In this document: in pieces, positions 1-62,666 of the stretch
Layout of the letters: each line of letters starts with the position of its first letter
Position numbering within the stretch: the stretch's first letter is position 1
DNA from: Rhodovarius lipocyclicus
GTDB lineage: Bacteria; Pseudomonadota; Alphaproteobacteria; Acetobacterales; Acetobacteraceae
Length of the DNA stretch: 62,666 nt
NCBI RefSeq assembly: GCF_009900765.1
Contig: NZ_JAAABL010000020.1
Location: 1-62,666 of the forward strand
Direction: 5' to 3'
Notes under the pieces: model-generated
Databases searched by the model: none
The model's input: the letters and a program-made list of their open reading frames with translations, nothing else
Told to the model about the DNA's origin: nothing
Program-made: the position numbers and the translations under genes

Positions 1-116
1 GATTTCCTCTCGCCACACTCGACCTCAGGGACGAAACACCCCATCTCAAAACCGTCAGGGATGTCTCCGTACACCTGTCAAACATCTCTCCAGTCTGAAC
101 AGCCCCCGAACCCCCA

Positions 117-317
117 GTCAGGGGCTCTGCCCCTGACAACCCCGCCAAAGGCCGAAAGGCCCTTGGAACCCAGGCGTTTGGCGCCCATCCTGACAGGCAG
201 GGCGCCAATTATGTTATAAATATCAATAAGAAACACGTTTTCAGGATGTGGCGCCAACTGCTCGGGGTCCAGGGCCGCTACGGTCCTGGCGGGGGTGTCG
301 GGGGCGGAGCCCCTGAC
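117..317 (+). repeat. Family A structured intergenic repeat, copy A1
   Basis: A 201-bp element. Hairpin H1 is at 117-137 (9-bp arms, loop tct) and H2 at 145-165. The AT-rich core is at about 171-260, H3 at 269-289 (loop cta) and H4 at 297-317. The outer 55 bp at each end are imperfect inverted repeats of each other. The core carries ttggcgcc (178-185) facing ggcgccaa (201-208), then an AT-rich stretch and a third ggcgcc. It has the same length and orientation as copy A5. It fills most of the gene-free first 367 bases. I see nothing recognisable in bases 1-116. Confidence 0.85.
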
Positions 318-367
318 GGCTGCCTCCCTCGCTTGACCCCGCCCCGCAACCCCTGCATGCACCCCCT

Positions 368-1009
368 ATGCCGATCACGCGTTTCTTCCTCATCCGCCAC
401 GCCATCGTCACCCCTGCCGCCCGCGGCATTCTCTATGGCAGCATGGATGTCGCGCTCTGCGACATCGCCATGGCGCAGGAGGCCGCGCTGTACCGCTGGC
501 TGGCCTTCCGCCTGCCGCATGGCGCGCATTGGGTGACCAGCACGCTGGCCCGCACCCAGGCCACGGCCGAGGGGATTTTCGCCGCGGGCTACCCCCGCAC
601 CCCCCTGGTGCGGGAGCCGGAGCTGGTGGAGCAGCATCTGGGCGAATGGCAGGGCATCACGCATGAGGAGCTGGTGGAGCGCCTGACGGAGCCCGCCCAC
701 CCCTTCTGGCCGCATGGCGCGGGTGAGCGCCCGCCGGGCGGCGAGGCCTTCGACGATGTGGTGGAGCGCGTGGGCCCGGTGCTGGACGGCCTGGCCGACA
801 GCCACCCGGACCGTGACGTGGTGATCGTGGCGCATGGCGGCTCGATCCGCGCGGCGCTCGCCCATGCCACGGGCATCAGCGCGCACCAGGCCCTGCAATT
901 CAGCATCAAGAATCTGGGGCTGACGCGGCTGGAACGCCATGACGGCGACTGGCGCGTGGCCGCGGTGAACGAGGAGCCCTGGACCCCGCCCCCGGAAAGC
1001 GCGGCCTGA
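368..1009 (+). CDS. Histidine phosphatase family protein (phosphoglycerate mutase-like)
   Basis: A 213-residue single-domain protein of the histidine phosphatase (branch 1) superfamily. The phosphoacceptor motif is near the N-terminus as R10-H11-A12, so the usual RHG reads RHA. A conserved Arg follows in STLAR at about 62, and the second catalytic His is in VAHGGS (H156). Size and layout resemble CobC/alpha-ribazole phosphatase or small phosphoglycerate mutase-like enzymes. No cobalamin gene is nearby, so the substrate is unknown. The stop codon abuts the stop codon of the ABM-domain gene on the other strand with no spacer. The family assignment is firm and the specific reaction is not. Confidence 0.85.
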   Translation: MPITRFFLIRHAIVTPAARGILYGSMDVALCDIAMAQEAALYRWLAFRLPHGAHWVTSTLARTQATAEGIFAAGYPRTPLVREPELVEQHLGEWQGITHEELVERLTEPAHPFWPHGAGERPPGGEAFDDVVERVGPVLDGLADSHPDRDVVIVAHGGSIRAALAHATGISAHQALQFSIKNLGLTRLERHDGDWRVAAVNEEPWTPPPESAA

Positions 1010-1297
1010 TCAGCCGACATCCATCACGGTGAAGTGCGGGGCCTCCATCGAACATTCCAGCGCGGTTTCGATCATGTCCGCCGTATGGGCGGTTTCGTGA
1101 TGGGCATTGGCGGCGGCCCGGTCGCGCCAGCGCCCGACGCTGCACAGGTCCAGCGGGTCGGTCGCGGAGACGAGGACATCGAAGTCGATGCAGCCCGGTT
1201 CCGCCCGGGTGCCGGCGACGAAGCCGGGGATGACGGCCATCATCCGCGCCCGCTTTTCGGGCTTCATGCGCAACTGCACCAAGACCAGAACCGGCAT
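1010..1297 (-). CDS. Putative quinol monooxygenase (ABM domain)
   Basis: A 95-residue protein spanning one antibiotic-biosynthesis monooxygenase (ABM/YgiN-like) ferredoxin-like domain. It begins with the beta strand VLVLVQLRMKPEK. It contains the typical EPGCIDFDVLVS strand, and W/H positions in VGRWRDRAAANAHHETAH, where the second His pair lies in the family's active-site area. Such proteins are small cofactor-free oxygenases or heme-degrading-like enzymes acting as dimers in the cytoplasm. It is a single gene divergent from aat. Its start is 81 bp from the aat start, so the two promoters must share that gap. The substrate cannot be read from sequence. Confidence 0.75.
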   Translation of the reverse strand: MPVLVLVQLRMKPEKRARMMAVIPGFVAGTRAEPGCIDFDVLVSATDPLDLCSVGRWRDRAAANAHHETAHTADMIETALECSMEAPHFTVMDVG

Positions 1298-1378
1298 CCT
1301 TGATTCCTTCCGGCCGAGTTCGCGGTTGCGGCACGGCCCCCTTCAGGCGTTGGATATCATCTCCGAGGTAAATGCCGC

Positions 1379-2083
1379 ATGAGCCGACGTGGCGTCGAGA
1401 TCACTCCCGAACTCATGCTCCGCGCCTATCAGGCCGGGCTGTTCCCCATGGCCGAGAAGCGGGAAAGCAACCGCCTGTACTGGCTGGACCCGGAGCTGCG
1501 GGGCGTGCTGCCGCTGGATGGCTTCCACCTGCCCCGGCGGCTGCTGCGCACGGTGCTGTCCGGCCCCTATGCCGTCACGGCCAACCAGGCCTTCGCCAAC
1601 ACCATACTGGGCTGCGCCGAACCCGCCCCGGGGCGGGAGGAAACCTGGATCAACCCGGAAATCGAGCGCCTGTTCAACGCCCTGCACCATATGGGCCACG
1701 CCCATTCGGTGGAGGTGTGGCAGGGCAACGCGCTGGTGGGCGGGCTGTATGGCGTGGCGATCGGCGGCGCCTTCTTCGGCGAGAGCATGTTTAACCGGGC
1801 GCGCGATGCCTCCAAGGTGGCGCTGGTGCATCTGGTGGCGCGGCTGCGGCTGGGCGGCTTCACCCTGCTGGACACGCAGTTCCTGACCAGCCACCTGGCG
1901 CAATTCGGCACGCGGGAAATTCCCCGCGCCGCATACAAGGCCCAGCTGGAGGCCGCGGTGGCGCGGCCCTCTAACTGGCTTTCCGCGCCGGAACCGGCGG
2001 CGCTGGAGGAAGCGATCCGTGCGCTGCGGCCTCACTCGCCAGCAGACGCGCCTTGTTCGGCACCCCCCAGCGATAGCCCGTGA
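1379..2083 (+). CDS. aat: Leucyl/phenylalanyl-tRNA--protein transferase
   Basis: A 234-residue protein, the usual Aat length. It carries family hallmarks: the N-terminal [11 protein letters not shown] block, [12 protein letters not shown], the WINPEIE block, [17 protein letters not shown] in the GNAT-like fold, FFGESMF, and the C-terminal [16 protein letters not shown] stretch. Aat transfers Leu or Phe from aminoacyl-tRNA to N-terminal Arg/Lys of proteins, creating N-degrons for ClpS/ClpAP. The last 113 bp overlap the 3' end of ada on the opposite strand. The start was chosen at the ATG giving [14 protein letters not shown]. It is monocistronic as far as can be seen. Confidence 0.97.
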
Positions 2084-3077
2084 GGTTGCCGTCCGCCGCC
2101 ACCACCCGGTGGCACGGCACGGCGAGCGACACGGGGTTCTGCGCGCAGGCCCGCGCCACGGCGCGCGTGGCGGCCGGCGTGCCCATGCGGGCGGCCAGGC
2201 CGGAATAGGTGGTGGTCTCGCCCAGCGGGATGGCCTGCAGGGCCTCCCACACGCGGCGCTGGAAGGCGGTGCCGCGCAGGTCCAGCGGCAGGCGCAGCGC
2301 GGCCTGGGGCTCCGCGATGAAGGCCACGATCTGGCGCATGGCATCGGCCAGGGCCTCGGGCGCTTCCTCGATGGCGGCGGCGGGGAAGCGGTGGCGCAGA
2401 TCGCCTTCCAGCGCGTCCATCTCCTCACCGAAGCCGAGGAAGCAGATGCCGGCGGCGGTGGCCCCCACCAGCAAGGGCCCCATGGCGGAATCGGCGCGGG
2501 CGATGCGGATCACCTCTCCGGCGCCGCCGCGCCGGGCGGCGCCTGGGGTCATGCCCAGATGGCGGGCGGGGTTTTCGTACACGCGGCTTTCGCTGCCAAA
2601 GCCGGCGCCGGCGACGGCATCGGCCACGCGCTCCCCCTTCGCCAGCGCGGCCGAGAGGCGGCGGCCGCGCGCGTTCTCAGCGTAGGAGCGCGGGGTCAGG
2701 CCCGTGATCTCCTTGAACAGGCGCAGGAAATGGTGGCGGGCGTACCCCGCGCGGGCGGCGAGCGCGGCGAGGGAGGGGATATCCTCCGCTTCCTCGATCA
2801 TGCGCATCGCGGCCTCGATGGCGGCGCGGTGCAGGGCAGCGCGATCGCCCTTGGGGTCGCAGCGCTTGCAGGCGCGGAACCCCCCGGCCTCGGCGGCGGG
2901 GATATCGGCGAAGAAGCGGGTGTTGCGGCGCAACGGCGCGCGAGAGGGGCAGCCCGGCAGGCAGAACACCCCCTGCGTCGTCACGGCATACAGGAAGGGG
3001 CCGCAGGCGGGGGCCGCGTCACGCGCCACCACCGCCTGCCAGCGGGCTTCGTCGAGGGAGAGGGTCAGCGTGTCCAT
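1971..3077 (-). CDS. ada: Ada: methylphosphotriester/O6-methylguanine-DNA methyltransferase and AraC-type regulator
   Basis: A 368-residue protein with the full three-part Ada architecture. The N-terminal zinc domain has C39, C43, C70 and C73 in FCLPGCPSR and ACKRC; the first of these accepts methyl from phosphotriesters and triggers activation. An AraC-type helix-turn-helix covers about 95-180. The C-terminal MGMT domain has the acceptor Cys322 in AVPCHRVV. It repairs and senses alkylation damage. An upstream in-frame ATG (3152) would add 25 Pro/His-rich residues unlike the family, so 3077 is preferred. The final 37 codons overlap aat tail-to-tail and lie beyond the catalytic core. It lies 64 bp downstream of parDE in the same direction. 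Confidence 0.95.
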
Positions 3078-3141
3078 GCGGGGGTTGTGGCCTGGGTGGG
3101 GGGTGGGGTGCCATCCGGTTGGTGCGGTGGTGTGTGGGCGC

Positions 3142-3453
3142 TCACCCCGCATCGTCGCGATAATAGGCCAGGATATCGCGATGGCCTTCCAGGATGTTCA
3201 CCACTTCCAGCGCCTCCGCGCCGTATCGGAAGAAGATCACATAGCTTTTGAAGGCGAAACTGCGCATGCCCGGGCGCAGTTCCTCCCGCGGGCGGCCCAG
3301 CGTGCCCGGCAGGGCGGCCAGCCTGGCGCATTGGCGGTACAGCACCTCGGCAAAGCCCCGGCCCGTCGCGGCATTCGCGCTTTCCCGGGTGATATGGGCC
3401 TGGATCGCCAGCAGATCCTCCAGCGCGGCATCCAGCAGGATCAGCTGGCGCAC
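3142..3453 (-). CDS. parE: Type II toxin, RelE/ParE family
   Basis: A 103-residue protein with the compact ParE/RelE fold: an N-terminal helix pair (LILLDAALEDLLAIQAHI), a basic central stretch (LGRPREELRPGMRSF), the strand KSYVIFFRY and the strand EVVNILEGHRDI near the end. ParE toxins poison DNA gyrase, whereas RelE relatives cleave mRNA on the ribosome. The pattern and the ParD partner favour ParE. The start codon directly follows the parD stop codon (no gap), so the two are co-translated. The residues match the family and activity is inferred. Confidence 0.9.
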   Translation of the reverse strand: MRQLILLDAALEDLLAIQAHITRESANAATGRGFAEVLYRQCARLAALPGTLGRPREELRPGMRSFAFKSYVIFFRYGAEALEVVNILEGHRDILAYYRDDAG

Positions 3454-3705
3454 TCAGAAGCCGGCCTTACCCAGCTCCTCGGCCTTGGCATCCAGGGCGC
3501 GCAGCACGGCGGCCTCATCGTTGCGGCCGCCTCGCGCCAGGGAGGCATCCAGCGTTTCCCGCAGCGCCGCCAGCCTGGCTTCGCGTTCCTCCACCAGCCG
3601 CAGCCCGTCGCGATAGACTTCGCTGACCGTCGTGTAGCGGCCAGTGCGGACCATCCGGGCCGCGAATTCTTCCCAGTGGCTGCCTACGGATACGTTGGCC
3701 ATCAT
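3454..3705 (-). CDS. parD: Type II antitoxin, ParD family
   Basis: An 83-residue protein from the ATG giving MMANVSVG; an ATG one codon later is equally possible. The N-terminal ribbon-helix-helix reads NVSVGSHWEEFAARMVRTGRYTTVSEV, the classic ParD DNA-binding part. The acidic, helical C-terminus would wrap the toxin. ParD neutralises ParE and represses its own operon. A perfect 11-bp inverted repeat lies 29-56 bp upstream of this start and is the obvious operator. The extra nine residues from the upstream ATG (3732) have poor family resemblance. Confidence 0.9.
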   Translation of the reverse strand: MMANVSVGSHWEEFAARMVRTGRYTTVSEVYRDGLRLVEEREARLAALRETLDASLARGGRNDEAAVLRALDAKAEELGKAGF

Positions 3706-3733
3706 GCCCTCCTGATCGGTGCAGCGTGGCACA

Positions 3734-3761
3734 ATAACGAAAATGGTGCAATTTTCGTTAT
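3734..3761 (-). promoter_or_regulatory. Likely ParD operator: perfect 11-bp inverted repeat
   Basis: Arm ataacgaaaat (3734-3744), spacer ggtgca, arm attttcgttat (3751-3761). The match is perfect and AT-rich in otherwise GC-rich DNA. It sits between the stop of the TPR gene and the parD start on the same strand. It has no GC stem or T-run, so a terminator is unlikely. ParD-type ribbon-helix-helix repressors bind such dyads to autoregulate. Confidence 0.75.
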
Positions 3762-3765
3762 CGGG

Positions 3766-4350
3766 TCACGCATCCTCACCCAGCGCCCGCCGGCGTAGGT
3801 CCCGCACCCGCTGCGCGCCGCCCGTCAGGAAGGGATGGATCGTCAGCGCCGCCTCCTGGCTGCGCAGGGCGCCCGCGAAATCCCCCCGTTCCTCCTGCCA
3901 TTGCGACAGCAGCAGCAGCGCGCCCCAGAGCCGGGGCTCCAGCCGCAGGGCCTGTTGCAGGTCGGCCAGGGCGGCGGCGGTCTCGCCGGTCGCGTGGTTG
4001 GCCTGGGCGCGAGCCAACCAGGCATCGGGGAAATCGGGCGCCAGGGTAATGGCGGCGTCGAAATCCTCCAGCGCGTCGGCGGGCTGGTGGGCGGCCATGT
4101 TGCGCTGGCCGCGCGCCAGCAGCAGCGTGATGGCCGGTGTGGCACGGGCGGACAGCAATTGCAGCAGCCGGCGCTCGACCAGCGCCGCGCCCTCGGCATC
4201 CGGCGCGGTGCGCAGGGCGGCGAAGGCGCTGTCCAGCTCCTGCGCCGGGTTCGGGGCGGGGGCAGCCGCGGGCGGGCGAGGCGCCGGGCGCTGCTGCGCC
4301 ATCGCGGGGGTCGCCAAGGCCAGGGTCAGCAGAAAGGGTGCCACGCGCAT
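3766..4350 (-). CDS. Exported tetratricopeptide-repeat protein
   Basis: A 194-residue protein from the ATG giving MRVAPFLLTLALATPAMA, a clear Sec signal peptide with cleavage after AMA. A Pro/Ala-rich linker follows, then helical TPR units at about 85-185: MAAHQPADALEDFDAAITLAPDF, AWLARAQANHATGETAAALADL and LLLLSQWQEERGDFAGALR. It is probably periplasmic and acts as a protein-interaction scaffold. The partner is unknown. An upstream ATG at 4386 would place 12 residues before the signal peptide and is less likely. It is followed on the same strand by the parDE operator. Repeat A2 lies upstream. Confidence 0.8.
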   Translation of the reverse strand: MRVAPFLLTLALATPAMAQQRPAPRPPAAAPAPNPAQELDSAFAALRTAPDAEGAALVERRLLQLLSARATPAITLLLARGQRNMAAHQPADALEDFDAAITLAPDFPDAWLARAQANHATGETAAALADLQQALRLEPRLWGALLLLSQWQEERGDFAGALRSQEAALTIHPFLTGGAQRVRDLRRRALGEDA

Positions 4351-4403
4351 GGCACAGCATGTGCGCAGCAGGGTGGGGGGCGTCAATGACGGATACAGGC
4401 GGA

Positions 4404-4609
4404 TTGAGGGGGCGCCGCCCCCTCAAACTCCCCCGCCAGGAGCCGAAAGGCCCCTGGACCCCATGAGTTTGGTGCTGACCTTGGGAAGGTGTTTCCCTTT
4501 GATATTTATAATATAATTGGCGCCCCACCTGCCAGGATGTAGCGCCAATTCCTGGGTTCCAAGGGCCTTTCGGCCTTTGGCGGGGAGCCCGAGGGGCAGA
4601 GCCCCTCGG
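4404..4609 (-). repeat. Family A structured intergenic repeat, copy A2
   Basis: A 206-bp copy in reverse orientation. H1 is at 4404-4426 (10-bp perfect arms, loop gcc), H2 at about 4436-4456, the AT-rich core at about 4460-4555, H3 at about 4559-4580 and H4 at 4589-4609 (9-bp perfect arms, loop aga). The core has attggcgc facing gcgccaat. The reverse complement of its core aligns with A1 and A5. It fills the gap between the Bug-protein stop and the TPR gene. Confidence 0.85.
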
Positions 4610-4621
4610 CCTTTTACGCGT

Positions 4622-5617
4622 TCACCCTCGCCCCAGCTGGATCCCCGCCTGATCCACGATCCGCCGGAACTTCTCCAGCTCCGCCGTCAGGAAGGCCCGG
4701 GTGCTGTCGGGTGTGCTGGGCGCCGCCGGGTCCACCCCGGCCTCACGCAGGCGCCGGGCCGCGTCGGGTTCGGCCAGCACGGCGTTCACCTGGGTGCTGA
4801 TGTGCCGCGCCAGGCCGGGTTCCATCCCGCGCGGGGCCAGAAGCACGTTCCAGGTCGTCACCTCGAAGCCCGGCAGGCCGGATTCGTTCAGGGTCGGGAT
4901 CTCCGGGAACAGCGGGTGCCGCGCCAGTGAGGTCACGGCCAGCCCGCGCGACAGCCCGTCGCGCAGGTGGGCGGCGGTGCTGGCCAGCACTTCCAGGCTG
5001 TATTGCACCTCGCCCTTGGCCAGGGCTTCCATGACGGCGGAGCCGCCGCGATAGGGCACGTGCTCCGCCACCAGCCCGCCGGCCGCGATCTTCATGTATT
5101 CGCCGGTCAGATGGCCGATGCCCCCGGCGCCGGAGGTCGCCCAGCTGTCCCGCCCCGGATTGGCACGGATATGCGCGAACAGTTCCTGCGCGGTGCGGAA
5201 GCGGGAGGTGCCGGGCACCACCAGCACCATCGGCCCGCCGCCGACCAAGGCGATCGGGGTGAAATCCGCCACCGGGTCATAGGGCGTCTGGCGCGGCAGG
5301 GCCGCGGGGTTGCTGCCGTGGGAGGACGCGGTGCCCAGCAGCAGCACCGCGCCATCGGGGGCGCGGTTCTTCACCCATTCGCTGCCCACGGCGCCGCCGG
5401 CGCCCGCTCGGTTTTCCACGATGACGCGCGCCTGCGGGCCCAGGCGGGGGGAGATCCGCTCCGCCAGGATGCGGGCCGCGATATCCGTGCTGCCGCCCGC
5501 CAGGAAGGGGACGACGAGGGTGATCGGCCGGTCCGGCCAGCCGGCGGGCTGGGCGGAGGCACCAAGGGGGAATACAGCGGGGGCGGCCAGCGCCCCCAGC
5601 AGGGCGCGGCGCTTCAT
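4622..5617 (-). CDS. Tripartite tricarboxylate transporter substrate-binding protein (Bug family)
   Basis: A 331-residue periplasmic solute-binding protein with an N-terminal signal peptide (MKRRALLGALAAPAVFPLGASA). Bug-family landmarks are WPDRPITLVVPF near the mature start, GGSTDIAARILAE, VIVENRAGAGG, and SGAGGIGHLTGEYM in the middle. Family members bind carboxylates with high affinity for TctAB-type transporters or sensing. No tctA or tctB gene is in the window, so this is an orphan binding protein. Its ATG overlaps the stop of the upstream aminotransferase (ATGA), so the two are translationally coupled. It is the last gene of the fumarase operon. Confidence 0.92.
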   Translation of the reverse strand: MKRRALLGALAAPAVFPLGASAQPAGWPDRPITLVVPFLAGGSTDIAARILAERISPRLGPQARVIVENRAGAGGAVGSEWVKNRAPDGAVLLLGTASSHGSNPAALPRQTPYDPVADFTPIALVGGGPMVLVVPGTSRFRTAQELFAHIRANPGRDSWATSGAGGIGHLTGEYMKIAAGGLVAEHVPYRGGSAVMEALAKGEVQYSLEVLASTAAHLRDGLSRGLAVTSLARHPLFPEIPTLNESGLPGFEVTTWNVLLAPRGMEPGLARHISTQVNAVLAEPDAARRLREAGVDPAAPSTPDSTRAFLTAELEKFRRIVDQAGIQLGRG

Positions 5618-6798
5618 GCCGTCAGGGCCTCCATCGCGGCGGCCACGCCGCCGGGGCGGTGCGGCACGTTGTTCAGCTTCAGGGCCATTTCCACGCTGGC
5701 CAGCGTGCCCAGGATCATCGGCTCATTCAGGTCGCCCAGATGGCCGATGCGGAACACGCGCCCGGCCAGCTTGTTCAGCCCGGCCCCCAGCGAGACATTG
5801 AACCGGTTGCGGCAGACGGCGCGCAGGGCGTCGGCGTCATCGCCCTCCGGCATCAGGATGGCGGTGACGCTGTCGCTGGCGCGGGTGTCGTCCTGGCAAT
5901 ACAGCTCCGGACCTTGTCCATTGCCGGACCAATGCTTCACGGCGGCGCGCACGGCCCGCGCCAGGCGGGTGTGGCGGGCCCAGACCTGCTCCAGCCCTTC
6001 TTCCTCGATCAGGCGCAGGGATTCCGCCAGGCCATAGAACAGGGTGGTGGGCACGGTGCCGATGAAACTGCGGTGGCGGCGCGTCAGCATCTCCGACCAG
6101 TCGAAATAGTGCTTGGGGATGCGGGAGTTCTTGTGGGCCGCCAGCGCCTTCTCCGACACGCCGGTGAAGGCGAAGCCGGTGGGCAGCATCAGCCCCTTCT
6201 GGCTGCCGCCCACCACCACATCCACGCCCCAGGCATCCATCTCGAACGGCAGGGAACCCAGGGAGGAAATGGTATCGCCCAGCAGCAGGGCGGGGTGGCC
6301 GGCCGCGTCCATGGCGGCGCGCACGGCCGCGATGTCCAGCACGGTGCCCGCCGCCGTCTCGTTGTGCACGGCGCAGACGGCCTTGATGCGATGTTCCGTG
6401 TCGCCCGCCAGCTTGGCACGCAGCGCTGCGAGATCCGCGCCGCGGCGCCAGTCGGCGGGCAGGGTGTCGATGCACAGGCCCAGCGCCTTGCCCATCTTCG
6501 CCCAGGATTCGGAAAAATGCCCCGTCTCGATCACCAGCAGCGTGTCGCCGGTGTTGAACAGGTTGGCCATGCTGGCTTCCCACGCGCCATGGCCGGAGGC
6601 GGTGTAGAAGAACAGGTGCTGGCTGGTGCGCAGCACCCGCTTCACCCCCGCCACGCACCGCTCATACAGCTCGAAGAACTCCGCATCGTTGAAGTCGATG
6701 CTGGCATGGGCGACAGCGCGCAGAACGCTGTCCGGGATGTTGGTCGGCCCCGGGTTGGCGAAGAACAGGCGGCCCCTGGGCTTGGCGATGGCGTTCAT
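5614..6798 (-). CDS. PLP-dependent alanine/serine--glyoxylate aminotransferase family protein
   Basis: A 394-residue class V aminotransferase. Recognisable segments are FFANPGPTNIPDSVLRA at the N-terminus, FYTASGHGAWEASM for the cofactor phosphate cup, AVHNETAAGTVLDI, the Asp of LLGDTISSLGS that pairs with the PLP ring nitrogen, and VVVGGSQKGLMLP with the Schiff-base lysine. C-terminal FRIGHLGDLNEPMI is typical of serine--glyoxylate enzymes. It probably moves an amino group between serine or alanine and a 2-oxo acid. It sits in an operon with fumarase, RidA, a VOC protein and a Bug protein, suggesting catabolism of an amino- or dicarboxylic acid. The exact substrate is unproven. Confidence 0.88.
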   Translation of the reverse strand: MNAIAKPRGRLFFANPGPTNIPDSVLRAVAHASIDFNDAEFFELYERCVAGVKRVLRTSQHLFFYTASGHGAWEASMANLFNTGDTLLVIETGHFSESWAKMGKALGLCIDTLPADWRRGADLAALRAKLAGDTEHRIKAVCAVHNETAAGTVLDIAAVRAAMDAAGHPALLLGDTISSLGSLPFEMDAWGVDVVVGGSQKGLMLPTGFAFTGVSEKALAAHKNSRIPKHYFDWSEMLTRRHRSFIGTVPTTLFYGLAESLRLIEEEGLEQVWARHTRLARAVRAAVKHWSGNGQGPELYCQDDTRASDSVTAILMPEGDDADALRAVCRNRFNVSLGAGLNKLAGRVFRIGHLGDLNEPMILGTLASVEMALKLNNVPHRPGGVAAAMEALTA

Positions 6799-6832
6799 TG
6801 TTTCTGTGTTCCCCCCCTGCGCCCGGCGACGC

Positions 6833-7231
6833 TCAGTCGCCGTAGCTGCTGATCTCGATCAGGTTCCCGTCCGGGTCCCTGCAATAGACGCTGTTCATGG
6901 GCCCCAGCGCGCCGAACTTCACCACCGGCCCGTCCAGGATGGCGATGCCGCATTCCTGCAGATGCTCCACCACCTGCTCCGCCTTCACCGTCACGATGAA
7001 GCACAGGTCCTGCGAGCCCGGCGCGGTGTTCATGCCGGAGTGCCATTCATCCTGCGTCTTGTCGCTGGGGCGCAGGTTGATCTTCTGGCCGCCGAAGCGC
7101 AGCGCGGTGCGGTGGTCCTTGCCGAAGGTCTCGCGCTCCATCCCCAGCACGCGCTGGTACCAGGAGGCCGAGACCTCCACGTCCTTCACATTGATGACCA
7201 GGTGGTCCAGGCGATCGACGGCGAAACGCAT
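6833..7231 (-). CDS. VOC family protein (glyoxalase/dioxygenase fold)
   Basis: A 132-residue protein with two beta-alpha-beta-beta-beta modules. DHLVINVKDVEVSASWYQRVLGM is the first, with a metal-ligand His. DLCFIVTVKAEQVVEHLQ opens the second, and the end reads YCRDPDGNLIEISSY with the conserved Glu ligand. The fold covers glyoxalase I, extradiol dioxygenases and fosfomycin-resistance enzymes, and sequence alone does not decide which. The ATG directly follows the RidA stop. It may act on a metabolite produced or consumed by the same operon. Confidence 0.88.
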   Translation of the reverse strand: MRFAVDRLDHLVINVKDVEVSASWYQRVLGMERETFGKDHRTALRFGGQKINLRPSDKTQDEWHSGMNTAPGSQDLCFIVTVKAEQVVEHLQECGIAILDGPVVKFGALGPMNSVYCRDPDGNLIEISSYGD

Positions 7232-7621
7232 TCAGGCGTCCTTTTTCAGGCGGGCGGTGACTTCGATCTCGATGCGCATCACGTCGGTCTGCAACCCCGC
7301 GTGAATGAGGGTGGAGGCCGGGCGAGCGATGTTGAAGTATTTGCGCACGATGGGCCAGCAGGGTTCCCAATCCTCCCGCCGGGGCACGATGAAGGTGGCG
7401 CGCACCACATCGTCCAGGCTGGCGCCGGCCTGTTCCAGGGCCATCGCGATGTTGCGGAAGCACTGGTCCGCCTGGGAGACGACATCCTCGGCGATGGTCA
7501 TGGTGGCGTAGTCGTAGCCGGTGGTGCCGGAGACGAAGACGAAGCCCCCATCCACCACGGCACGGGAATATCCGATCTGCTCCTCGAAGATGGAGCCGGA
7601 GGAGATGAGGCGGCGGGTCAT
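7232..7621 (-). CDS. RidA family protein (enamine/imine deaminase-like)
   Basis: A 129-residue member of the YjgF/YER057c/UK114 family. Family blocks are SRAVVDGGFVFVSGTTGYD, DVVSQADQCFRNIAMALEQAGASLDDVV, and the end ARPASTLIHAGLQTDVMRIEIEVTA. RidA removes reactive enamines or imines released by PLP enzymes, so linkage to the aminotransferase one gene downstream is sensible. The conserved Arg of canonical RidA is not obvious, since the ending is MRIEIE, so another RidA subfamily is likely. The ATG at 7621 overlaps the DUF1272 stop by four bases, which decides the start over the ATG at 7630. Confidence 0.9.
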   Translation of the reverse strand: MTRRLISSGSIFEEQIGYSRAVVDGGFVFVSGTTGYDYATMTIAEDVVSQADQCFRNIAMALEQAGASLDDVVRATFIVPRREDWEPCWPIVRKYFNIARPASTLIHAGLQTDVMRIEIEVTARLKKDA

Positions 7622-7860
7622 CGGGCGCATGTCTCCGGGCGGTGTTTGCGTTCGGTGCTGGCAGGGAATTTCGCCAGCATGGCGGCGGGGCGGATGGGCC
7701 TCGCCACCAGATTGCCCTGGCAGTTCGGGCAGGTCATGCCCAGGCGCTGCTCGGCGCATTCCCGGCACCAGGTGCATTCGAAGGTGCAGATCAGGGCCTG
7801 GTCGCTGTCCGGCGGCAGGTCCCGATTGCAGCATTCGCAATTGGGACGCAGCGCCAGCAT
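7618..7860 (-). CDS. DUF1272 domain-containing zinc-binding protein
   Basis: An 80-residue cysteine-rich protein. The first line reads MLALRPNCECCNRDLPP, followed by CTFECTWCRECA-type spacing and a CPNC pair, then LVARPIRPAAML. This is the whole DUF1272 domain, with eight or more Cys able to form two zinc knuckles. Its function is unknown. It starts five bases after the fumarase stop and overlaps ridA by four bases, so it belongs to the operon. A role in metal or protein binding is only inferred from the cysteines. Confidence 0.88.
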   Translation of the reverse strand: MLALRPNCECCNRDLPPDSDQALICTFECTWCRECAEQRLGMTCPNCQGNLVARPIRPAAMLAKFPASTERKHRPETCAR

Positions 7861-7865
7861 CGCGG

Positions 7866-9515
7866 TTACTCCAGCCCGTCGTAGAAATCGTTGCCCTTGT
7901 CATCCACGACGATGAAGGCCGGGAAGTCCACCACCTGGACCTTCCACACCGCTTCCATGCCCAGCTCCGGGTATTCCAGCACCTCGACATGCTTGATGCA
8001 GTCCTGCGCCAGCCGGGCCGCCGGGCCGCCCACGCTGCCCAGGTAGAAGCCGCCGTATTTCTGGCAGGCATTGCGCACGGCCTTGCTGCGGTTGCCCTTG
8101 GCCAGCATCACCAGCGAACCGCCCGCGGCCTGGAAGCCCTCGACATAGCTGTCCATGCGCCCGGCCGTGGTGGGGCCGAAGCTGCCGGTCGCCATGCCCT
8201 CGGGCGTCTTGGCGGGGCCGGCGTAATAGACCGGGTGGTCCTTGATGTATTGCGGCAGGCCCTCGCCACGGTCCAGCCGCTCCTGCAGCTTCGCGTGGGC
8301 GATGTCGCGCGCCACCACGATGGTGCCGGTCAGCGAGACACGGGTCTTCACCGGATACTGGCTCAGCGTGGCGCGGATGGCGTCCATGGGCTGGTTCAGG
8401 TCGATCTTGACCACGTCGCCGCCCAGGATGTCCTCCGTGTGCTCCGGCAGGTAATGGGCCGGGTCGGTCTCCAGCTGCTCGAGGAACACGCCTTCGGGCG
8501 TGATCTTCGCCTTGATCTGGCGGTCCGCGCTGCACGACACGCCGATGCCGATCGGCAGGGACGCGCCATGGCGGGCCATGCGGATCACCCGCACGTCATG
8601 GCAGAAATACTTGCCGCCGAACTGCGCGCCGATGCCAAGGTTCTGCGTCAGCTTGTGGATCTCGGCCTCCAGCTCCGGGTCGCGGATGGCGTGGCCGGAC
8701 TTGTCGCCCGAGGTCGGCAGGGCATCGAGATACTTGGTGGACGCCAGCTTCACCGTCTTCAGGTTCATCTCGGCGCTGGTGCCGCCGATGACCACCGCCA
8801 GATGATAGGGCGGGCAGGCGGAGGTGCCGAGCGTCTTGATCTTCTCCTCCAGGAAGGCCAACAGCTTGGGCTTGTTCAGCACCGCGCGGGTCTGCTGGTA
8901 CAGGAAGGTCTTGTTGGCCGACCCGCCGCCCTTGAGGACGAATTGCAGGAAGAATTCGTCGGCGTGGTAATCGCCGGGGCTGGCCATGATGTCGAACTGC
9001 ACCGGCAGGTTGTTGCCGGTGTTCACCTCATCGAACATGCCGATGGGGGCCATCATGGAATAGCGCAGGTTCGTCTCGGTATAGGTGCGGGCGACACCCC
9101 AGGAGAGCGCCTCCTCCTCATCGCCCTCGATCCAGACGCGCTGGCCCTTCTTGCCGAAGACGAGCGCCGTGCCGGTGTCCTGGCACATGGGCAGCACGCC
9201 GCCGGCGGCGATGTTGGCGTTCTTCAGCAGGTCGAGCGCCACGAAACGGTCGTTCCCGCTCGCCTCCGGGTCCTTCAGGATGTTGGACAGCTGCTGCAGA
9301 TGCGCGGGGCGAAGCAGGTGGGAGACATCGTGGCAGGCGGCGAAGGCCAGCTTCTCCAGCACCTCCGGCTTGATCTTCAGCACCGTCTTGCCATCGACCT
9401 GGACGGTGGAGACGCCCTCGATGTCCAGCTTGCGGTATTGGGTGGTGTCCTCGCCGAGCGGGAACATGGTGCTGAAGGCGTAACCCTGAGGACGGGCGGG
9501 CTGGTCGAGCGGCAT
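7866..9515 (-). CDS. fumA: Fumarate hydratase class I (Fe-S)
   Basis: A 549-residue, oxygen-sensitive class I fumarase that interconverts fumarate and malate in the TCA cycle. Three cluster cysteines are visible: C111 in [10 protein letters not shown]234 in [10 protein letters not shown] and C328 in GVSCSADRQ. The last is in the C-terminal half, which carries the beta domain ([15 protein letters not shown] and KGNRSK, with the substrate-binding region). The length is standard for the fused FumA/FumB type. It is the first gene of a six-gene leftward operon. The upstream gap of 87 bp is shared with a divergent unknown gene. No class II fumarase is seen here. Confidence 0.96.
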
Positions 9516-9602
9516 GGGCGGCCCCTGAAGCTGGCTGGTTTGTGAATGAGTCTATAGGCCCAGCCGGGGCGTGGGAACAGGTGCGGGAAGGGAGCGGGGG
9601 CG

Positions 9603-9953
9603 ATGAGCGTGCGGACGGATCTCATCGAGGATCTGATCGAGGAGGGCAAAATAGATTATGTGAGCCTCTCCGATGTATTATCGGAGGCCGAACAGCAGGG
9701 GGCGCAGATATCCGGCTCCGACGAATTCGAGCGCGCGATGTTCTTGCTCGAACAGATGCTGGAGTACGGTTTTGTCGCCGTCGATCTGGGCCCCGAGGAT
9801 GGCAGTTGCACCCCGTGGAAGGACCAGGACCATCAAGCCATCCTCGCCCGTGTCCGTCACGCCTGGAACACCGGCCCAGACCAGGACCTCGTTGCGCTGA
9901 CCCACTGGTTCTGGCTGCCCGAGCATCTGCACGGAGATCCCGCAGCCGGATGA
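9603..9953 (+). CDS. Hypothetical protein
   Basis: A 116-residue soluble protein that I do not recognise. The N-terminal half is acidic and helical (SVRTDLIEDLIEEGKIDYVSL). It ends in WFWLPEHLHGDPAAG, with several Trp. Base composition at 9640-9760 is lower in GC than the neighbours (atagattatg, gatgtattatcgg), suggesting transfer. The stop codon lies inside the start of repeat copy A3 (ggatga), so the present C-terminus may have been set by the repeat. Coding potential is supported by length, the GATGAGC start context and lack of any better frame. It is divergent from fumA. Confidence 0.6.
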   Translation: MSVRTDLIEDLIEEGKIDYVSLSDVLSEAEQQGAQISGSDEFERAMFLLEQMLEYGFVAVDLGPEDGSCTPWKDQDHQAILARVRHAWNTGPDQDLVALTHWFWLPEHLHGDPAAG

Positions 9954-10022
9954 GGCGCCAATTCCTGGGTTCCAAGGGCCTTTCGGCCTTTGGCGGGGTG
10001 CCCGAGGGGCAGAGCCCCTCGG
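9948..10022 (-). repeat. Family A repeat, half copy A3 (H3-H4 arm only)
   Basis: Begins ggatgaggcgccaattcctg, the same junction as in copy A2. It runs through H3 (about 9972-9992, arms ccaagggcc and ggcctttgg) and H4 (10002-10022, 9-bp arms ccgaggggc and gcccctcgg, loop aga). The other arm and AT-rich core are missing. It lies between convergent genes, and its first bases supply the stop codon of the gene ending at 9953. Confidence 0.8.
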
Positions 10023-10101
10023 TCTTTACGCCCTTTGGGGGCAGAGCCCCTCGGTCCTTACGCCCTTTGGGGGCAGAGCCCCTCAGTCTTTACGCCCTTT
10101 G
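10006..10101. repeat. Three 32-bp tandem units built from the H4 hairpin
   Basis: Units start at 10006, 10038 and 10070. Each is ggggcagagcccct followed by a c(g/a)gt(c/t)(c/t)ttacgccctttg linker. Differences between units are single bases. Each unit can form a small hairpin. The array sits between the convergent unknown gene and sspB, so it may act as a bidirectional transcript end. It is not a CRISPR because linkers are identical. Confidence 0.85.
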
Positions 10102-10111
10102 GGCGCTCACC

Positions 10112-10618
10112 TCAGTCCCGCTTCCGCCTGAACGCATCCAGGCTCACCACCTGCGCCGGTGCTTCCGGCGCGGGGGCGGCGTCATCCTTCGCCTCGGGTT
10201 CCGGTGCCGCTTCCGGTTCCGGCTCCACGGCTTCCGCCTCGGCTTCTTCCGGCTCGAAGCGCAGGCCGAAGCGCACATGCGGGTCGTGGAAGGCCGTCAG
10301 CGCGTTCAGCGGCACCACCAGCTGCGCCGGGATGCCGCCGAAGCTCAGCCCCACGGAGAAGCCGGGCTTCTGCCGGTCCACCTTCAGGTCCCAGAAGCGG
10401 TGTTGCAGCACGATGGTGATCTCGTGCGGGTATTTCGCCTTCAGGTGCGGCGGGATGGACACGCCGGGCAGATCGGTGCGGAAGCTGATGTAATAGTGGT
10501 GCTCGCCGGGCAGGCCGTGCTCGGCGGCATAAGCCAGCGCGTCCAGGACCACGGCGCGCAGGGCGTTCTCGGTCCAGCGCTCATATGGCAGCAGGCTGTC
10601 GGGGGGCTGATCGCTCAT
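10112..10618 (-). CDS. sspB: SspB-like ClpXP adaptor (alphaproteobacterial type)
   Basis: A 168-residue protein with the alpha-SspB core: [20 protein letters not shown], then GLPGEHHYYISFRTDLPGV, LKAKYPHEITIVLQHRFWDL, FSVGLSFGGIPAQLVVPLNA and FHDPHVRFGLRF. A 50-residue Glu/Ala/Pro-rich linker follows, ending VVSLDAFRRKRD, the place where SspB carries its short ClpX-binding tail. SspB tethers ssrA-tagged and other substrates to ClpXP. The ATG at 10618 (MSDQPPDS) was chosen because residues of the longer frame (to 10729) are low-complexity and unlike the family. Confidence 0.92.
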   Translation of the reverse strand: MSDQPPDSLLPYERWTENALRAVVLDALAYAAEHGLPGEHHYYISFRTDLPGVSIPPHLKAKYPHEITIVLQHRFWDLKVDRQKPGFSVGLSFGGIPAQLVVPLNALTAFHDPHVRFGLRFEPEEAEAEAVEPEPEAAPEPEAKDDAAPAPEAPAQVVSLDAFRRKRD

Positions 10619-10746
10619 GCCGCGCAACTTAAGGCCGCACGCCCCCCCAGGGAAGGCGCCCCCCGGGCCTGGAATGCCCAAAAATCCGCCCTGGCCTGTC
10701 GCACGGGCGGGTGCGGAAAGCCGCGCCACCGGTTACAAGCCGCCGG

Positions 10747-11226
10747 ATGACCAGCGACGATGCGATCGACCCGATCTTTTCCCCCGCCCCCGCGCCCGGG
10801 CTGTGCGTGCGTATCATGGACCTGTCCGGCGCCAATGGCAGCGATCCGATCGAGGTCGTGACCGGCTTCGGCTCGCTGGGCCATGCCAACACCTTCGCGC
10901 GGCGCTATGTGCGCGACAGCCTGGAACGCTGCCGCATGCCGGGCATGAGCGCGGATGAGGTGGTCGCCGCCTGGTTCGCCTTCGGCGAGGACGCCGAGGT
11001 GGAGGGCGGCGCCGAGGGCGCTGTCTGGCGCACGGAAACCGAACTGCACGATTTCGCCGCCCGCGCGCTGGAGGACGGCGCCGAGCAGCGCGACTGGCGC
11101 ATGCTGGACCCGCGGCGCGACGGCGCGGACGCGCCCTTCGCCCTGCATGACGGGCTGGACGACGAGGAAGACGAGGAAGACGACGCGGACGAGGAAGAAG
11201 ACGCGGATGCGGAGGACGAGGCATGA
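10747..11226 (+). CDS. Hypothetical protein with acidic tail, coupled to gltX
   Basis: A 159-residue protein with no family I can name. The middle is well ordered: CVRIMDLSGANGSDPIEVV, GFGSLGHANTFARRYVRDSLERCR and SADEVVAAWFAFGEDAEV. The last 25 residues are nearly all Asp/Glu (DDEEDEEDDADEEEDADAEDEA pattern), a polyacidic tail that could mimic nucleic acid or bind basic proteins. Its stop overlaps the gltX ATG by four bases, so translation is coupled to glutamyl-tRNA synthetase. The ATG at 10747 is preferred over 10711. No signal or membrane segment is visible. Confidence 0.75.
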   Translation: MTSDDAIDPIFSPAPAPGLCVRIMDLSGANGSDPIEVVTGFGSLGHANTFARRYVRDSLERCRMPGMSADEVVAAWFAFGEDAEVEGGAEGAVWRTETELHDFAARALEDGAEQRDWRMLDPRRDGADAPFALHDGLDDEEDEEDDADEEEDADAEDEA

Positions 11227-12560
11227 AACTGCGCTTCGCCCCCTCGCCGACCGGCTGGCTGCATGTGGGCAATGCCCGCATTGCCATCGTCAACGCCCTG
11301 CTGGCCATCCAGCGCCAGGGCCAGCTGATCCTGCGGCTGGATGACACGGATGTGGAACGCTCCCGCCCCGAATACGCGGCGGGCATCGAGGAAGACCTGC
11401 GTTGGCTCGGCATTTCCTGGCAGGGCTTCCAGCGCCAGCAGGACCGCACCGAACGCTATGCCCTGGCCGCCGAGAAGCTGAAGAAGGCCGGCTTGCTCTA
11501 CCCCTGCTTCGAAAGCGAGGAGGAGCTGAAGTTCAAGCGCGAGTTGCGCCTGCGCCAGAACAAGCCGCCCTTGTACGACCACGCCGCGCTGAAGATGACG
11601 CCCGAGCAGTACGAGCGCGCGCTGGCCAACGGCAAGACGCCCCACTGGCGCTTCAAGCTGGGCAACAAGCCCCGCCGCTGGGACGACGGCGTGCTGGGCG
11701 AGCGCCAGGTGAAGCTGACCGCCATCAGCGACCCCGTGCTGGTGCGCGCCGATGGCAGCTACCTCTACACCTTCTGCTCGGTGGTGGATGACCTGGAGAT
11801 GGGCATCACCCACATCGTGCGCGGTGAGGACCATGTGACCAACACCGGCGTGCAGCTGGATATCTATGAGGCGCTGGGCGGCCGGCCGGACCGGCTGGCC
11901 TTCGCGCATCTGCCGCTGCTGACCGATGCCGATGGCGGGCCGCTGTCCAAGCGCATCGGCTCGCTCTCCCTGCGGCAGATGCGCAAGGATGGCGTGGAGC
12001 CGCAGGCGCTGGTGGGCTACCTGGCCGCGCTGGGCACCGCGCAGGACCCGGTGCCGGGCCTGCCGGCCGATCTGGCGGCGCGGTTCGACATCCATGCCGT
12101 GTCCAAATCCAGCGCGCGCTTCGACCCGCGGCAGATGCTGGGGCTGAACAAGAAGCTGCTGCACGCCCTGTCCTTCGAGGACGCGAAGCCCCGCCTGCCG
12201 GAAGGCGCCACCCCGGAATTCTGGAACGCCATCCGCGGCAATCTGGACATGCTGGCCGAGGCGCGCCTGTGGTGGGAGGTGGCCACCGGCCGCATCGCCC
12301 CCCCGGTGCTGGACGGCGAGGGCGAGTTCCTGAAGGCCGCGCTGGCCACCCTGCCCGCCGGCCCCTTCGACGCCACCAGCTGGTCCGTCTGGACCGAGGC
12401 CCTGCGCGCCGCCACCGGCCGCAAGGGCAAATCCCTGTTCCTGCCCTTGCGCCTGGCCCTGACCGGTGAAGAACATGGGCCGGACCTGAAGGACATGCTG
12501 CCCCTGATCGGCCGCGACCGCGCCGAGGAACGCCTGCGCCACGCTGGAGCGACGTCGTAA
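11223..12560 (+). CDS. gltX: Glutamate--tRNA ligase
   Basis: A 445-residue class I synthetase that charges tRNA with glutamate. The HIGH signature reads HVGN (residues 14-17) after RFAPSPTGWL, and the KMSKS loop is LSKRIGS (241-246). ILRLDDTDVERSRPEY and YTFCSVVDDLEMGITHIVRG are family blocks. Alphaproteobacteria often carry two GltX proteins, one of which charges tRNA-Gln for later amidation. This short form could be either. The start overlaps the upstream acidic protein's stop, and the stop overlaps the cysS start by one base, making a three-gene operon. Confidence 0.95.
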   Translation: MKLRFAPSPTGWLHVGNARIAIVNALLAIQRQGQLILRLDDTDVERSRPEYAAGIEEDLRWLGISWQGFQRQQDRTERYALAAEKLKKAGLLYPCFESEEELKFKRELRLRQNKPPLYDHAALKMTPEQYERALANGKTPHWRFKLGNKPRRWDDGVLGERQVKLTAISDPVLVRADGSYLYTFCSVVDDLEMGITHIVRGEDHVTNTGVQLDIYEALGGRPDRLAFAHLPLLTDADGGPLSKRIGSLSLRQMRKDGVEPQALVGYLAALGTAQDPVPGLPADLAARFDIHAVSKSSARFDPRQMLGLNKKLLHALSFEDAKPRLPEGATPEFWNAIRGNLDMLAEARLWWEVATGRIAPPVLDGEGEFLKAALATLPAGPFDATSWSVWTEALRAATGRKGKSLFLPLRLALTGEEHGPDLKDMLPLIGRDRAEERLRHAGATS

Positions 12561-13978
12561 TGCAACTGCACTTCCACAACAGCCTGACGCGCCGCAAGGA
12601 TGCGTTCACGCCGATCGACCCCCAGCATGTGCGCATGTATGTCTGCGGCCCCACCGTCTATGACCTGGCGCATCTGGGCAACGCCCGCCCGGTGGTGGTG
12701 TTCGACGTGCTGGCGCGGCTGCTGCGCCGAACCTTCCCGCGCGTGACCTACGCCCGCAACATCACGGACGTGGACGACAAGATCAACGCCCGCGCCCGCG
12801 AAAGCGGCCGCCCGATCGCGGAGATCACCGCCCGCACCACGGCCGATTTCCACGCCGACATGACGGCGCTGAACAACCTGCCGCCCGACGTGGAACCCCG
12901 CGCCACCCAGTACATCCCGCAGATGGTGGGCATGTGCCAGCGGCTGATCTCGCGCGGCCACGCCTATGCCGAACAGGGCCATGTGCTGTTCAGCGTCCCC
13001 AGCTTTCCCGAATACGGCCAGCTCTCGGGCCGCACCCCGGATGAGTTGCTGGCCGGCGCCCGGGTCGAGGTCGCGCCCTACAAGCACGACGCCGGCGATT
13101 TCGTGCTGTGGAAGCCCTCGGACGCCGAAACCCCCGGCTGGGATTCCCCCTGGGGCCGGGGCCGGCCGGGCTGGCACATCGAATGCTCCGCGATGTCCGA
13201 GGACATTCTGGGCCCGGAATTCGATATCCATGGCGGCGGGCATGACCTGATCTTCCCCCACCACGAGAACGAGCTGGCCCAGAGCTGCTGCGCCAACAAC
13301 ACCCGCCGCATGGCCAATTACTGGGTGCACAACGGCATGCTTCTCGTGGATGGCGAGAAGATGTCGAAGTCGCTCGGCAATTTCCTGACGGTGCGGGACA
13401 TCCTGGCGCGCGGCCCCTGGGCCGGCGAGGCCTTCCGCCTGCTGCTGCTGCGCACCCACTACCGCTCGGCGCTGGATTTCAGCTTCGCCGCGCTGGAGGA
13501 ATGCAAGGCCGAGCTGGACGATTTCTACGCCATGCTCGCCCGCCCGGCGCCCGAGGCCCGCGCCCATATGGGCATGGTGAACTGGGTGCTGGAACCGCTG
13601 GCCGACGACCTGAACACGCCGCTCGCGCTCGCGCGCCTGCGGGACCTGCGCACGCTGGAAAACGTGGCGAATGTCGGCGGCTCGGCCGCCGCCGTGCACG
13701 CCCGCACCCCCTTCCCCTGGGACCCCGCCCCCGGCGAGGCCCGGGCGGCGGCACTGGAAGCCGCCAGCGTGCTGGGCCTGCTGTGGCAAGACCCCGCCGC
13801 CTGGCGCCAGGGCGGCGACGCCGACGACGCCGCCGAAATCGAAGCCGCCATCGCCGCCCGCCAGGCAGCCCGCGCGGCGAAGAACTGGGCGGAAGCGGAC
13901 CGCATCCGCGGGGAACTGACCGCGAAAGGCGTGGTGCTGGAAGATACTGGGGGGGTGACGACCTGGCGCAGGGGGTAG
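12560..13978 (+). CDS. cysS: Cysteine--tRNA ligase
   Basis: A 472-residue class I synthetase. Zinc ligands include C29 in [11 protein letters not shown]209 in WHIECSAMS and H234 in [15 protein letters not shown] (38-41) is the HIGH motif and KMSKS is at 267-271 ([11 protein letters not shown]). The C-terminal DALR-type and anticodon region ends [20 protein letters not shown], normal for the family. It attaches cysteine to tRNA-Cys. The ATG shares its first base with the last base of the gltX stop. Repeat A4 follows five bases after the stop. Confidence 0.97.
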
Positions 13979-13982
13979 AAGG

Positions 13983-14186
13983 CTGAGGGGCTCTGCCCCT
14001 CAGACACCCCGCCAGGAGCCGAAAGGCCCCTGGACCCCAACCGTTTGGCACCGCACCGGGCAACGGGTTTCTATTTGATTTTTATAAATGAATTGGCGCC
14101 CCACCTTCCAGGATGAAGCGCCAATCCGATGGGTTCCAAGGGCCTTTCGGCCTTTGGCGGGGTGCCCGAGGGGCGGCGCCCCTCGG
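13983..14186 (-). repeat. Family A structured intergenic repeat, copy A4
   Basis: A 204-bp copy in reverse orientation. H1 is at 13983-14003 (arms ctgaggggc and gcccctcag, loop tct), H2 at about 14011-14032, the AT-rich core includes gatttttataaatgaattgg, H3 is at about 14136-14157 and H4 at 14166-14186 (loop ggc). One extra ggggcagagcccc hairpin follows at 14202-14214. It fills the gap between cysS and trmJ. Confidence 0.85.
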
Positions 14187-14236
14187 CCTTTTGCTCCCTT
14201 GGGGGCAGAGCCCCTCGGACCTTTCCTGAGGACCAC

Positions 14237-15028
14237 ATGAGCAAACGCGACGACGGCGCAGACCTTCACCCCATCCCTGGCGAGAGCCCCATCATCGTGC
14301 TGGTCGAGCCTCAGATGGCCGACAATATCGGCATGGTGGCGCGTGCCATGGCCAATGGCGGCTTGTTCCATTTGCGCCTGGTGAAGCCGCGCGACGGCTG
14401 GCCGAATGAGCGTGCGGTGATCGTTTCCTCCGGTGCGCAGCGCATCCTGGAGAAAGCGACGGTGCATGAGAGTGTGGGCGATGCGGTGGCCGACTGCCAT
14501 CGGGTCTTCGCCACCTGTCCGCGCCCGCGCCACATCGTGATCAACACCCGCAACGCGCGTGCGGCGGCGGAGGATCTGCGCGCCGCCAATGCCCAGGGCC
14601 AGCGCGTGGCGGTGCTGTTCGGGCCCGAGCGCAACGGGCTGACGGCGGAGGATATCGCGCGCGCCGACACGCTGGTGAAGTATCCGCTGAACCCCGCGCA
14701 CAATTCGCTGAATCTGGCCCAGGCGGTGATGATCCTGTCCTATGAATGGTGGATGGCGGAGGAGAAGACCCCGCCGCGTGCCTTGCAGACGCACAACACC
14801 GCCGTCGCCACCAAGGGCGAGCTGGACAATTTCATGGGTCATCTGCTGGATGAGCTGGACGCCTGCGGCTTCCTGCGGAACGAGGCCAAGCGCCCCGGCA
14901 TGGTGCGCAACCTGCGCCACTGGTTCGAACGCGGCGAGGTGACGGAGCAGGAGCTGCGCACCCTGCATGGGGTGGTGGCGGAACTGTCGCGCGGGCGGAT
15001 GATCCGGGGCAGGAACGAGGACCGGTGA
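14237..15028 (+). CDS. trmJ: tRNA (cytidine/uridine-2'-O-)-methyltransferase, TrmJ type
   Basis: A 263-residue SPOUT methyltransferase. The N-terminal substrate/dimer part has IIVLVEPQMADNIGMVARAM, with the conserved Asn-Ile-Gly of the family. The knotted SAM site is formed by VLFGPERNGLTAEDI and YPLNPAHNSLNLAQAVMI. TrmJ methylates ribose at position 32 of certain tRNAs. An in-frame extension back to 14129 would encode the repeat A4 hairpins, so the ATG giving MSKRDDGADL is the real start. Its TGA overlaps the ATG of the next gene, which is therefore coupled. Confidence 0.93.
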   Translation: MSKRDDGADLHPIPGESPIIVLVEPQMADNIGMVARAMANGGLFHLRLVKPRDGWPNERAVIVSSGAQRILEKATVHESVGDAVADCHRVFATCPRPRHIVINTRNARAAAEDLRAANAQGQRVAVLFGPERNGLTAEDIARADTLVKYPLNPAHNSLNLAQAVMILSYEWWMAEEKTPPRALQTHNTAVATKGELDNFMGHLLDELDACGFLRNEAKRPGMVRNLRHWFERGEVTEQELRTLHGVVAELSRGRMIRGRNEDR

Positions 15029-15852
15029 TGCTGGATTTCCTGGAACTCGACGCGGCCGCGCTGGGGCTTTCGGGGCCGCGCCTGTCCTATCAGGCGGCGG
15101 GCGAGGCCGGGCCGCCGGTGCTGCTGCTGCATGGCATCGGGGCGAATTCCACCGGCTGGCGGCACATCATGGCGGGATTGGCCGCGCGCGCGCGCGTGTT
15201 TTCCTGGAACGCGCCGGGGTATTTCCTATCCGATCCCTTCCTGGCGGAGGCCCCCCGCGCCGAGGATTACGCCGATGTGGCGCTGGCCATGCTGGATGCG
15301 CTGGGCGTGACGGGGCCGGTGCATCTGGTGGGGTCGTCCTTCGGCTCCATGCTGGGGGCGTGCTTCGCGGCGCGGCATCCGGGGCGGGTGGCGACGCTCA
15401 GCCTGTTCGGCACCTCACGCGGGCAGCGGTGGAAAGGGGCGGAGGCCCGGGCCGCCATGCTGGCCATGCGCGCGGAGAGCATCCGCGAGGGCGGGGTGGC
15501 GCTGGCGCGCACGCGCTCGGCGAAGCTGGTGGCGCCCGATGCCTCGGCCGCGGTGCTGGCGGAGGTGCGCCGCATGGTCGCCGCCACCGATGCGCGCGGG
15601 CTGATGCCCGCCGCCCGCTGCACCGACGCGGTGGATGTGGTGCTGGATTTCGCGCCCCGCATCCAGGCGCCCACCCTGGTCGTGACCGGCACCAGGGATG
15701 CGGTGAACCCGCCCGATGTCGCCATGGCGGTGGCGGATGCCATCACCGGCTCCGTGCTGGAACTGCCGGAGGGGCTGGGCCATCTGCCCGAAATAGAGTC
15801 GCCCGATTTCGCCTTGAATTTGCTGCAAAGGCACATGAACCTGGGTTCATGA
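15028..15852 (+). CDS. Alpha/beta hydrolase
   Basis: A 274-residue alpha/beta-hydrolase with the nucleophile elbow VGSSFGSM (Gly-x-Ser-x-Gly), oxyanion block LLLHGIGANSTGW, acid residue in TGTRDAVNPPD, and catalytic His in GLGHLPEIE. It is cytoplasmic, with no signal peptide. It belongs to a broad esterase/hydrolase group and the substrate is unknown. The start at 15028 (TGATG overlap with trmJ) is preferred over the GTG at 15025. The stop overlaps the following Bug gene by four bases, so hydrolase and binding protein are made together. Confidence 0.88.
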   Translation: MLDFLELDAAALGLSGPRLSYQAAGEAGPPVLLLHGIGANSTGWRHIMAGLAARARVFSWNAPGYFLSDPFLAEAPRAEDYADVALAMLDALGVTGPVHLVGSSFGSMLGACFAARHPGRVATLSLFGTSRGQRWKGAEARAAMLAMRAESIREGGVALARTRSAKLVAPDASAAVLAEVRRMVAATDARGLMPAARCTDAVDVVLDFAPRIQAPTLVVTGTRDAVNPPDVAMAVADAITGSVLELPEGLGHLPEIESPDFALNLLQRHMNLGS

Positions 15853-16814
15853 AGGTTCCAAGACGGGTTCTGCCCGCCATCACGCTCGCGCATCCGGCCG
15901 CCGCACGTGCTCAAGGCTGGCCCGCGCGGCCCGTGCGGCTGATCATTCCCTTCCCGCCCGGCGGCGGGCTGGATGCGCTGGGCCGCGCGATCGCGGAGCG
16001 TGTCTCGGCCGCCACCGGCCAGCCCGTGGTGGTGGACAACCGGCCCGGCGGCTCCACCGTGCCGGGGGTGGATGCGGTGGCCAAGGCCGCGCCCGATGGC
16101 CACACGCTGCTGATGACGGCGGACAATTCCATCACCTCCAACCCGCTGCTGATCCCCGGCCTGCCGCATGATCCGATACGGGACCTCGCCCCCGTCTCCT
16201 TCCTGCTGGAGACACATCAGATGGTGGTGGCGCATCCGCGCCTGGGCGTGCGCGGCATCCCCGCGCTGATCGAGGCCGCCCGCACCCAACGGCTGAACTA
16301 TGGCAGCTATGGCCAGGCCAGCCAGCCGCATCTGCTGTTCGGCGCGCTGGGCGCCCAGGCGGGGGTGGAGTTCACCGAGATCCCCTATCGCGGCCTGACG
16401 CCGGCCGTGCTGGCCACCGTGGCCGGCGAGGTGGACCTGACCCTGTGCGGCATCGCCTCAGCCGGGGAGCACCTGGCCGCCGGCACGCTGCGCGCCCTGG
16501 CGGTGGGCCGGGCGGAGCGCCTGCCGCAATTGCCCGATGTGCCGACGCTGGCCGAATCCGGCCATGGCGATGTGGACCCGCGCACCTGGTTCGGCCTCTT
16601 CGCCCCGGGCGCGACCCCGGCGGAGCTGCTGTCTCGCATCCATGCCCAGGTGGCGGCCGCGATGGCCGACCCCGCCCTGGTGCGGCGCTTCCTGACGCCC
16701 AATGGCTATACGGTGCACACCGCGACGCCCGAGGCATCGCGGGCGCTGATCGCGGCGGACCTGGACTACAAGCGGGGGCTGATGCGGCGGGCGGGGCTGA
16801 ACCCCGCCCCCTGA
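15849..16814 (+). CDS. Tripartite tricarboxylate transporter substrate-binding protein (Bug family)
   Basis: A 321-residue periplasmic binding protein. The short signal reads MKVPRRVLPAITLAHPAAARA, less hydrophobic than usual, followed by QGWPARPVRLIIPFPPGGGLD. Other family marks are QPVVVDNRPGGSTVPG and YGSYGQASQPHLLFG. This is the second orphan Bug protein of the window, without tctA or tctB nearby. The ATG lies in the stop of the hydrolase gene (ATGA), suggesting that the bound ligand may be a product or substrate of that hydrolase. Its stop is 7 bp from the stop of a convergent small gene. Confidence 0.92.
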   Translation: MKVPRRVLPAITLAHPAAARAQGWPARPVRLIIPFPPGGGLDALGRAIAERVSAATGQPVVVDNRPGGSTVPGVDAVAKAAPDGHTLLMTADNSITSNPLLIPGLPHDPIRDLAPVSFLLETHQMVVAHPRLGVRGIPALIEAARTQRLNYGSYGQASQPHLLFGALGAQAGVEFTEIPYRGLTPAVLATVAGEVDLTLCGIASAGEHLAAGTLRALAVGRAERLPQLPDVPTLAESGHGDVDPRTWFGLFAPGATPAELLSRIHAQVAAAMADPALVRRFLTPNGYTVHTATPEASRALIAADLDYKRGLMRRAGLNPAP

Positions 16815-16821
16815 GCGTCCC

Positions 16822-17067
16822 TCAGCGGCGCCCGTTCCGCACCGCCACCCGGGCACCGCGCTGGCCCATGCTCTGCTGGATGGCCTGCCGGCGGGCGCGC
16901 TCCTGCGCGAAGGTGGTGGTCACCGCGCCGATGGTGGGGGTCATCATGGACGTGTCCTGGCCCATCACCCAGTTCTGGCCCACCACCAGGGTCTGGCGGG
17001 CTTCCGCTGCGCCGCCGATGCCCATGCCCGCCGCCAGGACCAGGGCCATGATCGTCATCTTGTGCAT
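16822..17067 (-). CDS. Small exported protein of unknown function
   Basis: An 81-residue protein from the ATG giving MHKMTIMALVLAAGMGIGGAAEA, a good signal peptide. The mature part (about 58 residues) is QTLVVGQNWVMGQDTSMMTPTI-like, followed by a basic helix rich in Arg/Gln (AQERARRQAIQQSMGQRG). I know no family for it. Upstream starts would put a charged tail before the signal peptide. It faces the Bug gene tail-to-tail. An AT-rich upstream region with a TATAAT-like box is a candidate promoter. Confidence 0.6.
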   Translation of the reverse strand: MHKMTIMALVLAAGMGIGGAAEARQTLVVGQNWVMGQDTSMMTPTIGAVTTTFAQERARRQAIQQSMGQRGARVAVRNGRR

Positions 17068-17139
17068 GTCACCGTCTCCATTCGCTGCGGAAGTCCGTGG
17101 TGGCCTTCCCTCTGGAGACAGGTGTATCCGCACCAAGTG

Positions 17140-17186
17140 ATAGATAAAATAAGATGGATTATATGTTTTCGATAGACATTATCTAT
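17140..17186 (-). promoter_or_regulatory. AT-rich putative promoter with inverted repeats
   Basis: An unusually AT-rich patch in GC-rich DNA. On the minus strand it has TATAAT (17158-17163) and a nearby dyad ATAGA-5-TCTAT (17172-17186). Outer arms atagataa (17140-17147) and ttatctat (17179-17186) are perfect. No good -35 box is at 17 bp, so activation by a regulator is possible. It would drive the small exported protein. Its right end overlaps the stop of the nitronate monooxygenase gene. Confidence 0.4.
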
Positions 17187-18132
17187 TGAAAGCCTGCAAC
17201 CGCGTGAGGCCCGCCTCGGCCTCCGCCATCATCCGGCGTACCACCTCTCCGGCGGGCAGGATCTCGTGGATCACGCCCACGCATTGCCCGGCCCAGACAT
17301 AGGAATCCTCCATCTCCCCGCCCTCGACCCCGCGCGCGTTGGCGGCGCCGGAGATCAGGGGCAGCAGCTCCTCCCGCCCCGCGCCGCTGGCCTCGCATTC
17401 CAGGATGTGGCGCACATGGGCGGAATCCAGCGCCCGGCCGGGCTGGCCCAGGCTGCGCTTGATCAGGGTGGTGTCGGAGGGCAGGGCCTCGGCCAGCGCC
17501 CGCTTGTAGGCGGGGTGGGCACGGGCTTCCTCGGTGGCGACGAAGCGGGTGCCCATCTCCACCCCCTCCGCGCCCAGGGCCAGGGCGGCCAGCAGGCCGC
17601 GCCCGTCGGCGATGCCGCCGCTGGCCAGCACCGGGATCTTCACCGCATCCACCACGCGCGGCACCATGACCATGGTGGTCTCATCCCCCCGGCCGATATG
17701 GCCGCCGCCCTCGAAACCCACGGTGGCGACGATGTCGGCGCCCGCGGCCTCGGCCTTCTTCGCCAACTCGGGGCCCGCGATCAGCACCAGGGTGCGCACG
17801 CCATGCCCCTCGCAGCGGCGCAGCCAGGGGGCGGGGTTGCCGGCGGTGAAGGCGATCACCGGCACCTTTTCCTCCAGCGTCACCTCCAGCAGGGCGGTGA
17901 TGTCGGCGCGGCCGAGGGGGAAGTTCACGCCGAACGGGTGCGGCGTCAGCGCCCGGCAGCGGCGGATCTCGGCGCGCAGCGCCTCCGGCTCCTGCAAGGT
18001 GGCGGTGTTGATCTGCCCGCAGCCCCCGGCATTGGACACGGCGGCGGCGAGTTCCGCATAGGCCACGCGGGCCAGCCCGCCCTGGATGATGGGGTGCCGG
18101 ATGCCCAGCAATTCGGTGACGCGGGTGCGCAT
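17179..18132 (-). CDS. Nitronate monooxygenase family flavoprotein
   Basis: A 317-residue FMN-dependent TIM-barrel enzyme of the 2-nitropropane dioxygenase family. Visible blocks are IRHPIIQGGLARVAYAELAAAVSNAGG at the N-terminus, NFPLGRADI, VATVGFEGGGHIGRGDETT, PVLASGGIADGRGLLAALALGAEGVEMGTRF for FMN phosphate binding, and the end WAGQCVGVIHEI. Such enzymes oxidise alkyl nitronates or act as enoyl reductase-like proteins, and the true substrate is not evident. It lies 10 bp after the Crp/Fnr gene on the same strand, so it is probably its operon partner. Confidence 0.9.
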   Translation of the reverse strand: MRTRVTELLGIRHPIIQGGLARVAYAELAAAVSNAGGCGQINTATLQEPEALRAEIRRCRALTPHPFGVNFPLGRADITALLEVTLEEKVPVIAFTAGNPAPWLRRCEGHGVRTLVLIAGPELAKKAEAAGADIVATVGFEGGGHIGRGDETTMVMVPRVVDAVKIPVLASGGIADGRGLLAALALGAEGVEMGTRFVATEEARAHPAYKRALAEALPSDTTLIKRSLGQPGRALDSAHVRHILECEASGAGREELLPLISGAANARGVEGGEMEDSYVWAGQCVGVIHEILPAGEVVRRMMAEAEAGLTRLQAFNR

Positions 18133-18142
18133 GGGATGTGTC

Positions 18143-18871
18143 CTACAGCAGGGGCCGGCGCGGGGCCGGCTGTTCCCAATAGTCGGCCACTCGGCGCAGC
18201 GCGCGCAAATCCCCCACCGTCAGCACGCCCTCCTTCAGGGAGACCAGGCCCTGACGCCGCAGCTGCTGCAGCACGCGGTTGGTGTGCACGGCCGACAGGC
18301 CCAGCAGATCGGCGATATGCCCCTGGGTCAGCGGAAAAGGCACCCCGCCATCCGGCCGCTTCAACCCGCTGCTGGCCGCGCGGCGGTACAGCAGCACCAG
18401 CAGCATCGCCATGCGTTCCATGGCGCTGCGCCGGCCCACGCTCAGCAGCACGTCGTCGGTTAGGCGCTCGCCATGCGCCGACAGCCAGGTCAGGTCGAGC
18501 GCGAGGGATGGGTGATCGCGGAACAGCTCCCACACCATGTCGCGGCGGAAGGCGCAGAGCGTGACCTCCGTCAGCGCCTCCACCCCGTGGGGGGAGGCGC
18601 TCATCAGCTCCGCCTGCAAGCCCACCACATCGCCGGGCAGCAGGACGTTCAGGATCTGCCGGCGGCCGTCGGGCAGGCTTTTGTAGCGGAAGGCCCAGCC
18701 GCGCAGCAGCGTATAGATGCGCTCGTCGGTGGCGCCCTCGGCGATGATGGTGTCGCCGGCAGCATGGGGGTACTCGGCGCGCTTCTGGCGGCTGATCCAA
18801 GCCAGCTGTTCCGGGGTGAATTCCCGCATGTCGGACAGGGCGCGCAAGGGACAAGCTTGGCAGGGCAGCAT
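18143..18871 (-). CDS. Crp/Fnr family transcriptional regulator
   Basis: A 242-residue regulator. It has an N-terminal cNMP-like beta-barrel (GDTIIAEGATDERIYTLLRG, then QILNVLLPGDVVGLQ), a dimer helix, and a C-terminal helix-turn-helix with recognition part TQGHIADLLGLSAVHTNRVL. Only a CQAC pair is seen near the start (MLPCQACPLRALSDM), not the four-Cys Fnr pattern. A redox or nitrogen-oxide sensing role is possible but not shown. The start at 18871 fits family length; the frame extends to 18937. It is divergent from a sensor kinase and upstream of the nitronate monooxygenase. Confidence 0.88.
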   Translation of the reverse strand: MLPCQACPLRALSDMREFTPEQLAWISRQKRAEYPHAAGDTIIAEGATDERIYTLLRGWAFRYKSLPDGRRQILNVLLPGDVVGLQAELMSASPHGVEALTEVTLCAFRRDMVWELFRDHPSLALDLTWLSAHGERLTDDVLLSVGRRSAMERMAMLLVLLYRRAASSGLKRPDGGVPFPLTQGHIADLLGLSAVHTNRVLQQLRRQGLVSLKEGVLTVGDLRALRRVADYWEQPAPRRPLL

Positions 18872-18957
18872 AGGGGGTCGCCTGGGGTTACGAGAAACAC
18901 ATTGGACACAACAGCTTGATTGTCCCACAAAAAGCACACCGCATTAACACATGTTAT

Positions 18958-18969
18958 CGTTCCGGAACG
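18958..18969. promoter_or_regulatory. Perfect 12-bp palindrome in the crp/kinase intergenic region
   Basis: The sequence cgttccggaacg lies between the divergent Crp/Fnr gene and the sensor kinase gene. It presents GGAAC in both directions, the -35 word of EcfG-type stress promoters. The expected CGTT -10 word is imperfect on both sides (CGGT at 17 bp leftward, CGCG at 16 bp rightward). It is a candidate operator or weak divergent promoter. Confidence 0.35.
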
Positions 18970-19015
18970 TGTCTCCGTTAAGATCGCGCAGTCTCACCAA
19001 GGTCCATTTGCTGGC

Positions 19016-20005
19016 ATGCAACGCATATTGAGGGTTTCGCCTCTGCGGGACCGCCCAGCGGCTGGTTTCGGCTTCGGCCTTCTGAGTTTCGTGGCGGCTT
19101 TCGCGCTACGCTACTGGGCCGGGGAGGCGATGGGCAATCTGCCCTTCGTCACTTTCTTCCTGGCCGGCTTGGTCACCACGGTGGTCGCTGGCTGGCGGCC
19201 GGCGGTGCTGGTGATCGCGCTGTCCTTCTTCGCATCATGGTATTTCTTCCTGCAGCCCTTCGCCAGTTTCGCCCTGCCCTGGCCCCAGGGCTACATCGCG
19301 CTGGGCTTCTTTCTGGCGGTGTCGGTGAGCGAGACGGTGGTGCTGGCCTTTCTGCAACGCACGCTGGAGGAGTTGGCGCGGGAACGCGAGCGGGTGGAGG
19401 CCCTGCTGCGCCACCAGAAGCACCTGTACCATGAATTGCAGCACCGGGTCGCGAACGGCATCCAGTCGCTCGCCTCCATCCTCTCCATCCAGGCCGCCAC
19501 GATCGCCGACGCCGAGGACGCGGAGCAGGCGCTGCACGACGCCGCCCAGCGCCTGCGCGGCGTGGCCGCCGTGCACCGCCGCCTGCATGATCCGGAACTG
19601 GCCGGGGCCGGCTTCGGCAAGGTGCTGGAGGGGCTGGCGCGGGACATGCTGGACAATGCCGGCATGGAGGACGTGACGCTGGAGGTGTCCGTGGCGGTGC
19701 CCCCGCCGGACCAGGATAGCGCGACCACCCTGGCCATGGTGGCGCTGGAAGCGTGTTCCAACGCCATCAAGCATGCCTTCGCGGAAGGCGGGACCGGCCA
19801 TCTGCGGATCACGCTGCACCCGGAGGGCGACCGGCTGGTGCTGACGGTGCGCGACGACGGCCCAGGCCCGGGGCCGGCGCGCGAGGGCAGCCTGGGCATG
19901 ACCATCATGCAGGGCTTCGCCCAGCGCCTGGGCGGCGAGGTGGCCCTGGGCCACGCGGCGGAGGGCGGGGCGGTGCTGCGGCTGACCATGCCGCGAAATC
20001 GATAA
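19016..20005 (+). CDS. Sensor histidine kinase (DUF4118-like membrane part, HisKA_2)
   Basis: A 329-residue membrane kinase. Three to four hydrophobic segments lie between about 17 and 112 (GLLSFVAAFALRYW, FVTFFLAGLVTTVVAG, AVLVIALSFFASWYFFL), like the DUF4118/KdpD-type sensor part. A coiled helix follows, then the HisKA_2 phosphoacceptor H143 in HELQHRVANG. The ATPase has N-box LEACSNAIKHAF and G-box VRDDGPGPG. No response regulator is adjacent. HisKA_2 kinases often work with single-domain regulators or the general stress response. The ATG at 19016 is chosen; a TTG at 18920 would add a charged stretch. Confidence 0.88.
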   Translation: MQRILRVSPLRDRPAAGFGFGLLSFVAAFALRYWAGEAMGNLPFVTFFLAGLVTTVVAGWRPAVLVIALSFFASWYFFLQPFASFALPWPQGYIALGFFLAVSVSETVVLAFLQRTLEELARERERVEALLRHQKHLYHELQHRVANGIQSLASILSIQAATIADAEDAEQALHDAAQRLRGVAAVHRRLHDPELAGAGFGKVLEGLARDMLDNAGMEDVTLEVSVAVPPPDQDSATTLAMVALEACSNAIKHAFAEGGTGHLRITLHPEGDRLVLTVRDDGPGPGPAREGSLGMTIMQGFAQRLGGEVALGHAAEGGAVLRLTMPRNR

Positions 20006-20020
20006 GAACATCGCGGGAAC
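20006..20020 (+). promoter_or_regulatory. LexA (SOS) box upstream of uvrB
   Basis: GAAC at 20006-20009, seven bases, GAAC at 20017-20020. This exactly matches the alphaproteobacterial LexA site GTTC-N7-GTTC read on the other strand. It starts one base after the kinase stop codon and lies 39-53 bp before the uvrB ATG, the right place for SOS repression of uvrB. Confidence 0.8.
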
Positions 20021-20058
20021 AGGGTGCGAAAACGCCGCGCCGCGCCTAGATTGGCGGG

Positions 20059-22266
<2,208 letters not shown>

Positions 22267-22294
22267 ATCATGCAACCATCACGCGATTCTGCTT

Positions 22295-22323
22295 TTGCCA
22301 GCCCGTGAGTCTTGGGCTAGTAT
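22295..22323 (+). promoter_or_regulatory. Sigma70-type promoter for a candidate small RNA
   Basis: TTGCCA at 22295-22300 and TAGTAT at 22318-22323 with the optimal 17-bp spacer, 28 bases after the uvrB stop. Transcription would start near 22330. Both boxes match four of six consensus positions, which stands out in DNA this GC-rich. Confidence 0.55.
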
Positions 22324-22329
22324 CCGTGC

Positions 22330-22447
22330 ATCCGGTGCCTGTTGAACGCCGGTGAGCGACCCGGTATCCCCTGCCGGCTCGCCCTACCATTCCGATCGGA
22401 AGTACAACAATGGGCGCCCGACCACCCCCCTGGTCGGGCGCTTTTTT
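22330..22447 (+). ncRNA. Candidate small RNA between uvrB and FAH gene
   Basis: About 118 nt bounded by a well-spaced promoter and a perfect intrinsic terminator. An internal hairpin is at 22351-22383: arm ggtgagc pairs gctcgcc, with an inner ccgg/ccgg stem. It does not show the SRP RNA tetraloop domain, 6S or tmRNA features. A short frame starting at ATG 22410 with a GGAAG upstream runs through the terminator and looks accidental. The alternative is a 5' leader of the FAH gene, with the terminator as attenuator. The gap 22267-22562 holds nothing else. Confidence 0.5.
22414..22447 (+). terminator. Intrinsic terminator
   Basis: A perfect 11-bp stem gcgcccgacca/tggtcgggcgc with loop cccccc, followed by six T. 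It ends the candidate small RNA and would also end uvrB readthrough. Confidence 0.92.
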
Positions 22448-22562
22448 GTTGAATAGATACTTCTGGCGCTCGTTCCTCAGATTTTACTTTAAGTGGTACG
22501 CCCTTCCCGTTGGCGCCCGGCGCTGGTAACCCTTGCGGGCATCCTTGCGCAAAGAGGCCCCG

Positions 22563-23249
22563 ATGCCCGAATACGTGATCCCCGCCCCGCCGCAGGCCGT
22601 CCTCCCCATCAAGGGGTCGGATGCGGTGTTCCCGGTGCGCCGCATTTTCTGCGTCGGCCGCAACTACGCCGAACACGCGATCGAAATGGGCAGCGACCCG
22701 ACGCGTGAGCCGCCCTTCTATTTCACCAAACCCGCCGACGCGGTGGTGACCGGCGGCGCCGACATGCCCTACCCGCCCGCGAGCAAGGAGCTGCATCATG
22801 AGATGGAGCTGGTGGTCGCGATCGGCGTGGGTGGCGCCAACATTCCGGTGGCCGACGCGCTGAAGCATGTGTGGGGCTATTGCTGCGGCCTGGACATGAC
22901 CCGGCGCGACCTGCAGAACGCCGCCAAGAAGACCGGCCGCCCCTGGGACATGGGCAAGGGCTTCGACCAGTCCGCGCCGATGGGCCTGCTGGTGCCGGCC
23001 GCGGGCGTCGATGCCTCCAAGGGCAAGATCGAGCTGACGGTGAACGGCAAGGTCGTGCAGACCTCCGACCTGTCCAAGCTGATCTGGTCGATCCCCGAAG
23101 TGATCGCGAACCTGTCCGAGCTGGTGACGCTGGCCCCCGGCGACCTGATCATGACCGGCACGCCCGAGGGCGTGGCCGCCGTGCAGAAGGGCGACGTGCT
23201 GGAAGGCTTCGTCGAGGGCGTGGGCACGATCAAGACCAAGATCGTCTGA
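22563..23249 (+). CDS. Fumarylacetoacetate hydrolase family protein
   Basis: A 228-residue FAH-superfamily enzyme. It shows the family opening FCVGRNYAEHAIEMG, the metal-site part HHEMELVVAIG (Glu ligands), the Asp in CCGLDMTRRDLQNAAK, the KGFDQSAPMG stretch and the end LAPGDLIMTGTPEGVAAV. These enzymes cleave or decarboxylate acylpyruvates or oxaloacetate with Mg2+. Candidates are acylpyruvase and oxaloacetate decarboxylase (FAHD1-like). The ATG at 22563 gives the standard family start. It has its own terminator and is probably monocistronic. Confidence 0.92.
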   Translation: MPEYVIPAPPQAVLPIKGSDAVFPVRRIFCVGRNYAEHAIEMGSDPTREPPFYFTKPADAVVTGGADMPYPPASKELHHEMELVVAIGVGGANIPVADALKHVWGYCCGLDMTRRDLQNAAKKTGRPWDMGKGFDQSAPMGLLVPAAGVDASKGKIELTVNGKVVQTSDLSKLIWSIPEVIANLSELVTLAPGDLIMTGTPEGVAAVQKGDVLEGFVEGVGTIKTKIV

Positions 23250-23255
23250 GACGCG

Positions 23256-23289
23256 CCGGGGGAAAGGAATTTCCCCCGGGCCTTTTTTT
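23256..23289 (+). terminator. Intrinsic terminator after the FAH gene
   Basis: A 10-bp perfect stem ccgggggaaa/tttcccccgg with loop ggaa, then gcc and seven T. It starts six bases after the FAH stop codon. It would separate FAH from xthA transcription. Confidence 0.88.
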
Positions 23290-23359
23290 CGGTTCCGGGC
23301 CGCCCTTACCCCCGCACGGGGCCGCGAGGGCGCCCCTTCCCAGGAAGCGGGACATCACC

Positions 23360-24157
23360 ATGCGTATCGCCACCTGGAACATCAACTCCGTCCGCCTGCG
23401 CCTGCCTCTGCTGGCGGGCGTGCGCGATGCGCTGTCCCCCGATGTGATCTGCCTGCAGGAAACGAAGTGCCCGGATGAGCTGTTCCCGCTCGAAGGCATC
23501 AAGGCCCTGGGCTACGAGCACATCGCGATGCGCGGCATGAAGGGCTACAACGGCGTGGCGGTGTTGTCGCGCACCCCCTTCACCGTGCTGCCGGACACGC
23601 CCGACTGGTGCCTGAAGGGCGATTGCCGTCATCTGGGCGTGCTGCTGGACAGCCCGGCGGGCCCGCTGGAACTGCACAATTTCTACATCCCGGCCGGCGG
23701 CGACATCCCGGACCGCGAGGCCAACGTCAAATTCGCGCACAAGCTGGATTTCCTGGCCGAGGCCACGGAATGGTCCCGGACGCGCGCCAGCGCCCCCCGC
23801 CGCGTGATGCTGGGCGACCTGAACATCGCGCCGCTGGAACATGACGTGTGGTCGCACAAGGAATTGCTGAAGGTCGTCTCCCACACACCGATCGAGGTGG
23901 AGGCGCTGACCCGCTGGCAAAACGAGGGCAACTGGCACGACGCGCTGCGCCATTTCGTGCCGGCGGACCAGAAGCTGTACACGTGGTGGTCGTACCGCGC
24001 GCAGGATTGGGCGGCCTCGAACCGCGGGCGGCGGCTGGACCATGTATGGGTCTCGCCCGACCTGGCGCCCAGCCTGAAACAACACCAGGTGCTGAAGGAA
24101 GCGCGCGGCTGGGAGAAAGCCAGCGACCATGTGCCCGTGATGGTGGAACTGGGATGA
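23360..24157 (+). CDS. xthA: Exodeoxyribonuclease III
   Basis: A 265-residue endonuclease/exonuclease/phosphatase-fold enzyme acting on abasic sites in base-excision repair. Motifs in order: ATWNINSVR, the metal ligand Glu in CLQETKCP, YNGVAVLSR, FYIPAGGD, the catalytic GDLNIAP, and the end RLDHVWVSPDL with SDHVPVMV carrying the Asp-His pair. The ATG with upstream aggaagcgg fits family length; longer in-frame sequence encodes the FAH terminator. The stop overlaps tsaB by four bases, making the operon xthA-tsaB-rimI. Confidence 0.95.
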   Translation: MRIATWNINSVRLRLPLLAGVRDALSPDVICLQETKCPDELFPLEGIKALGYEHIAMRGMKGYNGVAVLSRTPFTVLPDTPDWCLKGDCRHLGVLLDSPAGPLELHNFYIPAGGDIPDREANVKFAHKLDFLAEATEWSRTRASAPRRVMLGDLNIAPLEHDVWSHKELLKVVSHTPIEVEALTRWQNEGNWHDALRHFVPADQKLYTWWSYRAQDWAASNRGRRLDHVWVSPDLAPSLKQHQVLKEARGWEKASDHVPVMVELG

Positions 24158-24774
24158 TCCTGGCGCTGGAATCCTCGGGCGCGCGGTGCTCCGTGGCGCT
24201 GTGGGACGGCACGCTGGTGGCGGAGGCGGCGCGGGATGAGGCGCGGGGCCATGCCTCCATCCTGCCCGTGCTGGTGGAACAGGTGCTGGTGGAACAGGTG
24301 ATGGGCCAAACGGCGGTCACGGCGGTCGCGGCCGGGGTGGGCCCAGGCGGCTTCACCGGGCTGCGCGCCGGGCTGGCCGTGGCGCAGGGCCTGGCGCTGG
24401 CGCTGGGCGTGCCCGTGCTGGGCGTGACGACCGGCGAGGCGCTGGCCGCCGAGGCCGACAACCCGGCGAACCTGCCCATCTGGGCCGCGCTGGACAACAA
24501 GCGCGGCCGTATCTTTCTGGAGCGCCCCGGCGAACCCCCCGTGGCGGTGGAGGAGGACGCCTTGCCCCTGCCCGCCGGGCCGGTGCTGCTGGTGGGCGAT
24601 GCGGCGGAACGCGCGGCGGCGGCGCTGGCGGCACGCGGGGCCGTGGCGCGCGCCGTGCCGCCCGCCCTGGCCCATGCGCGCGGCGTGGCGCGGGTGGCCG
24701 CGGCCATGCTGGCGGGCCAATGCCCCCGCCGGGCCGCGGAGCCGCTCTATATCGACGCGCCCGCCACCACATGA
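24154..24774 (+). CDS. tsaB: tRNA threonylcarbamoyladenosine biosynthesis protein TsaB
   Basis: A 206-residue protein. It has an ASKHA-like N-terminus (MILALESSGARCSVALWD) and the TsaB/TsaD hallmark GVGPGGFTGLRAGLAVAQGLALAL. TsaB scaffolds TsaD and TsaE in making t6A37 on tRNAs that read ANN codons. The C-terminal half is short and Ala-rich, as is common in alphaproteobacteria. It overlaps xthA (ATGA) upstream and rimI (ATGA) downstream; the tsaB-rimI pairing is widely conserved. The short duplicated VEQVLVEQV near residue 43 is a small tandem duplication. Confidence 0.93.
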   Translation: MILALESSGARCSVALWDGTLVAEAARDEARGHASILPVLVEQVLVEQVMGQTAVTAVAAGVGPGGFTGLRAGLAVAQGLALALGVPVLGVTTGEALAAEADNPANLPIWAALDNKRGRIFLERPGEPPVAVEEDALPLPAGPVLLVGDAAERAAAALAARGAVARAVPPALAHARGVARVAAAMLAGQCPRRAAEPLYIDAPATT

Positions 24775-25202
24775 GCAATCCCGTACCGGCCGGGGTGGAG
24801 GACGCGCCGGCCCTGGCCGCGCTGCACGCCACCGCCTTCACCGGCGATGAGGCCTGGGACGCCGATGCGATGGCGGAACTGCTGGAGGGCCTGGGCTGCT
24901 ACGCGCTGTGGGTGCCGGGCCAGGGCTTCATCATGGCCCGCGCGATCGCCGGAGAGGCGGAGGTGATGACCATCGCCGTGGCCCCCGGCTTCCGGCGCCA
25001 GGGGGTGGGTGCCGCGCTGATGCGCGGCGCCATCCAGGTCGCCAAGGCCTATGGCGCGGAAACAATTTTCCTTGAGGCAGCAGAAAACAACAACGCCGCA
25101 TTACAACTTTACCACCTATTAGGCTTTGAAAAAGCCGGCATCAGGCGGCGCTACTACAGTGATGGGACTGACGCATTGTTGCTGTCCCTCAACCTTTGCT
25201 GA
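24771..25202 (+). CDS. rimI: Ribosomal-protein-alanine N-acetyltransferase-like GNAT protein
   Basis: A 143-residue GNAT enzyme. The acetyl-CoA loop reads VAPGFRRQGVGAALM, followed by FLEAAENNNAALQLYHLLGF and RRRYYSDGTDALLLSL, the RimI ending. RimI acetylates the N-terminus of ribosomal protein bS18. Coupled to tsaB by ATGA. The first 290 bp are GC-rich like the neighbours, but from about 25060 the gene becomes AT-richer with different codon choice (aca att ttc ctt, caa ctt tac), continuing into tusA. The last 14 bp overlap the convergent tusA gene. Confidence 0.9.
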   Translation: MSNPVPAGVEDAPALAALHATAFTGDEAWDADAMAELLEGLGCYALWVPGQGFIMARAIAGEAEVMTIAVAPGFRRQGVGAALMRGAIQVAKAYGAETIFLEAAENNNAALQLYHLLGFEKAGIRRRYYSDGTDALLLSLNLC

Positions 25203-25410
25203 TGATTAAGCGTCCATTTTCATGCAAAAGAATGCGATGCCCTTGTTCAGTAACGGTTTTCGGTAAGTTTTTGGCGGGTTCGTCACCGCTGTACAGCACC
25301 TCCAGAACCTCGCCTGCGGCCATACGATCCAGCATCAAACGTGTGCGCACAAAGGTCATGGGACATGTTTCGGAACGTATATCGATCTGCTGGTCCGGCG
25401 TTTCTGACAT
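25189..25410 (-). CDS. tusA: Sulfurtransferase TusA family protein
   Basis: A 73-residue protein with the TusA/SirA fold and the active Cys in SETCPMTFVRTRLML. The usual CPxP reads CPMT here. GEVLEVLYSGDEPAKNLPK and RILLHENGRLIISKG form the following strands. TusA carries persulfide sulfur for tRNA thiolation or other sulfur transfer. The start giving MSETPDQQID is chosen; an ATG four codons earlier is possible. The gene is markedly less GC-rich than the neighbours. It is convergent with rimI (14-bp overlap) and divergent from mucR. Confidence 0.9.
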   Translation of the reverse strand: MSETPDQQIDIRSETCPMTFVRTRLMLDRMAAGEVLEVLYSGDEPAKNLPKTVTEQGHRILLHENGRLIISKG

Positions 25411-25512
25411 AATTTTCAACACTCCACGGCTAAGTTTTACCTCTATAGTCTATTGCGTAGACGCGGGAGTTTCCCGTATCGGTATTCATCATCCAAACTG
25501 GGGATGGCTCCC

Positions 25513-25944
25513 ATGCTAGAGAATGATTCGGCTCAGGATCTCCTGGGTCTCACCGCTGAGATCGTGTCCGCTCACGTCTCCAACAACCCTGTTGCCATGG
25601 CCGATCTGCCTGGGCTGATCGCGCAGGTCCATAATGCGCTGACCAATCTGGGCAAGCCCGCGCCGGAGCCCGAGGCGAAGAAGCAGGAACCGGCGGTGCC
25701 GGTGAAGAAATCCGTCACGGCGGATTATCTGATCTGCCTTGAGGACGGCAAGAAGCTGAAGATGCTGAAGCGCCACCTCAAGACCGCCTACAACATGACC
25801 CCGGAGCAGTACCGCGACAAATGGGGCCTGCCCAGCGACTACCCCATGGTGGCCGAGGCCTATGCGCAGAAGCGTTCCGACCTGGCCAAGCAGATCGGCC
25901 TGGGCACCAAGCCGCGCGGCCGCCCGGCGCGCGCGAAGGGCTGA
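25513..25944 (+). CDS. mucR: MucR/Ros family transcriptional regulator
   Basis: A 143-residue regulator of the alphaproteobacterial Ros/MucR type. The N-terminal oligomerisation part reads LLGLTAEIVSAHVSNNPVAMADLPGLIAQVH. A Pro/Lys-rich linker leads to the DNA-binding domain YLICLEDGKKLKMLKRHLKTAYNMTPEQYR, then WGLPSDYPMVA. The finger's second Cys is an Asp (CLED), while the Cys and two-His region remain. MucR proteins act as global repressors of surface polysaccharide, motility and virulence genes and bind AT-rich DNA. A start at 25504 would add three residues. The basic tail ends KPRGRPARAKG. Confidence 0.92.
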   Translation: MLENDSAQDLLGLTAEIVSAHVSNNPVAMADLPGLIAQVHNALTNLGKPAPEPEAKKQEPAVPVKKSVTADYLICLEDGKKLKMLKRHLKTAYNMTPEQYRDKWGLPSDYPMVAEAYAQKRSDLAKQIGLGTKPRGRPARAKG

Positions 25945-26047
25945 ACCTGCGCGGATCGGGCCCACCCCGGGCCATCCCCGCTTTGCGATGGACGGAACAA
26001 CCATTATGTTCCGCCCATAGCGCGGGAGATCACAGCACTTGGCGTTG

Positions 26048-26521
26048 ATGACGCAGCCAGGCCCGGCGCGACGGCCCAGGGCGAATTCCGATATTCGCCC
26101 TGCCTCGCGAATCGAGCAGATGTGTATTGAGCGTGGCCTGAAGATGACAGGCCAGCGCCGCATCATCGCGCGGGTGCTCAGTGAAAGCGAAGACCACCCG
26201 GATGTGGAGGAGCTGTACCGCCGCGCGGTCGCCTTCGACGCCGGCGTCTCCATCGCCACCGTGTATCGCACCGTCCGCCTGCTGGAGGAAAAGGGCATCG
26301 TCGCCCGCCGCGATTTCGGCGAGGGACGGTCGCGCTATGACCCCACCGACCGCGGCCAGCACCACCACCTGATCGATGTCGATACCGGCAAGGTGATCGA
26401 ATTCGAGGACGAAGCCCATGAGGCCCTGGCCCGCGAAATCGCGGCCAAGCTGGGGTTTGAGCTCGTTGATGTGCGGCTGCAGCTCTTCGCCAGGCGGCCC
26501 GAACAGAAGAAGTCGAAGTAG
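26048..26521 (+). CDS. fur: Fur family transcriptional regulator
   Basis: A 157-residue Fur-family protein. The winged helix reads CIERGLKMTGQRRIIARVLSESEDHPDVEELYRRA, then VSIATVYRTVRLLEEKGIV. The dimerisation/metal part is RYDPTDRGQHHHLIDVDTGKVIEF. The His cluster of the regulatory metal site is kept, but there is no CxxC structural zinc pair, as in alphaproteobacterial Fur/Mur. It controls iron or manganese uptake depending on lineage. Its TAG is immediately followed by the ATG of the olsB-like gene, so they are co-transcribed. Confidence 0.93.
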   Translation: MTQPGPARRPRANSDIRPASRIEQMCIERGLKMTGQRRIIARVLSESEDHPDVEELYRRAVAFDAGVSIATVYRTVRLLEEKGIVARRDFGEGRSRYDPTDRGQHHHLIDVDTGKVIEFEDEAHEALAREIAAKLGFELVDVRLQLFARRPEQKKSK

Positions 26522-27340
26522 ATGGCACTGCCCTTCGAGGAGATCCGCGCCGGCAACCTCGGCGTGCGGATCGCTAACCGGGAGGCTGAGATCATCGCCA
26601 GCCAGCGGCTGCGCTACAAGGTTTTCGTCGAGGAAATGGGCGCGAGCCCCGACGAGACCGCGCGCGCCACCGGCCTCGATGCCGACATGTTCGATACGGT
26701 CGCGGACCATCTGCTCGTGCTCGACCACAACAAGGGCGAGGGCGAGGAATCGGTCGTCGGCAGCTATCGCCTCATCCGCCGCGCGGGTGCCGCCCAGGTC
26801 GGCCGCTTCTACAGCGCCGACGAATACGACATTTCCTGCATGGAAAACTTCCCCGGTGAGGTGCTGGAGCTGGGGCGGTCCTGCGTCGCGGTGGATTACC
26901 GTAACCGCGGTTCCATGCAGCTGCTGTGGGAAGGCATCGCCGCCTACGTATCCCATTACCGCATCGAGGTGATGTTCGGCTGCGCCAGCCTGCCCGGAAT
27001 CGACCTGGACGCCAACGCAGCGCAGCTTTCATATTTGTATCACAACCACTTGGCGCCCGAGCAGATCCGCCCCGTGGCCCTGCCCAGCCGCTATGTGCCG
27101 ATGGACCGCCTGCCGCGCGATGCCTATGACGCCAAGCGCGCCCTGCTGGACCTGCCGCCGCTGATCAAGGGCTATCTGCGCCTCGGCGGGTTCGTGGGCG
27201 ATGGCGCGGTGCTGGATGTGCCGTTCAACACCACCGATGTCTCGATCGTGGTGAAGACCGACCTGATCACCAGCAAATATTCCAAGCATTACGAGCGCAA
27301 GCTCGGCGCCGACGACGCCAGCTTCAAGTCAGGGAACTGA
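26522..27340 (+). CDS. olsB: Ornithine/acyl N-acyltransferase (OlsB-like GNAT)
   Basis: A 272-residue acyltransferase of the hemolysin-like GNAT group. Family blocks are ASQRLRYKVFVEEMGA, DHLLVLDHNKGEGEESVVGSYRL, FYSADEYDISCMENFPGEVLELGRSCVA, YRNRGSMQLLWEGIAAYV and the MFGCASLPGIDL stretch. OlsB acylates ornithine with 3-hydroxyacyl-ACP in the first step of ornithine lipid synthesis. No olsA acyltransferase is adjacent. It directly follows fur with no gap, suggesting that its expression follows metal status. The 3' end overlaps the convergent glycosyltransferase by 12 bp. Confidence 0.85.
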   Translation: MALPFEEIRAGNLGVRIANREAEIIASQRLRYKVFVEEMGASPDETARATGLDADMFDTVADHLLVLDHNKGEGEESVVGSYRLIRRAGAAQVGRFYSADEYDISCMENFPGEVLELGRSCVAVDYRNRGSMQLLWEGIAAYVSHYRIEVMFGCASLPGIDLDANAAQLSYLYHNHLAPEQIRPVALPSRYVPMDRLPRDAYDAKRALLDLPPLIKGYLRLGGFVGDGAVLDVPFNTTDVSIVVKTDLITSKYSKHYERKLGADDASFKSGN

Positions 27341-28354
27341 CAGCAGCGCCAGGTAACGCGGCAGCACGGCCTTCCAGCTGAGGTCGTGCTCCACCCGCGC
27401 GCGGGCGGCCGCCCCCAGGCGCAGGCGCAGGGGCTCATCGGCCAGCAGCCGGGCCAGCGCGCCGCGCACGGCCTCGGCATCGGTGCCATCCACCAGCAGG
27501 CCAGTCTCGCCATCCAGCACGGCATCGGCCGCGCCGCCCTCCAGCCCCGCCACGCTGGGCAGGCCGAACCAGGCGGCCTCCAGATAGGCGATGCCATAGC
27601 CCTCCACCGAGGCGCCCTCGCGCCGCGCCGGCATGGCGAAGATGTCGGCGGCCGACAGCAGGGCGGCCTTGCGGGTGTCGTCCACCGCGCCCGCCAGCCG
27701 CACCCGCTCCTCCAGCCCCAGTTCGCGCACCAGCGCCTCCAGCCGCGCACGGTCCGCGCCCTCGCCGATGATGGTGTAGCGGGCGTCCGGCAGGGTGGTC
27801 AGGGCGCGGATCACCATGTCCATGCCCTTGCGCGGTTCGAGGCGCCCCAGGCTGACGATGTGATCGCCGCGCCGGGCCACGCGGCCGCCGGGCGGCGGCG
27901 GGCTGACCGGCAGGTTGATCACCTGGACATTGGGGTGCAGCCCGGCGAGCAGCCCGGCGGTGTAGCGCGAATTGGCCGCCACCACCGTGGCGCGGGCCAG
28001 CGCCGCGCGGATGCGCTCGCCCCGCGCGCCCTCCGTCCGCAGCAGCTCATTGCCATGGGCCAGCACCAGCACGGGGCCGGTGCGGGCGGGCAGGGATTCC
28101 AGGGATTTCCAGCTGTCGGCGATGACCGGGCCGCCGCCCACAGCGCGTGCCTTGCGCCAGCGCCGCCAGGGGCGCGGCCCGCCGAAGCGCCGCACCGGAA
28201 ACGGCCAGGCTGGCTCCGGCGCGCCGCCCCGGATATGGTCGGCCAGCACCGTCACGGGGTGCCCGGCCGCGTGCAGCGCCTGGGCGAATTGGCCCATCAG
28301 CGTCTCGATCCCGCCATGGTCGGGGGGGAAGCATTGGGTCAGCAGGGTGATCAT
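27329..28354 (-). CDS. Glycosyltransferase family 4 protein
   Basis: A 341-residue GT-B enzyme. The N-terminal acceptor domain starts MITLLTQCFPPDHGGIETLM. The C-terminal nucleotide-sugar domain has VSLGRLEPRKGMDMVIRAL and the EX7E motif around REGASVEGYGIAYLEAAWFGLPSV. It transfers a sugar from a nucleotide donor, probably to a lipopolysaccharide or exopolysaccharide acceptor at the inner membrane. Its start overlaps the stop of the previous GT4 (ATGA). It is the last gene of a four-glycosyltransferase leftward operon. Confidence 0.9.
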   Translation of the reverse strand: MITLLTQCFPPDHGGIETLMGQFAQALHAAGHPVTVLADHIRGGAPEPAWPFPVRRFGGPRPWRRWRKARAVGGGPVIADSWKSLESLPARTGPVLVLAHGNELLRTEGARGERIRAALARATVVAANSRYTAGLLAGLHPNVQVINLPVSPPPPGGRVARRGDHIVSLGRLEPRKGMDMVIRALTTLPDARYTIIGEGADRARLEALVRELGLEERVRLAGAVDDTRKAALLSAADIFAMPARREGASVEGYGIAYLEAAWFGLPSVAGLEGGAADAVLDGETGLLVDGTDAEAVRGALARLLADEPLRLRLGAAARARVEHDLSWKAVLPRYLALLSVP

Positions 28355-29364
28355 CGCGCGAGTTCCACGAAGCGGGCCGCGACCTCATTCCAATCCGCCC
28401 CCGGGCTGCGCGCCAGCGCCCCGCGGTGCAGGGCCCGCCAATGCGCGTCATCGCGCAGCAGCCGGATCGCGGCCTCGGCGAAACGGTCCTGGTCGGGGGC
28501 CAGCACGCCGGTTTCGCCATCGGCGATGCGCTCGGGCACCGAGCCCTCAAGCCCCAGCACGCAGGGCAGGCCCATGGCCTGGGCCTCCGCCACCGCCAGG
28601 CAGAAGGTCTCCCCGGCATCGCCCAGATACAGCATGGCCCGGGCGCGAGCGTATTGGCGGGCCAGCACCTCCCTCGGCTGCGGGCCGCGCAGCACCACGC
28701 CGGGGGTGTTCGCCGCGCGGTCCAGCACCGGGGCAACGCGGGCGGCCAGCTTGGCATCCCCGGCATAGACGCCGGGGCCCGAGAAGACATGCAGCCGGGC
28801 CTCCGGCACCGCGGGCAGGATGCGCCCGGCCCACAGCGCCAGCAGCGAATCGAGCCCGCGCATCGGGTTGGAGGCGAAGACCGCCACCGGGGGCGGGGCC
28901 ACCGCCTGCTCCTGCCCGCCGGCATCGAAGGGCGGCGCCACGGCCAGAGGGATCTCCACCGCGCGGCCCGCCACGATGCGCGGCAGGGTGGAGCGGTGAT
29001 ACCCCCCCAACACCACGATGCGCGGCCAGGCCAGCAGCAGCGGCCACATGTGGCGCGGCTTTTTCAGATAGCGCGCGGGGTTGTGCAGCCACAGCACCCG
29101 CCGGCCCTGCGGCAAGGCACGGAACAGTTTCGGCGCGCGGTTGGCGATGACCAGATCGGCCGGCCCCTCGGCGGCCGGGGCCCAGAGCACGCCATCCGCG
29201 TCGCGCTCGGCAAGGGCGGCGCCGGAGAGCACGGTCACGTCATGCCCGGCGCGGGCAAAGGCCCGGACCAGCAGGGCGGTGGCGATCTCGACCCCGCCGC
29301 AGGGCGCGGAGAGGGCGCGTTCGGCCGGCAGGCGAGGGGTCTCGGTGGCGAGCACGATCCTCAT
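28351..29364 (-). CDS. Glycosyltransferase family 4 protein
   Basis: A 337-residue GT-B protein. It begins MRIVLATETPRLPAERALS with a glycine-containing loop APCGGVEIATALLVRAF. The donor site reads VAVFASNPMRGLDSLLALW and later LYLGDAGETFCLAVAEAQAMGLPCV. The first half lacks the usual strong GG-x-E loop but is otherwise family-like. The likely job is adding a sugar to a surface glycan together with its operon partners. The ATG at 29364 avoids reading repeat-associated sequence upstream. It overlaps the next GT4 by four bases, and repeat A5 separates it from the GT2 gene. Confidence 0.88.
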   Translation of the reverse strand: MRIVLATETPRLPAERALSAPCGGVEIATALLVRAFARAGHDVTVLSGAALAERDADGVLWAPAAEGPADLVIANRAPKLFRALPQGRRVLWLHNPARYLKKPRHMWPLLLAWPRIVVLGGYHRSTLPRIVAGRAVEIPLAVAPPFDAGGQEQAVAPPPVAVFASNPMRGLDSLLALWAGRILPAVPEARLHVFSGPGVYAGDAKLAARVAPVLDRAANTPGVVLRGPQPREVLARQYARARAMLYLGDAGETFCLAVAEAQAMGLPCVLGLEGSVPERIADGETGVLAPDQDRFAEAAIRLLRDDAHWRALHRGALARSPGADWNEVAARFVELAR

Positions 29365-29402
29365 GGGTGGCTCCGCAGGGGGCGTTGCCCCCTGGACCCC
29401 CA

Positions 29403-29603
29403 CCGAGGGGCTCTGCCCCTCGGAACCCCGCCAAAGGCCGAAAGGCCCTTGGAACCCATCGGATTGGTGCCCATCCTGACAGGTCCGACGCCAATTATAT
29501 TATAAAAATCAATAAGAAACACGCTGCCAGGATGTGGCGCCAACTGTTCGGGGTCCAGGGCCGCTACGGTCCTGGCGGGGGTGTCGGGGGCGGAGCCCCT
29601 GAC
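29403..29603 (+). repeat. Family A structured intergenic repeat, copy A5
   Basis: A 201-bp copy, same length and orientation as A1. H1 is at 29403-29423 (arms ccgaggggc and gcccctcgg, loop tct), H2 at about 29431-29451, the core has ccaattatattataaaaatc, H3 is at about 29554-29574 (loop cta) and H4 at 29583-29603. An additional hairpin cagggggc-gtt-gccccctg lies at 29376-29394. It sits inside a glycosyltransferase operon, between two genes read leftward. Confidence 0.85.
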
Positions 29604-29608
29604 AAGCC

Positions 29609-30373
29609 TCACGGCCTGTGCCTTTCCGGCTCCAACCGTGCCTTCAGATGCGACAGCAGCGGGAACAGCCCGGCGCAGAAGGCCAGCAGCAGCCCCCAGC
29701 CGCCTTCCCGCCACCCGCCCCGGCTGACCAGGGATTTGATGAAGCGGCTGACGAAGCGCCGGATATTGTTGGGCAGGCTGCCGATATCGCCGGAAGCCAG
29801 CAAATCGGTCGCCTTCAGGCTGGAATAGCGATCCAGCCGCCGCAGCATGTCGGAGATATCGGCATCCACCTCATGCCGGATGCCATGGGCGGTGATCTTG
29901 GCGCCCTCGGTGCCGGTCCATTGCAGAGAGGGATGCACGCGCTGCCGCCCCCACACCTTCACCCCGCGCCGGAACAGGATGGGCTTGCTGGTGGTGCCGA
30001 AGCTGCCGGCCCAGCCATGCTTCACCAGCCGCTCGCCGATGTAGTTGTCGATGCGCACCTGGTGGCGGTCGGCGGTGCTGGCGGCGATGGTCTGCCGCAC
30101 CAGCGCGCCGAGTTCGGGCGGCACGATTTCGTCCGCGTCCACCTCCAACACCCAATCGCCGGTGCAGGCGGCGATGCCGGCGTTGCGGCGGTCGCCCTCG
30201 ACCTCCCACGCGCCTTCCAAGGTGCGGGCGCCGGCGGCCTGGGCGATGGCGGCGCTGGCATCGGTGCTGCGGTCCAGCACCACCACCACCTCATCCGCGA
30301 AGGACAGCGCGGCCAGGCAGCGCGGCAGGCGCGCCACCTCGTTGCGGGCGACGACCAGGGCCGAGAGCTTCAT
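29609..30373 (-). CDS. Glycosyltransferase family 2 protein (WaaE/KdtX-like)
   Basis: A 254-residue GT-A enzyme. It begins MKLSALVVARNEVARLPRCL, followed by ADEVVVVLDRSTDAS and the metal-binding DxD as LEVDADEIVP. KPILFRRGVKVWGRQRVHPSL resembles lipopolysaccharide core glucosyltransferases of the WaaE/KdtX group. The C-terminal GWGLLLAFCAGLFPLLSHLK is hydrophobic and may anchor it to the membrane. The start overlaps the stop of the GT9 gene. The stop lies five bases beyond repeat A5. Confidence 0.9.
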   Translation of the reverse strand: MKLSALVVARNEVARLPRCLAALSFADEVVVVLDRSTDASAAIAQAAGARTLEGAWEVEGDRRNAGIAACTGDWVLEVDADEIVPPELGALVRQTIAASTADRHQVRIDNYIGERLVKHGWAGSFGTTSKPILFRRGVKVWGRQRVHPSLQWTGTEGAKITAHGIRHEVDADISDMLRRLDRYSSLKATDLLASGDIGSLPNNIRRFVSRFIKSLVSRGGWREGGWGLLLAFCAGLFPLLSHLKARLEPERHRP

Positions 30374-31299
30374 GCCGGCACCGGCAGCAGGTCCAGGACG
30401 GCGGCCAGGGCACGTTCCACTGGCAGGTTCTCCATGAAGGGGAAGCGCGTCAGGTCATCGGCGCCGGGGGGGTAGTCGTGCTGGTCGGCCAGCACCACCC
30501 GGGCGCGGGGGCCGGCGGGGCCGTATTCGTCGGCGGGGGTGGGGCCGAACAGGCCCAGCGTGGGCGCGCCCGCGGCGGCGGCTAGGTGCATCAGCCCCGA
30601 ATCATTGCCCACGAACAGCGCGGCGCGGGACAGCAGGGCAGCCACCTGCGGCAGGGTCAGACGGCCCATCAGCTCCGTGGCCTCCGGCAGGGCGGCCAGC
30701 ACGGGGGCGGCCATGGCGGCCTCCGCCTCACCCGGGCCGCCCAGGACCAGCACCGGCAGCCCGGCCAGCGCGCCGCCCGGGCCTGTCAGCGCCCGGGCCA
30801 GCGCCACAAAATTCTCGGCGGGCCAGACCTTGCGCGCCCAGTTGGCGGTGGGCGCGATGGCCAGGAAGCGTTGCGGCAGATGCGCGACGGCGGCGGCGTC
30901 CTCGGCGTTCCACCAGGCCACCGGCAGGGGGGGCGGGTTCAGCCCCAGCACCTGGCCCAGATGCAGCAGCCGGTGGCCGGGGCGGCGGCCGCCGCGCATC
31001 ACCACCCGCCGCTTCGCCCACAGCACGAAGGACAGGGCCGAGCCGCGCAGATCCACCACCAGATCCCAGCGCGTGCCCGCCACCTGGCGCCACAGCGCCC
31101 ACCAGTGGCGGGAATGGCGCTGCTTGCGGACCAGGATCAGCCGCTCCAGCCCCGGCATGCGGGTGAACACGCCTTCCGCGACCGGGCCGCAGGCGACGGT
31201 GAAGCGCGCGCCCGGGTATTGCGCCATCAGATGCGCCAGCAGGCCGGTGGACAGCACCGCATCGCCGATGCGGGTGGAGGAAACGAACAGGATGCGCAC
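30370..31299 (-). CDS. Glycosyltransferase family 9 (heptosyltransferase-like)
   Basis: A 309-residue protein starting with GTG as VRILFVSSTRIGDAVLSTG, the typical GT9 opening. FTVACGPVAEGVFTRMPGLERLI, LAIAPTANWARKVWPAENF and VGNDSGLMHLAAAAGAPTLGLFGPT are hallmark blocks; the last binds ADP-heptose. It probably adds heptose or a similar sugar to the lipopolysaccharide inner core. The upstream open frame to 31428 is Arg/Gly-rich and unlike the family. It is the first gene of the glycosyltransferase operon. Confidence 0.9.
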   Translation of the reverse strand: MRILFVSSTRIGDAVLSTGLLAHLMAQYPGARFTVACGPVAEGVFTRMPGLERLILVRKQRHSRHWWALWRQVAGTRWDLVVDLRGSALSFVLWAKRRVVMRGGRRPGHRLLHLGQVLGLNPPPLPVAWWNAEDAAAVAHLPQRFLAIAPTANWARKVWPAENFVALARALTGPGGALAGLPVLVLGGPGEAEAAMAAPVLAALPEATELMGRLTLPQVAALLSRAALFVGNDSGLMHLAAAAGAPTLGLFGPTPADEYGPAGPRARVVLADQHDYPPGADDLTRFPFMENLPVERALAAVLDLLPVPA

Positions 31300-31468
31300 C
31301 CCCGCTGCGTAAGCCGGGAAGCCGCGCGCTGCAATCGGTTGATGCCCGTGGCCGGCTTCACCACCCCTCAGACGCCGGGCGCGAACCTCCGGTTCGCTGG
31401 GCTTCGCCGGACCGCCGGCGGGCCGCATCCGCGGCCTTGGGACAGGGTTTGGGCACAGGCCGTTGGCC

Positions 31469-31960
31469 TCAGAGCGCCGCCAGCCACGCCCGCAACTGCC
31501 GGGGGCCGCAGAACCGGTGCACCGTGCCGGAAAATCCGGCCAGCGGCCGCATGTCCCGCGCGCGGTGGCGCTGGCGGTATCGCAGCGTATAGCCCAGGAA
31601 TTCGCGGTCGAAGCGCTCCGGGCAGCCGGGCGGCAGCTCGCCCGGGCGCTGGCCCCACAGGATGCGCCGCACCACCCGCGCGAAGCAGAGCCAGGTGGGG
31701 AAATCCAGGTGGATCACCGTATCCGCGCGCGCCAGCCGGGCGGGCAGCGTGCCGGGGTAATTGCCCTCGATGATCCAGCGCGGCTCGGCCACCAGGCGGT
31801 TGACCGTGGCGGTCCAGGCGGCGGGCTCGCTGTCCTGCCAGCCGGGGTGCCAGTAGTGGCGGTCGAGATGCACCAGCGGCAGGCCGGTGGCGCGCGCCAG
31901 CTGCCGCCCCAGGGTGGATTTGCCCGCGCCGGGCTGGCCGATGATCAACACGCGCCGCAT
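31469..31960 (-). CDS. P-loop kinase, adenylate-kinase-like (FlaR/topology modulation type)
   Basis: A 163-residue protein with Walker A IIGQPGAGKST, HLDRHYWHPGWQ, RWIIEGNYPGTL, and a Trp-rich lid region (LDFPTWLCFARVVRRILWGQRP). This pattern is that of the AAA-17/DNA topology modulation protein FlaR-related family, small nucleotide kinases of unclear substrate. The ATG giving MRRVLIIG is chosen; nine more residues are possible. It is divergent from ygfZ with 54 bp between the starts. No operon partner is visible. Confidence 0.8.
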   Translation of the reverse strand: MRRVLIIGQPGAGKSTLGRQLARATGLPLVHLDRHYWHPGWQDSEPAAWTATVNRLVAEPRWIIEGNYPGTLPARLARADTVIHLDFPTWLCFARVVRRILWGQRPGELPPGCPERFDREFLGYTLRYRQRHRARDMRPLAGFSGTVHRFCGPRQLRAWLAAL

Positions 31961-32014
31961 GCCCGCTTCTACCCCGTCTTGCGCCACCGGCGCATCACGC
32001 CCAAATACAGGACC

Positions 32015-32824
32015 ATGCCGGTATCCATTCTACCCCAGCGTGGCGTCGTGGTCCTTTCGGGCGCCGATCGCGTGCATTTCCTCCAGGGCCTGGTGAGCAA
32101 TGACGTGGCGCAGGCCGCGCCCGGCCGGGCCGTGTGGTCCGCGCTGTTGACGCCGCAGGGCAAGTGGCTGGCGGATTTCTTCGTCTTCGCCACCGATGAC
32201 GCGCTGCTGCTGGATGTGGAGCGCGAACAGGCGCCCATGCTGGTGGCGAAACTGTCCAAATTCCGCCTGCGGTCGAAGGTGGCGCTGGAGGATGCCTCCG
32301 ACCGGCTGGCGGTGCTGGCGGGCTGGGGCGAGGCCCCGATGCCCGAAGGCGCCGCCCCCGACCCCCGCCTGCCGGAGGCCGGCTGGCGCGCGCTGGTGCC
32401 CCCCGGCTCGGCGCCCGAGGACCCCTTGGCCTATGCCGCGCACCGCCTCTCACTGGGCCTGCCGGATGGCAGCGCGGACATGCGGGCCGAGCAATCCGTG
32501 CTGCTGGAGGCGGGCTTCGACGAGCTGCACGGCGTGAGCTGGGAGAAGGGCTGCTACATGGGCCAGGAGCTGACGGCCCGCACCAAGTATCGCGGCCTGG
32601 TGAAGCGCCGGCTGGTGCCGGTGGCCGTCGAGGGCCCCCTGCCCGCCCCCGGCACCCCCGTGCTGCTGGCGGGCGAGGAGGTGGGCGAGATGCGCTCGGG
32701 CCAGGGCGCGCGGGGCATGGCGCTGTTGCGGCTGGCGGCGCTGGGCGCGCCCGCGCTGGAATGCGGGGGCGCCACGCTGCGGCCGGAGACCCCCGCCTGG
32801 ATGAAGCTTCCAGCCCAGGCTTGA
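32015..32824 (+). CDS. ygfZ: Folate-binding protein YgfZ/GcvT-like
   Basis: A 269-residue tetrahydrofolate-dependent protein. It begins MPVSILPQRGVVVLSGADRV and shows FLQGLVSNDV with the folate fold. The signature of the YgfZ family is KGCYMGQELTAR. These proteins (bacterial homologues of IBA57) help assemble or repair Fe-S clusters and take part in MiaB-type tRNA thiolation. The Cys of the signature is present. No suf or isc genes are close by. The start was taken at the ATG after aaatacaggacc. Confidence 0.92.
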   Translation: MPVSILPQRGVVVLSGADRVHFLQGLVSNDVAQAAPGRAVWSALLTPQGKWLADFFVFATDDALLLDVEREQAPMLVAKLSKFRLRSKVALEDASDRLAVLAGWGEAPMPEGAAPDPRLPEAGWRALVPPGSAPEDPLAYAAHRLSLGLPDGSADMRAEQSVLLEAGFDELHGVSWEKGCYMGQELTARTKYRGLVKRRLVPVAVEGPLPAPGTPVLLAGEEVGEMRSGQGARGMALLRLAALGAPALECGGATLRPETPAWMKLPAQA

Positions 32825-32878
32825 GCGGCCACGGGCCACTGCGGCACACTCCCGGCCGAAAGCTGGGAGCACTCACTC

Positions 32879-34003
<1,125 letters not shown>

Positions 34004-34010
34004 GGGGGCG

Positions 34011-34039
34011 CCGCCAAGGGCCGGTAAGGCCTTTGGCGG
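34011..34039 (+). terminator. Hairpin after frmA (possible terminator, family A-like module)
   Basis: A 12-bp stem: left arm ccgccaagggcc and right arm ggcctttggcgg, with one G-U pair and a ggtaa loop. It lacks a T-run, so intrinsic termination is uncertain. The arms are nearly identical to H2/H3 of repeat family A, so this may be a solitary module of that family. Confidence 0.5.
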
Positions 34040-34064
34040 CCTGTCCACCGATACGCGGTTTCGC

Positions 34065-34108
34065 TTGAGGGCACACAGATTATCTGTATAATTCGTATTA
34101 TATGAATT
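34065..34108 (+). promoter_or_regulatory. Promoter with overlapping operator dyads for the Phd/PemK-like pair
   Basis: The -35 is TTGAGG (34065-34070), spacer 16 and -10 TATAAT (34087-34092). Three dyads overlap: acagat-t-atctgt (34075-34087), tataat-4-attata (34087-34102) and aattc-9-gaatt (34090-34108). All are perfect. The antitoxin ATG is at 34122. The arrangement is typical of an autorepressed toxin-antitoxin promoter. Confidence 0.7.
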
Positions 34109-34121
34109 TTGAGGCGCCGAC

Positions 34122-34379
34122 ATGATCCGCGTTTCCGCCGCCGAGTTCCAGCGCCACCTGGCCACCTACCATGATGCCGCCCTGCGGGAGGGTGTGGCCA
34201 TCCTGCACCATGGCCGGGAGCGCACGGTGCTGATCTCCGCCGAGGAATACCAGCGCCTCAAGCGCCGCGACCGCCAGGTGATGGCGCTGGACGACTTCAC
34301 CGAGGCCGATCTCGCCGCCCTGGAAGCCACCCGCGCCCCCGAGGCCAGCAAGGCCTTCGACGACGAAACGACCGCCTGA
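34122..34379 (+). CDS. Type II antitoxin, Phd/YefM-like
   Basis: An 85-residue protein. The N-terminus MIRVSAAEFQRHLATYHDAA, then GVAILHHGRERTVLISAEEYQRLKRR, matches the Phd/YefM DNA-binding fold (strand, helix, strand, then the Glu-Glu-Tyr region). The tail LDDFTEADLAALEATRAPE would bind the toxin. Antitoxins of this kind repress their own promoter, which here carries several dyads. It is followed after four bases by the toxin gene. Confidence 0.85.
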   Translation: MIRVSAAEFQRHLATYHDAALREGVAILHHGRERTVLISAEEYQRLKRRDRQVMALDDFTEADLAALEATRAPEASKAFDDETTA

Positions 34380-34383
34380 CCGC

Positions 34384-34821
34384 GTGGCCTTCCCGCCGCC
34401 GGCGGCCGGCCTCGTCATCCGGTACAGCTATCTCTGGACGCATCAGCACGCGCGCGGGCAGGAGGAGGGCGTCAAGGACCGCCCCTGCGCGATCATTCTG
34501 CTCACGGCCGGCAGCGGCGGCGAACAGGTGGTGACGGTGCTGCCCATCACCCACAGCCCACACGCCGACCCATCGCTGTCGGTCGAAATCCCGGCGGCGA
34601 CCAAGCGGCGCCTGGGGCTGGATGATGCACGAAGCTGGGTGGTGCTGACCGAGGCGAACCGCTTCATCTGGCCCGGGCCCGATCTCCGGCCCTCCCGGCC
34701 GGGGGACGCCGCCAGCGTCGTCTTCGGCCCCCTGCCCCATGCGCTGTTCGAGGAGATCCGGCTGAAGTTCATCGCGGCGGTGCGGGCGTGCGCCGCCCGC
34801 ATGGTGCCGCGCGGGGAATAG
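34384..34821 (+). CDS. PemK/MazF-like toxin (type II)
   Basis: A 145-residue protein with a GTG start, four bases after the antitoxin. Features are the N-terminal PAAGLVIRYSYLW, the central KDRPCAIILL and VVTVLPITHSPHADP, then LGLDDARSWVVLTEANRFIWPGPDLRP. The KDRPC-x-I/V stretch and beta-rich layout resemble PemK-type mRNA interferases. The Phd-type antitoxin is an uncommon partner for a PemK-like toxin. Its 3' end is 3 bp from the stop of the convergent helicase gene. The toxin call rests on gene pairing and weak family likeness. Confidence 0.65.
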   Translation: MAFPPPAAGLVIRYSYLWTHQHARGQEEGVKDRPCAIILLTAGSGGEQVVTVLPITHSPHADPSLSVEIPAATKRRLGLDDARSWVVLTEANRFIWPGPDLRPSRPGDAASVVFGPLPHALFEEIRLKFIAAVRACAARMVPRGE

Positions 34822-34824
34822 CCC

Positions 34825-37581
34825 TCACTCCCCCCGCAGAAACGCCTCCGTCTCCGCCACCGCTTCCTTCAGCGTCACCCGCCGCGCCGGCACCGGCAGC
34901 CCCGCCAGCAGCCGGCTGGGCGCGCGCGGGTCCAGCAGCACGAACACACCCTTGTCGTCCGTCCGGCGGATCAGCCGGCCGAAGCCCTGGCGCAGCCGGT
35001 GCCGCGCCTCCGCGTCGTCATAGCCCTTGGGGTTCCCGCCCGAGAGATGGATGCGCCGCTCCCGGTGCAGGATGGTCGGGCGCGGCCAGGGCACGCGCTC
35101 ATACACCAGCAGCCGCAGGGAACGGCCGGGCACGTCCACGCCGTCGCGCATCGCGTCGGTGCCCAGCAGGCAGGAATCCTCCTCGGCGCGGAACACATCC
35201 ACCAGGGTGGAATTGTCCATCGCGTCCATGTGCTGGGCATAGAGGGGGATGCCCTCGGCCTGCAGCGGCGGCGCGATCTGCCGCGCCACCTCCCGCAAGC
35301 GCCGGATGGCGGTGAACAGCCCCAAGCCCCCGCCGCCCGAGGCCTGGAACAGCGCCTTCATGGCATTGCCCACCTGCTCCGTGCGGCTCTTGTCCACATC
35401 GGTCACGACGAAGGCACGGGTCTGCGCCGGATAGTCGAAGGGGCTGGGCACCGCCGCGCGGATGGCGGGCATGGCCATGTGCTGGGCGCCGGTGCGGGCC
35501 TCCGCGGCGCGCCAGGCGGCGTCCTCATCGGCGTTGGGGGCGCGGTCGCGCAGCGTGGCGCTGGTGATCAGCAGCCCATGCGCCGGGCCCGCCAGCTGCG
35601 TGGCGAAGGGGATGGTCGGGTCCAGCCAATGGCGGCGCATGCCGGCATCCACGTCCCGCGCCTCACGCCGCGTCAGCTCGAACCAATCCACCAGGCGCGG
35701 GCGGGTGCCGGGCTCGGGCTCGTTGCCGATCTCCTTCACCATGCCGCGCCAGGCGGCCAGCGGCATCAGCGCCCGGCGCTCCAGCCCCCGGATCGCGGTT
35801 TCCAGCCGGATGCGGTCCGAGGCCTCCAGCTCCTCCGGCGCCTGGTCGATGCGCGCCTGCAAGGCACGGCAGAGGTCCTTCAGCGGGTCCTCCAGGGCCG
35901 AGAGCGCGCGGTTCAGCTCCTGCGCCGCCTCCTCCACCCCGGGGTTCAGGGGGTGGATGTCGGCCTCCAGCCCGTATTGGCCGTCATCCTCCGGCGCGCG
36001 GGCCAGCACCTGGGCGCGGGCGGCGGCCAGGAAGGCCTCGGTGGGGTTGGCGCCGCCGGTGCCCTCGGCCAGGCGGGACTGCCAGCCGGGGCCGGGCAGC
36101 CCCTGCGCCGCGTGCAGCGCCGCCTGCATGGGGCCCAGCAATTCATCGGCCTCGCCCGCCAGGTCCTCGATGCGGCGGGACAGGCCCTTGGCGCGGCTGC
36201 GCCCGCCCTCGGCGCCCAGCAGCCAGCGGCGCAGCTCGGCGGTCTCGAACCCGGTAATGGCCGCCGAGAAAGCGCCATCGGCGGCATCGAAGATGTGGTG
36301 GCCCTCGTCGAAGACATAGCGCAGCGGCTTGCCATCCTCGCCCCCGCCGAGGGCCGCCTGCACCATCACCAGCGCATGGTTCGCCACCACCAGCCGGGCG
36401 TGCCGCGCGCGGCGGATGGAATGCTCCACGAAGCATTTCTTGTAATGCGTGCAGGCGGAGCGGATGCACTCCCCCCGCCGGTCCGCCAATTGGCCGATCA
36501 GGGCGGGGCCGAACAGCTCCATCATCCAGCCGGGGAAATCCCCGCCCAGTATGTCGCCCTCCCGCGTGTGGGTGGCCCAGCGGCTGGCCAGCGCCAGGGG
36601 CAGCACGCTCTCCTTCAGCGTCATCTGCCCCTGCACCTCCTCCAGGTTCAGCAGGCACAGGTAGTTCTCGCGCCCCTTGCGCAGCACGACGCGGGCGCGG
36701 CGCTCTTCCGGGTCCGGGTACAGGCGGGCCAGTTCCTGGTCCAACTGGCGTTGCAGGTTGCGGGTGTAGGTCGACAGCCACACCGGCGCGCCGTTGCGTT
36801 CCGCCCACAGGCTGGCGGGGGCGATGTAGCCCAGCGTCTTGCCGGTGCCGGTGCCGGCCTCGGCCAGTACCAGCCGGGGTTCGCCCTCGGCCTCACGCGG
36901 GGCGAAGGCCATGGCGGCGGCGGAGGCATAGTCGGCCTGGCTGGGGCGTTGTTCGGCACCTTCACCCAGGATTTCGGCCAGCCGCTGCCGCGCCTCGGTG
37001 GCGGAGACACCGAAGCTGGCCGGCGGCGGCGGGGGCGCGTCGTCCTCCCATTCCGGCAGGCGGCGCCAGGGGCGGAAGGCGTTGCGGTCGGGCTTGGCGT
37101 CCGGCGCGCCGAGGGCGGCCAGCACGGAATCGGCCCAGCCCCAGCGGATGGTGGCCCCCAGCTGCGCCGCCATGGCCGCGGCATCGGCGCCGGCGGCGGT
37201 GGCGCGGGTTTCGGCCAGGGCGCGCAGCAGGCGGGTCGCGATCTCGGGCAGCAGGGCGGCGGCGTCCGCATCCTCATGCGGGGGGGTCAGGCCCAGGGCG
37301 GCGGCCAGGCCGCGCGGGGTGGGCGCGGCCAGCCGGGCGGGCAGGGCGAAGGCGAACAGCTCCAGCAGGTCATAGCTGTCGAGGAAGGGTGGGATATCCA
37401 GCCGGCGCGCGGTGGCGGGGGCGTGGACCAGGATCGGCGGCGGGTGCAGGGCCAGGGTGTTGGCGATCTCCGCCCCCTCCAGCACCAGCAGCTCGCCATC
37501 CGGCGTCAATAAGGTCGCGCGGCCGGGACCAGCCACCAGCGCGGGGGAATCAGGCAGGAGAAGGCGCGGCGGGGCAGGCAC
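34825..37581 (-). CDS. dinG: DinG/Rad3-like ATP-dependent DNA helicase
   Basis: A 918-residue superfamily 2 Fe-S helicase. Walker A is AEAGTGTGKT at about 240-249. Cluster cysteines appear in YLCLLNLEE and in GECIRSACTHYKKCF. The DEAH-like box is VFDEGHHIFD, and the late motif region includes LGTDAMRDGVDVPG and RQGFGRLIRR. Residues 1-190 precede the helicase and are Ala-rich, possibly a degraded exonuclease-like domain (SYDLLELFAFALPAR). Such enzymes unwind 5'-3' and clear R-loops or G-quadruplexes. No LexA box was seen upstream. It is convergent with the toxin gene. Confidence 0.9.
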   Translation of the reverse strand: MPAPPRLLLPDSPALVAGPGRATLLTPDGELLVLEGAEIANTLALHPPPILVHAPATARRLDIPPFLDSYDLLELFAFALPARLAAPTPRGLAAALGLTPPHEDADAAALLPEIATRLLRALAETRATAAGADAAAMAAQLGATIRWGWADSVLAALGAPDAKPDRNAFRPWRRLPEWEDDAPPPPPASFGVSATEARQRLAEILGEGAEQRPSQADYASAAAMAFAPREAEGEPRLVLAEAGTGTGKTLGYIAPASLWAERNGAPVWLSTYTRNLQRQLDQELARLYPDPEERRARVVLRKGRENYLCLLNLEEVQGQMTLKESVLPLALASRWATHTREGDILGGDFPGWMMELFGPALIGQLADRRGECIRSACTHYKKCFVEHSIRRARHARLVVANHALVMVQAALGGGEDGKPLRYVFDEGHHIFDAADGAFSAAITGFETAELRRWLLGAEGGRSRAKGLSRRIEDLAGEADELLGPMQAALHAAQGLPGPGWQSRLAEGTGGANPTEAFLAAARAQVLARAPEDDGQYGLEADIHPLNPGVEEAAQELNRALSALEDPLKDLCRALQARIDQAPEELEASDRIRLETAIRGLERRALMPLAAWRGMVKEIGNEPEPGTRPRLVDWFELTRREARDVDAGMRRHWLDPTIPFATQLAGPAHGLLITSATLRDRAPNADEDAAWRAAEARTGAQHMAMPAIRAAVPSPFDYPAQTRAFVVTDVDKSRTEQVGNAMKALFQASGGGGLGLFTAIRRLREVARQIAPPLQAEGIPLYAQHMDAMDNSTLVDVFRAEEDSCLLGTDAMRDGVDVPGRSLRLLVYERVPWPRPTILHRERRIHLSGGNPKGYDDAEARHRLRQGFGRLIRRTDDKGVFVLLDPRAPSRLLAGLPVPARRVTLKEAVAETEAFLRGE

Positions 37582-37670
37582 GGGAATGCTATAGCGCGGG
37601 CGCCCGGCAGGGGCACCATCGGGGAGGGCGCGGCCTCCCTCAAACCGTCAAAAATAAAGGCCGGGGGGCG

Positions 37671-38519
37671 CTATCGCCGCCCCGCGCTGCGGGCCAGGTA
37701 CAGGCTGGCGCCCAGCATCAGCGCGACGCCGACTGGCAGGCCCCAGCCCGGCATCTCGCTGAACACCAGCCAGCCCAGCAGCGCGCCGGAGGGGATCTGC
37801 GCGTATTCCATCGGCGCCAGCAGCCCGGCCTCCGCCCGCCGCGCCGCCATGGAGACCATGTAATCGCCCACCACCGACATCAGCGTGCCGAACACCAGCA
37901 GCCCCACCGCCTGCCAGCTGGGCGTCACCCACAGCATGGCCGTCAGCGGGGCCCAGCACACGGTGCTGGCGATGGCATACCAGGCGATGATGCGCATCGG
38001 CGGCTCGGTGGTGGCCAGCTTCTTCAGGGAGATCAGGACCAGCGCGCCCGAGATCCCCGCCCCCACCGCCGCCACCAACCCCCAGGAGAAATGCCCGCCC
38101 GGGTTGGCGATGATCAGCACGCCGAGGAACCCTACCGCCGCCGCGACCACCCGGTCCCGCCGCAATGCCTCATTCAACAGCAAGGCGGCCAGGCAGATGG
38201 CCCAGATGGGCCGCGCCTGGCCAATCGCCACCGCATCGGCCAAAGGCAGCAGCAACAGCGCCAGCATGGAGCACTGGAACGCCACCAGCCCGGCGACGCA
38301 GCGCCAGGTCATCAGCCAGGGGCGACGGGTGACCATGCCCGCGCCCCCCACCCGCAGCAGCCAGGGCAGGATGATCAGCAGCGTGATGACCCCACGCGCG
38401 AAAGGGGCCGCCGGTGTCGGCAGCCCCTCCTGCAAGGCGACGCGGTAGCAGGCGCCCATCACGGAAAACAGCAGGGAGGCGCCCACCATGAGCGCCATCC
38501 CCATCAACGGGTTAGGCAA
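37671..38519 (-). CDS. DMT-superfamily transporter (EamA domains)
   Basis: A 282-residue inner-membrane protein with about ten hydrophobic helices in two EamA repeats, for example MALMVGASLLFSVMGACYRV, GVITLLIILPWLLRV, IWAICLAALLLNEALRR and AAVGFLGVLIIANPGG. Drug/metabolite exporters of this family efflux amino acids, nucleosides or cofactors. Its start is two bases after the stop of the capsule exporter gene on the same strand, so it is the last gene of the capsule operon by position. A direct link to capsule is not implied by sequence. Confidence 0.9.
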   Translation of the reverse strand: MPNPLMGMALMVGASLLFSVMGACYRVALQEGLPTPAAPFARGVITLLIILPWLLRVGGAGMVTRRPWLMTWRCVAGLVAFQCSMLALLLLPLADAVAIGQARPIWAICLAALLLNEALRRDRVVAAAVGFLGVLIIANPGGHFSWGLVAAVGAGISGALVLISLKKLATTEPPMRIIAWYAIASTVCWAPLTAMLWVTPSWQAVGLLVFGTLMSVVGDYMVSMAARRAEAGLLAPMEYAQIPSGALLGWLVFSEMPGWGLPVGVALMLGASLYLARSAGRR

Positions 38520-38521
38520 GA

Positions 38522-40213
38522 TCAGAAATTCTGTAGCGACCGCGCCGCGTAGGCCAGCTGGAACACGATGGAGCTGAAATCCGTGAACAGCTGCAGCACG
38601 CGCCGGTCCAGATAGGGCAGCGCGATCAGCTCATCGCCCGGGCGAGGCTGCTGGCTGGCATCCAGCACCAGTTCGCCGCTCGCGCGCCGGATCATCAGGG
38701 AGGAGGCATTGCCGCGCGGCGACAGCCCACCCGCCTGGCGGATATAATCCGCGGGCGACAGGTTCTGCTGCCACAGGATGGCGCGCGGCGCGTTCACCTC
38801 GCCGCTGACCAGCACGGTCTGGCTGCGCTCGGGGATGACGATCACGTCGCCGTCCTCCAGCCGGACAGGCGCGCAATGGCCAGTGGAATCCATCACGACC
38901 ACCAGCCCGTCGGGCCGGGTGCGGCGGGCGCGCTGGATGTACTGGCCGACCAGCTGCGCCTCCGCGCTGCGGATCTGGGAGACGCCGGTGGTGGGGGAGG
39001 TGGCGAGGAACAGCTGGCGCTCCAGCCGGTCCAGCGCTTCCTCCATGGTGCGCTGCTGCTGGGCGGCCACGCGCTGGCGCAGCAGGAACACGCCCTGGGT
39101 GTTGGCCAGCGCCGGGTCCACCGCCACATAGTCCAGCAGCGAGCACAGCTGGGTGTCGCGGTCCGCCACCAGCACGGAGGGGCCGATGCGGCTGCCCTCG
39201 ATCATCACGCGGATGGTGCGCGACGGGCTGTCGGTGATGAAGCTGACCGTGTCCTGGTCCGACAGGCTGACGGAGGACAATTCGCTGAGCGTGACATAGC
39301 GGCTGAAGGGCCGGCCATTGCGGCTGCCCTGCACCACGGCATTGGTGGCGGCGGGCAGCGGGCGGGAATATTCCACCAGCTCCCGGCCGGTCATGATGCG
39401 GGCCGGCACCTCGAACAGGAAGTTGTTGCGCACGGCGCCGTCGGCCCCGACCAGCGCGCGCTGGCGGCCGACCACGATGGTGTCGCCCTCCTGCAGGCGC
39501 AGGGCGGGCAGGCGGCCCTCGATCAGGAAGTTGTAGAGGTCCACCGTGGCGACATTGCCGCCATTCCGCCGCACCACGATATCCCGGTAGGACCCGCGAG
39601 AGGCATCCACGCCGCCCGCGCGCACCAGGAAGTCGATGACGGAATCGGCGGCGGAACCGCCGAAGCGGCCCGGCGTGCGCACGAAGCCCGTGACGAACAC
39701 GCCGATGCGCTGGGTGGAGAGCAGCACGGCATAGACGTTCACATCCTGGGTGTAGATGCGCCGCACCTCGGTCTCGACCGTGCGCTGCAGGTCGCCGGCG
39801 CGGGTGCCGGCCAGCCGCACCGGGCCGATCTGCGGCAGGAACATCATGCCCGCGCTGTCCACCTGGCCGTTCACCTCGGCCTCGGTCGCGCCCCAGACGC
39901 GGATGGAAACGCGGTCCCCGGGGGTGATGATGTAGTTGGGGTTCGGCGCATCCGACACGGTGGTGGCATCGCGCGTGAACAGCGCGGAACCGAACACGGC
40001 GGTGGCGGGGCCGGGGGCGCGCTGGCCCGCGCCCAGCGGCAGCACGGCCACGGCGCCGGCCTCGGCCTCGGTGGCGGAGCCCACGCGGTTGGTCACACGC
40101 GCGCCGGCCTCGACCCGGCCGGGGGTCAGTTCCTGGGCGCCCTGCGCATGCACCAGCCCAGGCAGCAGCAAGGCGGCCAGAACAGCCGCCACGACAGACT
40201 TGTTAAGCCGCAT
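38522..40213 (-). CDS. kpsD: Polysaccharide export protein (Wza/KpsD family, SLBB domains)
   Basis: A 563-residue exported protein. The signal peptide is MRLNKSVVAAVLAALLLPGLVHA. A polysaccharide-export domain reads YIITPGDRVSIRVWGATEAEV, and SLBB-type beta-grasp repeats follow (FVTGFVRTPGRFGG, later VSGEVNAPRAILWQQ). It forms the periplasmic or outer-membrane channel for capsule export. The lack of a lipobox after the signal peptide fits KpsD more than Wza. It overlaps kpsE by 11 bp. C-terminal VLQLFTDFSSIVFQLA is hydrophobic. Confidence 0.9.
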   Translation of the reverse strand: MRLNKSVVAAVLAALLLPGLVHAQGAQELTPGRVEAGARVTNRVGSATEAEAGAVAVLPLGAGQRAPGPATAVFGSALFTRDATTVSDAPNPNYIITPGDRVSIRVWGATEAEVNGQVDSAGMMFLPQIGPVRLAGTRAGDLQRTVETEVRRIYTQDVNVYAVLLSTQRIGVFVTGFVRTPGRFGGSAADSVIDFLVRAGGVDASRGSYRDIVVRRNGGNVATVDLYNFLIEGRLPALRLQEGDTIVVGRQRALVGADGAVRNNFLFEVPARIMTGRELVEYSRPLPAATNAVVQGSRNGRPFSRYVTLSELSSVSLSDQDTVSFITDSPSRTIRVMIEGSRIGPSVLVADRDTQLCSLLDYVAVDPALANTQGVFLLRQRVAAQQQRTMEEALDRLERQLFLATSPTTGVSQIRSAEAQLVGQYIQRARRTRPDGLVVVMDSTGHCAPVRLEDGDVIVIPERSQTVLVSGEVNAPRAILWQQNLSPADYIRQAGGLSPRGNASSLMIRRASGELVLDASQQPRPGDELIALPYLDRRVLQLFTDFSSIVFQLAYAARSLQNF

Positions 40214-41450
40214 GTTCCTTGACCCCCGCGATCAGTAGCCAGCCCAGACCGTAAATCACGGAAAGGCCAATAAATACATAGAGGACAGAAGTGAACCTTT
40301 TGGGATAAAGGTTCTGTTCCGCCAAGTTGGGTTCCACCACGCGCTGCAGGAAGATCTGCTGACGCAAGGTGCTGTTCAGTGCGCTTTCCAAGGTGGCCGT
40401 GGCCGTGGTCAACTGCCGCCCGGCGAATTCCAGCTCCAGCCGCAGCCGTTCATAGGCGGCGACCTGCTGGGTAAAGCCTTCGTTATTGCCCGATGAGGTG
40501 CGGCGGCGCTCCTCGTCGATCTGGGTCTGCAGGGCCTGGATGCGGTTCTGCAGCACCTGCACCTGCGGGTTGTTGTTCCGCGCATAACCTTGCAGGGTCT
40601 GCAACTCGCTGCGGGTCTGGGCCAGGGTGGCTTGCAGGCGGCCGATATTCTCCACCGCGATGCCGGCGGAGCGCGTGGGGTCCAGCTGCCGCTCACGCTC
40701 ACGGAAGCTGGAGATCGCCTCGGTGGCGCCGGTCACACGTTCCTCGGCACGCGCCACTTCCCGCCGCGCGGCCGCGATGGTGTCCTGCTGGATGCGGGCG
40801 TTCAGGCCGTTCACCAGATGCTCGCTCATTTTCAGCAGCGCCTCGTTGATCTGCAGGCTGTCCACGGGGCGGAAGCTGCGGACCTGCAGGGTGGCGATGC
40901 CCGAGCTGGTGTCGATCGCGGCCGTGACCATGCCGCGATAGAAGGAGAGCAGCCGTTCGGCGGGCGGATCATTATACCAATGGCGGGCCCAGAGGTCCGC
41001 TTCCGGCCGCCGGAACATCGCCACCAGGTCCATCTGCCGCCGCAGTTCCTGCACCGCGTCGTGGGAGGCGATGAAGTCCCGCACCATGATCGCGTCCTCG
41101 GGCGCCGATCGGAAGCCGGCGCTGTTCAACGCATCCGACAGCAGGGAGATGCCGCCCTGGGTGCGGGAACGCACGACGAAGCGGCTCTCGGACACGTATT
41201 GCGGGGCGGCGATCAGCCAGAAATAAGACGCCGCGATGAGTGTCGGCAACAGCACGATCAGCCAGAACGGGTGCGCGCGCCCCCAGGCCTTCAGGCGCTC
41301 AAGCGGTCCCCCGGGCCGCACATCCAGTGCGCCGAAGCCGCCGAGGACCAGCCCGGCGTCGGATTGGCCCCGAGGAGCGAGCTTCCGGCCGCGGCCGGCT
41401 GCGCCCTCAGAGCCTTTCGTAGATGGCGATAGCCTCGTCCAGATCTTCAT
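40203..41450 (-). CDS. kpsE: Capsule export inner-membrane protein (KpsE/CtrB family)
   Basis: A 415-residue polysaccharide co-polymerase-like protein. One transmembrane helix lies near residue 60 (FWLIVLLPTLIAASYFWLIA). A long periplasmic coiled coil follows (ARREVARAEERVTGATEAIS to AYERLRLELEFAGRQL), and a second helix is near the C-terminus (VLYVFIGLSVIYGLGWLLI). It connects the ABC exporter to the KpsD channel. The ATG at 41450 overlaps the kpsT 3' end by 44 bp. The first 50 residues are Gly/Arg-rich and may not all be translated. The longer frame to 41615 is unlikely. Confidence 0.87.
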   Translation of the reverse strand: MKIWTRLSPSTKGSEGAAGRGRKLAPRGQSDAGLVLGGFGALDVRPGGPLERLKAWGRAHPFWLIVLLPTLIAASYFWLIAAPQYVSESRFVVRSRTQGGISLLSDALNSAGFRSAPEDAIMVRDFIASHDAVQELRRQMDLVAMFRRPEADLWARHWYNDPPAERLLSFYRGMVTAAIDTSSGIATLQVRSFRPVDSLQINEALLKMSEHLVNGLNARIQQDTIAAARREVARAEERVTGATEAISSFRERERQLDPTRSAGIAVENIGRLQATLAQTRSELQTLQGYARNNNPQVQVLQNRIQALQTQIDEERRRTSSGNNEGFTQQVAAYERLRLELEFAGRQLTTATATLESALNSTLRQQIFLQRVVEPNLAEQNLYPKRFTSVLYVFIGLSVIYGLGWLLIAGVKEHAA

Positions 41451-42060
41451 GAAAGGCGAGTCTTCCCTCGTGGAGAATGGCGGCGGAGGTGCATAGGTCT
41501 TTGAGAATACTGGTAGAGTGCGACACGACGATGACAGTGCTGCGCTTGCGCCGCTCCTCCATCGCCATGCGGAAGCGGCTCTGGAAACGGGCATCGCCGG
41601 CGGCGATCGCCTCATCCACCAGATAGCAGTCGAAGTCGATGGCCATGGACAGGGCGAAGGCCAGGCGCCCGCGCATGCCGGAGGAATAAGTGTTCACGGG
41701 CTGGTGCATGAAGTGACCCAGCTCCGCGAATTCCTCGACCTGATGCTCGATCTCATACGGGTCGCGGTCATAGATGCGGGCGATGAAACGGGCATTGTCC
41801 GCGCCGGTGATGGACCCGTGGATGGCGCCGCCGAAGCCCAGCGGCCAGGAGACCCTGAATTCCGGATCGCGCAGGAATTTGCCGCGGCTGGGCTGCAGCC
41901 GGCCGCTCAAGACCTTCACCAGGGTGGATTTGCCCGCGCCGTTGCGGCCCATGATGCCCACGGCATCGCCCCGCCAGAAACTGGCGTTGACGCCGCGCAG
42001 CACCAGATGCTCCCTCCCGTGAACCTTGTAGCCGGCCCAGACGTCCCGCAGCTCCATCAT
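41407..42060 (-). CDS. kpsT: Capsule ABC transporter ATP-binding protein
   Basis: A 217-residue ABC ATPase of the polysaccharide-export class. Walker A is GRNGAGKST (38-46), signature YSSGMRGRLAFALSMA, Walker B CYLVDEAIAAGD, and switch His in VVSHS. The short, C-terminally unextended form with SSGM in the signature is typical of KpsT/CtrD, which energise export of lipid-linked capsular polysaccharide. It lies 13 bp after kpsM and overlaps kpsE. The start could also be the second Met. Confidence 0.93.
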   Translation of the reverse strand: MMELRDVWAGYKVHGREHLVLRGVNASFWRGDAVGIMGRNGAGKSTLVKVLSGRLQPSRGKFLRDPEFRVSWPLGFGGAIHGSITGADNARFIARIYDRDPYEIEHQVEEFAELGHFMHQPVNTYSSGMRGRLAFALSMAIDFDCYLVDEAIAAGDARFQSRFRMAMEERRKRSTVIVVSHSTSILKDLCTSAAILHEGRLAFHEDLDEAIAIYERL

Positions 42061-42073
42061 CGGCGCGGCTCCG

Positions 42074-42904
42074 TCACACGTCGCTCAGATAGGGGTATTT
42101 GTGCCCGGCCGCCTTCAGGCACAGCAGGCCCAGCACATTGGTGATGGCCACGGCGCTGATGACGTAGGTCAGGTCATAGTAATACGGGACGATGGGACCG
42201 AAATGCCCCTCCCGGATGTATTCGAACAATTGGATCGTCGGGTTCAGCAGCATGATCTGCTGAAAGTCGGAGGGAAACCACCACACCATGGTGAAGGCAC
42301 CCACCAGCGGGATCATCAGATAAGTCATGGGGTGGATGAAACGGTCCACTTCTTCCATGCCGATGACGGTCGCCGAGGTGATCATCATGGAAATACCATG
42401 ACAGAACAACCCCATCAGCACCACGCCCACCGCGATCTGCGCCGGGTTGACCGGAAACTGGTTGTTGAACACGCCCACCGCGTAGAGCAGGAAGAGCTGC
42501 GCGAACAGCACCGCCACGATCTCCAGCAGGTTGCGGGCGATGATCACATCCAGATAGGTCACCTGTTTGTGATAGAACAGCGGCGCATTGGAATGCAGCG
42601 CCCCGCCCGAGCGGTTGAGGATGCCGCGGAACAGGTAATAGGGCACATAGCCGGTCAGGTAGAAGCCGACGACGTTCATGTCGCCGGGCATACCGTGGCC
42701 AATGACCGCGTGCAGGCCGGCGATGCATCCGGCCAGCATCATCGGCTCGAAGAACAGCCAGACATAGCCGCCGTGATGGCGGCCAAAGCGCGTATGCAGT
42801 TCGCGCAGCACCAGCGCGCCGATCACGCGCATCTGCACGCGGAAAGCCCGCATGAATTCCCGCAGCGCCCCGAGCGAACCGTCCGGACGGAGGCTGGCGG
42901 ACAT
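42074..42904 (-). CDS. kpsM: Capsule ABC transporter permease
   Basis: A 276-residue ABC-2 type permease with six hydrophobic segments, e.g. YVWLFFEPMMLAGCIAGLHAV, IVAVLFAQLFLLYAVGVF, AVGVVLMGLFCHGISMMIT and LMIPLVGAFTMVWWF. The N-terminal helix VIGALVLRELHTRFGRHHGG is the amphipathic coupling element typical of KpsM. It forms the pore with KpsT dimers for capsule export. It starts two bases before the stop codon region of the lipoprotein gene upstream and leads into kpsT. Family and function are firm; the polymer is unknown. Confidence 0.93.
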   Translation of the reverse strand: MSASLRPDGSLGALREFMRAFRVQMRVIGALVLRELHTRFGRHHGGYVWLFFEPMMLAGCIAGLHAVIGHGMPGDMNVVGFYLTGYVPYYLFRGILNRSGGALHSNAPLFYHKQVTYLDVIIARNLLEIVAVLFAQLFLLYAVGVFNNQFPVNPAQIAVGVVLMGLFCHGISMMITSATVIGMEEVDRFIHPMTYLMIPLVGAFTMVWWFPSDFQQIMLLNPTIQLFEYIREGHFGPIVPYYYDLTYVISAVAITNVLGLLCLKAAGHKYPYLSDV

Positions 42905-42906
42905 GG

Positions 42907-43308
42907 TCAGAGAGCCCCACCGCCACGCAGCAGCGGCGGTGTCAGATGCGTGCCTTCGGGGCCCGCGCAGACCAGCTGGGTGCGCTCATCCAGGCCGGAG
43001 CCCAGCAGCACTTCCCGGCAATCGCGGCCGGAGGCGGAGGCATAGCGGCGGCCGACCCGGGCGCGCACCGTGCTGCCGCTGGCGAGCGTCACGCTGCTTT
43101 CGGTACCGGGGGCCGCACTCATGGCGAAGATGGCCAGCGGGTCCGTCGGCGGGGCGGGGGTTGCGGGCACCGCGCCCACCGGCGGGGGAACCCGCGCCGA
43201 AGACAATTCGGACACCCAACCACCACCCGGCAGGTTGTCGCAGCCCATCAGAGGCAACAAGGCCAGCAGCCACAAGGCATGCCGGAAGCCAGTCTCGGTT
43301 TGCACCAT
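42907..43308 (-). CDS. Small lipoprotein at the head of the capsule operon
   Basis: A 133-residue protein. The N-terminus FRHALWLLALLPLMGCDN holds a lipobox (LMGC), so it is probably an acylated outer- or inner-membrane lipoprotein. A Pro-rich linker (PPPVGAVPATPAPPTDP) precedes a small domain with RYASASGRDCREVLL, in which one disulfide (CREV with LVCAGP) is possible. The RYASASGRDC stretch resembles lipoproteins found beside export loci (DVU3141-like), but I am unsure. It lies two bases from kpsM, so it is co-transcribed. Its role in capsule assembly is inferred from position. Confidence 0.7.
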   Translation of the reverse strand: MVQTETGFRHALWLLALLPLMGCDNLPGGGWVSELSSARVPPPVGAVPATPAPPTDPLAIFAMSAAPGTESSVTLASGSTVRARVGRRYASASGRDCREVLLGSGLDERTQLVCAGPEGTHLTPPLLRGGGAL

Positions 43309-43409
43309 GCCAAAATCACCTCATGTCCCGGGACGGGTATCCAGGCGCGGAATGAAGGCCCAATAAAGACCGCGCCGGCAACCGCCGCCTCCCCCTTATA
43401 CAGGATGCC

Positions 43410-44891
43410 GTGGAAAAACACGACATGTTGCACCGCCCACAACTCCGCGTGCCGCCGGCGTTGCTGCGGCGCTGGCCGCATCTGCCTGGCTTCCTGCCGG
43501 ATTACACACTGCTGCCCGGCCAGGCGGCGCCCGGCGAAACCACGCTGGGCGAGGGTGCGGGCCGCTTCGCCGAAGGGCCCTGGGCCGCGCCGGCCTTCGG
43601 CGGTGCACAACGTCCGGTGGCGCTGGTTTTTCCCGGCCTGCCGCCGCACCGGGAGACCCCGCCGGCCGCCCCCCTGGCCGCCATTCTGGGGGTGGAGGAC
43701 CCCGCCCCGCTGGCCGCCGCCCTGCCCCGCACCCGCTTCGCCTGCCCCTTCACCGGCCGCCCGCTGACCCCCGCCGAGGGGGTCGCGCTGCTGGCCCTGT
43801 GGCGGGGGCGCGCGGCGGAAAACATTCGCGTGAACTTCCTGCTGCATATGCAGGCATGGAAAAGGCGGGACATCGCGCATGTCTTCGGCACCCCGGACGG
43901 CCATCCCCCCTTCGCGGAGACCGCCGCCGAGGCCATGCGGCCCGGCGCCGTGGTCGCCGCCTGGGCCGCGCGGCTGACCCCGGCGGAGGAAGCCCTGGCC
44001 GCCCGCCAGGGCACCGAGATCTGGCGGGTGGAGGATGGCTTCCTGCGCTCGGTGGGGCTGGGGGTGAATTTCGCCCCGGCGGCCTCGCTGGCGGTCGATC
44101 CGCTGGGGATTCACTATGATCCCGCCCGGCCCTCGGCGCTGGAGCGCATCCTGTCCGGCACTGATTTCGACGTGCCCCTGCTGGCGCGGGCGGCGGCGCT
44201 GCGGGCCGCGATCACGGCGCGCAACATCACCAAATACAATGTGGCGGGCCACGCCGCCCCGCTGCCGCCCAGCCCCGGGCGGCCGCGCATCCTGGTGGTG
44301 GGGCAGGTGGAGGACGATGCCTCCATCCGGCTGGGGGCGGCGGAGGTGCGCACCAATCTCGGCCTGCTGGCGGCGGTGCGGGCGGCGCATCCGGGTGCCT
44401 TCATCGCCTTCAAGCCGCACCCGGATGTGGAGACCGGATACCGCCGCGGCCATGTGCCGGACCGCGAGGCGCGGCGCTTCGCCGATACCGTCACGCGCGC
44501 GCCCATCGGCGGCCTGTTCGCGCAGGTGGGGGCGCTGCATTCCATCACCAGCCTGGCGGGGTTCGAGGCGCTGCTGCGCGGGCTGTCCGTCACCTGCTGG
44601 GGGCGGCCCTTCTATGCCGGCTGGGGGCTGACGACGGACATGGCGCCCCCGCCCCGGCGCGGCCGCGCGCTGAGCCTGGACGCGCTGGTGGCCGGCTGCC
44701 TCATTCTCTACCCGCGCTATCATGACCCGGTGACGCAACTGCCCTGCACGCCGGAGATCGTGCTGGAACGCCTGGCCGACCCCGCCGCCTGGCCGGCCTT
44801 GCCGCCCGGGCGCCGGGCGTATCTGCTATGGTGGAAACTCCAGGGCCGGCTGCTGAAGCTGGCCCGCCAGACGGGGCTGTGGCGGCGATGA
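43410..44891 (+). CDS. kpsC: KpsC-like capsule beta-Kdo transferase (single catalytic domain)
   Basis: A 493-residue protein related to KpsC. The hallmark is VEDGFLRSVGLGVNF, followed by DPLGIHYDP, VVGQVEDDASIRLG, FIAFKPHPDVE and SLAGFEALLRGLSVTCWGRPFYAGWGLT. KpsC builds the Kdo linker on lyso-PG that anchors group 2 capsules. Classical KpsC has two glycosyltransferase domains (about 675 residues); this one has a single complete set of motifs. The GTG start at 43410 or the ATG at 43425 are both possible. It is divergent from the export operon. Its stop overlaps the SDR start. Confidence 0.85.
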   Translation: MEKHDMLHRPQLRVPPALLRRWPHLPGFLPDYTLLPGQAAPGETTLGEGAGRFAEGPWAAPAFGGAQRPVALVFPGLPPHRETPPAAPLAAILGVEDPAPLAAALPRTRFACPFTGRPLTPAEGVALLALWRGRAAENIRVNFLLHMQAWKRRDIAHVFGTPDGHPPFAETAAEAMRPGAVVAAWAARLTPAEEALAARQGTEIWRVEDGFLRSVGLGVNFAPAASLAVDPLGIHYDPARPSALERILSGTDFDVPLLARAAALRAAITARNITKYNVAGHAAPLPPSPGRPRILVVGQVEDDASIRLGAAEVRTNLGLLAAVRAAHPGAFIAFKPHPDVETGYRRGHVPDREARRFADTVTRAPIGGLFAQVGALHSITSLAGFEALLRGLSVTCWGRPFYAGWGLTTDMAPPPRRGRALSLDALVAGCLILYPRYHDPVTQLPCTPEIVLERLADPAAWPALPPGRRAYLLWWKLQGRLLKLARQTGLWRR

Positions 44892-45652
44892 GCGCGATCG
44901 TGATCAGCGGGGCCTCCCGCGGGCTGGGGGCGGCGCTGGCCCAGGGCTGGGCGGGCCCGGGCGTGACCCTGCACCTGATCGGCCGCGACGCCCCGGCGCT
45001 GGAGGGCGTGGCCGGGGCCTGCCGCGCGCTGGGGGCCACGGTGCGCACCGCGCTGCTGGATGTGCGCGACGCCCCGGCCCTGGCCGCGCAATTGCTGGCC
45101 TGGGACGACGCCGCCCCCACCACCCTGGTGGTGGCCAATGCGGGCGTGACCGGCGGCACCCGCCCCGATGGCGGGATGGAGGGGCAGGACAGCGTGCAGC
45201 GCGTGCTGGGCGTGAACCTGCTGGGGGCCGTGAACCTGGTGGAGCCGCTGCTGCCGCGCCTGGTGGCGCGCGGGGCGGGGCGGGTGGTGCTGATCTGCTC
45301 GGTCGCGGGGTTCCGGGGCCTGCCGGACAGCCCGGCCTATTCCGCCAGCAAGGCGGGGCTGTGGGCCTATGGCGAGGCGCTGCGGGCGCTGCTGGCGCTG
45401 CGCGGGGTGGGGGTGACGAATGTGGCCCCGGGCTTCTTCCGCTCGGAGATGGGGGCGCGCTTCCTGGGGAAGCACCCGTTCGAGGTCTCGGTGGAGCGGG
45501 CGGCGGGGCATGTCATGCGGGCGGTGGCGCGGGGTGCCGGGCGCTGCGTGTTCCCCTGGGGCTTCGGGCTGATGCTGCGGCTGCTGGAATTGCTGCCGGC
45601 CCCGCTGGCGGACAAGCTGACCCGGCTGTTCAGGTTCCGGGTGGATTCCTGA
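44888..45652 (+). CDS. SDR family oxidoreductase
   Basis: A 254-residue short-chain dehydrogenase. The cofactor loop is SGASRGLG, followed by VVANAGVTGG, the catalytic Ser in ICSVAGF and YSASK (Tyr-x-x-x-Lys). It is coupled to kpsC by ATGA, so it may modify a sugar or lipid in capsule biogenesis. The C-terminal stretch FGLMLRLLELLPAPLADKL is hydrophobic and could touch the membrane. The exact substrate is unknown. It overlaps the convergent S4 gene by 23 bp. Confidence 0.88.
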   Translation: MSAIVISGASRGLGAALAQGWAGPGVTLHLIGRDAPALEGVAGACRALGATVRTALLDVRDAPALAAQLLAWDDAAPTTLVVANAGVTGGTRPDGGMEGQDSVQRVLGVNLLGAVNLVEPLLPRLVARGAGRVVLICSVAGFRGLPDSPAYSASKAGLWAYGEALRALLALRGVGVTNVAPGFFRSEMGARFLGKHPFEVSVERAAGHVMRAVARGAGRCVFPWGFGLMLRLLELLPAPLADKLTRLFRFRVDS

Positions 45653-45908
45653 GATCCTCATACAGCGCCCGCGCTTCCTCCGGCGGGCCGCGCCGGGTGC
45701 CCAGCGCCAGGATGCGCCACACCCGCACCTCCTCCCCCCAGGCGAAGGTCAGCACATCGCCCACGCGCAGCCTGGCGTGGGGCTTGTCGGTGGGCTGGCG
45801 GTTCAGGCGGAAGCCGCCCTGTTCGACCAGGCGCGAACACAGCGCGCGGGTCTTGGCCAGGCGGGCCTGCCAGAGCCAGGTGTCAAGGCGGATGGCGGGT
45901 TCGGGCAT
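45630..45908 (-). CDS. RNA-binding S4 domain protein (Hsp15-like)
   Basis: A 92-residue protein with a single S4 domain: IRLDTWLWQARLAKTRALCSRLVEQGGFRLN, then KPHARLRVGDVLTF. This is the Hsp15/YrfH type, which binds stalled 50S subunits carrying peptidyl-tRNA and helps recycle them. The usual highly basic C-terminal tail is short here. The gene overlaps the SDR gene tail-to-tail. Repeat B1 lies upstream. Confidence 0.9.
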   Translation of the reverse strand: MPEPAIRLDTWLWQARLAKTRALCSRLVEQGGFRLNRQPTDKPHARLRVGDVLTFAWGEEVRVWRILALGTRRGPPEEARALYEDLRNPPGT

Positions 45909-45968
45909 CGGGGCTGGGGTGGGTGACGTGCCTCAGCTTGCCGGATCGGGCGGGCGGGCGCCAGGGAT

Positions 45969-46133
45969 TAGGTCTTGTGGCCAGTTGGCTTCGGGATGCG
46001 GTTGGCGAGGGATTTTTCGCGCTGGCCAGGAAGAAGCCGAAGCCAATGCTGGGGCATTGGCGAGGCTTCTGACGCCGCCAGCGCGGAAAAGCACCGCCAG
46101 ACGCGCCCGCAAGCCAACTGTCCACAGGACCTA
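45969..46133. mobile_element. Family B palindromic element, copy B1 (MITE-like)
   Basis: A 165-bp element with 23-bp terminal inverted repeats at 45969-45991 and 46111-46133 (21 of 23 matched). Inside are a ttttcgcgctggc/gccagcgcggaaaa pair, then agaagcc/ggcttct, and a central gccaatgc-tggg-gcattggc hairpin, so the whole folds as one long hairpin. Both ends are TA, as expected for TA-targeted insertion. It has no coding capacity. It lies in the gap between the S4 gene and the cupin gene. Confidence 0.8.
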
Positions 46134-46162
46134 GGGTGGGCGCCTCAGCGCCCGCCCGCCCC

Positions 46163-46498
46163 TCAATCCACGATGAACAGCTTGGCGCCCTTCGCCCCGG
46201 TCTTGGACCGGTGGGGCGAATCCCCGAAATCGGACACCTTGTAGCCATGGCCCGGCGTCATCGGGAATTCGCGGCCGTCCTTCAGCTCGCTGGTCAGCTC
46301 GCCTTCCAGCAGCAGCATGATGTGGCCGCGGTCGCACCAATGGTCGGCCAGGTAGCCCGGCGAATACTCCACGATGCGGATGCGGATATCCCCCATCATC
46401 ACGGTGCGCCACAGCGCGGTGCCGGTCGTGCCCGCGTGCTCGGTGGGTTCGACCTTGGACCAGTCGATGGCGGTAAAGGGTGTCTCGGGGAGTTTCAT
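46163..46498 (-). CDS. Cupin-fold protein with DHWC motif
   Basis: A 111-residue small cupin. The hallmark YLADHWCDRGHIMLLLEG carries His ligands and a Cys. The remaining strands are WRTVMMGDIRIRIVEYSPG, FPMTPGHGYKVSDFGDSPHRS and KLFIVD. This matches the family named for the DHCW motif, with the residues here read as D-H-W-C. It is cytoplasmic and its function is unknown. The ATG at 46498 is within the stop of the NTF2-like gene upstream, so both proteins are made from one mRNA. The longer frame to 46519 is not favoured. Confidence 0.85.
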   Translation of the reverse strand: MKLPETPFTAIDWSKVEPTEHAGTTGTALWRTVMMGDIRIRIVEYSPGYLADHWCDRGHIMLLLEGELTSELKDGREFPMTPGHGYKVSDFGDSPHRSKTGAKGAKLFIVD

Positions 46499-46899
46499 GC
46501 GCCCACCTGCTGCAGCCAATCGGCCAGGTTGTAGAAATTGCTGACGCGCGCGATGCGCCCGCCGCGGATGTCGAAGAAGGCACCCGCCGGCAGAACATAG
46601 CGCTGGCCGGTGGCGGGCGGCAGGCCCTCGTCGGTGGCCTTATAGGTGCCATGCACGGTGAACTCGGCTGCGGCGCGGGTGCCGTCCGGCGCCGCCATCA
46701 CCACGATATCGGCCAGTTGCTCGGAATAGGACGCATCCATGCGCGCCAGGAAGGCGCGGAAGGCCTCCACGCCGGTTTCGCGGCCGCCCTGGTTGATGTC
46801 GTGCGCCACGTCCTCGGTCAGCAGGGACAGCATGGTTTCCCACGCGCCCGCGTTGAAAGCGGCGTAATAGCGGTGGATCAGGTCTTCCGTCGGGGTCAT
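46495..46899 (-). CDS. Ketosteroid isomerase-related / NTF2-like protein
   Basis: A 134-residue cone-shaped NTF2-fold protein. [32 protein letters not shown] is the helical start, and [20 protein letters not shown] and [17 protein letters not shown] form the strands. The end is [24 protein letters not shown]. Members are isomerases, hydrolases or dehydratases with no fixed chemistry. Its operon partner is the DHWC cupin (four-base overlap). It is divergent from glyQ with 65 bp between the starts. Confidence 0.87.
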
Positions 46900-46964
46900 G
46901 GTGGCTTCCGGGACAGGGGTCAGGTCGTTATGTTGCGACGCCCAAGAGTGCGCCAGACCCGGAT

Positions 46965-47822
46965 ATGACCAAAACCCTCTCCTTCCAGGACATGATCCTG
47001 ACGCTGCACCGTTACTGGTCCAGCCAGGGCTGCCTGATCCTGCAGCCGTACGACATGGAAATGGGGGCGGGCACGTTCCACCCCGCCACCACGCTGCGCG
47101 CCCTGGGCGGCGCGCCGTGGAAGGCCGCCTATGTGCAGCCCAGCCGCCGCCCGTCGGATGGCCGGTATGGCGAGAACCCGAACCGCCTGCAGCACTACTA
47201 CCAGTACCAGGTCATCATGAAGCCGAGCCCGCGCGACCCGCAGGCCCTGCTGCTGAACAGCTACAAGGCGCTGGGCCTCGATCCCGCCTTGCACGACATC
47301 CGCTTCGTCGAGGATGACTGGGAAAGCCCGACGCTGGGCGCCTGGGGCCTGGGCTGGGAAGTGTGGTGCGACGGCATGGAGGTGACGCAGTTCACCTATT
47401 TCCAGCAGGTCGGCGGCATCCCGTGCGAGGTGCCGAGCTGCGAGCTGACCTACGGCCTGGAACGCCTGGCCATGTACATCCAGGGTGTCGAGAACGTCTA
47501 CGACCTGCGCTTCAACGATGAGGGTGTGACCTATGGCGACGTCTTCCTGCGCGCCGAGCGGGAATACAGCGCCCACAATTTCGAATTCGCCAACATCGAC
47601 CTGCTGAAGAAGCAGTTCGAGGAAGCGGAGCAGGAATGCCTGGCGCTGGTGGAGAAGGGCGTGGCCCTGCCGGCCTATGACCACTGCATCAAGGCCAGCC
47701 ACCGCTTCAACCTGCTGGACGCGCGCGGCGCCATCAGCGTGACGGAGCGCGCGGCCTATATCGGCCGGGTGCGGGCGCTGGCGAAGGCGTGCTGCGAATG
47801 CTGGCTGGCGAAGGCCGCCTGA
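46965..47822 (+). CDS. glyQ: Glycine--tRNA ligase alpha subunit
   Basis: A 285-residue catalytic subunit of the alpha2beta2 bacterial enzyme. It begins [23 protein letters not shown], with family blocks [46 protein letters not shown], and [28 protein letters not shown], which binds glycine and ATP. It requires GlyS, encoded 0.66 kb downstream. Between them sits a vapBC pair, which is unusual since glyQ and glyS normally abut. The length fits the family, and the promoter must lie in the short gap before 46965. Confidence 0.97.
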
Positions 47823-47849
47823 GGTAGAAGCACGGCCGGAGGTTCTACC

Positions 47850-48098
47850 ATGGGGCAGTTGAACATCAAGGACGAAGCTCTGGTCGCCAGGCTGAAGCAG
47901 CTGGCGGAACGGCGCAGCACGTCCGTGACCGATGTTCTGCGCCAGATGGTCGAACAGGAACTGCGCCGGGATGAGACCGAGGTGGCCCGGCGGCTGCAGG
48001 CCATCCGCGCCATCACCCGCGAATCCCGCAAGCTGTTTCCGGCGGACTGGGATGGCGACCATTCCTATCTTTATGACGAGAACGGGCTGCCGAAGTGA
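47850..48098 (+). CDS. vapB: Type II antitoxin, VapB family
   Basis: An 82-residue protein. GQLNIKDEALVARLKQLAERRSTSVTDVLRQMVEQEL is a ribbon-helix-helix-type DNA-binding start, like Rv0623-type VapB. The C-terminal half (AIRAITRESRKLFPADWDGDHSYLYDENGLPK) ends with the Asp/Tyr stretch typical of VapB tails that block VapC. It starts 27 bp after the glyQ stop and ends in a GTGA overlap with vapC. It lies between glyQ and glyS. Confidence 0.9.
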   Translation: MGQLNIKDEALVARLKQLAERRSTSVTDVLRQMVEQELRRDETEVARRLQAIRAITRESRKLFPADWDGDHSYLYDENGLPK

Positions 48099-48484
48099 TC
48101 GTGGACAGTTCGATCTTCATCGCCGTGCTGCGCGGGGAAGCCGGTTGCGAGGCGTATGAGGCGCTGCTGGTCGGCCCGCGCCCCGTGGTCACCTCCGCGG
48201 CCACCCTGGTCGAGGCCGCCATCGTCGCCGAAGGCAAGGGCGGGGAGGGGGCCGGGGCGGATCTGGATGCGCTGATCCGCGATGCGGAGATCGACGTCAT
48301 TCCCTTCACCGCCGAGCACGCCGCCCTGGCCCGCGACGCCTGGCGCCGCTACGGCAAGGGCCGCCATCCCGCCGGGCTGAACCTGGGCGACTGCTTTTCC
48401 TACGCGCTCGCCAAGAGCCGCAACGAACCCCTCCTGTTCAAGGGCGAGGATTTCGCCCGGACCGATGTGAAGGCTGCGATCTAG
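48095..48484 (+). CDS. vapC: Type II toxin, VapC-like PIN-domain ribonuclease
   Basis: A 129-residue PIN nuclease starting with GTG as VIVDSSIFIAVLRGE. Acidic metal ligands: Asp4 in VDSSIF, Glu in TLVEAAIV, Asp in LNLGDCFSYALAKS, and a last Asp near LFKGEDFARTDV. VapC toxins cut tRNA or rRNA. The GTG overlaps vapB by four bases. Its TAG shares a base with the glyS GTG, so toxin and synthetase subunit are translationally coupled. All four acidic positions are intact, so the toxin is likely functional. Confidence 0.93.
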   Translation: MIVDSSIFIAVLRGEAGCEAYEALLVGPRPVVTSAATLVEAAIVAEGKGGEGAGADLDALIRDAEIDVIPFTAEHAALARDAWRRYGKGRHPAGLNLGDCFSYALAKSRNEPLLFKGEDFARTDVKAAI

Positions 48485-50622
48485 TGCCCGAACTGCTTCT
48501 CGAACTCCTCACCGAGGAAATCCCGGCCCGTATGCAGGCCCGCGCGGCGGAGGATCTGTGCCGCCTGGTCGGCGCCGCCCTGGCGCCGATCGCGCAGGGC
48601 GCCCCGCGCGGCTTCCATGGCCCCCGCCGCATCGGGCTGGTGATGGAGGTCGCGGCCCGCGCCGAGACCGCGCCGAAGGAAGAGCGCGGCCCCCGCGTGA
48701 ACGCGCCCGAGGCCGCGCTGACCGGCTTCCTGCGCAAGCATGGCGCGGCGAAGGAAGACCTGACCCAGCAGGGCGATTTCTGGGTGCTGGTGAAGCCGGG
48801 TTCCAGCGCGGAGGCCGCGGCGCTGGTCGCCGCCGCCCTGCCGGGCGTGCTGTGGTCCTTCCCCTGGCCCAAGTCGATGCGCTGGGGCATCAGCGGCTTC
48901 ACCTGGGTGCGGCCGTTGCAGCGCATCCTGTGCCTGCTGGACGGCGAGGTGGTGCCCTTCGCCCTGGCGCGTGAGGACGACGCGGCGCATGGCATCGCCT
49001 CCGGCAACGAGACCGAGGGGCACCGGGTGCATGGGCCTGGGGCGATCCGCGTCTCGGGTTACGCGGATTATGTGAAGAAGCTGCGCGGCCGTTTCGTGGT
49101 GGCGGAACCGGAGGAGCGGCTGGCCGCGATCCGCGACGGCATCATGGCGCTGGCCGCCGTCGAGGGGCTGGAAGTGGTGCCCGACGAGGGCCTGCTGAAT
49201 GAGGTGGCCGGGCTGGTCGAATGGCCGGTGCCGCTGCTGGGCCGCATCGACGATGATTTCATGGATTTGCCGGCGGAGGTGATGCGCACCTCCATGCGGG
49301 TGAACCAGCGCTATTTCGCGCTGCGCAGGCCGGATGGGTCGGCGGCGCCGCGCTTCGCGCTGGTGGCCAACATCGCGGCCGAGGATGGCGGGGCCGCGCT
49401 GGTGGCGGGCAATGAGCGCGTGCTGCGGGCGCGCCTGTCGGATGCGCGGTTCTTCTGGGACCACGACCTGAAGGCGCCGCTGGAAAGCCTGCTGCCGAAG
49501 CTGGATGGCGCGGTGTTCCATGCCAAGCTGGGCACGCAGGGTGCCCGGGTGCGGCGGCTGGAAAGGCTGGCGGCGCATATCGCGCCCCTGGTCGGCGCCG
49601 ACCCCGCGCTGGCGGCCCGCGCCGCGAAGCTGGCCAAGGCGGACCTGGCTAGCGGCATGGTGGGCGAATTCCCGGAATTGCAGGGCATCATGGGCGGCTA
49701 CTACGCCGCGAAGGGCGGCGAGGCGCCGGAGGTGGCGGAGGCCATTTCCCAGCATTACCGCCCCGCTGGCCCGGGCGATGCCGTGCCGGCCGGCCCGGTG
49801 GCCATCGCCGTGGCGCTGGCGGACAAGCTGGACCAGCTGGCCGGCTTCTTCGCCGCCGACGAACGCCCGACCGGCTCGGGCGACCCCTTCGCGCTGCGCC
49901 GCGCGGCGCTGGGCGTGATCCGCATCATCCGGGAAAACGGGCTGCGGCTGCCGCTGGCCGATGTGATCGGCGAGGCCTTCTTCGGCTTCCCGCAATCCAC
50001 CGGCACCACGGCCAACCCCGAATTCGGCATGGCCGTGGCGCAGGAGCGGATGAAGGCCGGCACCGTGCCGCCCAGCCGCCACCCGCCCATGGTCGCGGCC
50101 TTCGCGGCGGGGGTGACGGACTTCATCCTCGAACGCCTGCGCGTCCAGCTCCGCGCCGAGGGCGGGCGCCACGACCTCGTCGCCGCCTCCATTGGTACCG
50201 ACGACGACATCCTGCGTATCCTCGCCCGCGCCGCCGCGCTGCAATCGCTGGTTGAAACCGACTCGGGCGCGGCGCTTCTGGCTGCCGCGCGCCGCGCGCA
50301 GAACATCCTGCGCATCGAGAACAAGAAGGACGGCCCCCACAACGGCCCGGTCGACCCGGCCCTGTTGACGGATGCCGCCGAAAAGTCCTTGTTCGCCGCG
50401 CTGGAAGAGGTGGAGCCGGCCGCGCAAGCCGCGCTCGCCAACGAAGACTTTACTGGTGCGGTCCAAATTCTCTCGGGGCTTCGCATGCCACTCGATGCAT
50501 TCTTCGAAGGCGTGATGGTGAACGACCCCGACCCCGCCCTGCGCAGCAACCGCCTGCGGTTGTTGTCCCGTCTCGCCACATCCATGGAAGCTGTGGCAGA
50601 ACTCTCGAAGATCGAAGCCTGA
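48484..50622 (+). CDS. glyS: Glycine--tRNA ligase beta subunit
   Basis: A 712-residue tRNA-binding subunit. It begins with GTG as VPELLLELLTEEIPARMQARA, and shows GVRRIGL-like FHGPRRIGLVMEVAAR, VNQRYFALRRPDG, DARFFWDHDLKAPLESLLPKLDG and the HD-domain-like stretch that ends LADKLDQLAGFFAADERPTGSGDPFALRR. The C-terminal anticodon-binding part closes at LSRLATSMEAVAELSKIEA. It is needed with GlyQ for charging. Here its start codon overlaps the vapC stop (TAGTG), replacing the usual glyQ junction. Confidence 0.97.
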   Translation: MPELLLELLTEEIPARMQARAAEDLCRLVGAALAPIAQGAPRGFHGPRRIGLVMEVAARAETAPKEERGPRVNAPEAALTGFLRKHGAAKEDLTQQGDFWVLVKPGSSAEAAALVAAALPGVLWSFPWPKSMRWGISGFTWVRPLQRILCLLDGEVVPFALAREDDAAHGIASGNETEGHRVHGPGAIRVSGYADYVKKLRGRFVVAEPEERLAAIRDGIMALAAVEGLEVVPDEGLLNEVAGLVEWPVPLLGRIDDDFMDLPAEVMRTSMRVNQRYFALRRPDGSAAPRFALVANIAAEDGGAALVAGNERVLRARLSDARFFWDHDLKAPLESLLPKLDGAVFHAKLGTQGARVRRLERLAAHIAPLVGADPALAARAAKLAKADLASGMVGEFPELQGIMGGYYAAKGGEAPEVAEAISQHYRPAGPGDAVPAGPVAIAVALADKLDQLAGFFAADERPTGSGDPFALRRAALGVIRIIRENGLRLPLADVIGEAFFGFPQSTGTTANPEFGMAVAQERMKAGTVPPSRHPPMVAAFAAGVTDFILERLRVQLRAEGGRHDLVAASIGTDDDILRILARAAALQSLVETDSGAALLAAARRAQNILRIENKKDGPHNGPVDPALLTDAAEKSLFAALEEVEPAAQAALANEDFTGAVQILSGLRMPLDAFFEGVMVNDPDPALRSNRLRLLSRLATSMEAVAELSKIEA

Positions 50623-50634
50623 GGAACAGCGCGT

Positions 50635-53295
<2,661 letters not shown>

Positions 53296-53305
53296 GGGCG
53301 CGCAA

Positions 53306-53329
53306 CGGGAGGGGCAGTGCCCCCTCCCG
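53306..53329 (+). terminator. Hairpin after ppdK (possible terminator)
   Basis: A strong GC stem: cgggaggggc pairs gccccctcccg with a three-base loop and one bulged base. There is no T-run, so it may be a weak terminator or a structural leader before the epimerase gene. The arms resemble H1/H4 of family A. Confidence 0.4.
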
Positions 53330-53346
53330 CACCACAGGGAGCCCCC

Positions 53347-54348
53347 ATGCGCGTTCTGATCACCGGCAGTGCCGGGTTCATCGGCTTCCACCTGGCCCGC
53401 CGGCTGCTGGTGCGTGGCGATACGGTGGCCGGCATCGACAACATGAACGCCTATTACGACGTGGCGCTGAAGCAGGCCCGCCACGCCATGCTGGGCGAGA
53501 ACCCGCGCTTCACCCCCCATGTGCTGGACATCACGGACCGCCCGGCGCTGGAGGGGGTGGTGCATGGCTTCCGCCCCGATCTGGTGGTGCATCTGGCCGC
53601 CCAGGCCGGGGTGCGCCACGCGCTGAAGTCTCCCGGCGACTACGTCTCCAGCAACATCCAGGGCAGCTTCCATGTGCTGGAGGCCTGCCGGAAACACCCG
53701 CCCGCGCATCTGCTGCTGGCCAGCACCAGCAGCGTCTATGGCGCCACGCCGAAACTGCCCTTCCGCGAGGATGACGCGGCCGACACCGCGCTGAACATCT
53801 ATGCCGCCAGCAAGCGAGCCATGGAGGTGATGGCGCATTCCCACGCGCATCTGTGGAAGCTGCCCATCACCTGCTTCCGCTTCTTCACGGTGTATGGCCC
53901 CTGGGGCCGGCCGGACATGGCGCTGTTCAAGTTCACCCGCGCCATCCTGGCGGGCGAGCCCATCGAGGTCTACGGCCACGGCCGCATGGCGCGGGACTTC
54001 ACCTATGTGGACGACCTGGTCGAGGCGATCACCCGCCTGGCCGCCCGCCCCCCGGTCGAGGGCGAGCGGGTGGGGGAGATGGACAGCCTCTCACCGGTCG
54101 CGCCCTATCGGGTGGTGAATATCGGCGGCGGCAAGCCGGTGGCGCTGATGGAGTTCATCGCGGCGATCGAGGCCGCGCTGGGCAGGCAGGCCGAGAAGAT
54201 CTACCGCGACCGCCAGCCCGGAGAGGTGGAAACCACCTGGGCCGAACCCGCCCTGCTGCGCGCCTTGACCGGTGAGGTGCCGGAAACCCCGGTGGCCCGG
54301 GGGGTGGCGGAATTCGTCGCCTGGTACCGGGATTTCCACAGCGCGTAG
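53347..54348 (+). CDS. NAD-dependent epimerase (UDP-glucuronate 4-epimerase-like)
   Basis: A 333-residue extended SDR. The NAD loop is TGSAGFIGFHLARRL, followed by IDNMNAYYDVALKQAR, which is typical of UDP-GlcA 4-epimerases. VHLAAQAGVRHAL, the STSSVYG block and YAASKRAMEVM give the Tyr-x-x-x-Lys pair. It makes UDP-galacturonate or a related uronate for surface glycans. The start at 53347 follows gggagccccc; an upstream in-frame start at 53317 is less likely. It is convergent with the pyruvyl transferase gene, with a 7-bp gap. Confidence 0.92.
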   Translation: MRVLITGSAGFIGFHLARRLLVRGDTVAGIDNMNAYYDVALKQARHAMLGENPRFTPHVLDITDRPALEGVVHGFRPDLVVHLAAQAGVRHALKSPGDYVSSNIQGSFHVLEACRKHPPAHLLLASTSSVYGATPKLPFREDDAADTALNIYAASKRAMEVMAHSHAHLWKLPITCFRFFTVYGPWGRPDMALFKFTRAILAGEPIEVYGHGRMARDFTYVDDLVEAITRLAARPPVEGERVGEMDSLSPVAPYRVVNIGGGKPVALMEFIAAIEAALGRQAEKIYRDRQPGEVETTWAEPALLRALTGEVPETPVARGVAEFVAWYRDFHSA

Positions 54349-54355
54349 CAGCCGC

Positions 54356-55555
54356 TCAGATGCAGCTTACCCTCGCCATATCCCTGGGGGCGGCGAAGCC
54401 GCCGGTGGATTCCCGGTAGCGCCGCCGGTTCCCCAGCACATACGCGATGAAGCGGTCGAATTGCGCGCGCAGGTCGCTGTCGTCGCGTGCGGCGAACAGG
54501 CCCGGGCGCTGGCGGTCTTCCAGCAGGGAACGGTTCTTGGCCGTGGCGCCCCACAGCGCCAGGGCGGGAACGCCGACGATCTCCGCGAAGATCAGCCCGT
54601 GGAAACGGGCGGAGATCACGCCATCCAGATCGCGGTAGCGCCGCAGCCGTTCCAGCGGATTGGGGGTGAAGCTGTCCACGGTGAAGTAGTCATCCGTATG
54701 GGGCGTTGCCATCCCGACCGAGGACCAGAGACCATGCCCCACCGTCAGATCATTGTTGGCCGGGGAGACATAGGCCATCGAATGCGGGATATGGACGAAA
54801 TTGACCTCGCGCCGTTCGACCGGAAGCTGCTCGGTGACGGAGCGGATGGCCGCCACCAGCTCCGCGTAGCTCACCCGCATATCGCCACCCGTGACCACCC
54901 CGATCCGGGCCCGCCGCCCGACAGAGCCGGCGCCCGGCGCCACATACTGGCGCAGGCTGAAGGCGAAATCCTCCTGCTGCTCAGGCTCGCTGCCGCAAAT
55001 ATCCCGCAGGATGGCGCGGGACAGTGAGGTTCTGACGGTGACCTTGCTGGCCAGGCTGACCAGGGTGCGGATCTCCGCGTAATATTCCGGCTGGGCGGCC
55101 TCACAGCCCAGCCCAAGCAGATGGACGGTGGCGCCGGCGGCCCGGGCCTTCCGGGCCAGGTTGATCATGTCGATAACAGCCTGCCGCGCGTAGAGAAGAC
55201 CGCCACCACCGATGATCAGCAGGTCATCGCCGCGGAAGAATTCGTCCTGCCGGATAACGTCCCAATACCAAAGCGCGCCTTGGACATGCGTTTTGTTGAT
55301 AAAGATCTGGATGCATTGAGGGTAGTGAACCTTGATCCCCTCATAGATCGCCTCGTCACCCACATTGTTGGTGCCATAGGCGCCATGGGCGAAGACACGG
55401 TCGAATGTCATTCGCTGCGGTGAGCGGCCCTCGGCCTTGCCGTGCTGGCTGTAGTGGTCCCAGGCGCTGCGCAACTTTCCGGTTTCAATGGCGACTTTGA
55501 CATCCGGATAGGCCTGGAGATACCAGGCCTCATCAAAATTCACTCTGTCTTGCAT
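54356..55555 (-). CDS. Polysaccharide pyruvyl transferase family protein
   Basis: A 399-residue protein. The catalytic fold shows AYGTNNVGDEAIYEG near residue 60, FRGDDLLIIGGGGLLYARQ, and RFHGLIFAEIVGVPALAL near the end. These match the CsaB/pyruvyl transferase family, which adds ketal pyruvate to glycans. The first 50 residues (FDEAWYLQAYPDVKVAI with WDHYSQHGKAEGRSP) are a separate small repeat motif known from glycan-related proteins. It probably modifies capsule or exopolysaccharide. The ATG at 55555 is preferred to 55579. Upstream DNA is AT-rich. Confidence 0.88.
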   Translation of the reverse strand: MQDRVNFDEAWYLQAYPDVKVAIETGKLRSAWDHYSQHGKAEGRSPQRMTFDRVFAHGAYGTNNVGDEAIYEGIKVHYPQCIQIFINKTHVQGALWYWDVIRQDEFFRGDDLLIIGGGGLLYARQAVIDMINLARKARAAGATVHLLGLGCEAAQPEYYAEIRTLVSLASKVTVRTSLSRAILRDICGSEPEQQEDFAFSLRQYVAPGAGSVGRRARIGVVTGGDMRVSYAELVAAIRSVTEQLPVERREVNFVHIPHSMAYVSPANNDLTVGHGLWSSVGMATPHTDDYFTVDSFTPNPLERLRRYRDLDGVISARFHGLIFAEIVGVPALALWGATAKNRSLLEDRQRPGLFAARDDSDLRAQFDRFIAYVLGNRRRYRESTGGFAAPRDMARVSCI

Positions 55556-55853
55556 CAGCGACCAACCCCGGCGATCCACATTACAGCTCGGTCATATCAA
55601 TATTCATTCCCAAGAAATAATAACGATTCCGTGCACGCCCAGATAGTGAGGATTTTAAACCTACACCACAACTGCCACGTGGCTTCCCGGCCAGGGAAAC
55701 TTCTTTTTCCTTTGAGAAACAATGGATGTCCAATGGCGCGGTGCGGAAATCGCCCTTGCCTTCTTTCTTATCGCGGTCCAAGCCCGCCAAGAATCCGGAC
55801 ATTCCGCATGGGAATACAACTAACCGATTCGTAACCGCATAGTCGCTTTGGAC
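55556..55853. other. AT-rich gene-free stretch upstream of the pyruvyl transferase gene
   Basis: 298 bp of clearly lower GC than the window (attttaaacctacacc, aagaaataataacg). No convincing coding frame was found. It must hold the promoter of the leftward pyruvyl transferase gene and possibly AT-rich binding sites of a MucR-like repressor. It is followed by repeat B2. Confidence 0.5.
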
Positions 55854-56018
55854 TAGGGCCAATCGACATTCAGGTTCGGGAGGCGGCTGGCTGGGGATTT
55901 TTCGCGCCAGGGAGGAAGAAGCCGCAGCCAATGCTGGAGCATTGGCAAGGGTTCTGACGCTGCTGGCGTGGAAAAGCACCGCCAGACGCACCCGCAACCT
56001 GATTGTCGATTGGACCTA
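55854..56018. mobile_element. Family B palindromic element, copy B2 (MITE-like)
   Basis: 165 bp, the same length as B1. Terminal repeats are at 55854-55876 and 55996-56018, with 21 of 23 bases matched. The interior is shared with B1: ttttcgcgcc, agaagcc, gccaatgc-tgga-gcattggc and aaaagcaccgccagacgc. The terminal repeats themselves differ from those of B1. Ends are TA. Its final three bases (cta) are the stop codon of the leftward PepSY gene. Confidence 0.8.
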
Positions 56019-56354
56019 ACGCCGGTACTGCACCTCGCCGCTCGTGCGCAGCACGGCCCCGGTGGAGGCGTTCACCTCCACGCGGAACAGCCGCCCATTC
56101 GGCGGCAGGATCTTGAATTCGTAGAGCCAGATATCGTCGTCGCGATCCAGGTCAGCCTCGATCACCCGGCCGAGGAAGCGTGCCTCCACCAGTTTCAGGA
56201 TCTCCGACAGCGGCCTGATCTCACCGGCTTCGAGCGCGGCGCGGGCCCGTTCATGGTCCCGCCTGTCCTGCGCCACGGCAAAATGTTCTGGCAGCATTGC
56301 AGCCGATGCAACCAGCGCCACCAAACCAAGCATTAACAAAAACTTACGTTGCAT
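56016..56354 (-). CDS. PepSY-domain exported protein
   Basis: A 112-residue protein. The signal peptide MQRKFLLMLGLVALVASAAM leads to a small domain with ARAALEAGEIRPLSEILKLVEA, FLGRVIEADLDRDDDIWLYEFKIL and FRVEVNASTGAVLRT, the PepSY fold. PepSY proteins are periplasmic inhibitors or modulators, often next to a two-component system, which is absent here. The stop codon is provided by repeat B2, so the native C-terminus may once have been longer. The upstream gap carries a 9-bp inverted repeat. Confidence 0.85.
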   Translation of the reverse strand: MQRKFLLMLGLVALVASAAMLPEHFAVAQDRRDHERARAALEAGEIRPLSEILKLVEARFLGRVIEADLDRDDDIWLYEFKILPPNGRLFRVEVNASTGAVLRTSGEVQYRR

Positions 56355-56377
56355 GGCTTAGAGTATCACCCCCCTCT

Positions 56378-56420
56378 GTCTGAACCAAGGCTGAATGCCG
56401 CGCTCAGCGTGGGTTCAGAC
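56378..56420. promoter_or_regulatory. Inverted repeat between PepSY gene and small membrane protein
   Basis: Perfect 9-bp arms gtctgaacc (56378-56386) and ggttcagac (56412-56420) with an inner gctga/tcagc pair. It lies between divergent genes. It may be a regulator site or an RNA hairpin in the leader of the rightward gene. Confidence 0.35.
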
Positions 56421-56487
56421 CCGCATGGCTAAAAGGTCATCATCAGGTGATGCCCCGAAAGCGTCACACGCAGACCAGGAGAAAGCC

Positions 56488-56709
56488 ATGCTCAACGTGT
56501 TCAGCCATTTCGCACCGGCCATGCTGGGTGTGTTCATGCTGGCGCTGGCGCTGGCGCCGCTCGCCCTGGTCTGGTCCGACAGCCGCCGCGCCGCGCGCAA
56601 CAGCCGCCTGCGCCGCCTGCAGGATGATGCCTCCCTGGCCACCCTGCTGGCCAGCCGCCAGCAGGCCGCCCGCGGCCGCCTGACGGCGCTGGAAACCCAG
56701 GCCGACTGA
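56488..56709 (+). CDS. Small membrane protein of unknown function
   Basis: A 73-residue protein preceded by aggagaaagcc, a strong ribosome site that decides the start. It has one hydrophobic helix (MLGVFMLALALAPLALVW) near the N-terminus and a basic, helical tail (SRRAARNSRLRRLQDDASLATLLASRQQAARGRL). It is probably a single-pass inner-membrane protein with a cytosolic coiled tail. No family was recognised. It is followed by an intrinsic terminator, so it is transcribed alone. Confidence 0.75.
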   Translation: MLNVFSHFAPAMLGVFMLALALAPLALVWSDSRRAARNSRLRRLQDDASLATLLASRQQAARGRLTALETQAD

Positions 56710-56736
56710 CCCCGCCACCAGCGGGCGCCAGCCGAA

Positions 56737-56768
56737 GCCAGCCCTTCTGCGGGGGCTGGCTTTTTTTT
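56737..56768 (+). terminator. Intrinsic terminator after the small membrane protein gene
   Basis: An 8-bp perfect stem gccagccc/gggctggc with loop ttctgcgg and eight T. It lies 27 bp after the stop at 56709 and just before the stop of the convergent EAL gene. Confidence 0.9.
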
Positions 56769-56787
56769 GTGCCCGCCCTCCGGAGGT

Positions 56788-58425
56788 TCAGCTCCACTGC
56801 TCGTGCTTGGTGATGACCTTGCCGGTCGCGGCGGCGGGCAGCGGCAGGGTGCCGGGGCGGCCCAGATGCCAGCCCTGGCCCAACTCCACCCCCAGGCTCA
56901 GCATGATCTTCGCGTGTTCCTCGGTCTCGATGCGCTCCGCGATCACCCGCGCGCCCACCGCCAGGGAGAGGTCCACCATGGAGGCGACGAAGCTGCGGTC
57001 GCGCGGTTCCTTCACCGCGGCCTCCACGAAGGCCCCATCGACCTTCACGTAATCCACCTTGAAGGCCTTGAGGTAGCGGAACGCCGCCGCCCCCGCGCCG
57101 AAATCGTCCAGGCAGGCCGGCACCCCGCGCTCGGACAGGGCGGTCAGTGTCCTCACCGCGCCGGCCTCATGCTCGATCTCGGCGGTCTCGGTCAGTTCCA
57201 CCATGATTCGGCGGCAGGCCTCGGGCACCGTGTCCAGGCGGTAGATCAGCTCATGCCGGAAGCTCTCGCTCTGCATCGACAGGCCGGAGATGTTGATGGC
57301 GATGCGCTCACCGGCGCCCAGGCGCGGGATGGCGCGCAGGGCCTGGTCCAGCACGGCCAGGTCCAGCTCCTCCGTCAGGCCCACCATCTCCGCCAAGCTG
57401 ACGAATTCGGCCGGGCCCTGGTTGCGGCCCAGCAGGGCGCGGTCGGGGCGCAGCAGCGCCTCGTAATGGTGCAGCTTGCGGTCGGCCAGGGAGGCGATGG
57501 GCTGGTATTCCAGCGCGAAGCGGCCTTCCTTCACCGCGCGGCGCAGCACCTGGCTGCGCTGGGCCACATCGGCCACGAAGCCGGGCAGGCCATCCTCGAA
57601 CCCCGCATCGGCCACGCCGCGGATGCCGCCACGGGCGAAGGCCGACAGGCAATGCCGCAGCGCGCGGGCCGCCTGCAAGGGCGACAGCCCGGCCGCCGAC
57701 AGCGACATGGTATCGACCTTGACCGTGCCGCGTGCCCGGGCGGGCATCATGGCATCCAGTTCCGAGGCCAGGGCTTCCGTATCCGGCAATCGCTCGCCGG
57801 AGCGCGGCAGCAGCGAGAAGCGGCCCGGCGCCACCTCCGCCGCCAGGCAGGCCCCGCCCCCGGCATTGCCCAGGGCGCGGCGGATATCGGGCAGCAGGGC
57901 CTCCGGGATGCCGGCGGAAAATTCGACCATCCCCAGCCGGTCCGGCGCGTCGGGCACCTTTTCCCCGGCGGCGGCGCGGCGCAGCCGTTCCTCGGCATCC
58001 TGCAACATGGCGGCGGTGGCCGGGATGGCGCCCGGGGCCTCCGGCAATTTGCCGGGCACGGGCGCGAAGCTGAGGCACAGGCGCGGCAGATGCCCCGGCA
58101 GCGCCAGGTGCAGGCCGGACACCACGAAGGGCGTGGCGGCGGCATCGGCCAGGTGCAGCATCGCGGGTTCCAACCGGCCGCGCAGGGGCAGCATGGCCAG
58201 GGCGTTGGCCAGCGCCGCGCGGTCGGCCGGGGCCACCACGCTGGAGACGGGGTGGCCGATCAGTTCCTCCGGCTTGCGGTTCAGCCGGGCGCGGAAGGCC
58301 CCGGTGGCGAAGATGATGCGCCCGCCCAGATCCGCCTCGACCAGCAGATCCGCGGCGGCGAAGGCGAAAGCGACGAAGCGCTCGCGCTCACCCAAAGGGC
58401 GTATGGAAACCGTTTCGCTCATCAT
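56788..58425 (-). CDS. EAL-domain protein (c-di-GMP phosphodiesterase-like)
   Basis: A 545-residue protein. The N-terminal 130 residues hold a PAS-like sensor (VEADLGGRIIFATGAFRARLNRKPEELIG). A GGDEF-like middle part is not evident. The EAL domain at about 300-530 shows YEALLRP, INISG, the Glu in VELTET, DDFGAG, KVDGAF and AERIETEEH, so most catalytic residues are there. GQGWHLGRP replaces the usual GQGY-F/L form. It probably cleaves c-di-GMP, with control by an N-terminal PAS signal. No diguanylate cyclase is nearby. No transmembrane segment. Confidence 0.88.
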   Translation of the reverse strand: MMSETVSIRPLGERERFVAFAFAAADLLVEADLGGRIIFATGAFRARLNRKPEELIGHPVSSVVAPADRAALANALAMLPLRGRLEPAMLHLADAAATPFVVSGLHLALPGHLPRLCLSFAPVPGKLPEAPGAIPATAAMLQDAEERLRRAAAGEKVPDAPDRLGMVEFSAGIPEALLPDIRRALGNAGGGACLAAEVAPGRFSLLPRSGERLPDTEALASELDAMMPARARGTVKVDTMSLSAAGLSPLQAARALRHCLSAFARGGIRGVADAGFEDGLPGFVADVAQRSQVLRRAVKEGRFALEYQPIASLADRKLHHYEALLRPDRALLGRNQGPAEFVSLAEMVGLTEELDLAVLDQALRAIPRLGAGERIAINISGLSMQSESFRHELIYRLDTVPEACRRIMVELTETAEIEHEAGAVRTLTALSERGVPACLDDFGAGAAAFRYLKAFKVDYVKVDGAFVEAAVKEPRDRSFVASMVDLSLAVGARVIAERIETEEHAKIMLSLGVELGQGWHLGRPGTLPLPAAATGKVITKHEQWS

Positions 58426-58472
58426 GCCTCGCCTTCATCAGGCGGGATAACAGTGTACGGCTTGCGAAAGGC

Positions 58473-59654
58473 TTAAGCGCCCGCGATCAGCTTCACCTTG
58501 CGCCCGTCCACGCCCAGGGCCAGCCGGCCGGCCTTCAGCGCCAGCGCGGCCTCGCCGAACACCTCCCGCCGCCAGCCATGCAGGGCGGGGATGTCGGGGT
58601 TTTCCTCGGTGGCCAGGCGGTCCAGGTCCTCGCTGTTGGCCAGCAGCTTGGGGGCCACCTGCGCGTCCTCGGATTTCGCGGCCAGCAGCACCTTCAGCAG
58701 CGCCACCAACGCCGGGGAGGCCGCGGCGCCGCGCCGTTCCTCCTTCGGGTGCGGCAGGGCTTCGTCGGGCAGGGCGCGCGCCTCGGCGATCGCGGCCAGC
58801 AGGCTGGCGCCGGACTTGCCCTTGGCGAAGCCTTCGGAGATGCCGCGCGCCCGCGCCAGCTCCGCCACGTTGTTCGGCGCGGTGGCCGCGATCTCCAGCA
58901 GCGTCTCGTCCTTCACCAGGCGCTGGCGGGGGATGTTCACGCGCTGGGCCTCACGCTCCCGCCAGGCGGCGACGGCCTGCAGCACGCCCAGGAAGCGGCG
59001 GTTGGTGGTGCGGGGGCGCAGGCGCTCCCACGCCTGTTCGGGCACGGTCACATAGCCGGCGGGGTCCATCAGGGCGGCCATTTCATCGGCGACCCAGGCC
59101 AGGCGCCCCTCGCGCTCCAGCTGGGCGACCAGGCGTTCGTAGATCACGCGCAGATGCGTGACGTCGGCGGCGGCATAGTTCACCTGCGCGGGGGAGAGCG
59201 GGCGGGCCGACCAGTCGCTGAAGCGGTGGGCCTTGTCGATCTGCGCGCCGGCCAGGCCGCGCGCCAGGCTGTCATAGCTGGCCTGGTCGCCGAAGCCCGC
59301 CACCATGGCGGCCACCTGGGTGTCGAACATGGGGGTGGGCACGGCACCGTAGCGCAGCAGGAAGATCTCCACATCCTGCCGGGCGGCGTGGAACACCTTC
59401 ATCACGTTGGGGTTGGCCAGCAGATGGCCCAGCGGCTGCAGGTCCAGCCCCTCCGCCTGGGCGTCCACCACGGCGATGTCATGCGCGCCGCCCAGCTGCA
59501 CCACGCACAGCTCGGGCCAATAGGTGCGCTCACGCATGAATTCCGTATCGACGGTGATGAAGGGCTCGCGGGCGAGCCTTTCGCACAATTCGGCCAGCTC
59601 CATGCTGGTGGTGATGAGCTGGGTGGGGGGGAATTCGGGGCTGCGGCGCTGCAT
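58473..59654 (-). CDS. rnd: Ribonuclease D
   Basis: A 393-residue 3'-5' exoribonuclease. The DEDD-y exonuclease domain has TVDTEFMRERTYWPELCVVQLG, VFHAARQDVEIF and NYAAADVTHLRVIYERL (Tyr and Asp). An HRDC domain follows at about 210-300 (REAQRVNIPRQRLVKDETLLEIA). It trims tRNA precursors and other stable RNAs. The ATG at 59654 (MQRRSPEF) is the family-like start. Frames extending to 59768 cross the promoter of aspS. It is divergent from aspS and separated from the EAL gene by 47 bp. Confidence 0.95.
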   Translation of the reverse strand: MQRRSPEFPPTQLITTSMELAELCERLAREPFITVDTEFMRERTYWPELCVVQLGGAHDIAVVDAQAEGLDLQPLGHLLANPNVMKVFHAARQDVEIFLLRYGAVPTPMFDTQVAAMVAGFGDQASYDSLARGLAGAQIDKAHRFSDWSARPLSPAQVNYAAADVTHLRVIYERLVAQLEREGRLAWVADEMAALMDPAGYVTVPEQAWERLRPRTTNRRFLGVLQAVAAWREREAQRVNIPRQRLVKDETLLEIAATAPNNVAELARARGISEGFAKGKSGASLLAAIAEARALPDEALPHPKEERRGAAASPALVALLKVLLAAKSEDAQVAPKLLANSEDLDRLATEENPDIPALHGWRREVFGEAALALKAGRLALGVDGRKVKLIAGA

Positions 59655-59702
59655 GCCTCCCGATTGGACCGAAGACGCGCCACTTGCAAGACCGTGACCG
59701 GG

Positions 59703-59733
59703 TTGACAGGCGGGGCTGTCTGCCGCCTGTAGG
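59703..59733 (+). promoter_or_regulatory. Putative aspS promoter
   Basis: A perfect -35 TTGACA (59703-59708). The -10 is weak, with CTGTAG or TGTAGG at 18-19 bp spacing (59727-59733). It is 34 bp before the aspS ATG at 59767. Confidence 0.4.
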
Positions 59734-59766
59734 GCGCCTTCCGAGCAGTTCAGGGTCTCGCCTCTC

Positions 59767-61545
59767 ATGCACGCCTATCGCACCCACACCTGTGCCGCGC
59801 TCCGCGCCGAGCAAGCAGGCACCACCGCCCGCCTCTCCGGCTGGGTGCACCGCAAGCGCGACCATGGCGGGCTGCTGTTCATCGACCTGCGCGACCATTA
59901 CGGCCTGACCCAGTGCGTGATCCCCCAGGGCTCCCCGGTGTTCGAGGCCGCGGACAAGCTGCGCCCCGAAAGCGTCATCACCGTGACCGGCGAAGTGGTG
60001 CTGCGCGAACCCGGCACCGTGAACGACAAGCTGCCCACCGGCGCCATCGAGCTGCGGGTGAAGGAGCTGGTGCTGCAATCCGCCGCCGATGTGCTGCCCT
60101 TCCAGGTCGCGCAGGAACAGGAAGCGCCGGAGGAGACGCGCCTGCGCTACCGCTTCCTCGATCTGCGCCGTGAGCGTCTGCAGAAGAACATGATCCTGCG
60201 CGCGCAGATCATCGACAGCATCCGCCGCCGCATGATCGCGAGCCAGTTCAACGAATTCCAGACGCCGATCCTGACGGTGTCGTCGCCCGAGGGCGCGCGC
60301 GACTTCCTGGTGCCGGCCCGCCTGCACCCGGGCAAGTTCTACGCCCTGCCCCAGGCGCCCCAGCAGTACAAGCAGCTGACCATGGTCGCGGGCTTCGACC
60401 GCTATTTCCAGATCGCCCCCTGCTTCCGCGACGAGGCCGGCCGCGCCGACCGCACGCTGATGTTCTATCAGCTGGACGTGGAGATGAGCTTCGTCACGCA
60501 GGAGGACGTGTTCACCACCATGGAACCCGTCATCCGCGGCGTGTTCGAGGAATTCGCCGCCGGCCGCGCGGTGGATGCCGGCCCCTGGATCCGCATCCCC
60601 TATGCCGAGGCGCAGCTGAAATACGGCTCCGACAAGCCGGATTTGCGCAACCCGCTGGTGATCAGCGACGTGACGGAGCAGTTCAAGGGCTCGGGCTTCG
60701 GCCTGTTCGCCAAGATCGCGGCGAGCGGCGGCGTGATCCGCGCCATCCCGGCGCCCGGCGCTGGCGGCAACCCGCGCAGCTTCTTCGACAAGCTGAACGA
60801 ATGGGCGCGTGAGAACGGCGCCGGCGGCCTGGGCTACATCACGTTCGACGCCGAAGGCCCCAAGGGCCCCATCGCCAAGAACCTGGAGGCCGACCGCGCC
60901 GAGGCGATCCGCCAGATCTGCGGGCTGAAGGCCGGTGACGCCGTGTTCTTCGCCGCCGGCAAGGCCGCCGACGCCGCCAAGTTCGCGGGCCAGACCCGCC
61001 TGCGCCTGGGCAACGAGCTCGGCTTGGTCGAGAAGGACGTGTTCCGCTTCGCCTGGATCACCGACTTCCCGTTCTATGAGCTGAACGAGGAAACCAACCA
61101 GGTCGATTTCAGCCACAACCCGTTCTCGATGCCGCAGGGCGAGATGGAGGCGCTGGAAACCCGCGACCCGCTGACCATCGGCGCCTATCAGTACGACATC
61201 GTCTGCAATGGCTACGAGATGGCCTCCGGCGCCATCCGCAACCACAAGGCGGAGATCATGGTGAAGGCCTTCGGCATCGCGGGCTACCCGCCCGAGGCCG
61301 TGGAGGAACGCTTCGGCGGCATGCTGAACGCCTTCCGCTTCGGCGCGCCGCCGCACGGTGGCATGGCCGCCGGCATCGACCGCATCGTGATGCTGCTGGC
61401 CGATGAACCGAACCTGCGCGAAGTGAACCTGTTCCCGATGAACCAGCAGGGCGAGGAGCTGATGATGGGCTCGCCGTCCGAGGTGGAGCCGATCCGGCTG
61501 AAGGAACTGTCGATCGAAGTGAAGCTGCCGCCGGCGAAGAAGTAA
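59767..61545 (+). CDS. aspS: Aspartate--tRNA(Asp/Asn) ligase
   Basis: A 592-residue class II synthetase. N-terminal OB-fold: [27 protein letters not shown]. Motif 2 region: [23 protein letters not shown]. The insertion domain typical of bacterial AspRS is present, and motif 3 is [28 protein letters not shown]. Many alphaproteobacteria use a nondiscriminating form that also charges tRNA-Asn for amidation by GatCAB. Whether this one does depends on residues that I cannot decide. It ends before repeat A6 and is convergent with yggS. Confidence 0.96.
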
Positions 61546-61572
61546 GGCCAGGGGGCGCTGAGGCGCAAAAGA

Positions 61573-61775
61573 CCGAGGGGCTCTGCCCCTCGGGCTCCCC
61601 GCCAGGAGCCGAAAGGCCCCTGGACCCCATCAGTTTGGCGCTGGTCCTGGGCAGGGGTTTCCGCTTGATTTTAATAATGAAAATGGCGCCTCACCTGCCA
61701 AGATAAGGCGCCAATCAATGGGTTCAAAGGGTTGCTACAACCCTTTGCGGGGATGCAAGGGGCAGCGCCCCTTGC
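61573..61775 (-). repeat. Family A structured intergenic repeat, copy A6
   Basis: A 203-bp copy in reverse orientation. H1 is at 61573-61593. The core includes gattttaataatgaaaatgg. H3 here is a different perfect 10-bp stem, caaagggttg/caaccctttg with loop cta (61725-61747). H4 is gcaaggggc/gccccttgc (61755-61775). An extra gggggc-aac-gccccc hairpin is at 61786-61800. It fills the convergent gap between aspS and yggS. Confidence 0.85.
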
Positions 61776-61805
61776 TGGGGGTTCCGGGGGCAACGCCCCC
61801 GCCTT

Positions 61806-62483
61806 TCACCCCACCCCGTAATCCCGATGTCCGAAGATCGCGGTCCCCACCCGCACATGGGTGGCGCCTTCGGCGATGGCGGCCTCGAAATCCCCGCTCA
61901 TGCCCATGGACAGGGTGGCCAGGCCCAGCTTCGCGCCCAGATCGGCCAGCCAGGCGAAGTGGGGGCGCGGGTCGCCTTCGGCGGGGGGGATGCACATCAG
62001 GCCCCGCACGGCCAGCCCGTGTTCTTCCCGCGCGGCGCGGACGAAATCGGCGGCCTCGGCGCGGGGGATGCCAGATTTCTGCTCCTCGTCGCCGACATTC
62101 ACCTGCACCAGGTATTCGCGCTTCAGCCCCAGCTTCTGTTCGGCCCGCTCCAGGGCCTGGGCCAGCTTCGGGCGGTCCAGGCTTTCGATCATGTCCGCGA
62201 TCTTCACCGCGTCCTCGGCCTTGTTGGTCTGCAACCCGCCGATGATGTGCAGGCGCAGGGCCGGGTGGGCCGGGCGCAGCTCGGGGAATTTGGTCGCGGC
62301 TTCCTGCACTCGGTTTTCACCGAACAGCAATTGGCCGGCGGCCAGGGCCTCGGCCACCGCTTCGACCGGATGGGTCTTGGACACGGCAACAAGTTGCACG
62401 CTGCCGGCCGGGCGGTTGGCGCGGGCGGTGGCATCGGCGATCCTGTCCAGGATCAGACGCAGGTTCTCGGCAATGGCGCTCAT
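61806..62483 (-). CDS. yggS: YggS family pyridoxal phosphate homeostasis protein
   Basis: A 225-residue single-domain TIM-barrel PLP-binding protein (PLPBP/COG0325). The N-terminal VQLVAVSKTHPVEAVAEAL carries the PLP-lysine (VSK). QLLFGENRVQEAATKF, LHIIGGLQTNKAEDAV, NVGDEEQKSGI, MCIPPAEGDPRPHF and TLSMGMSGDFEAAIAEGATHVRVGTAIFG are the family blocks. It buffers free PLP. The ATG at 62483 (MSAIAENLRL) is chosen; upstream in-frame residues are basic and unlike the family. It is divergent from a thiE-like gene. Confidence 0.95.
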   Translation of the reverse strand: MSAIAENLRLILDRIADATARANRPAGSVQLVAVSKTHPVEAVAEALAAGQLLFGENRVQEAATKFPELRPAHPALRLHIIGGLQTNKAEDAVKIADMIESLDRPKLAQALERAEQKLGLKREYLVQVNVGDEEQKSGIPRAEAADFVRAAREEHGLAVRGLMCIPPAEGDPRPHFAWLADLGAKLGLATLSMGMSGDFEAAIAEGATHVRVGTAIFGHRDYGVG

Positions 62484-62523
62484 GCGCTCAGGAATAGGAC
62501 GAAAGCGGCGGGCAGGGAACGCC

Positions 62524-62666
62524 ATGCCGCGCCTTTGGCTGCTCAGCGACCCCAAGCGCCTGCCGGACCCGCGGGCGGCGGCGGCGCGGCTGCCGCGCGG
62601 GTCCGCCGTGCTGGCGCGCGGGGTGGCGCCCGCGCTGCTGCAGGGGCTGGCGCGGCTGTGCCGGGC
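62524..62666 (+). CDS. thiE: Thiamine phosphate synthase-like protein (partial, runs off the window)
   Basis: Only the first 47 codons are visible, starting MPRLWLLSDPKRLPDP and continuing RAAAARLPRGSAVLARGVAP. The opening LWLLSDP followed by a short Pro-rich loop and AAARLPRGSAV resembles the ThiE/TenI TIM barrel proteins found beside yggS in related bacteria. The catalytic core is outside the window, so this call is tentative. The 40-bp gap to yggS would hold both promoters. Confidence 0.5.
   Translation, partial: MPRLWLLSDPKRLPDPRAAAARLPRGSAVLARGVAPALLQGLARLCR

Follow-up and report, generated by a model that had tools for sequence, protein, structure and literature searches.

RIME/ABC elements are intergenic mosaic palindromic elements of alphaproteobacteria, and RIMEs share inverted palindromic units placed around a linker. 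The names RIME and ABC have been given to palindromic elements of Rhizobium/Sinorhizobium (PMC2573895). BIME-1 of E. coli is described as a 140-bp element comprising one Y and one Z1 palindromic unit, with a reported link to strain-specific segments (PMC1187871), and REP units are reported to lie often between convergent genes (PMC1525189). In the account of REPINs given in PMC3116915, an inverted pair of hairpin units is the replicating unit and is mostly dispersed singly, and these REP doublets are proposed to be moved by RAYT.

Here, we describe a repeat of the Acetobacteraceae, starting from 62,666 nucleotides of a Rhodovarius lipocyclicus contig, referred to as the window. In plan, the element is most like BIMEs and REPINs. 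Like BIMEs, it is intergenic and mosaic, carries two unlike palindromic units and is of comparable length; unlike them, it has two hairpins per arm, an exchangeable core of ~88 bp and no RAYT-type enzyme in its genome. An intergenic mosaic of at least two types of inverted palindromic unit, the mark of a BIME, was found in 32/32 copies, with modules that vary, a likeness of plan. The likeness to RIME/ABC is one of general description. As in REPINs, an inverted pair of hairpin units is dispersed. REPINs are tied to RAYT genes, whereas PF01797 (Y1/RAYT) gave neither a match nor a candidate in R. lipocyclicus and no match in 13 family genomes (R. lipocyclicus and 12 others), with matches in 5 of 14 control genomes. 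By this test the element is not a REPIN. A RAYT/Y1 transposase as its mover was rejected, there being no PF01797 match in the R. lipocyclicus genome. Of the tetranucleotide tags (GTAG/CGTC) that mark the foot of REPIN hairpins, GTAG was not seen by eye at the feet of the arms; it occurs in the loops of some arm types.

The earlier note, made from the sequence alone, did not recognize a described element with this layout. That judgement holds as far as names go, since none was found in Rfam or in the literature searched, but a linker between inverted palindromic units is already known from BIMEs and REPINs, and the layout is a variant of this plan and not unprecedented. No Rfam family scored over its gathering threshold in the window, and the literature matches listed, among which subscription journals are thinly covered, contain no description of the element. 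These results support a dispersed, structured and apparently unnamed element family.

Copies, anatomy and distribution

Five full copies and one half copy had been proposed for the window, and all are present with the coordinates and lengths claimed. Copy 1 (117..317, plus strand) comprises a class 1 arm on the left, an AT-rich core, termed core I (177..257, plus strand; core HMM E 2.6e-20), and a class 2 arm on the right. Copy 4 (29403..29603; core I at 29462..29543, E 6.6e-19) is a full element in the same orientation, and the other three full elements lie on the minus strand, preserving the two-to-three split seen earlier: copy 2 (4404..4609; core I at 4468..4550, E 4.3e-24), copy 3 (13983..14186; core I at 14044..14126, E 2e-20) and copy 5 (61573..61775; core I at 61634..61715, E 1.9e-22). 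The half copy (9948..10022, minus strand) consists of a class 1 arm, matched by the arm HMM at 9966-10021 on the minus strand, and the edge of core I. Copy 3 is located between cysS, named by eye, and a gene for a SpoU-family methylase, and copy 5 between a class II tRNA synthetase gene and an Ala_racemase_N gene (Pfam), which are convergent. No transposase was seen among nine proteins from window genes flanking or close to the copies (Pfam), in agreement with the first reading, and neither tRNA nor tmRNA was found in the window. Two adjacent pairs of small genes, at 3142-3705 and 47850-48484, resemble by eye toxin-antitoxin pairs (ParDE-like and VapBC-like).

Structural conservation was assessed in an alignment, A2, of 32 of 38 distinct copies (the five of the window and 33 others), from which the shortened or irregular L005, L018, L019, L023, L025 and L032 were left out before counting. 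Polarity is fixed in all 32: a class 1 arm (H1-H2), a core of ~88 bp and a class 2 arm (H3-H4), so that the order of hairpins around a core read from the window is kept throughout, with hairpins 98.7-100% paired. In most copies the class 1 arm ends in GAACCCA, and the class 2 arm mostly begins with GGGGTCCAGG or AGGTCCAGG, followed by H3 and H4. Paired cells reach 98.7% in H1, 99.2% in H2, 100% in H3 and 99.2% in H4, and two long-range stems of the core are less paired (91.9 and 74.1% of cells). Over the whole structure, pairing is 94.5%, against 33-56% with the partners slid. Copy 1 folded as RNA gives z = -13.1, and copy 2 folded as DNA z = -11.4; RNAalifold on the core alone returned no consensus structure.

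Of the 46 pairs, 15 show changes on both sides, whereas shuffles average 11.2 and reach 15 in 4 of 500 cases; the cells so changed number 101, against a shuffle mean of 38. Further pair types number 29, below the shuffle mean of 31.8, and part of the covariation signal therefore comes from a small set of distinct hairpin types rather than from numerous independent compensations. Among 122 element ends of R. lipocyclicus and of one congener, G005, that carry a recognized H1-type hairpin, pairing continues beyond GGGGC/GCCCC by one pair or more in 94, of which 72 have four further pairs, and 28 have none; the letters of these further pairs vary widely. One R. lipocyclicus element, at C2 43145, has class 2 arms at both sides.

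The copy count that had been asked of a whole-genome search was obtained with R1, a covariance model built from the 32 copies of A2. Applied to the R. lipocyclicus genome (4.59 Mb, 111 contigs, 98.9% complete), it gave at least 150 rows, corresponding to at least 125 distinct places, of which at least 101 score 140 bits or more; the lowest-scoring rows are incomplete or weak matches. With copy 1 or copy 2 as the BLAST query, for each of which the best 40 of more than 200 candidates were scored, more full-length copies were retrieved from the genome (E ~1e-33 to 1e-84). R. lipocyclicus thus carries about a hundred or more copies, a high number that extends far beyond the window to which they might have been confined. 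The fold z-scores, full-length BLAST copies and covariance model matches confirm that the element is real and beyond chance. Four contigs begin 14-26 bases before a weak R1 match (C37:14, C61:17, C42:26 and C33:26), which suggests that assembly breaks at the repeats.

In the genomes sampled, the element is restricted to the Acetobacteraceae. At E 1e-10, a rough value as all R1 E-values are, 58 of 120 genomes of the family match, R. lipocyclicus included, and none of 56 alphaproteobacterial genomes outside it; the outside set of 58 was reduced by two, R. lipocyclicus itself and a match-free family member. Among 80 loci of named genomes searched with R1, one weak match (E 2.6e-5) was found, in Telmatospirillum. 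The cysS product is closest, among matches listed from which very close records may have been omitted, to those of Paracraurococcus (70%) and Roseicella (69%), and R1 had no match in stretches of ~21 kb from each of these. Copy 2 found no match in plasmids or phages by distant blastn.

Exchangeable cores and enclosed genes

The AT-rich core had been presented as part of the common plan. This is correct for core I, which is bounded by GGCGCC words and fills the window copies; it does not apply in general, since at least two cores exist. Core II, a long inverted repeat with a purine-rich left arm, replaces core I at C2:121482 of R. lipocyclicus and in 6 of 16 inspected elements of G005, one of them a short form. 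The two cores are unrelated and coexist in one genome. Different cores in the same shell also recur at loci of other family genomes: by eye, nine of 11 further loci, from nine genomes, were checked, and all had the shell, with cores that differ.

Arm and core HMMs were run on 463 kb of R. lipocyclicus and 1.54 Mb of G005. In these samples, 37 of 44 inward-facing arm pairs are spaced 70-96 bp apart, and the remaining seven are spaced 0, 26, 42, 56, 60, 565 and 1634 bp. Core I occurs with at least one arm in 30/30 matches (10/10 in R. lipocyclicus, 20/20 in G005), a count that does not support core I as an independent mobile unit, and with both arms in 26/30. Arms beside core I are class 2 in 20/20 matches of G005; of the ten in R. 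lipocyclicus, seven have an arm of each class, one has a pair of class 2 arms and two have class 1 only. A different H2 was found at one orthologous pair: L003 and its G005 orthologue, which lacks part of the core, are closely alike in flanks, H1, H3 and H4, with a different hairpin as H2. The simplest reading of these sequences would be an exchange of modules in place.

In three G005 shells, a gene takes the place of the core, flanked by a class 1 arm on one side and a class 2 arm on the other. The first (L347, C33:246704-247379) has a payload of 565 bp with 53% GC that encodes a 154-aa protein, and the second (L345, C22:59651-61390) a payload of 1634 bp that encodes a 523-aa protein, neither with a Pfam match. 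The third (L346, C11:1191863-1192830), beside cysS, encodes a DUF429 protein (Pfam E 5e-11; PADLOC profile PDC-S44, E 9e-24); here the HMM detects the class 1 arm only and the class 2 arm was recognized by eye. We take PDC-S44 to be the name of a candidate phage-defence profile of the PADLOC library. None of the three genes encodes a transposase by Pfam. Outside G005, in a search of 120 genomes, the 154-aa protein has weak matches (30-40% identity) in four, and the DUF429 protein a match in one, of the same class and outside the Acetobacteraceae; neither gene was found in the other congeners. No arms lie beside the cargo homologues at five loci scanned in other genomes.

Orthologous sites, gene ends and synteny breaks

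Insertion at copies 3 and 4 is demonstrated by orthologous sites of congeners that are empty of the element. At the site of copy 4, the glycosyltransferase genes of G005 (88-89% identity), G001 and G007 abut or overlap with no element between them; the remaining five congeners gave no orthologous match. The ~240 bp absent from these three genomes include an extra hairpin, H0 (29376..29403, unstranded), which lies directly outside copy 4 and is a weak arm match. An 8-bp word with one mismatch brackets the insert and overlaps start and stop codons; it is possibly a target duplication, though these codons would be kept by selection anyway. At the site of copy 3, G001, G002, G003, G006 and one G008 contig have cysS next to the methylase gene with no element, and a second G008 contig has another sequence of ~160 bp in the gap. 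In G007, this place is taken by a shell whose core is ~20 bp long, and in G005 the two genes are separated by ~34 kb, each with a shell next to it; G004, which is 69% complete, gave no match for the flanking genes. Near 1228123 of G005 contig C11, before the methylase gene, a run of ~20 C stands directly beside the shell and may be hypervariable or an error of the assembly.

Presence and absence were also observed elsewhere. At the site of copy 5, in a comparison that leaves out G001 as not judgeable, no shell is seen in six congeners over the 260 bp that follow the tRNA synthetase gene, and G005 has a shell with other arms and a reversed core. The site of L030 is element-free in G005, and no target duplication could be resolved at L030 or L019. 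The left flank of copy 1, 116 bp, is too short to judge.

The elements are located at the 3′ ends of genes, as called by a codon-usage gene caller made for this analysis. None of 42 R. lipocyclicus elements, taken from the window, 400 kb of contig C2 and the best BLAST loci and so not a random draw, crosses a called gene, which extends the earlier claim that all copies are intergenic. Five lacked a called neighbour; the other 37 comprise 25 between convergent, 11 between co-directional and 1 between divergent genes, against 7 convergent and 25 divergent among 77 element-free gaps of at least 150 bp (Fisher 2e-10 for convergence). From 33 shells of G005, one that overlaps a called gene was left out; 22 of the other 32 are convergent and none divergent, at a median distance of ~30 bp from the gene ends.

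Gene order was compared with G005 at 498 gene boundaries, 223 of which have both flanks mapped in a sample covering 29% of that genome. Discordance was found at 9 of 13 boundaries that bear an element, the window half copy among them, against 9 of 210 that do not (Fisher 9e-9); the flanks of copy 2, for example, lie 18 kb apart in G005. The excess holds against element-free gaps of at least 150 bp (2/37 discordant; p = 1e-5) and is weaker against element-free convergent boundaries (4/25; p = 0.003). Eight of the nine element-bearing breaks are co-directional. For the BIMEs of E. coli, an association with strain-specific loops has been reported (PMC1187871).

The evidence on a causal role of the elements is divided. 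In the case of copy 3, the congeners show the cysS-methylase order to be the older one, and shells stand at both of the new junctions in G005, that beside cysS being the gene-bearing shell whose second arm was recognized by eye, which counts for such a role. In 6 of 9 breaks, G005 has no element at either junction, which counts against it. Shells of G005 stand at the junctions of 3 of 9 breaks, two of which share one shell, and elements at both junctions of every rearrangement were not seen. A different AT-rich hairpin repeat (TTCTTCTTTTTCTGAAGAAAAAGAAG, AAGTTTTTTGGTTCTTTTTT) lies on the G005 side of 4 of 9 breaks, at the L010, L011, L033 and C2_6586 junctions, and tolerant gaps may therefore simply collect both repeats. 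The elements may mark such gaps and not cause the breaks.

Mobility and competing explanations

With moderate confidence, we favour a mosaic element of BIME/REPIN type, miniature and non-autonomous, that is dispersed in a lineage of the Acetobacteraceae, moved in trans and tolerated at gene ends. Two unlike double-hairpin arms, inverted, bracket an exchangeable payload, usually of ~88 bp, and new copies would be made by an enzyme that works in trans and recognizes the arms in their folded form. Such a mover would be other than a Y1/RAYT enzyme detectable in the R. lipocyclicus genome. Copies would survive chiefly where they are least harmful, between convergent genes, where the hairpins may in addition prevent read-through or shield the 3′ ends of RNAs. 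Hairpins and payloads would be swapped, and the chromosome at times rearranged, when copies recombine or convert one another. Our searches found neither a mobilizing enzyme nor an autonomous parent element.

The position at gene ends could also be explained by function. In favour of an element that is chiefly a bidirectional transcription terminator or 3′-end protection cassette, copied for its usefulness and with mobility as a secondary matter, are convergent placement in both genomes (25/37 and 22/32), the ~30-bp median distance from G005 gene ends and four near-perfectly paired hairpins. A TTTT run, present in 0.7% of random 16-mers, is also found in the 16 nt beyond the class 1 end of 7 of 41 copies. 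The same motif stands outside the class 2 end in 1 of 41 copies, and as 34/41 class 1 and 40/41 class 2 ends lack it, most copies are not canonical intrinsic terminators; the model of a GC hairpin followed by a T run was rejected with T runs at 8/82 ends only. Such a cassette would need neither a core of ~88 bp that is conserved, nor fixed classes of arm, nor a length of 200 bp, and congeners manage without the element at the same sites; we regard this function as rather unlikely to be the main explanation. In another reading, that of a MITE, the element would be an internally deleted relative of a conventional transposon, and an existing transposase gene would have the arms as its terminal inverted repeats. 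Its short, non-coding sequence, inverted ends, high copy number and empty sites are those of a MITE, and the three gene-bearing shells of G005, each with one arm of either class and the third recognized partly by eye, could be read in this way; but none of the enclosed genes is transposase-like (one DUF429, two without Pfam match), no clear target duplication was seen, and the arms are self-complementary hairpins of several types and not one conserved terminal repeat. No parent transposon sharing the arm termini was found in 463 kb of R. lipocyclicus and 1.54 Mb of G005, and we consider a MITE improbable.

The gene-bearing shells raise a further explanation, that the shell is a capture device with conserved end structures between which cores or single genes are exchanged in the manner of cassettes. 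At least two unrelated cores and three genes between class 1 and class 2 arms are consistent with it, as are cargo genes that are rarely matched elsewhere in 120 genomes and absent from the other congeners, and homologous cargo loci that were scanned and carry no arms. All known gene-bearing shells, only three, are from G005, and they are equally well explained if foreign DNA simply inserted into a core already present or if two shells recombined; we judge a capture device very improbable. A broader formulation, which we consider improbable, holds that the two unlike double-hairpin arms of a family-wide shell serve as a recognized frame for cores of nearly constant length (~88 bp) that vary between genomes, or for single foreign genes such as that of the DUF429 protein with its candidate phage-defence match, and that this constitutes a transposon-free system of gene capture and chromosome shuffling at gene ends.

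If the mobile mosaic element that we favour is right, a bacterial family has a repeat system whose outer hairpins remain recognizable although the middle varies by lineage, and a large part of the chromosome rearrangements sampled fall where its copies lie. It would offer one system in which to ask by what means palindromic repeats spread when no RAYT enzyme is detectable, and the same system bears on whether repeats cause rearrangements or mark tolerant sites. Annotators gain a definable element that matches about half of the Acetobacteraceae genomes sampled. At L019, two elements in opposite orientation (1502-1728 and 2890-3111) lie 1.2 kb apart, a possible composite unit.
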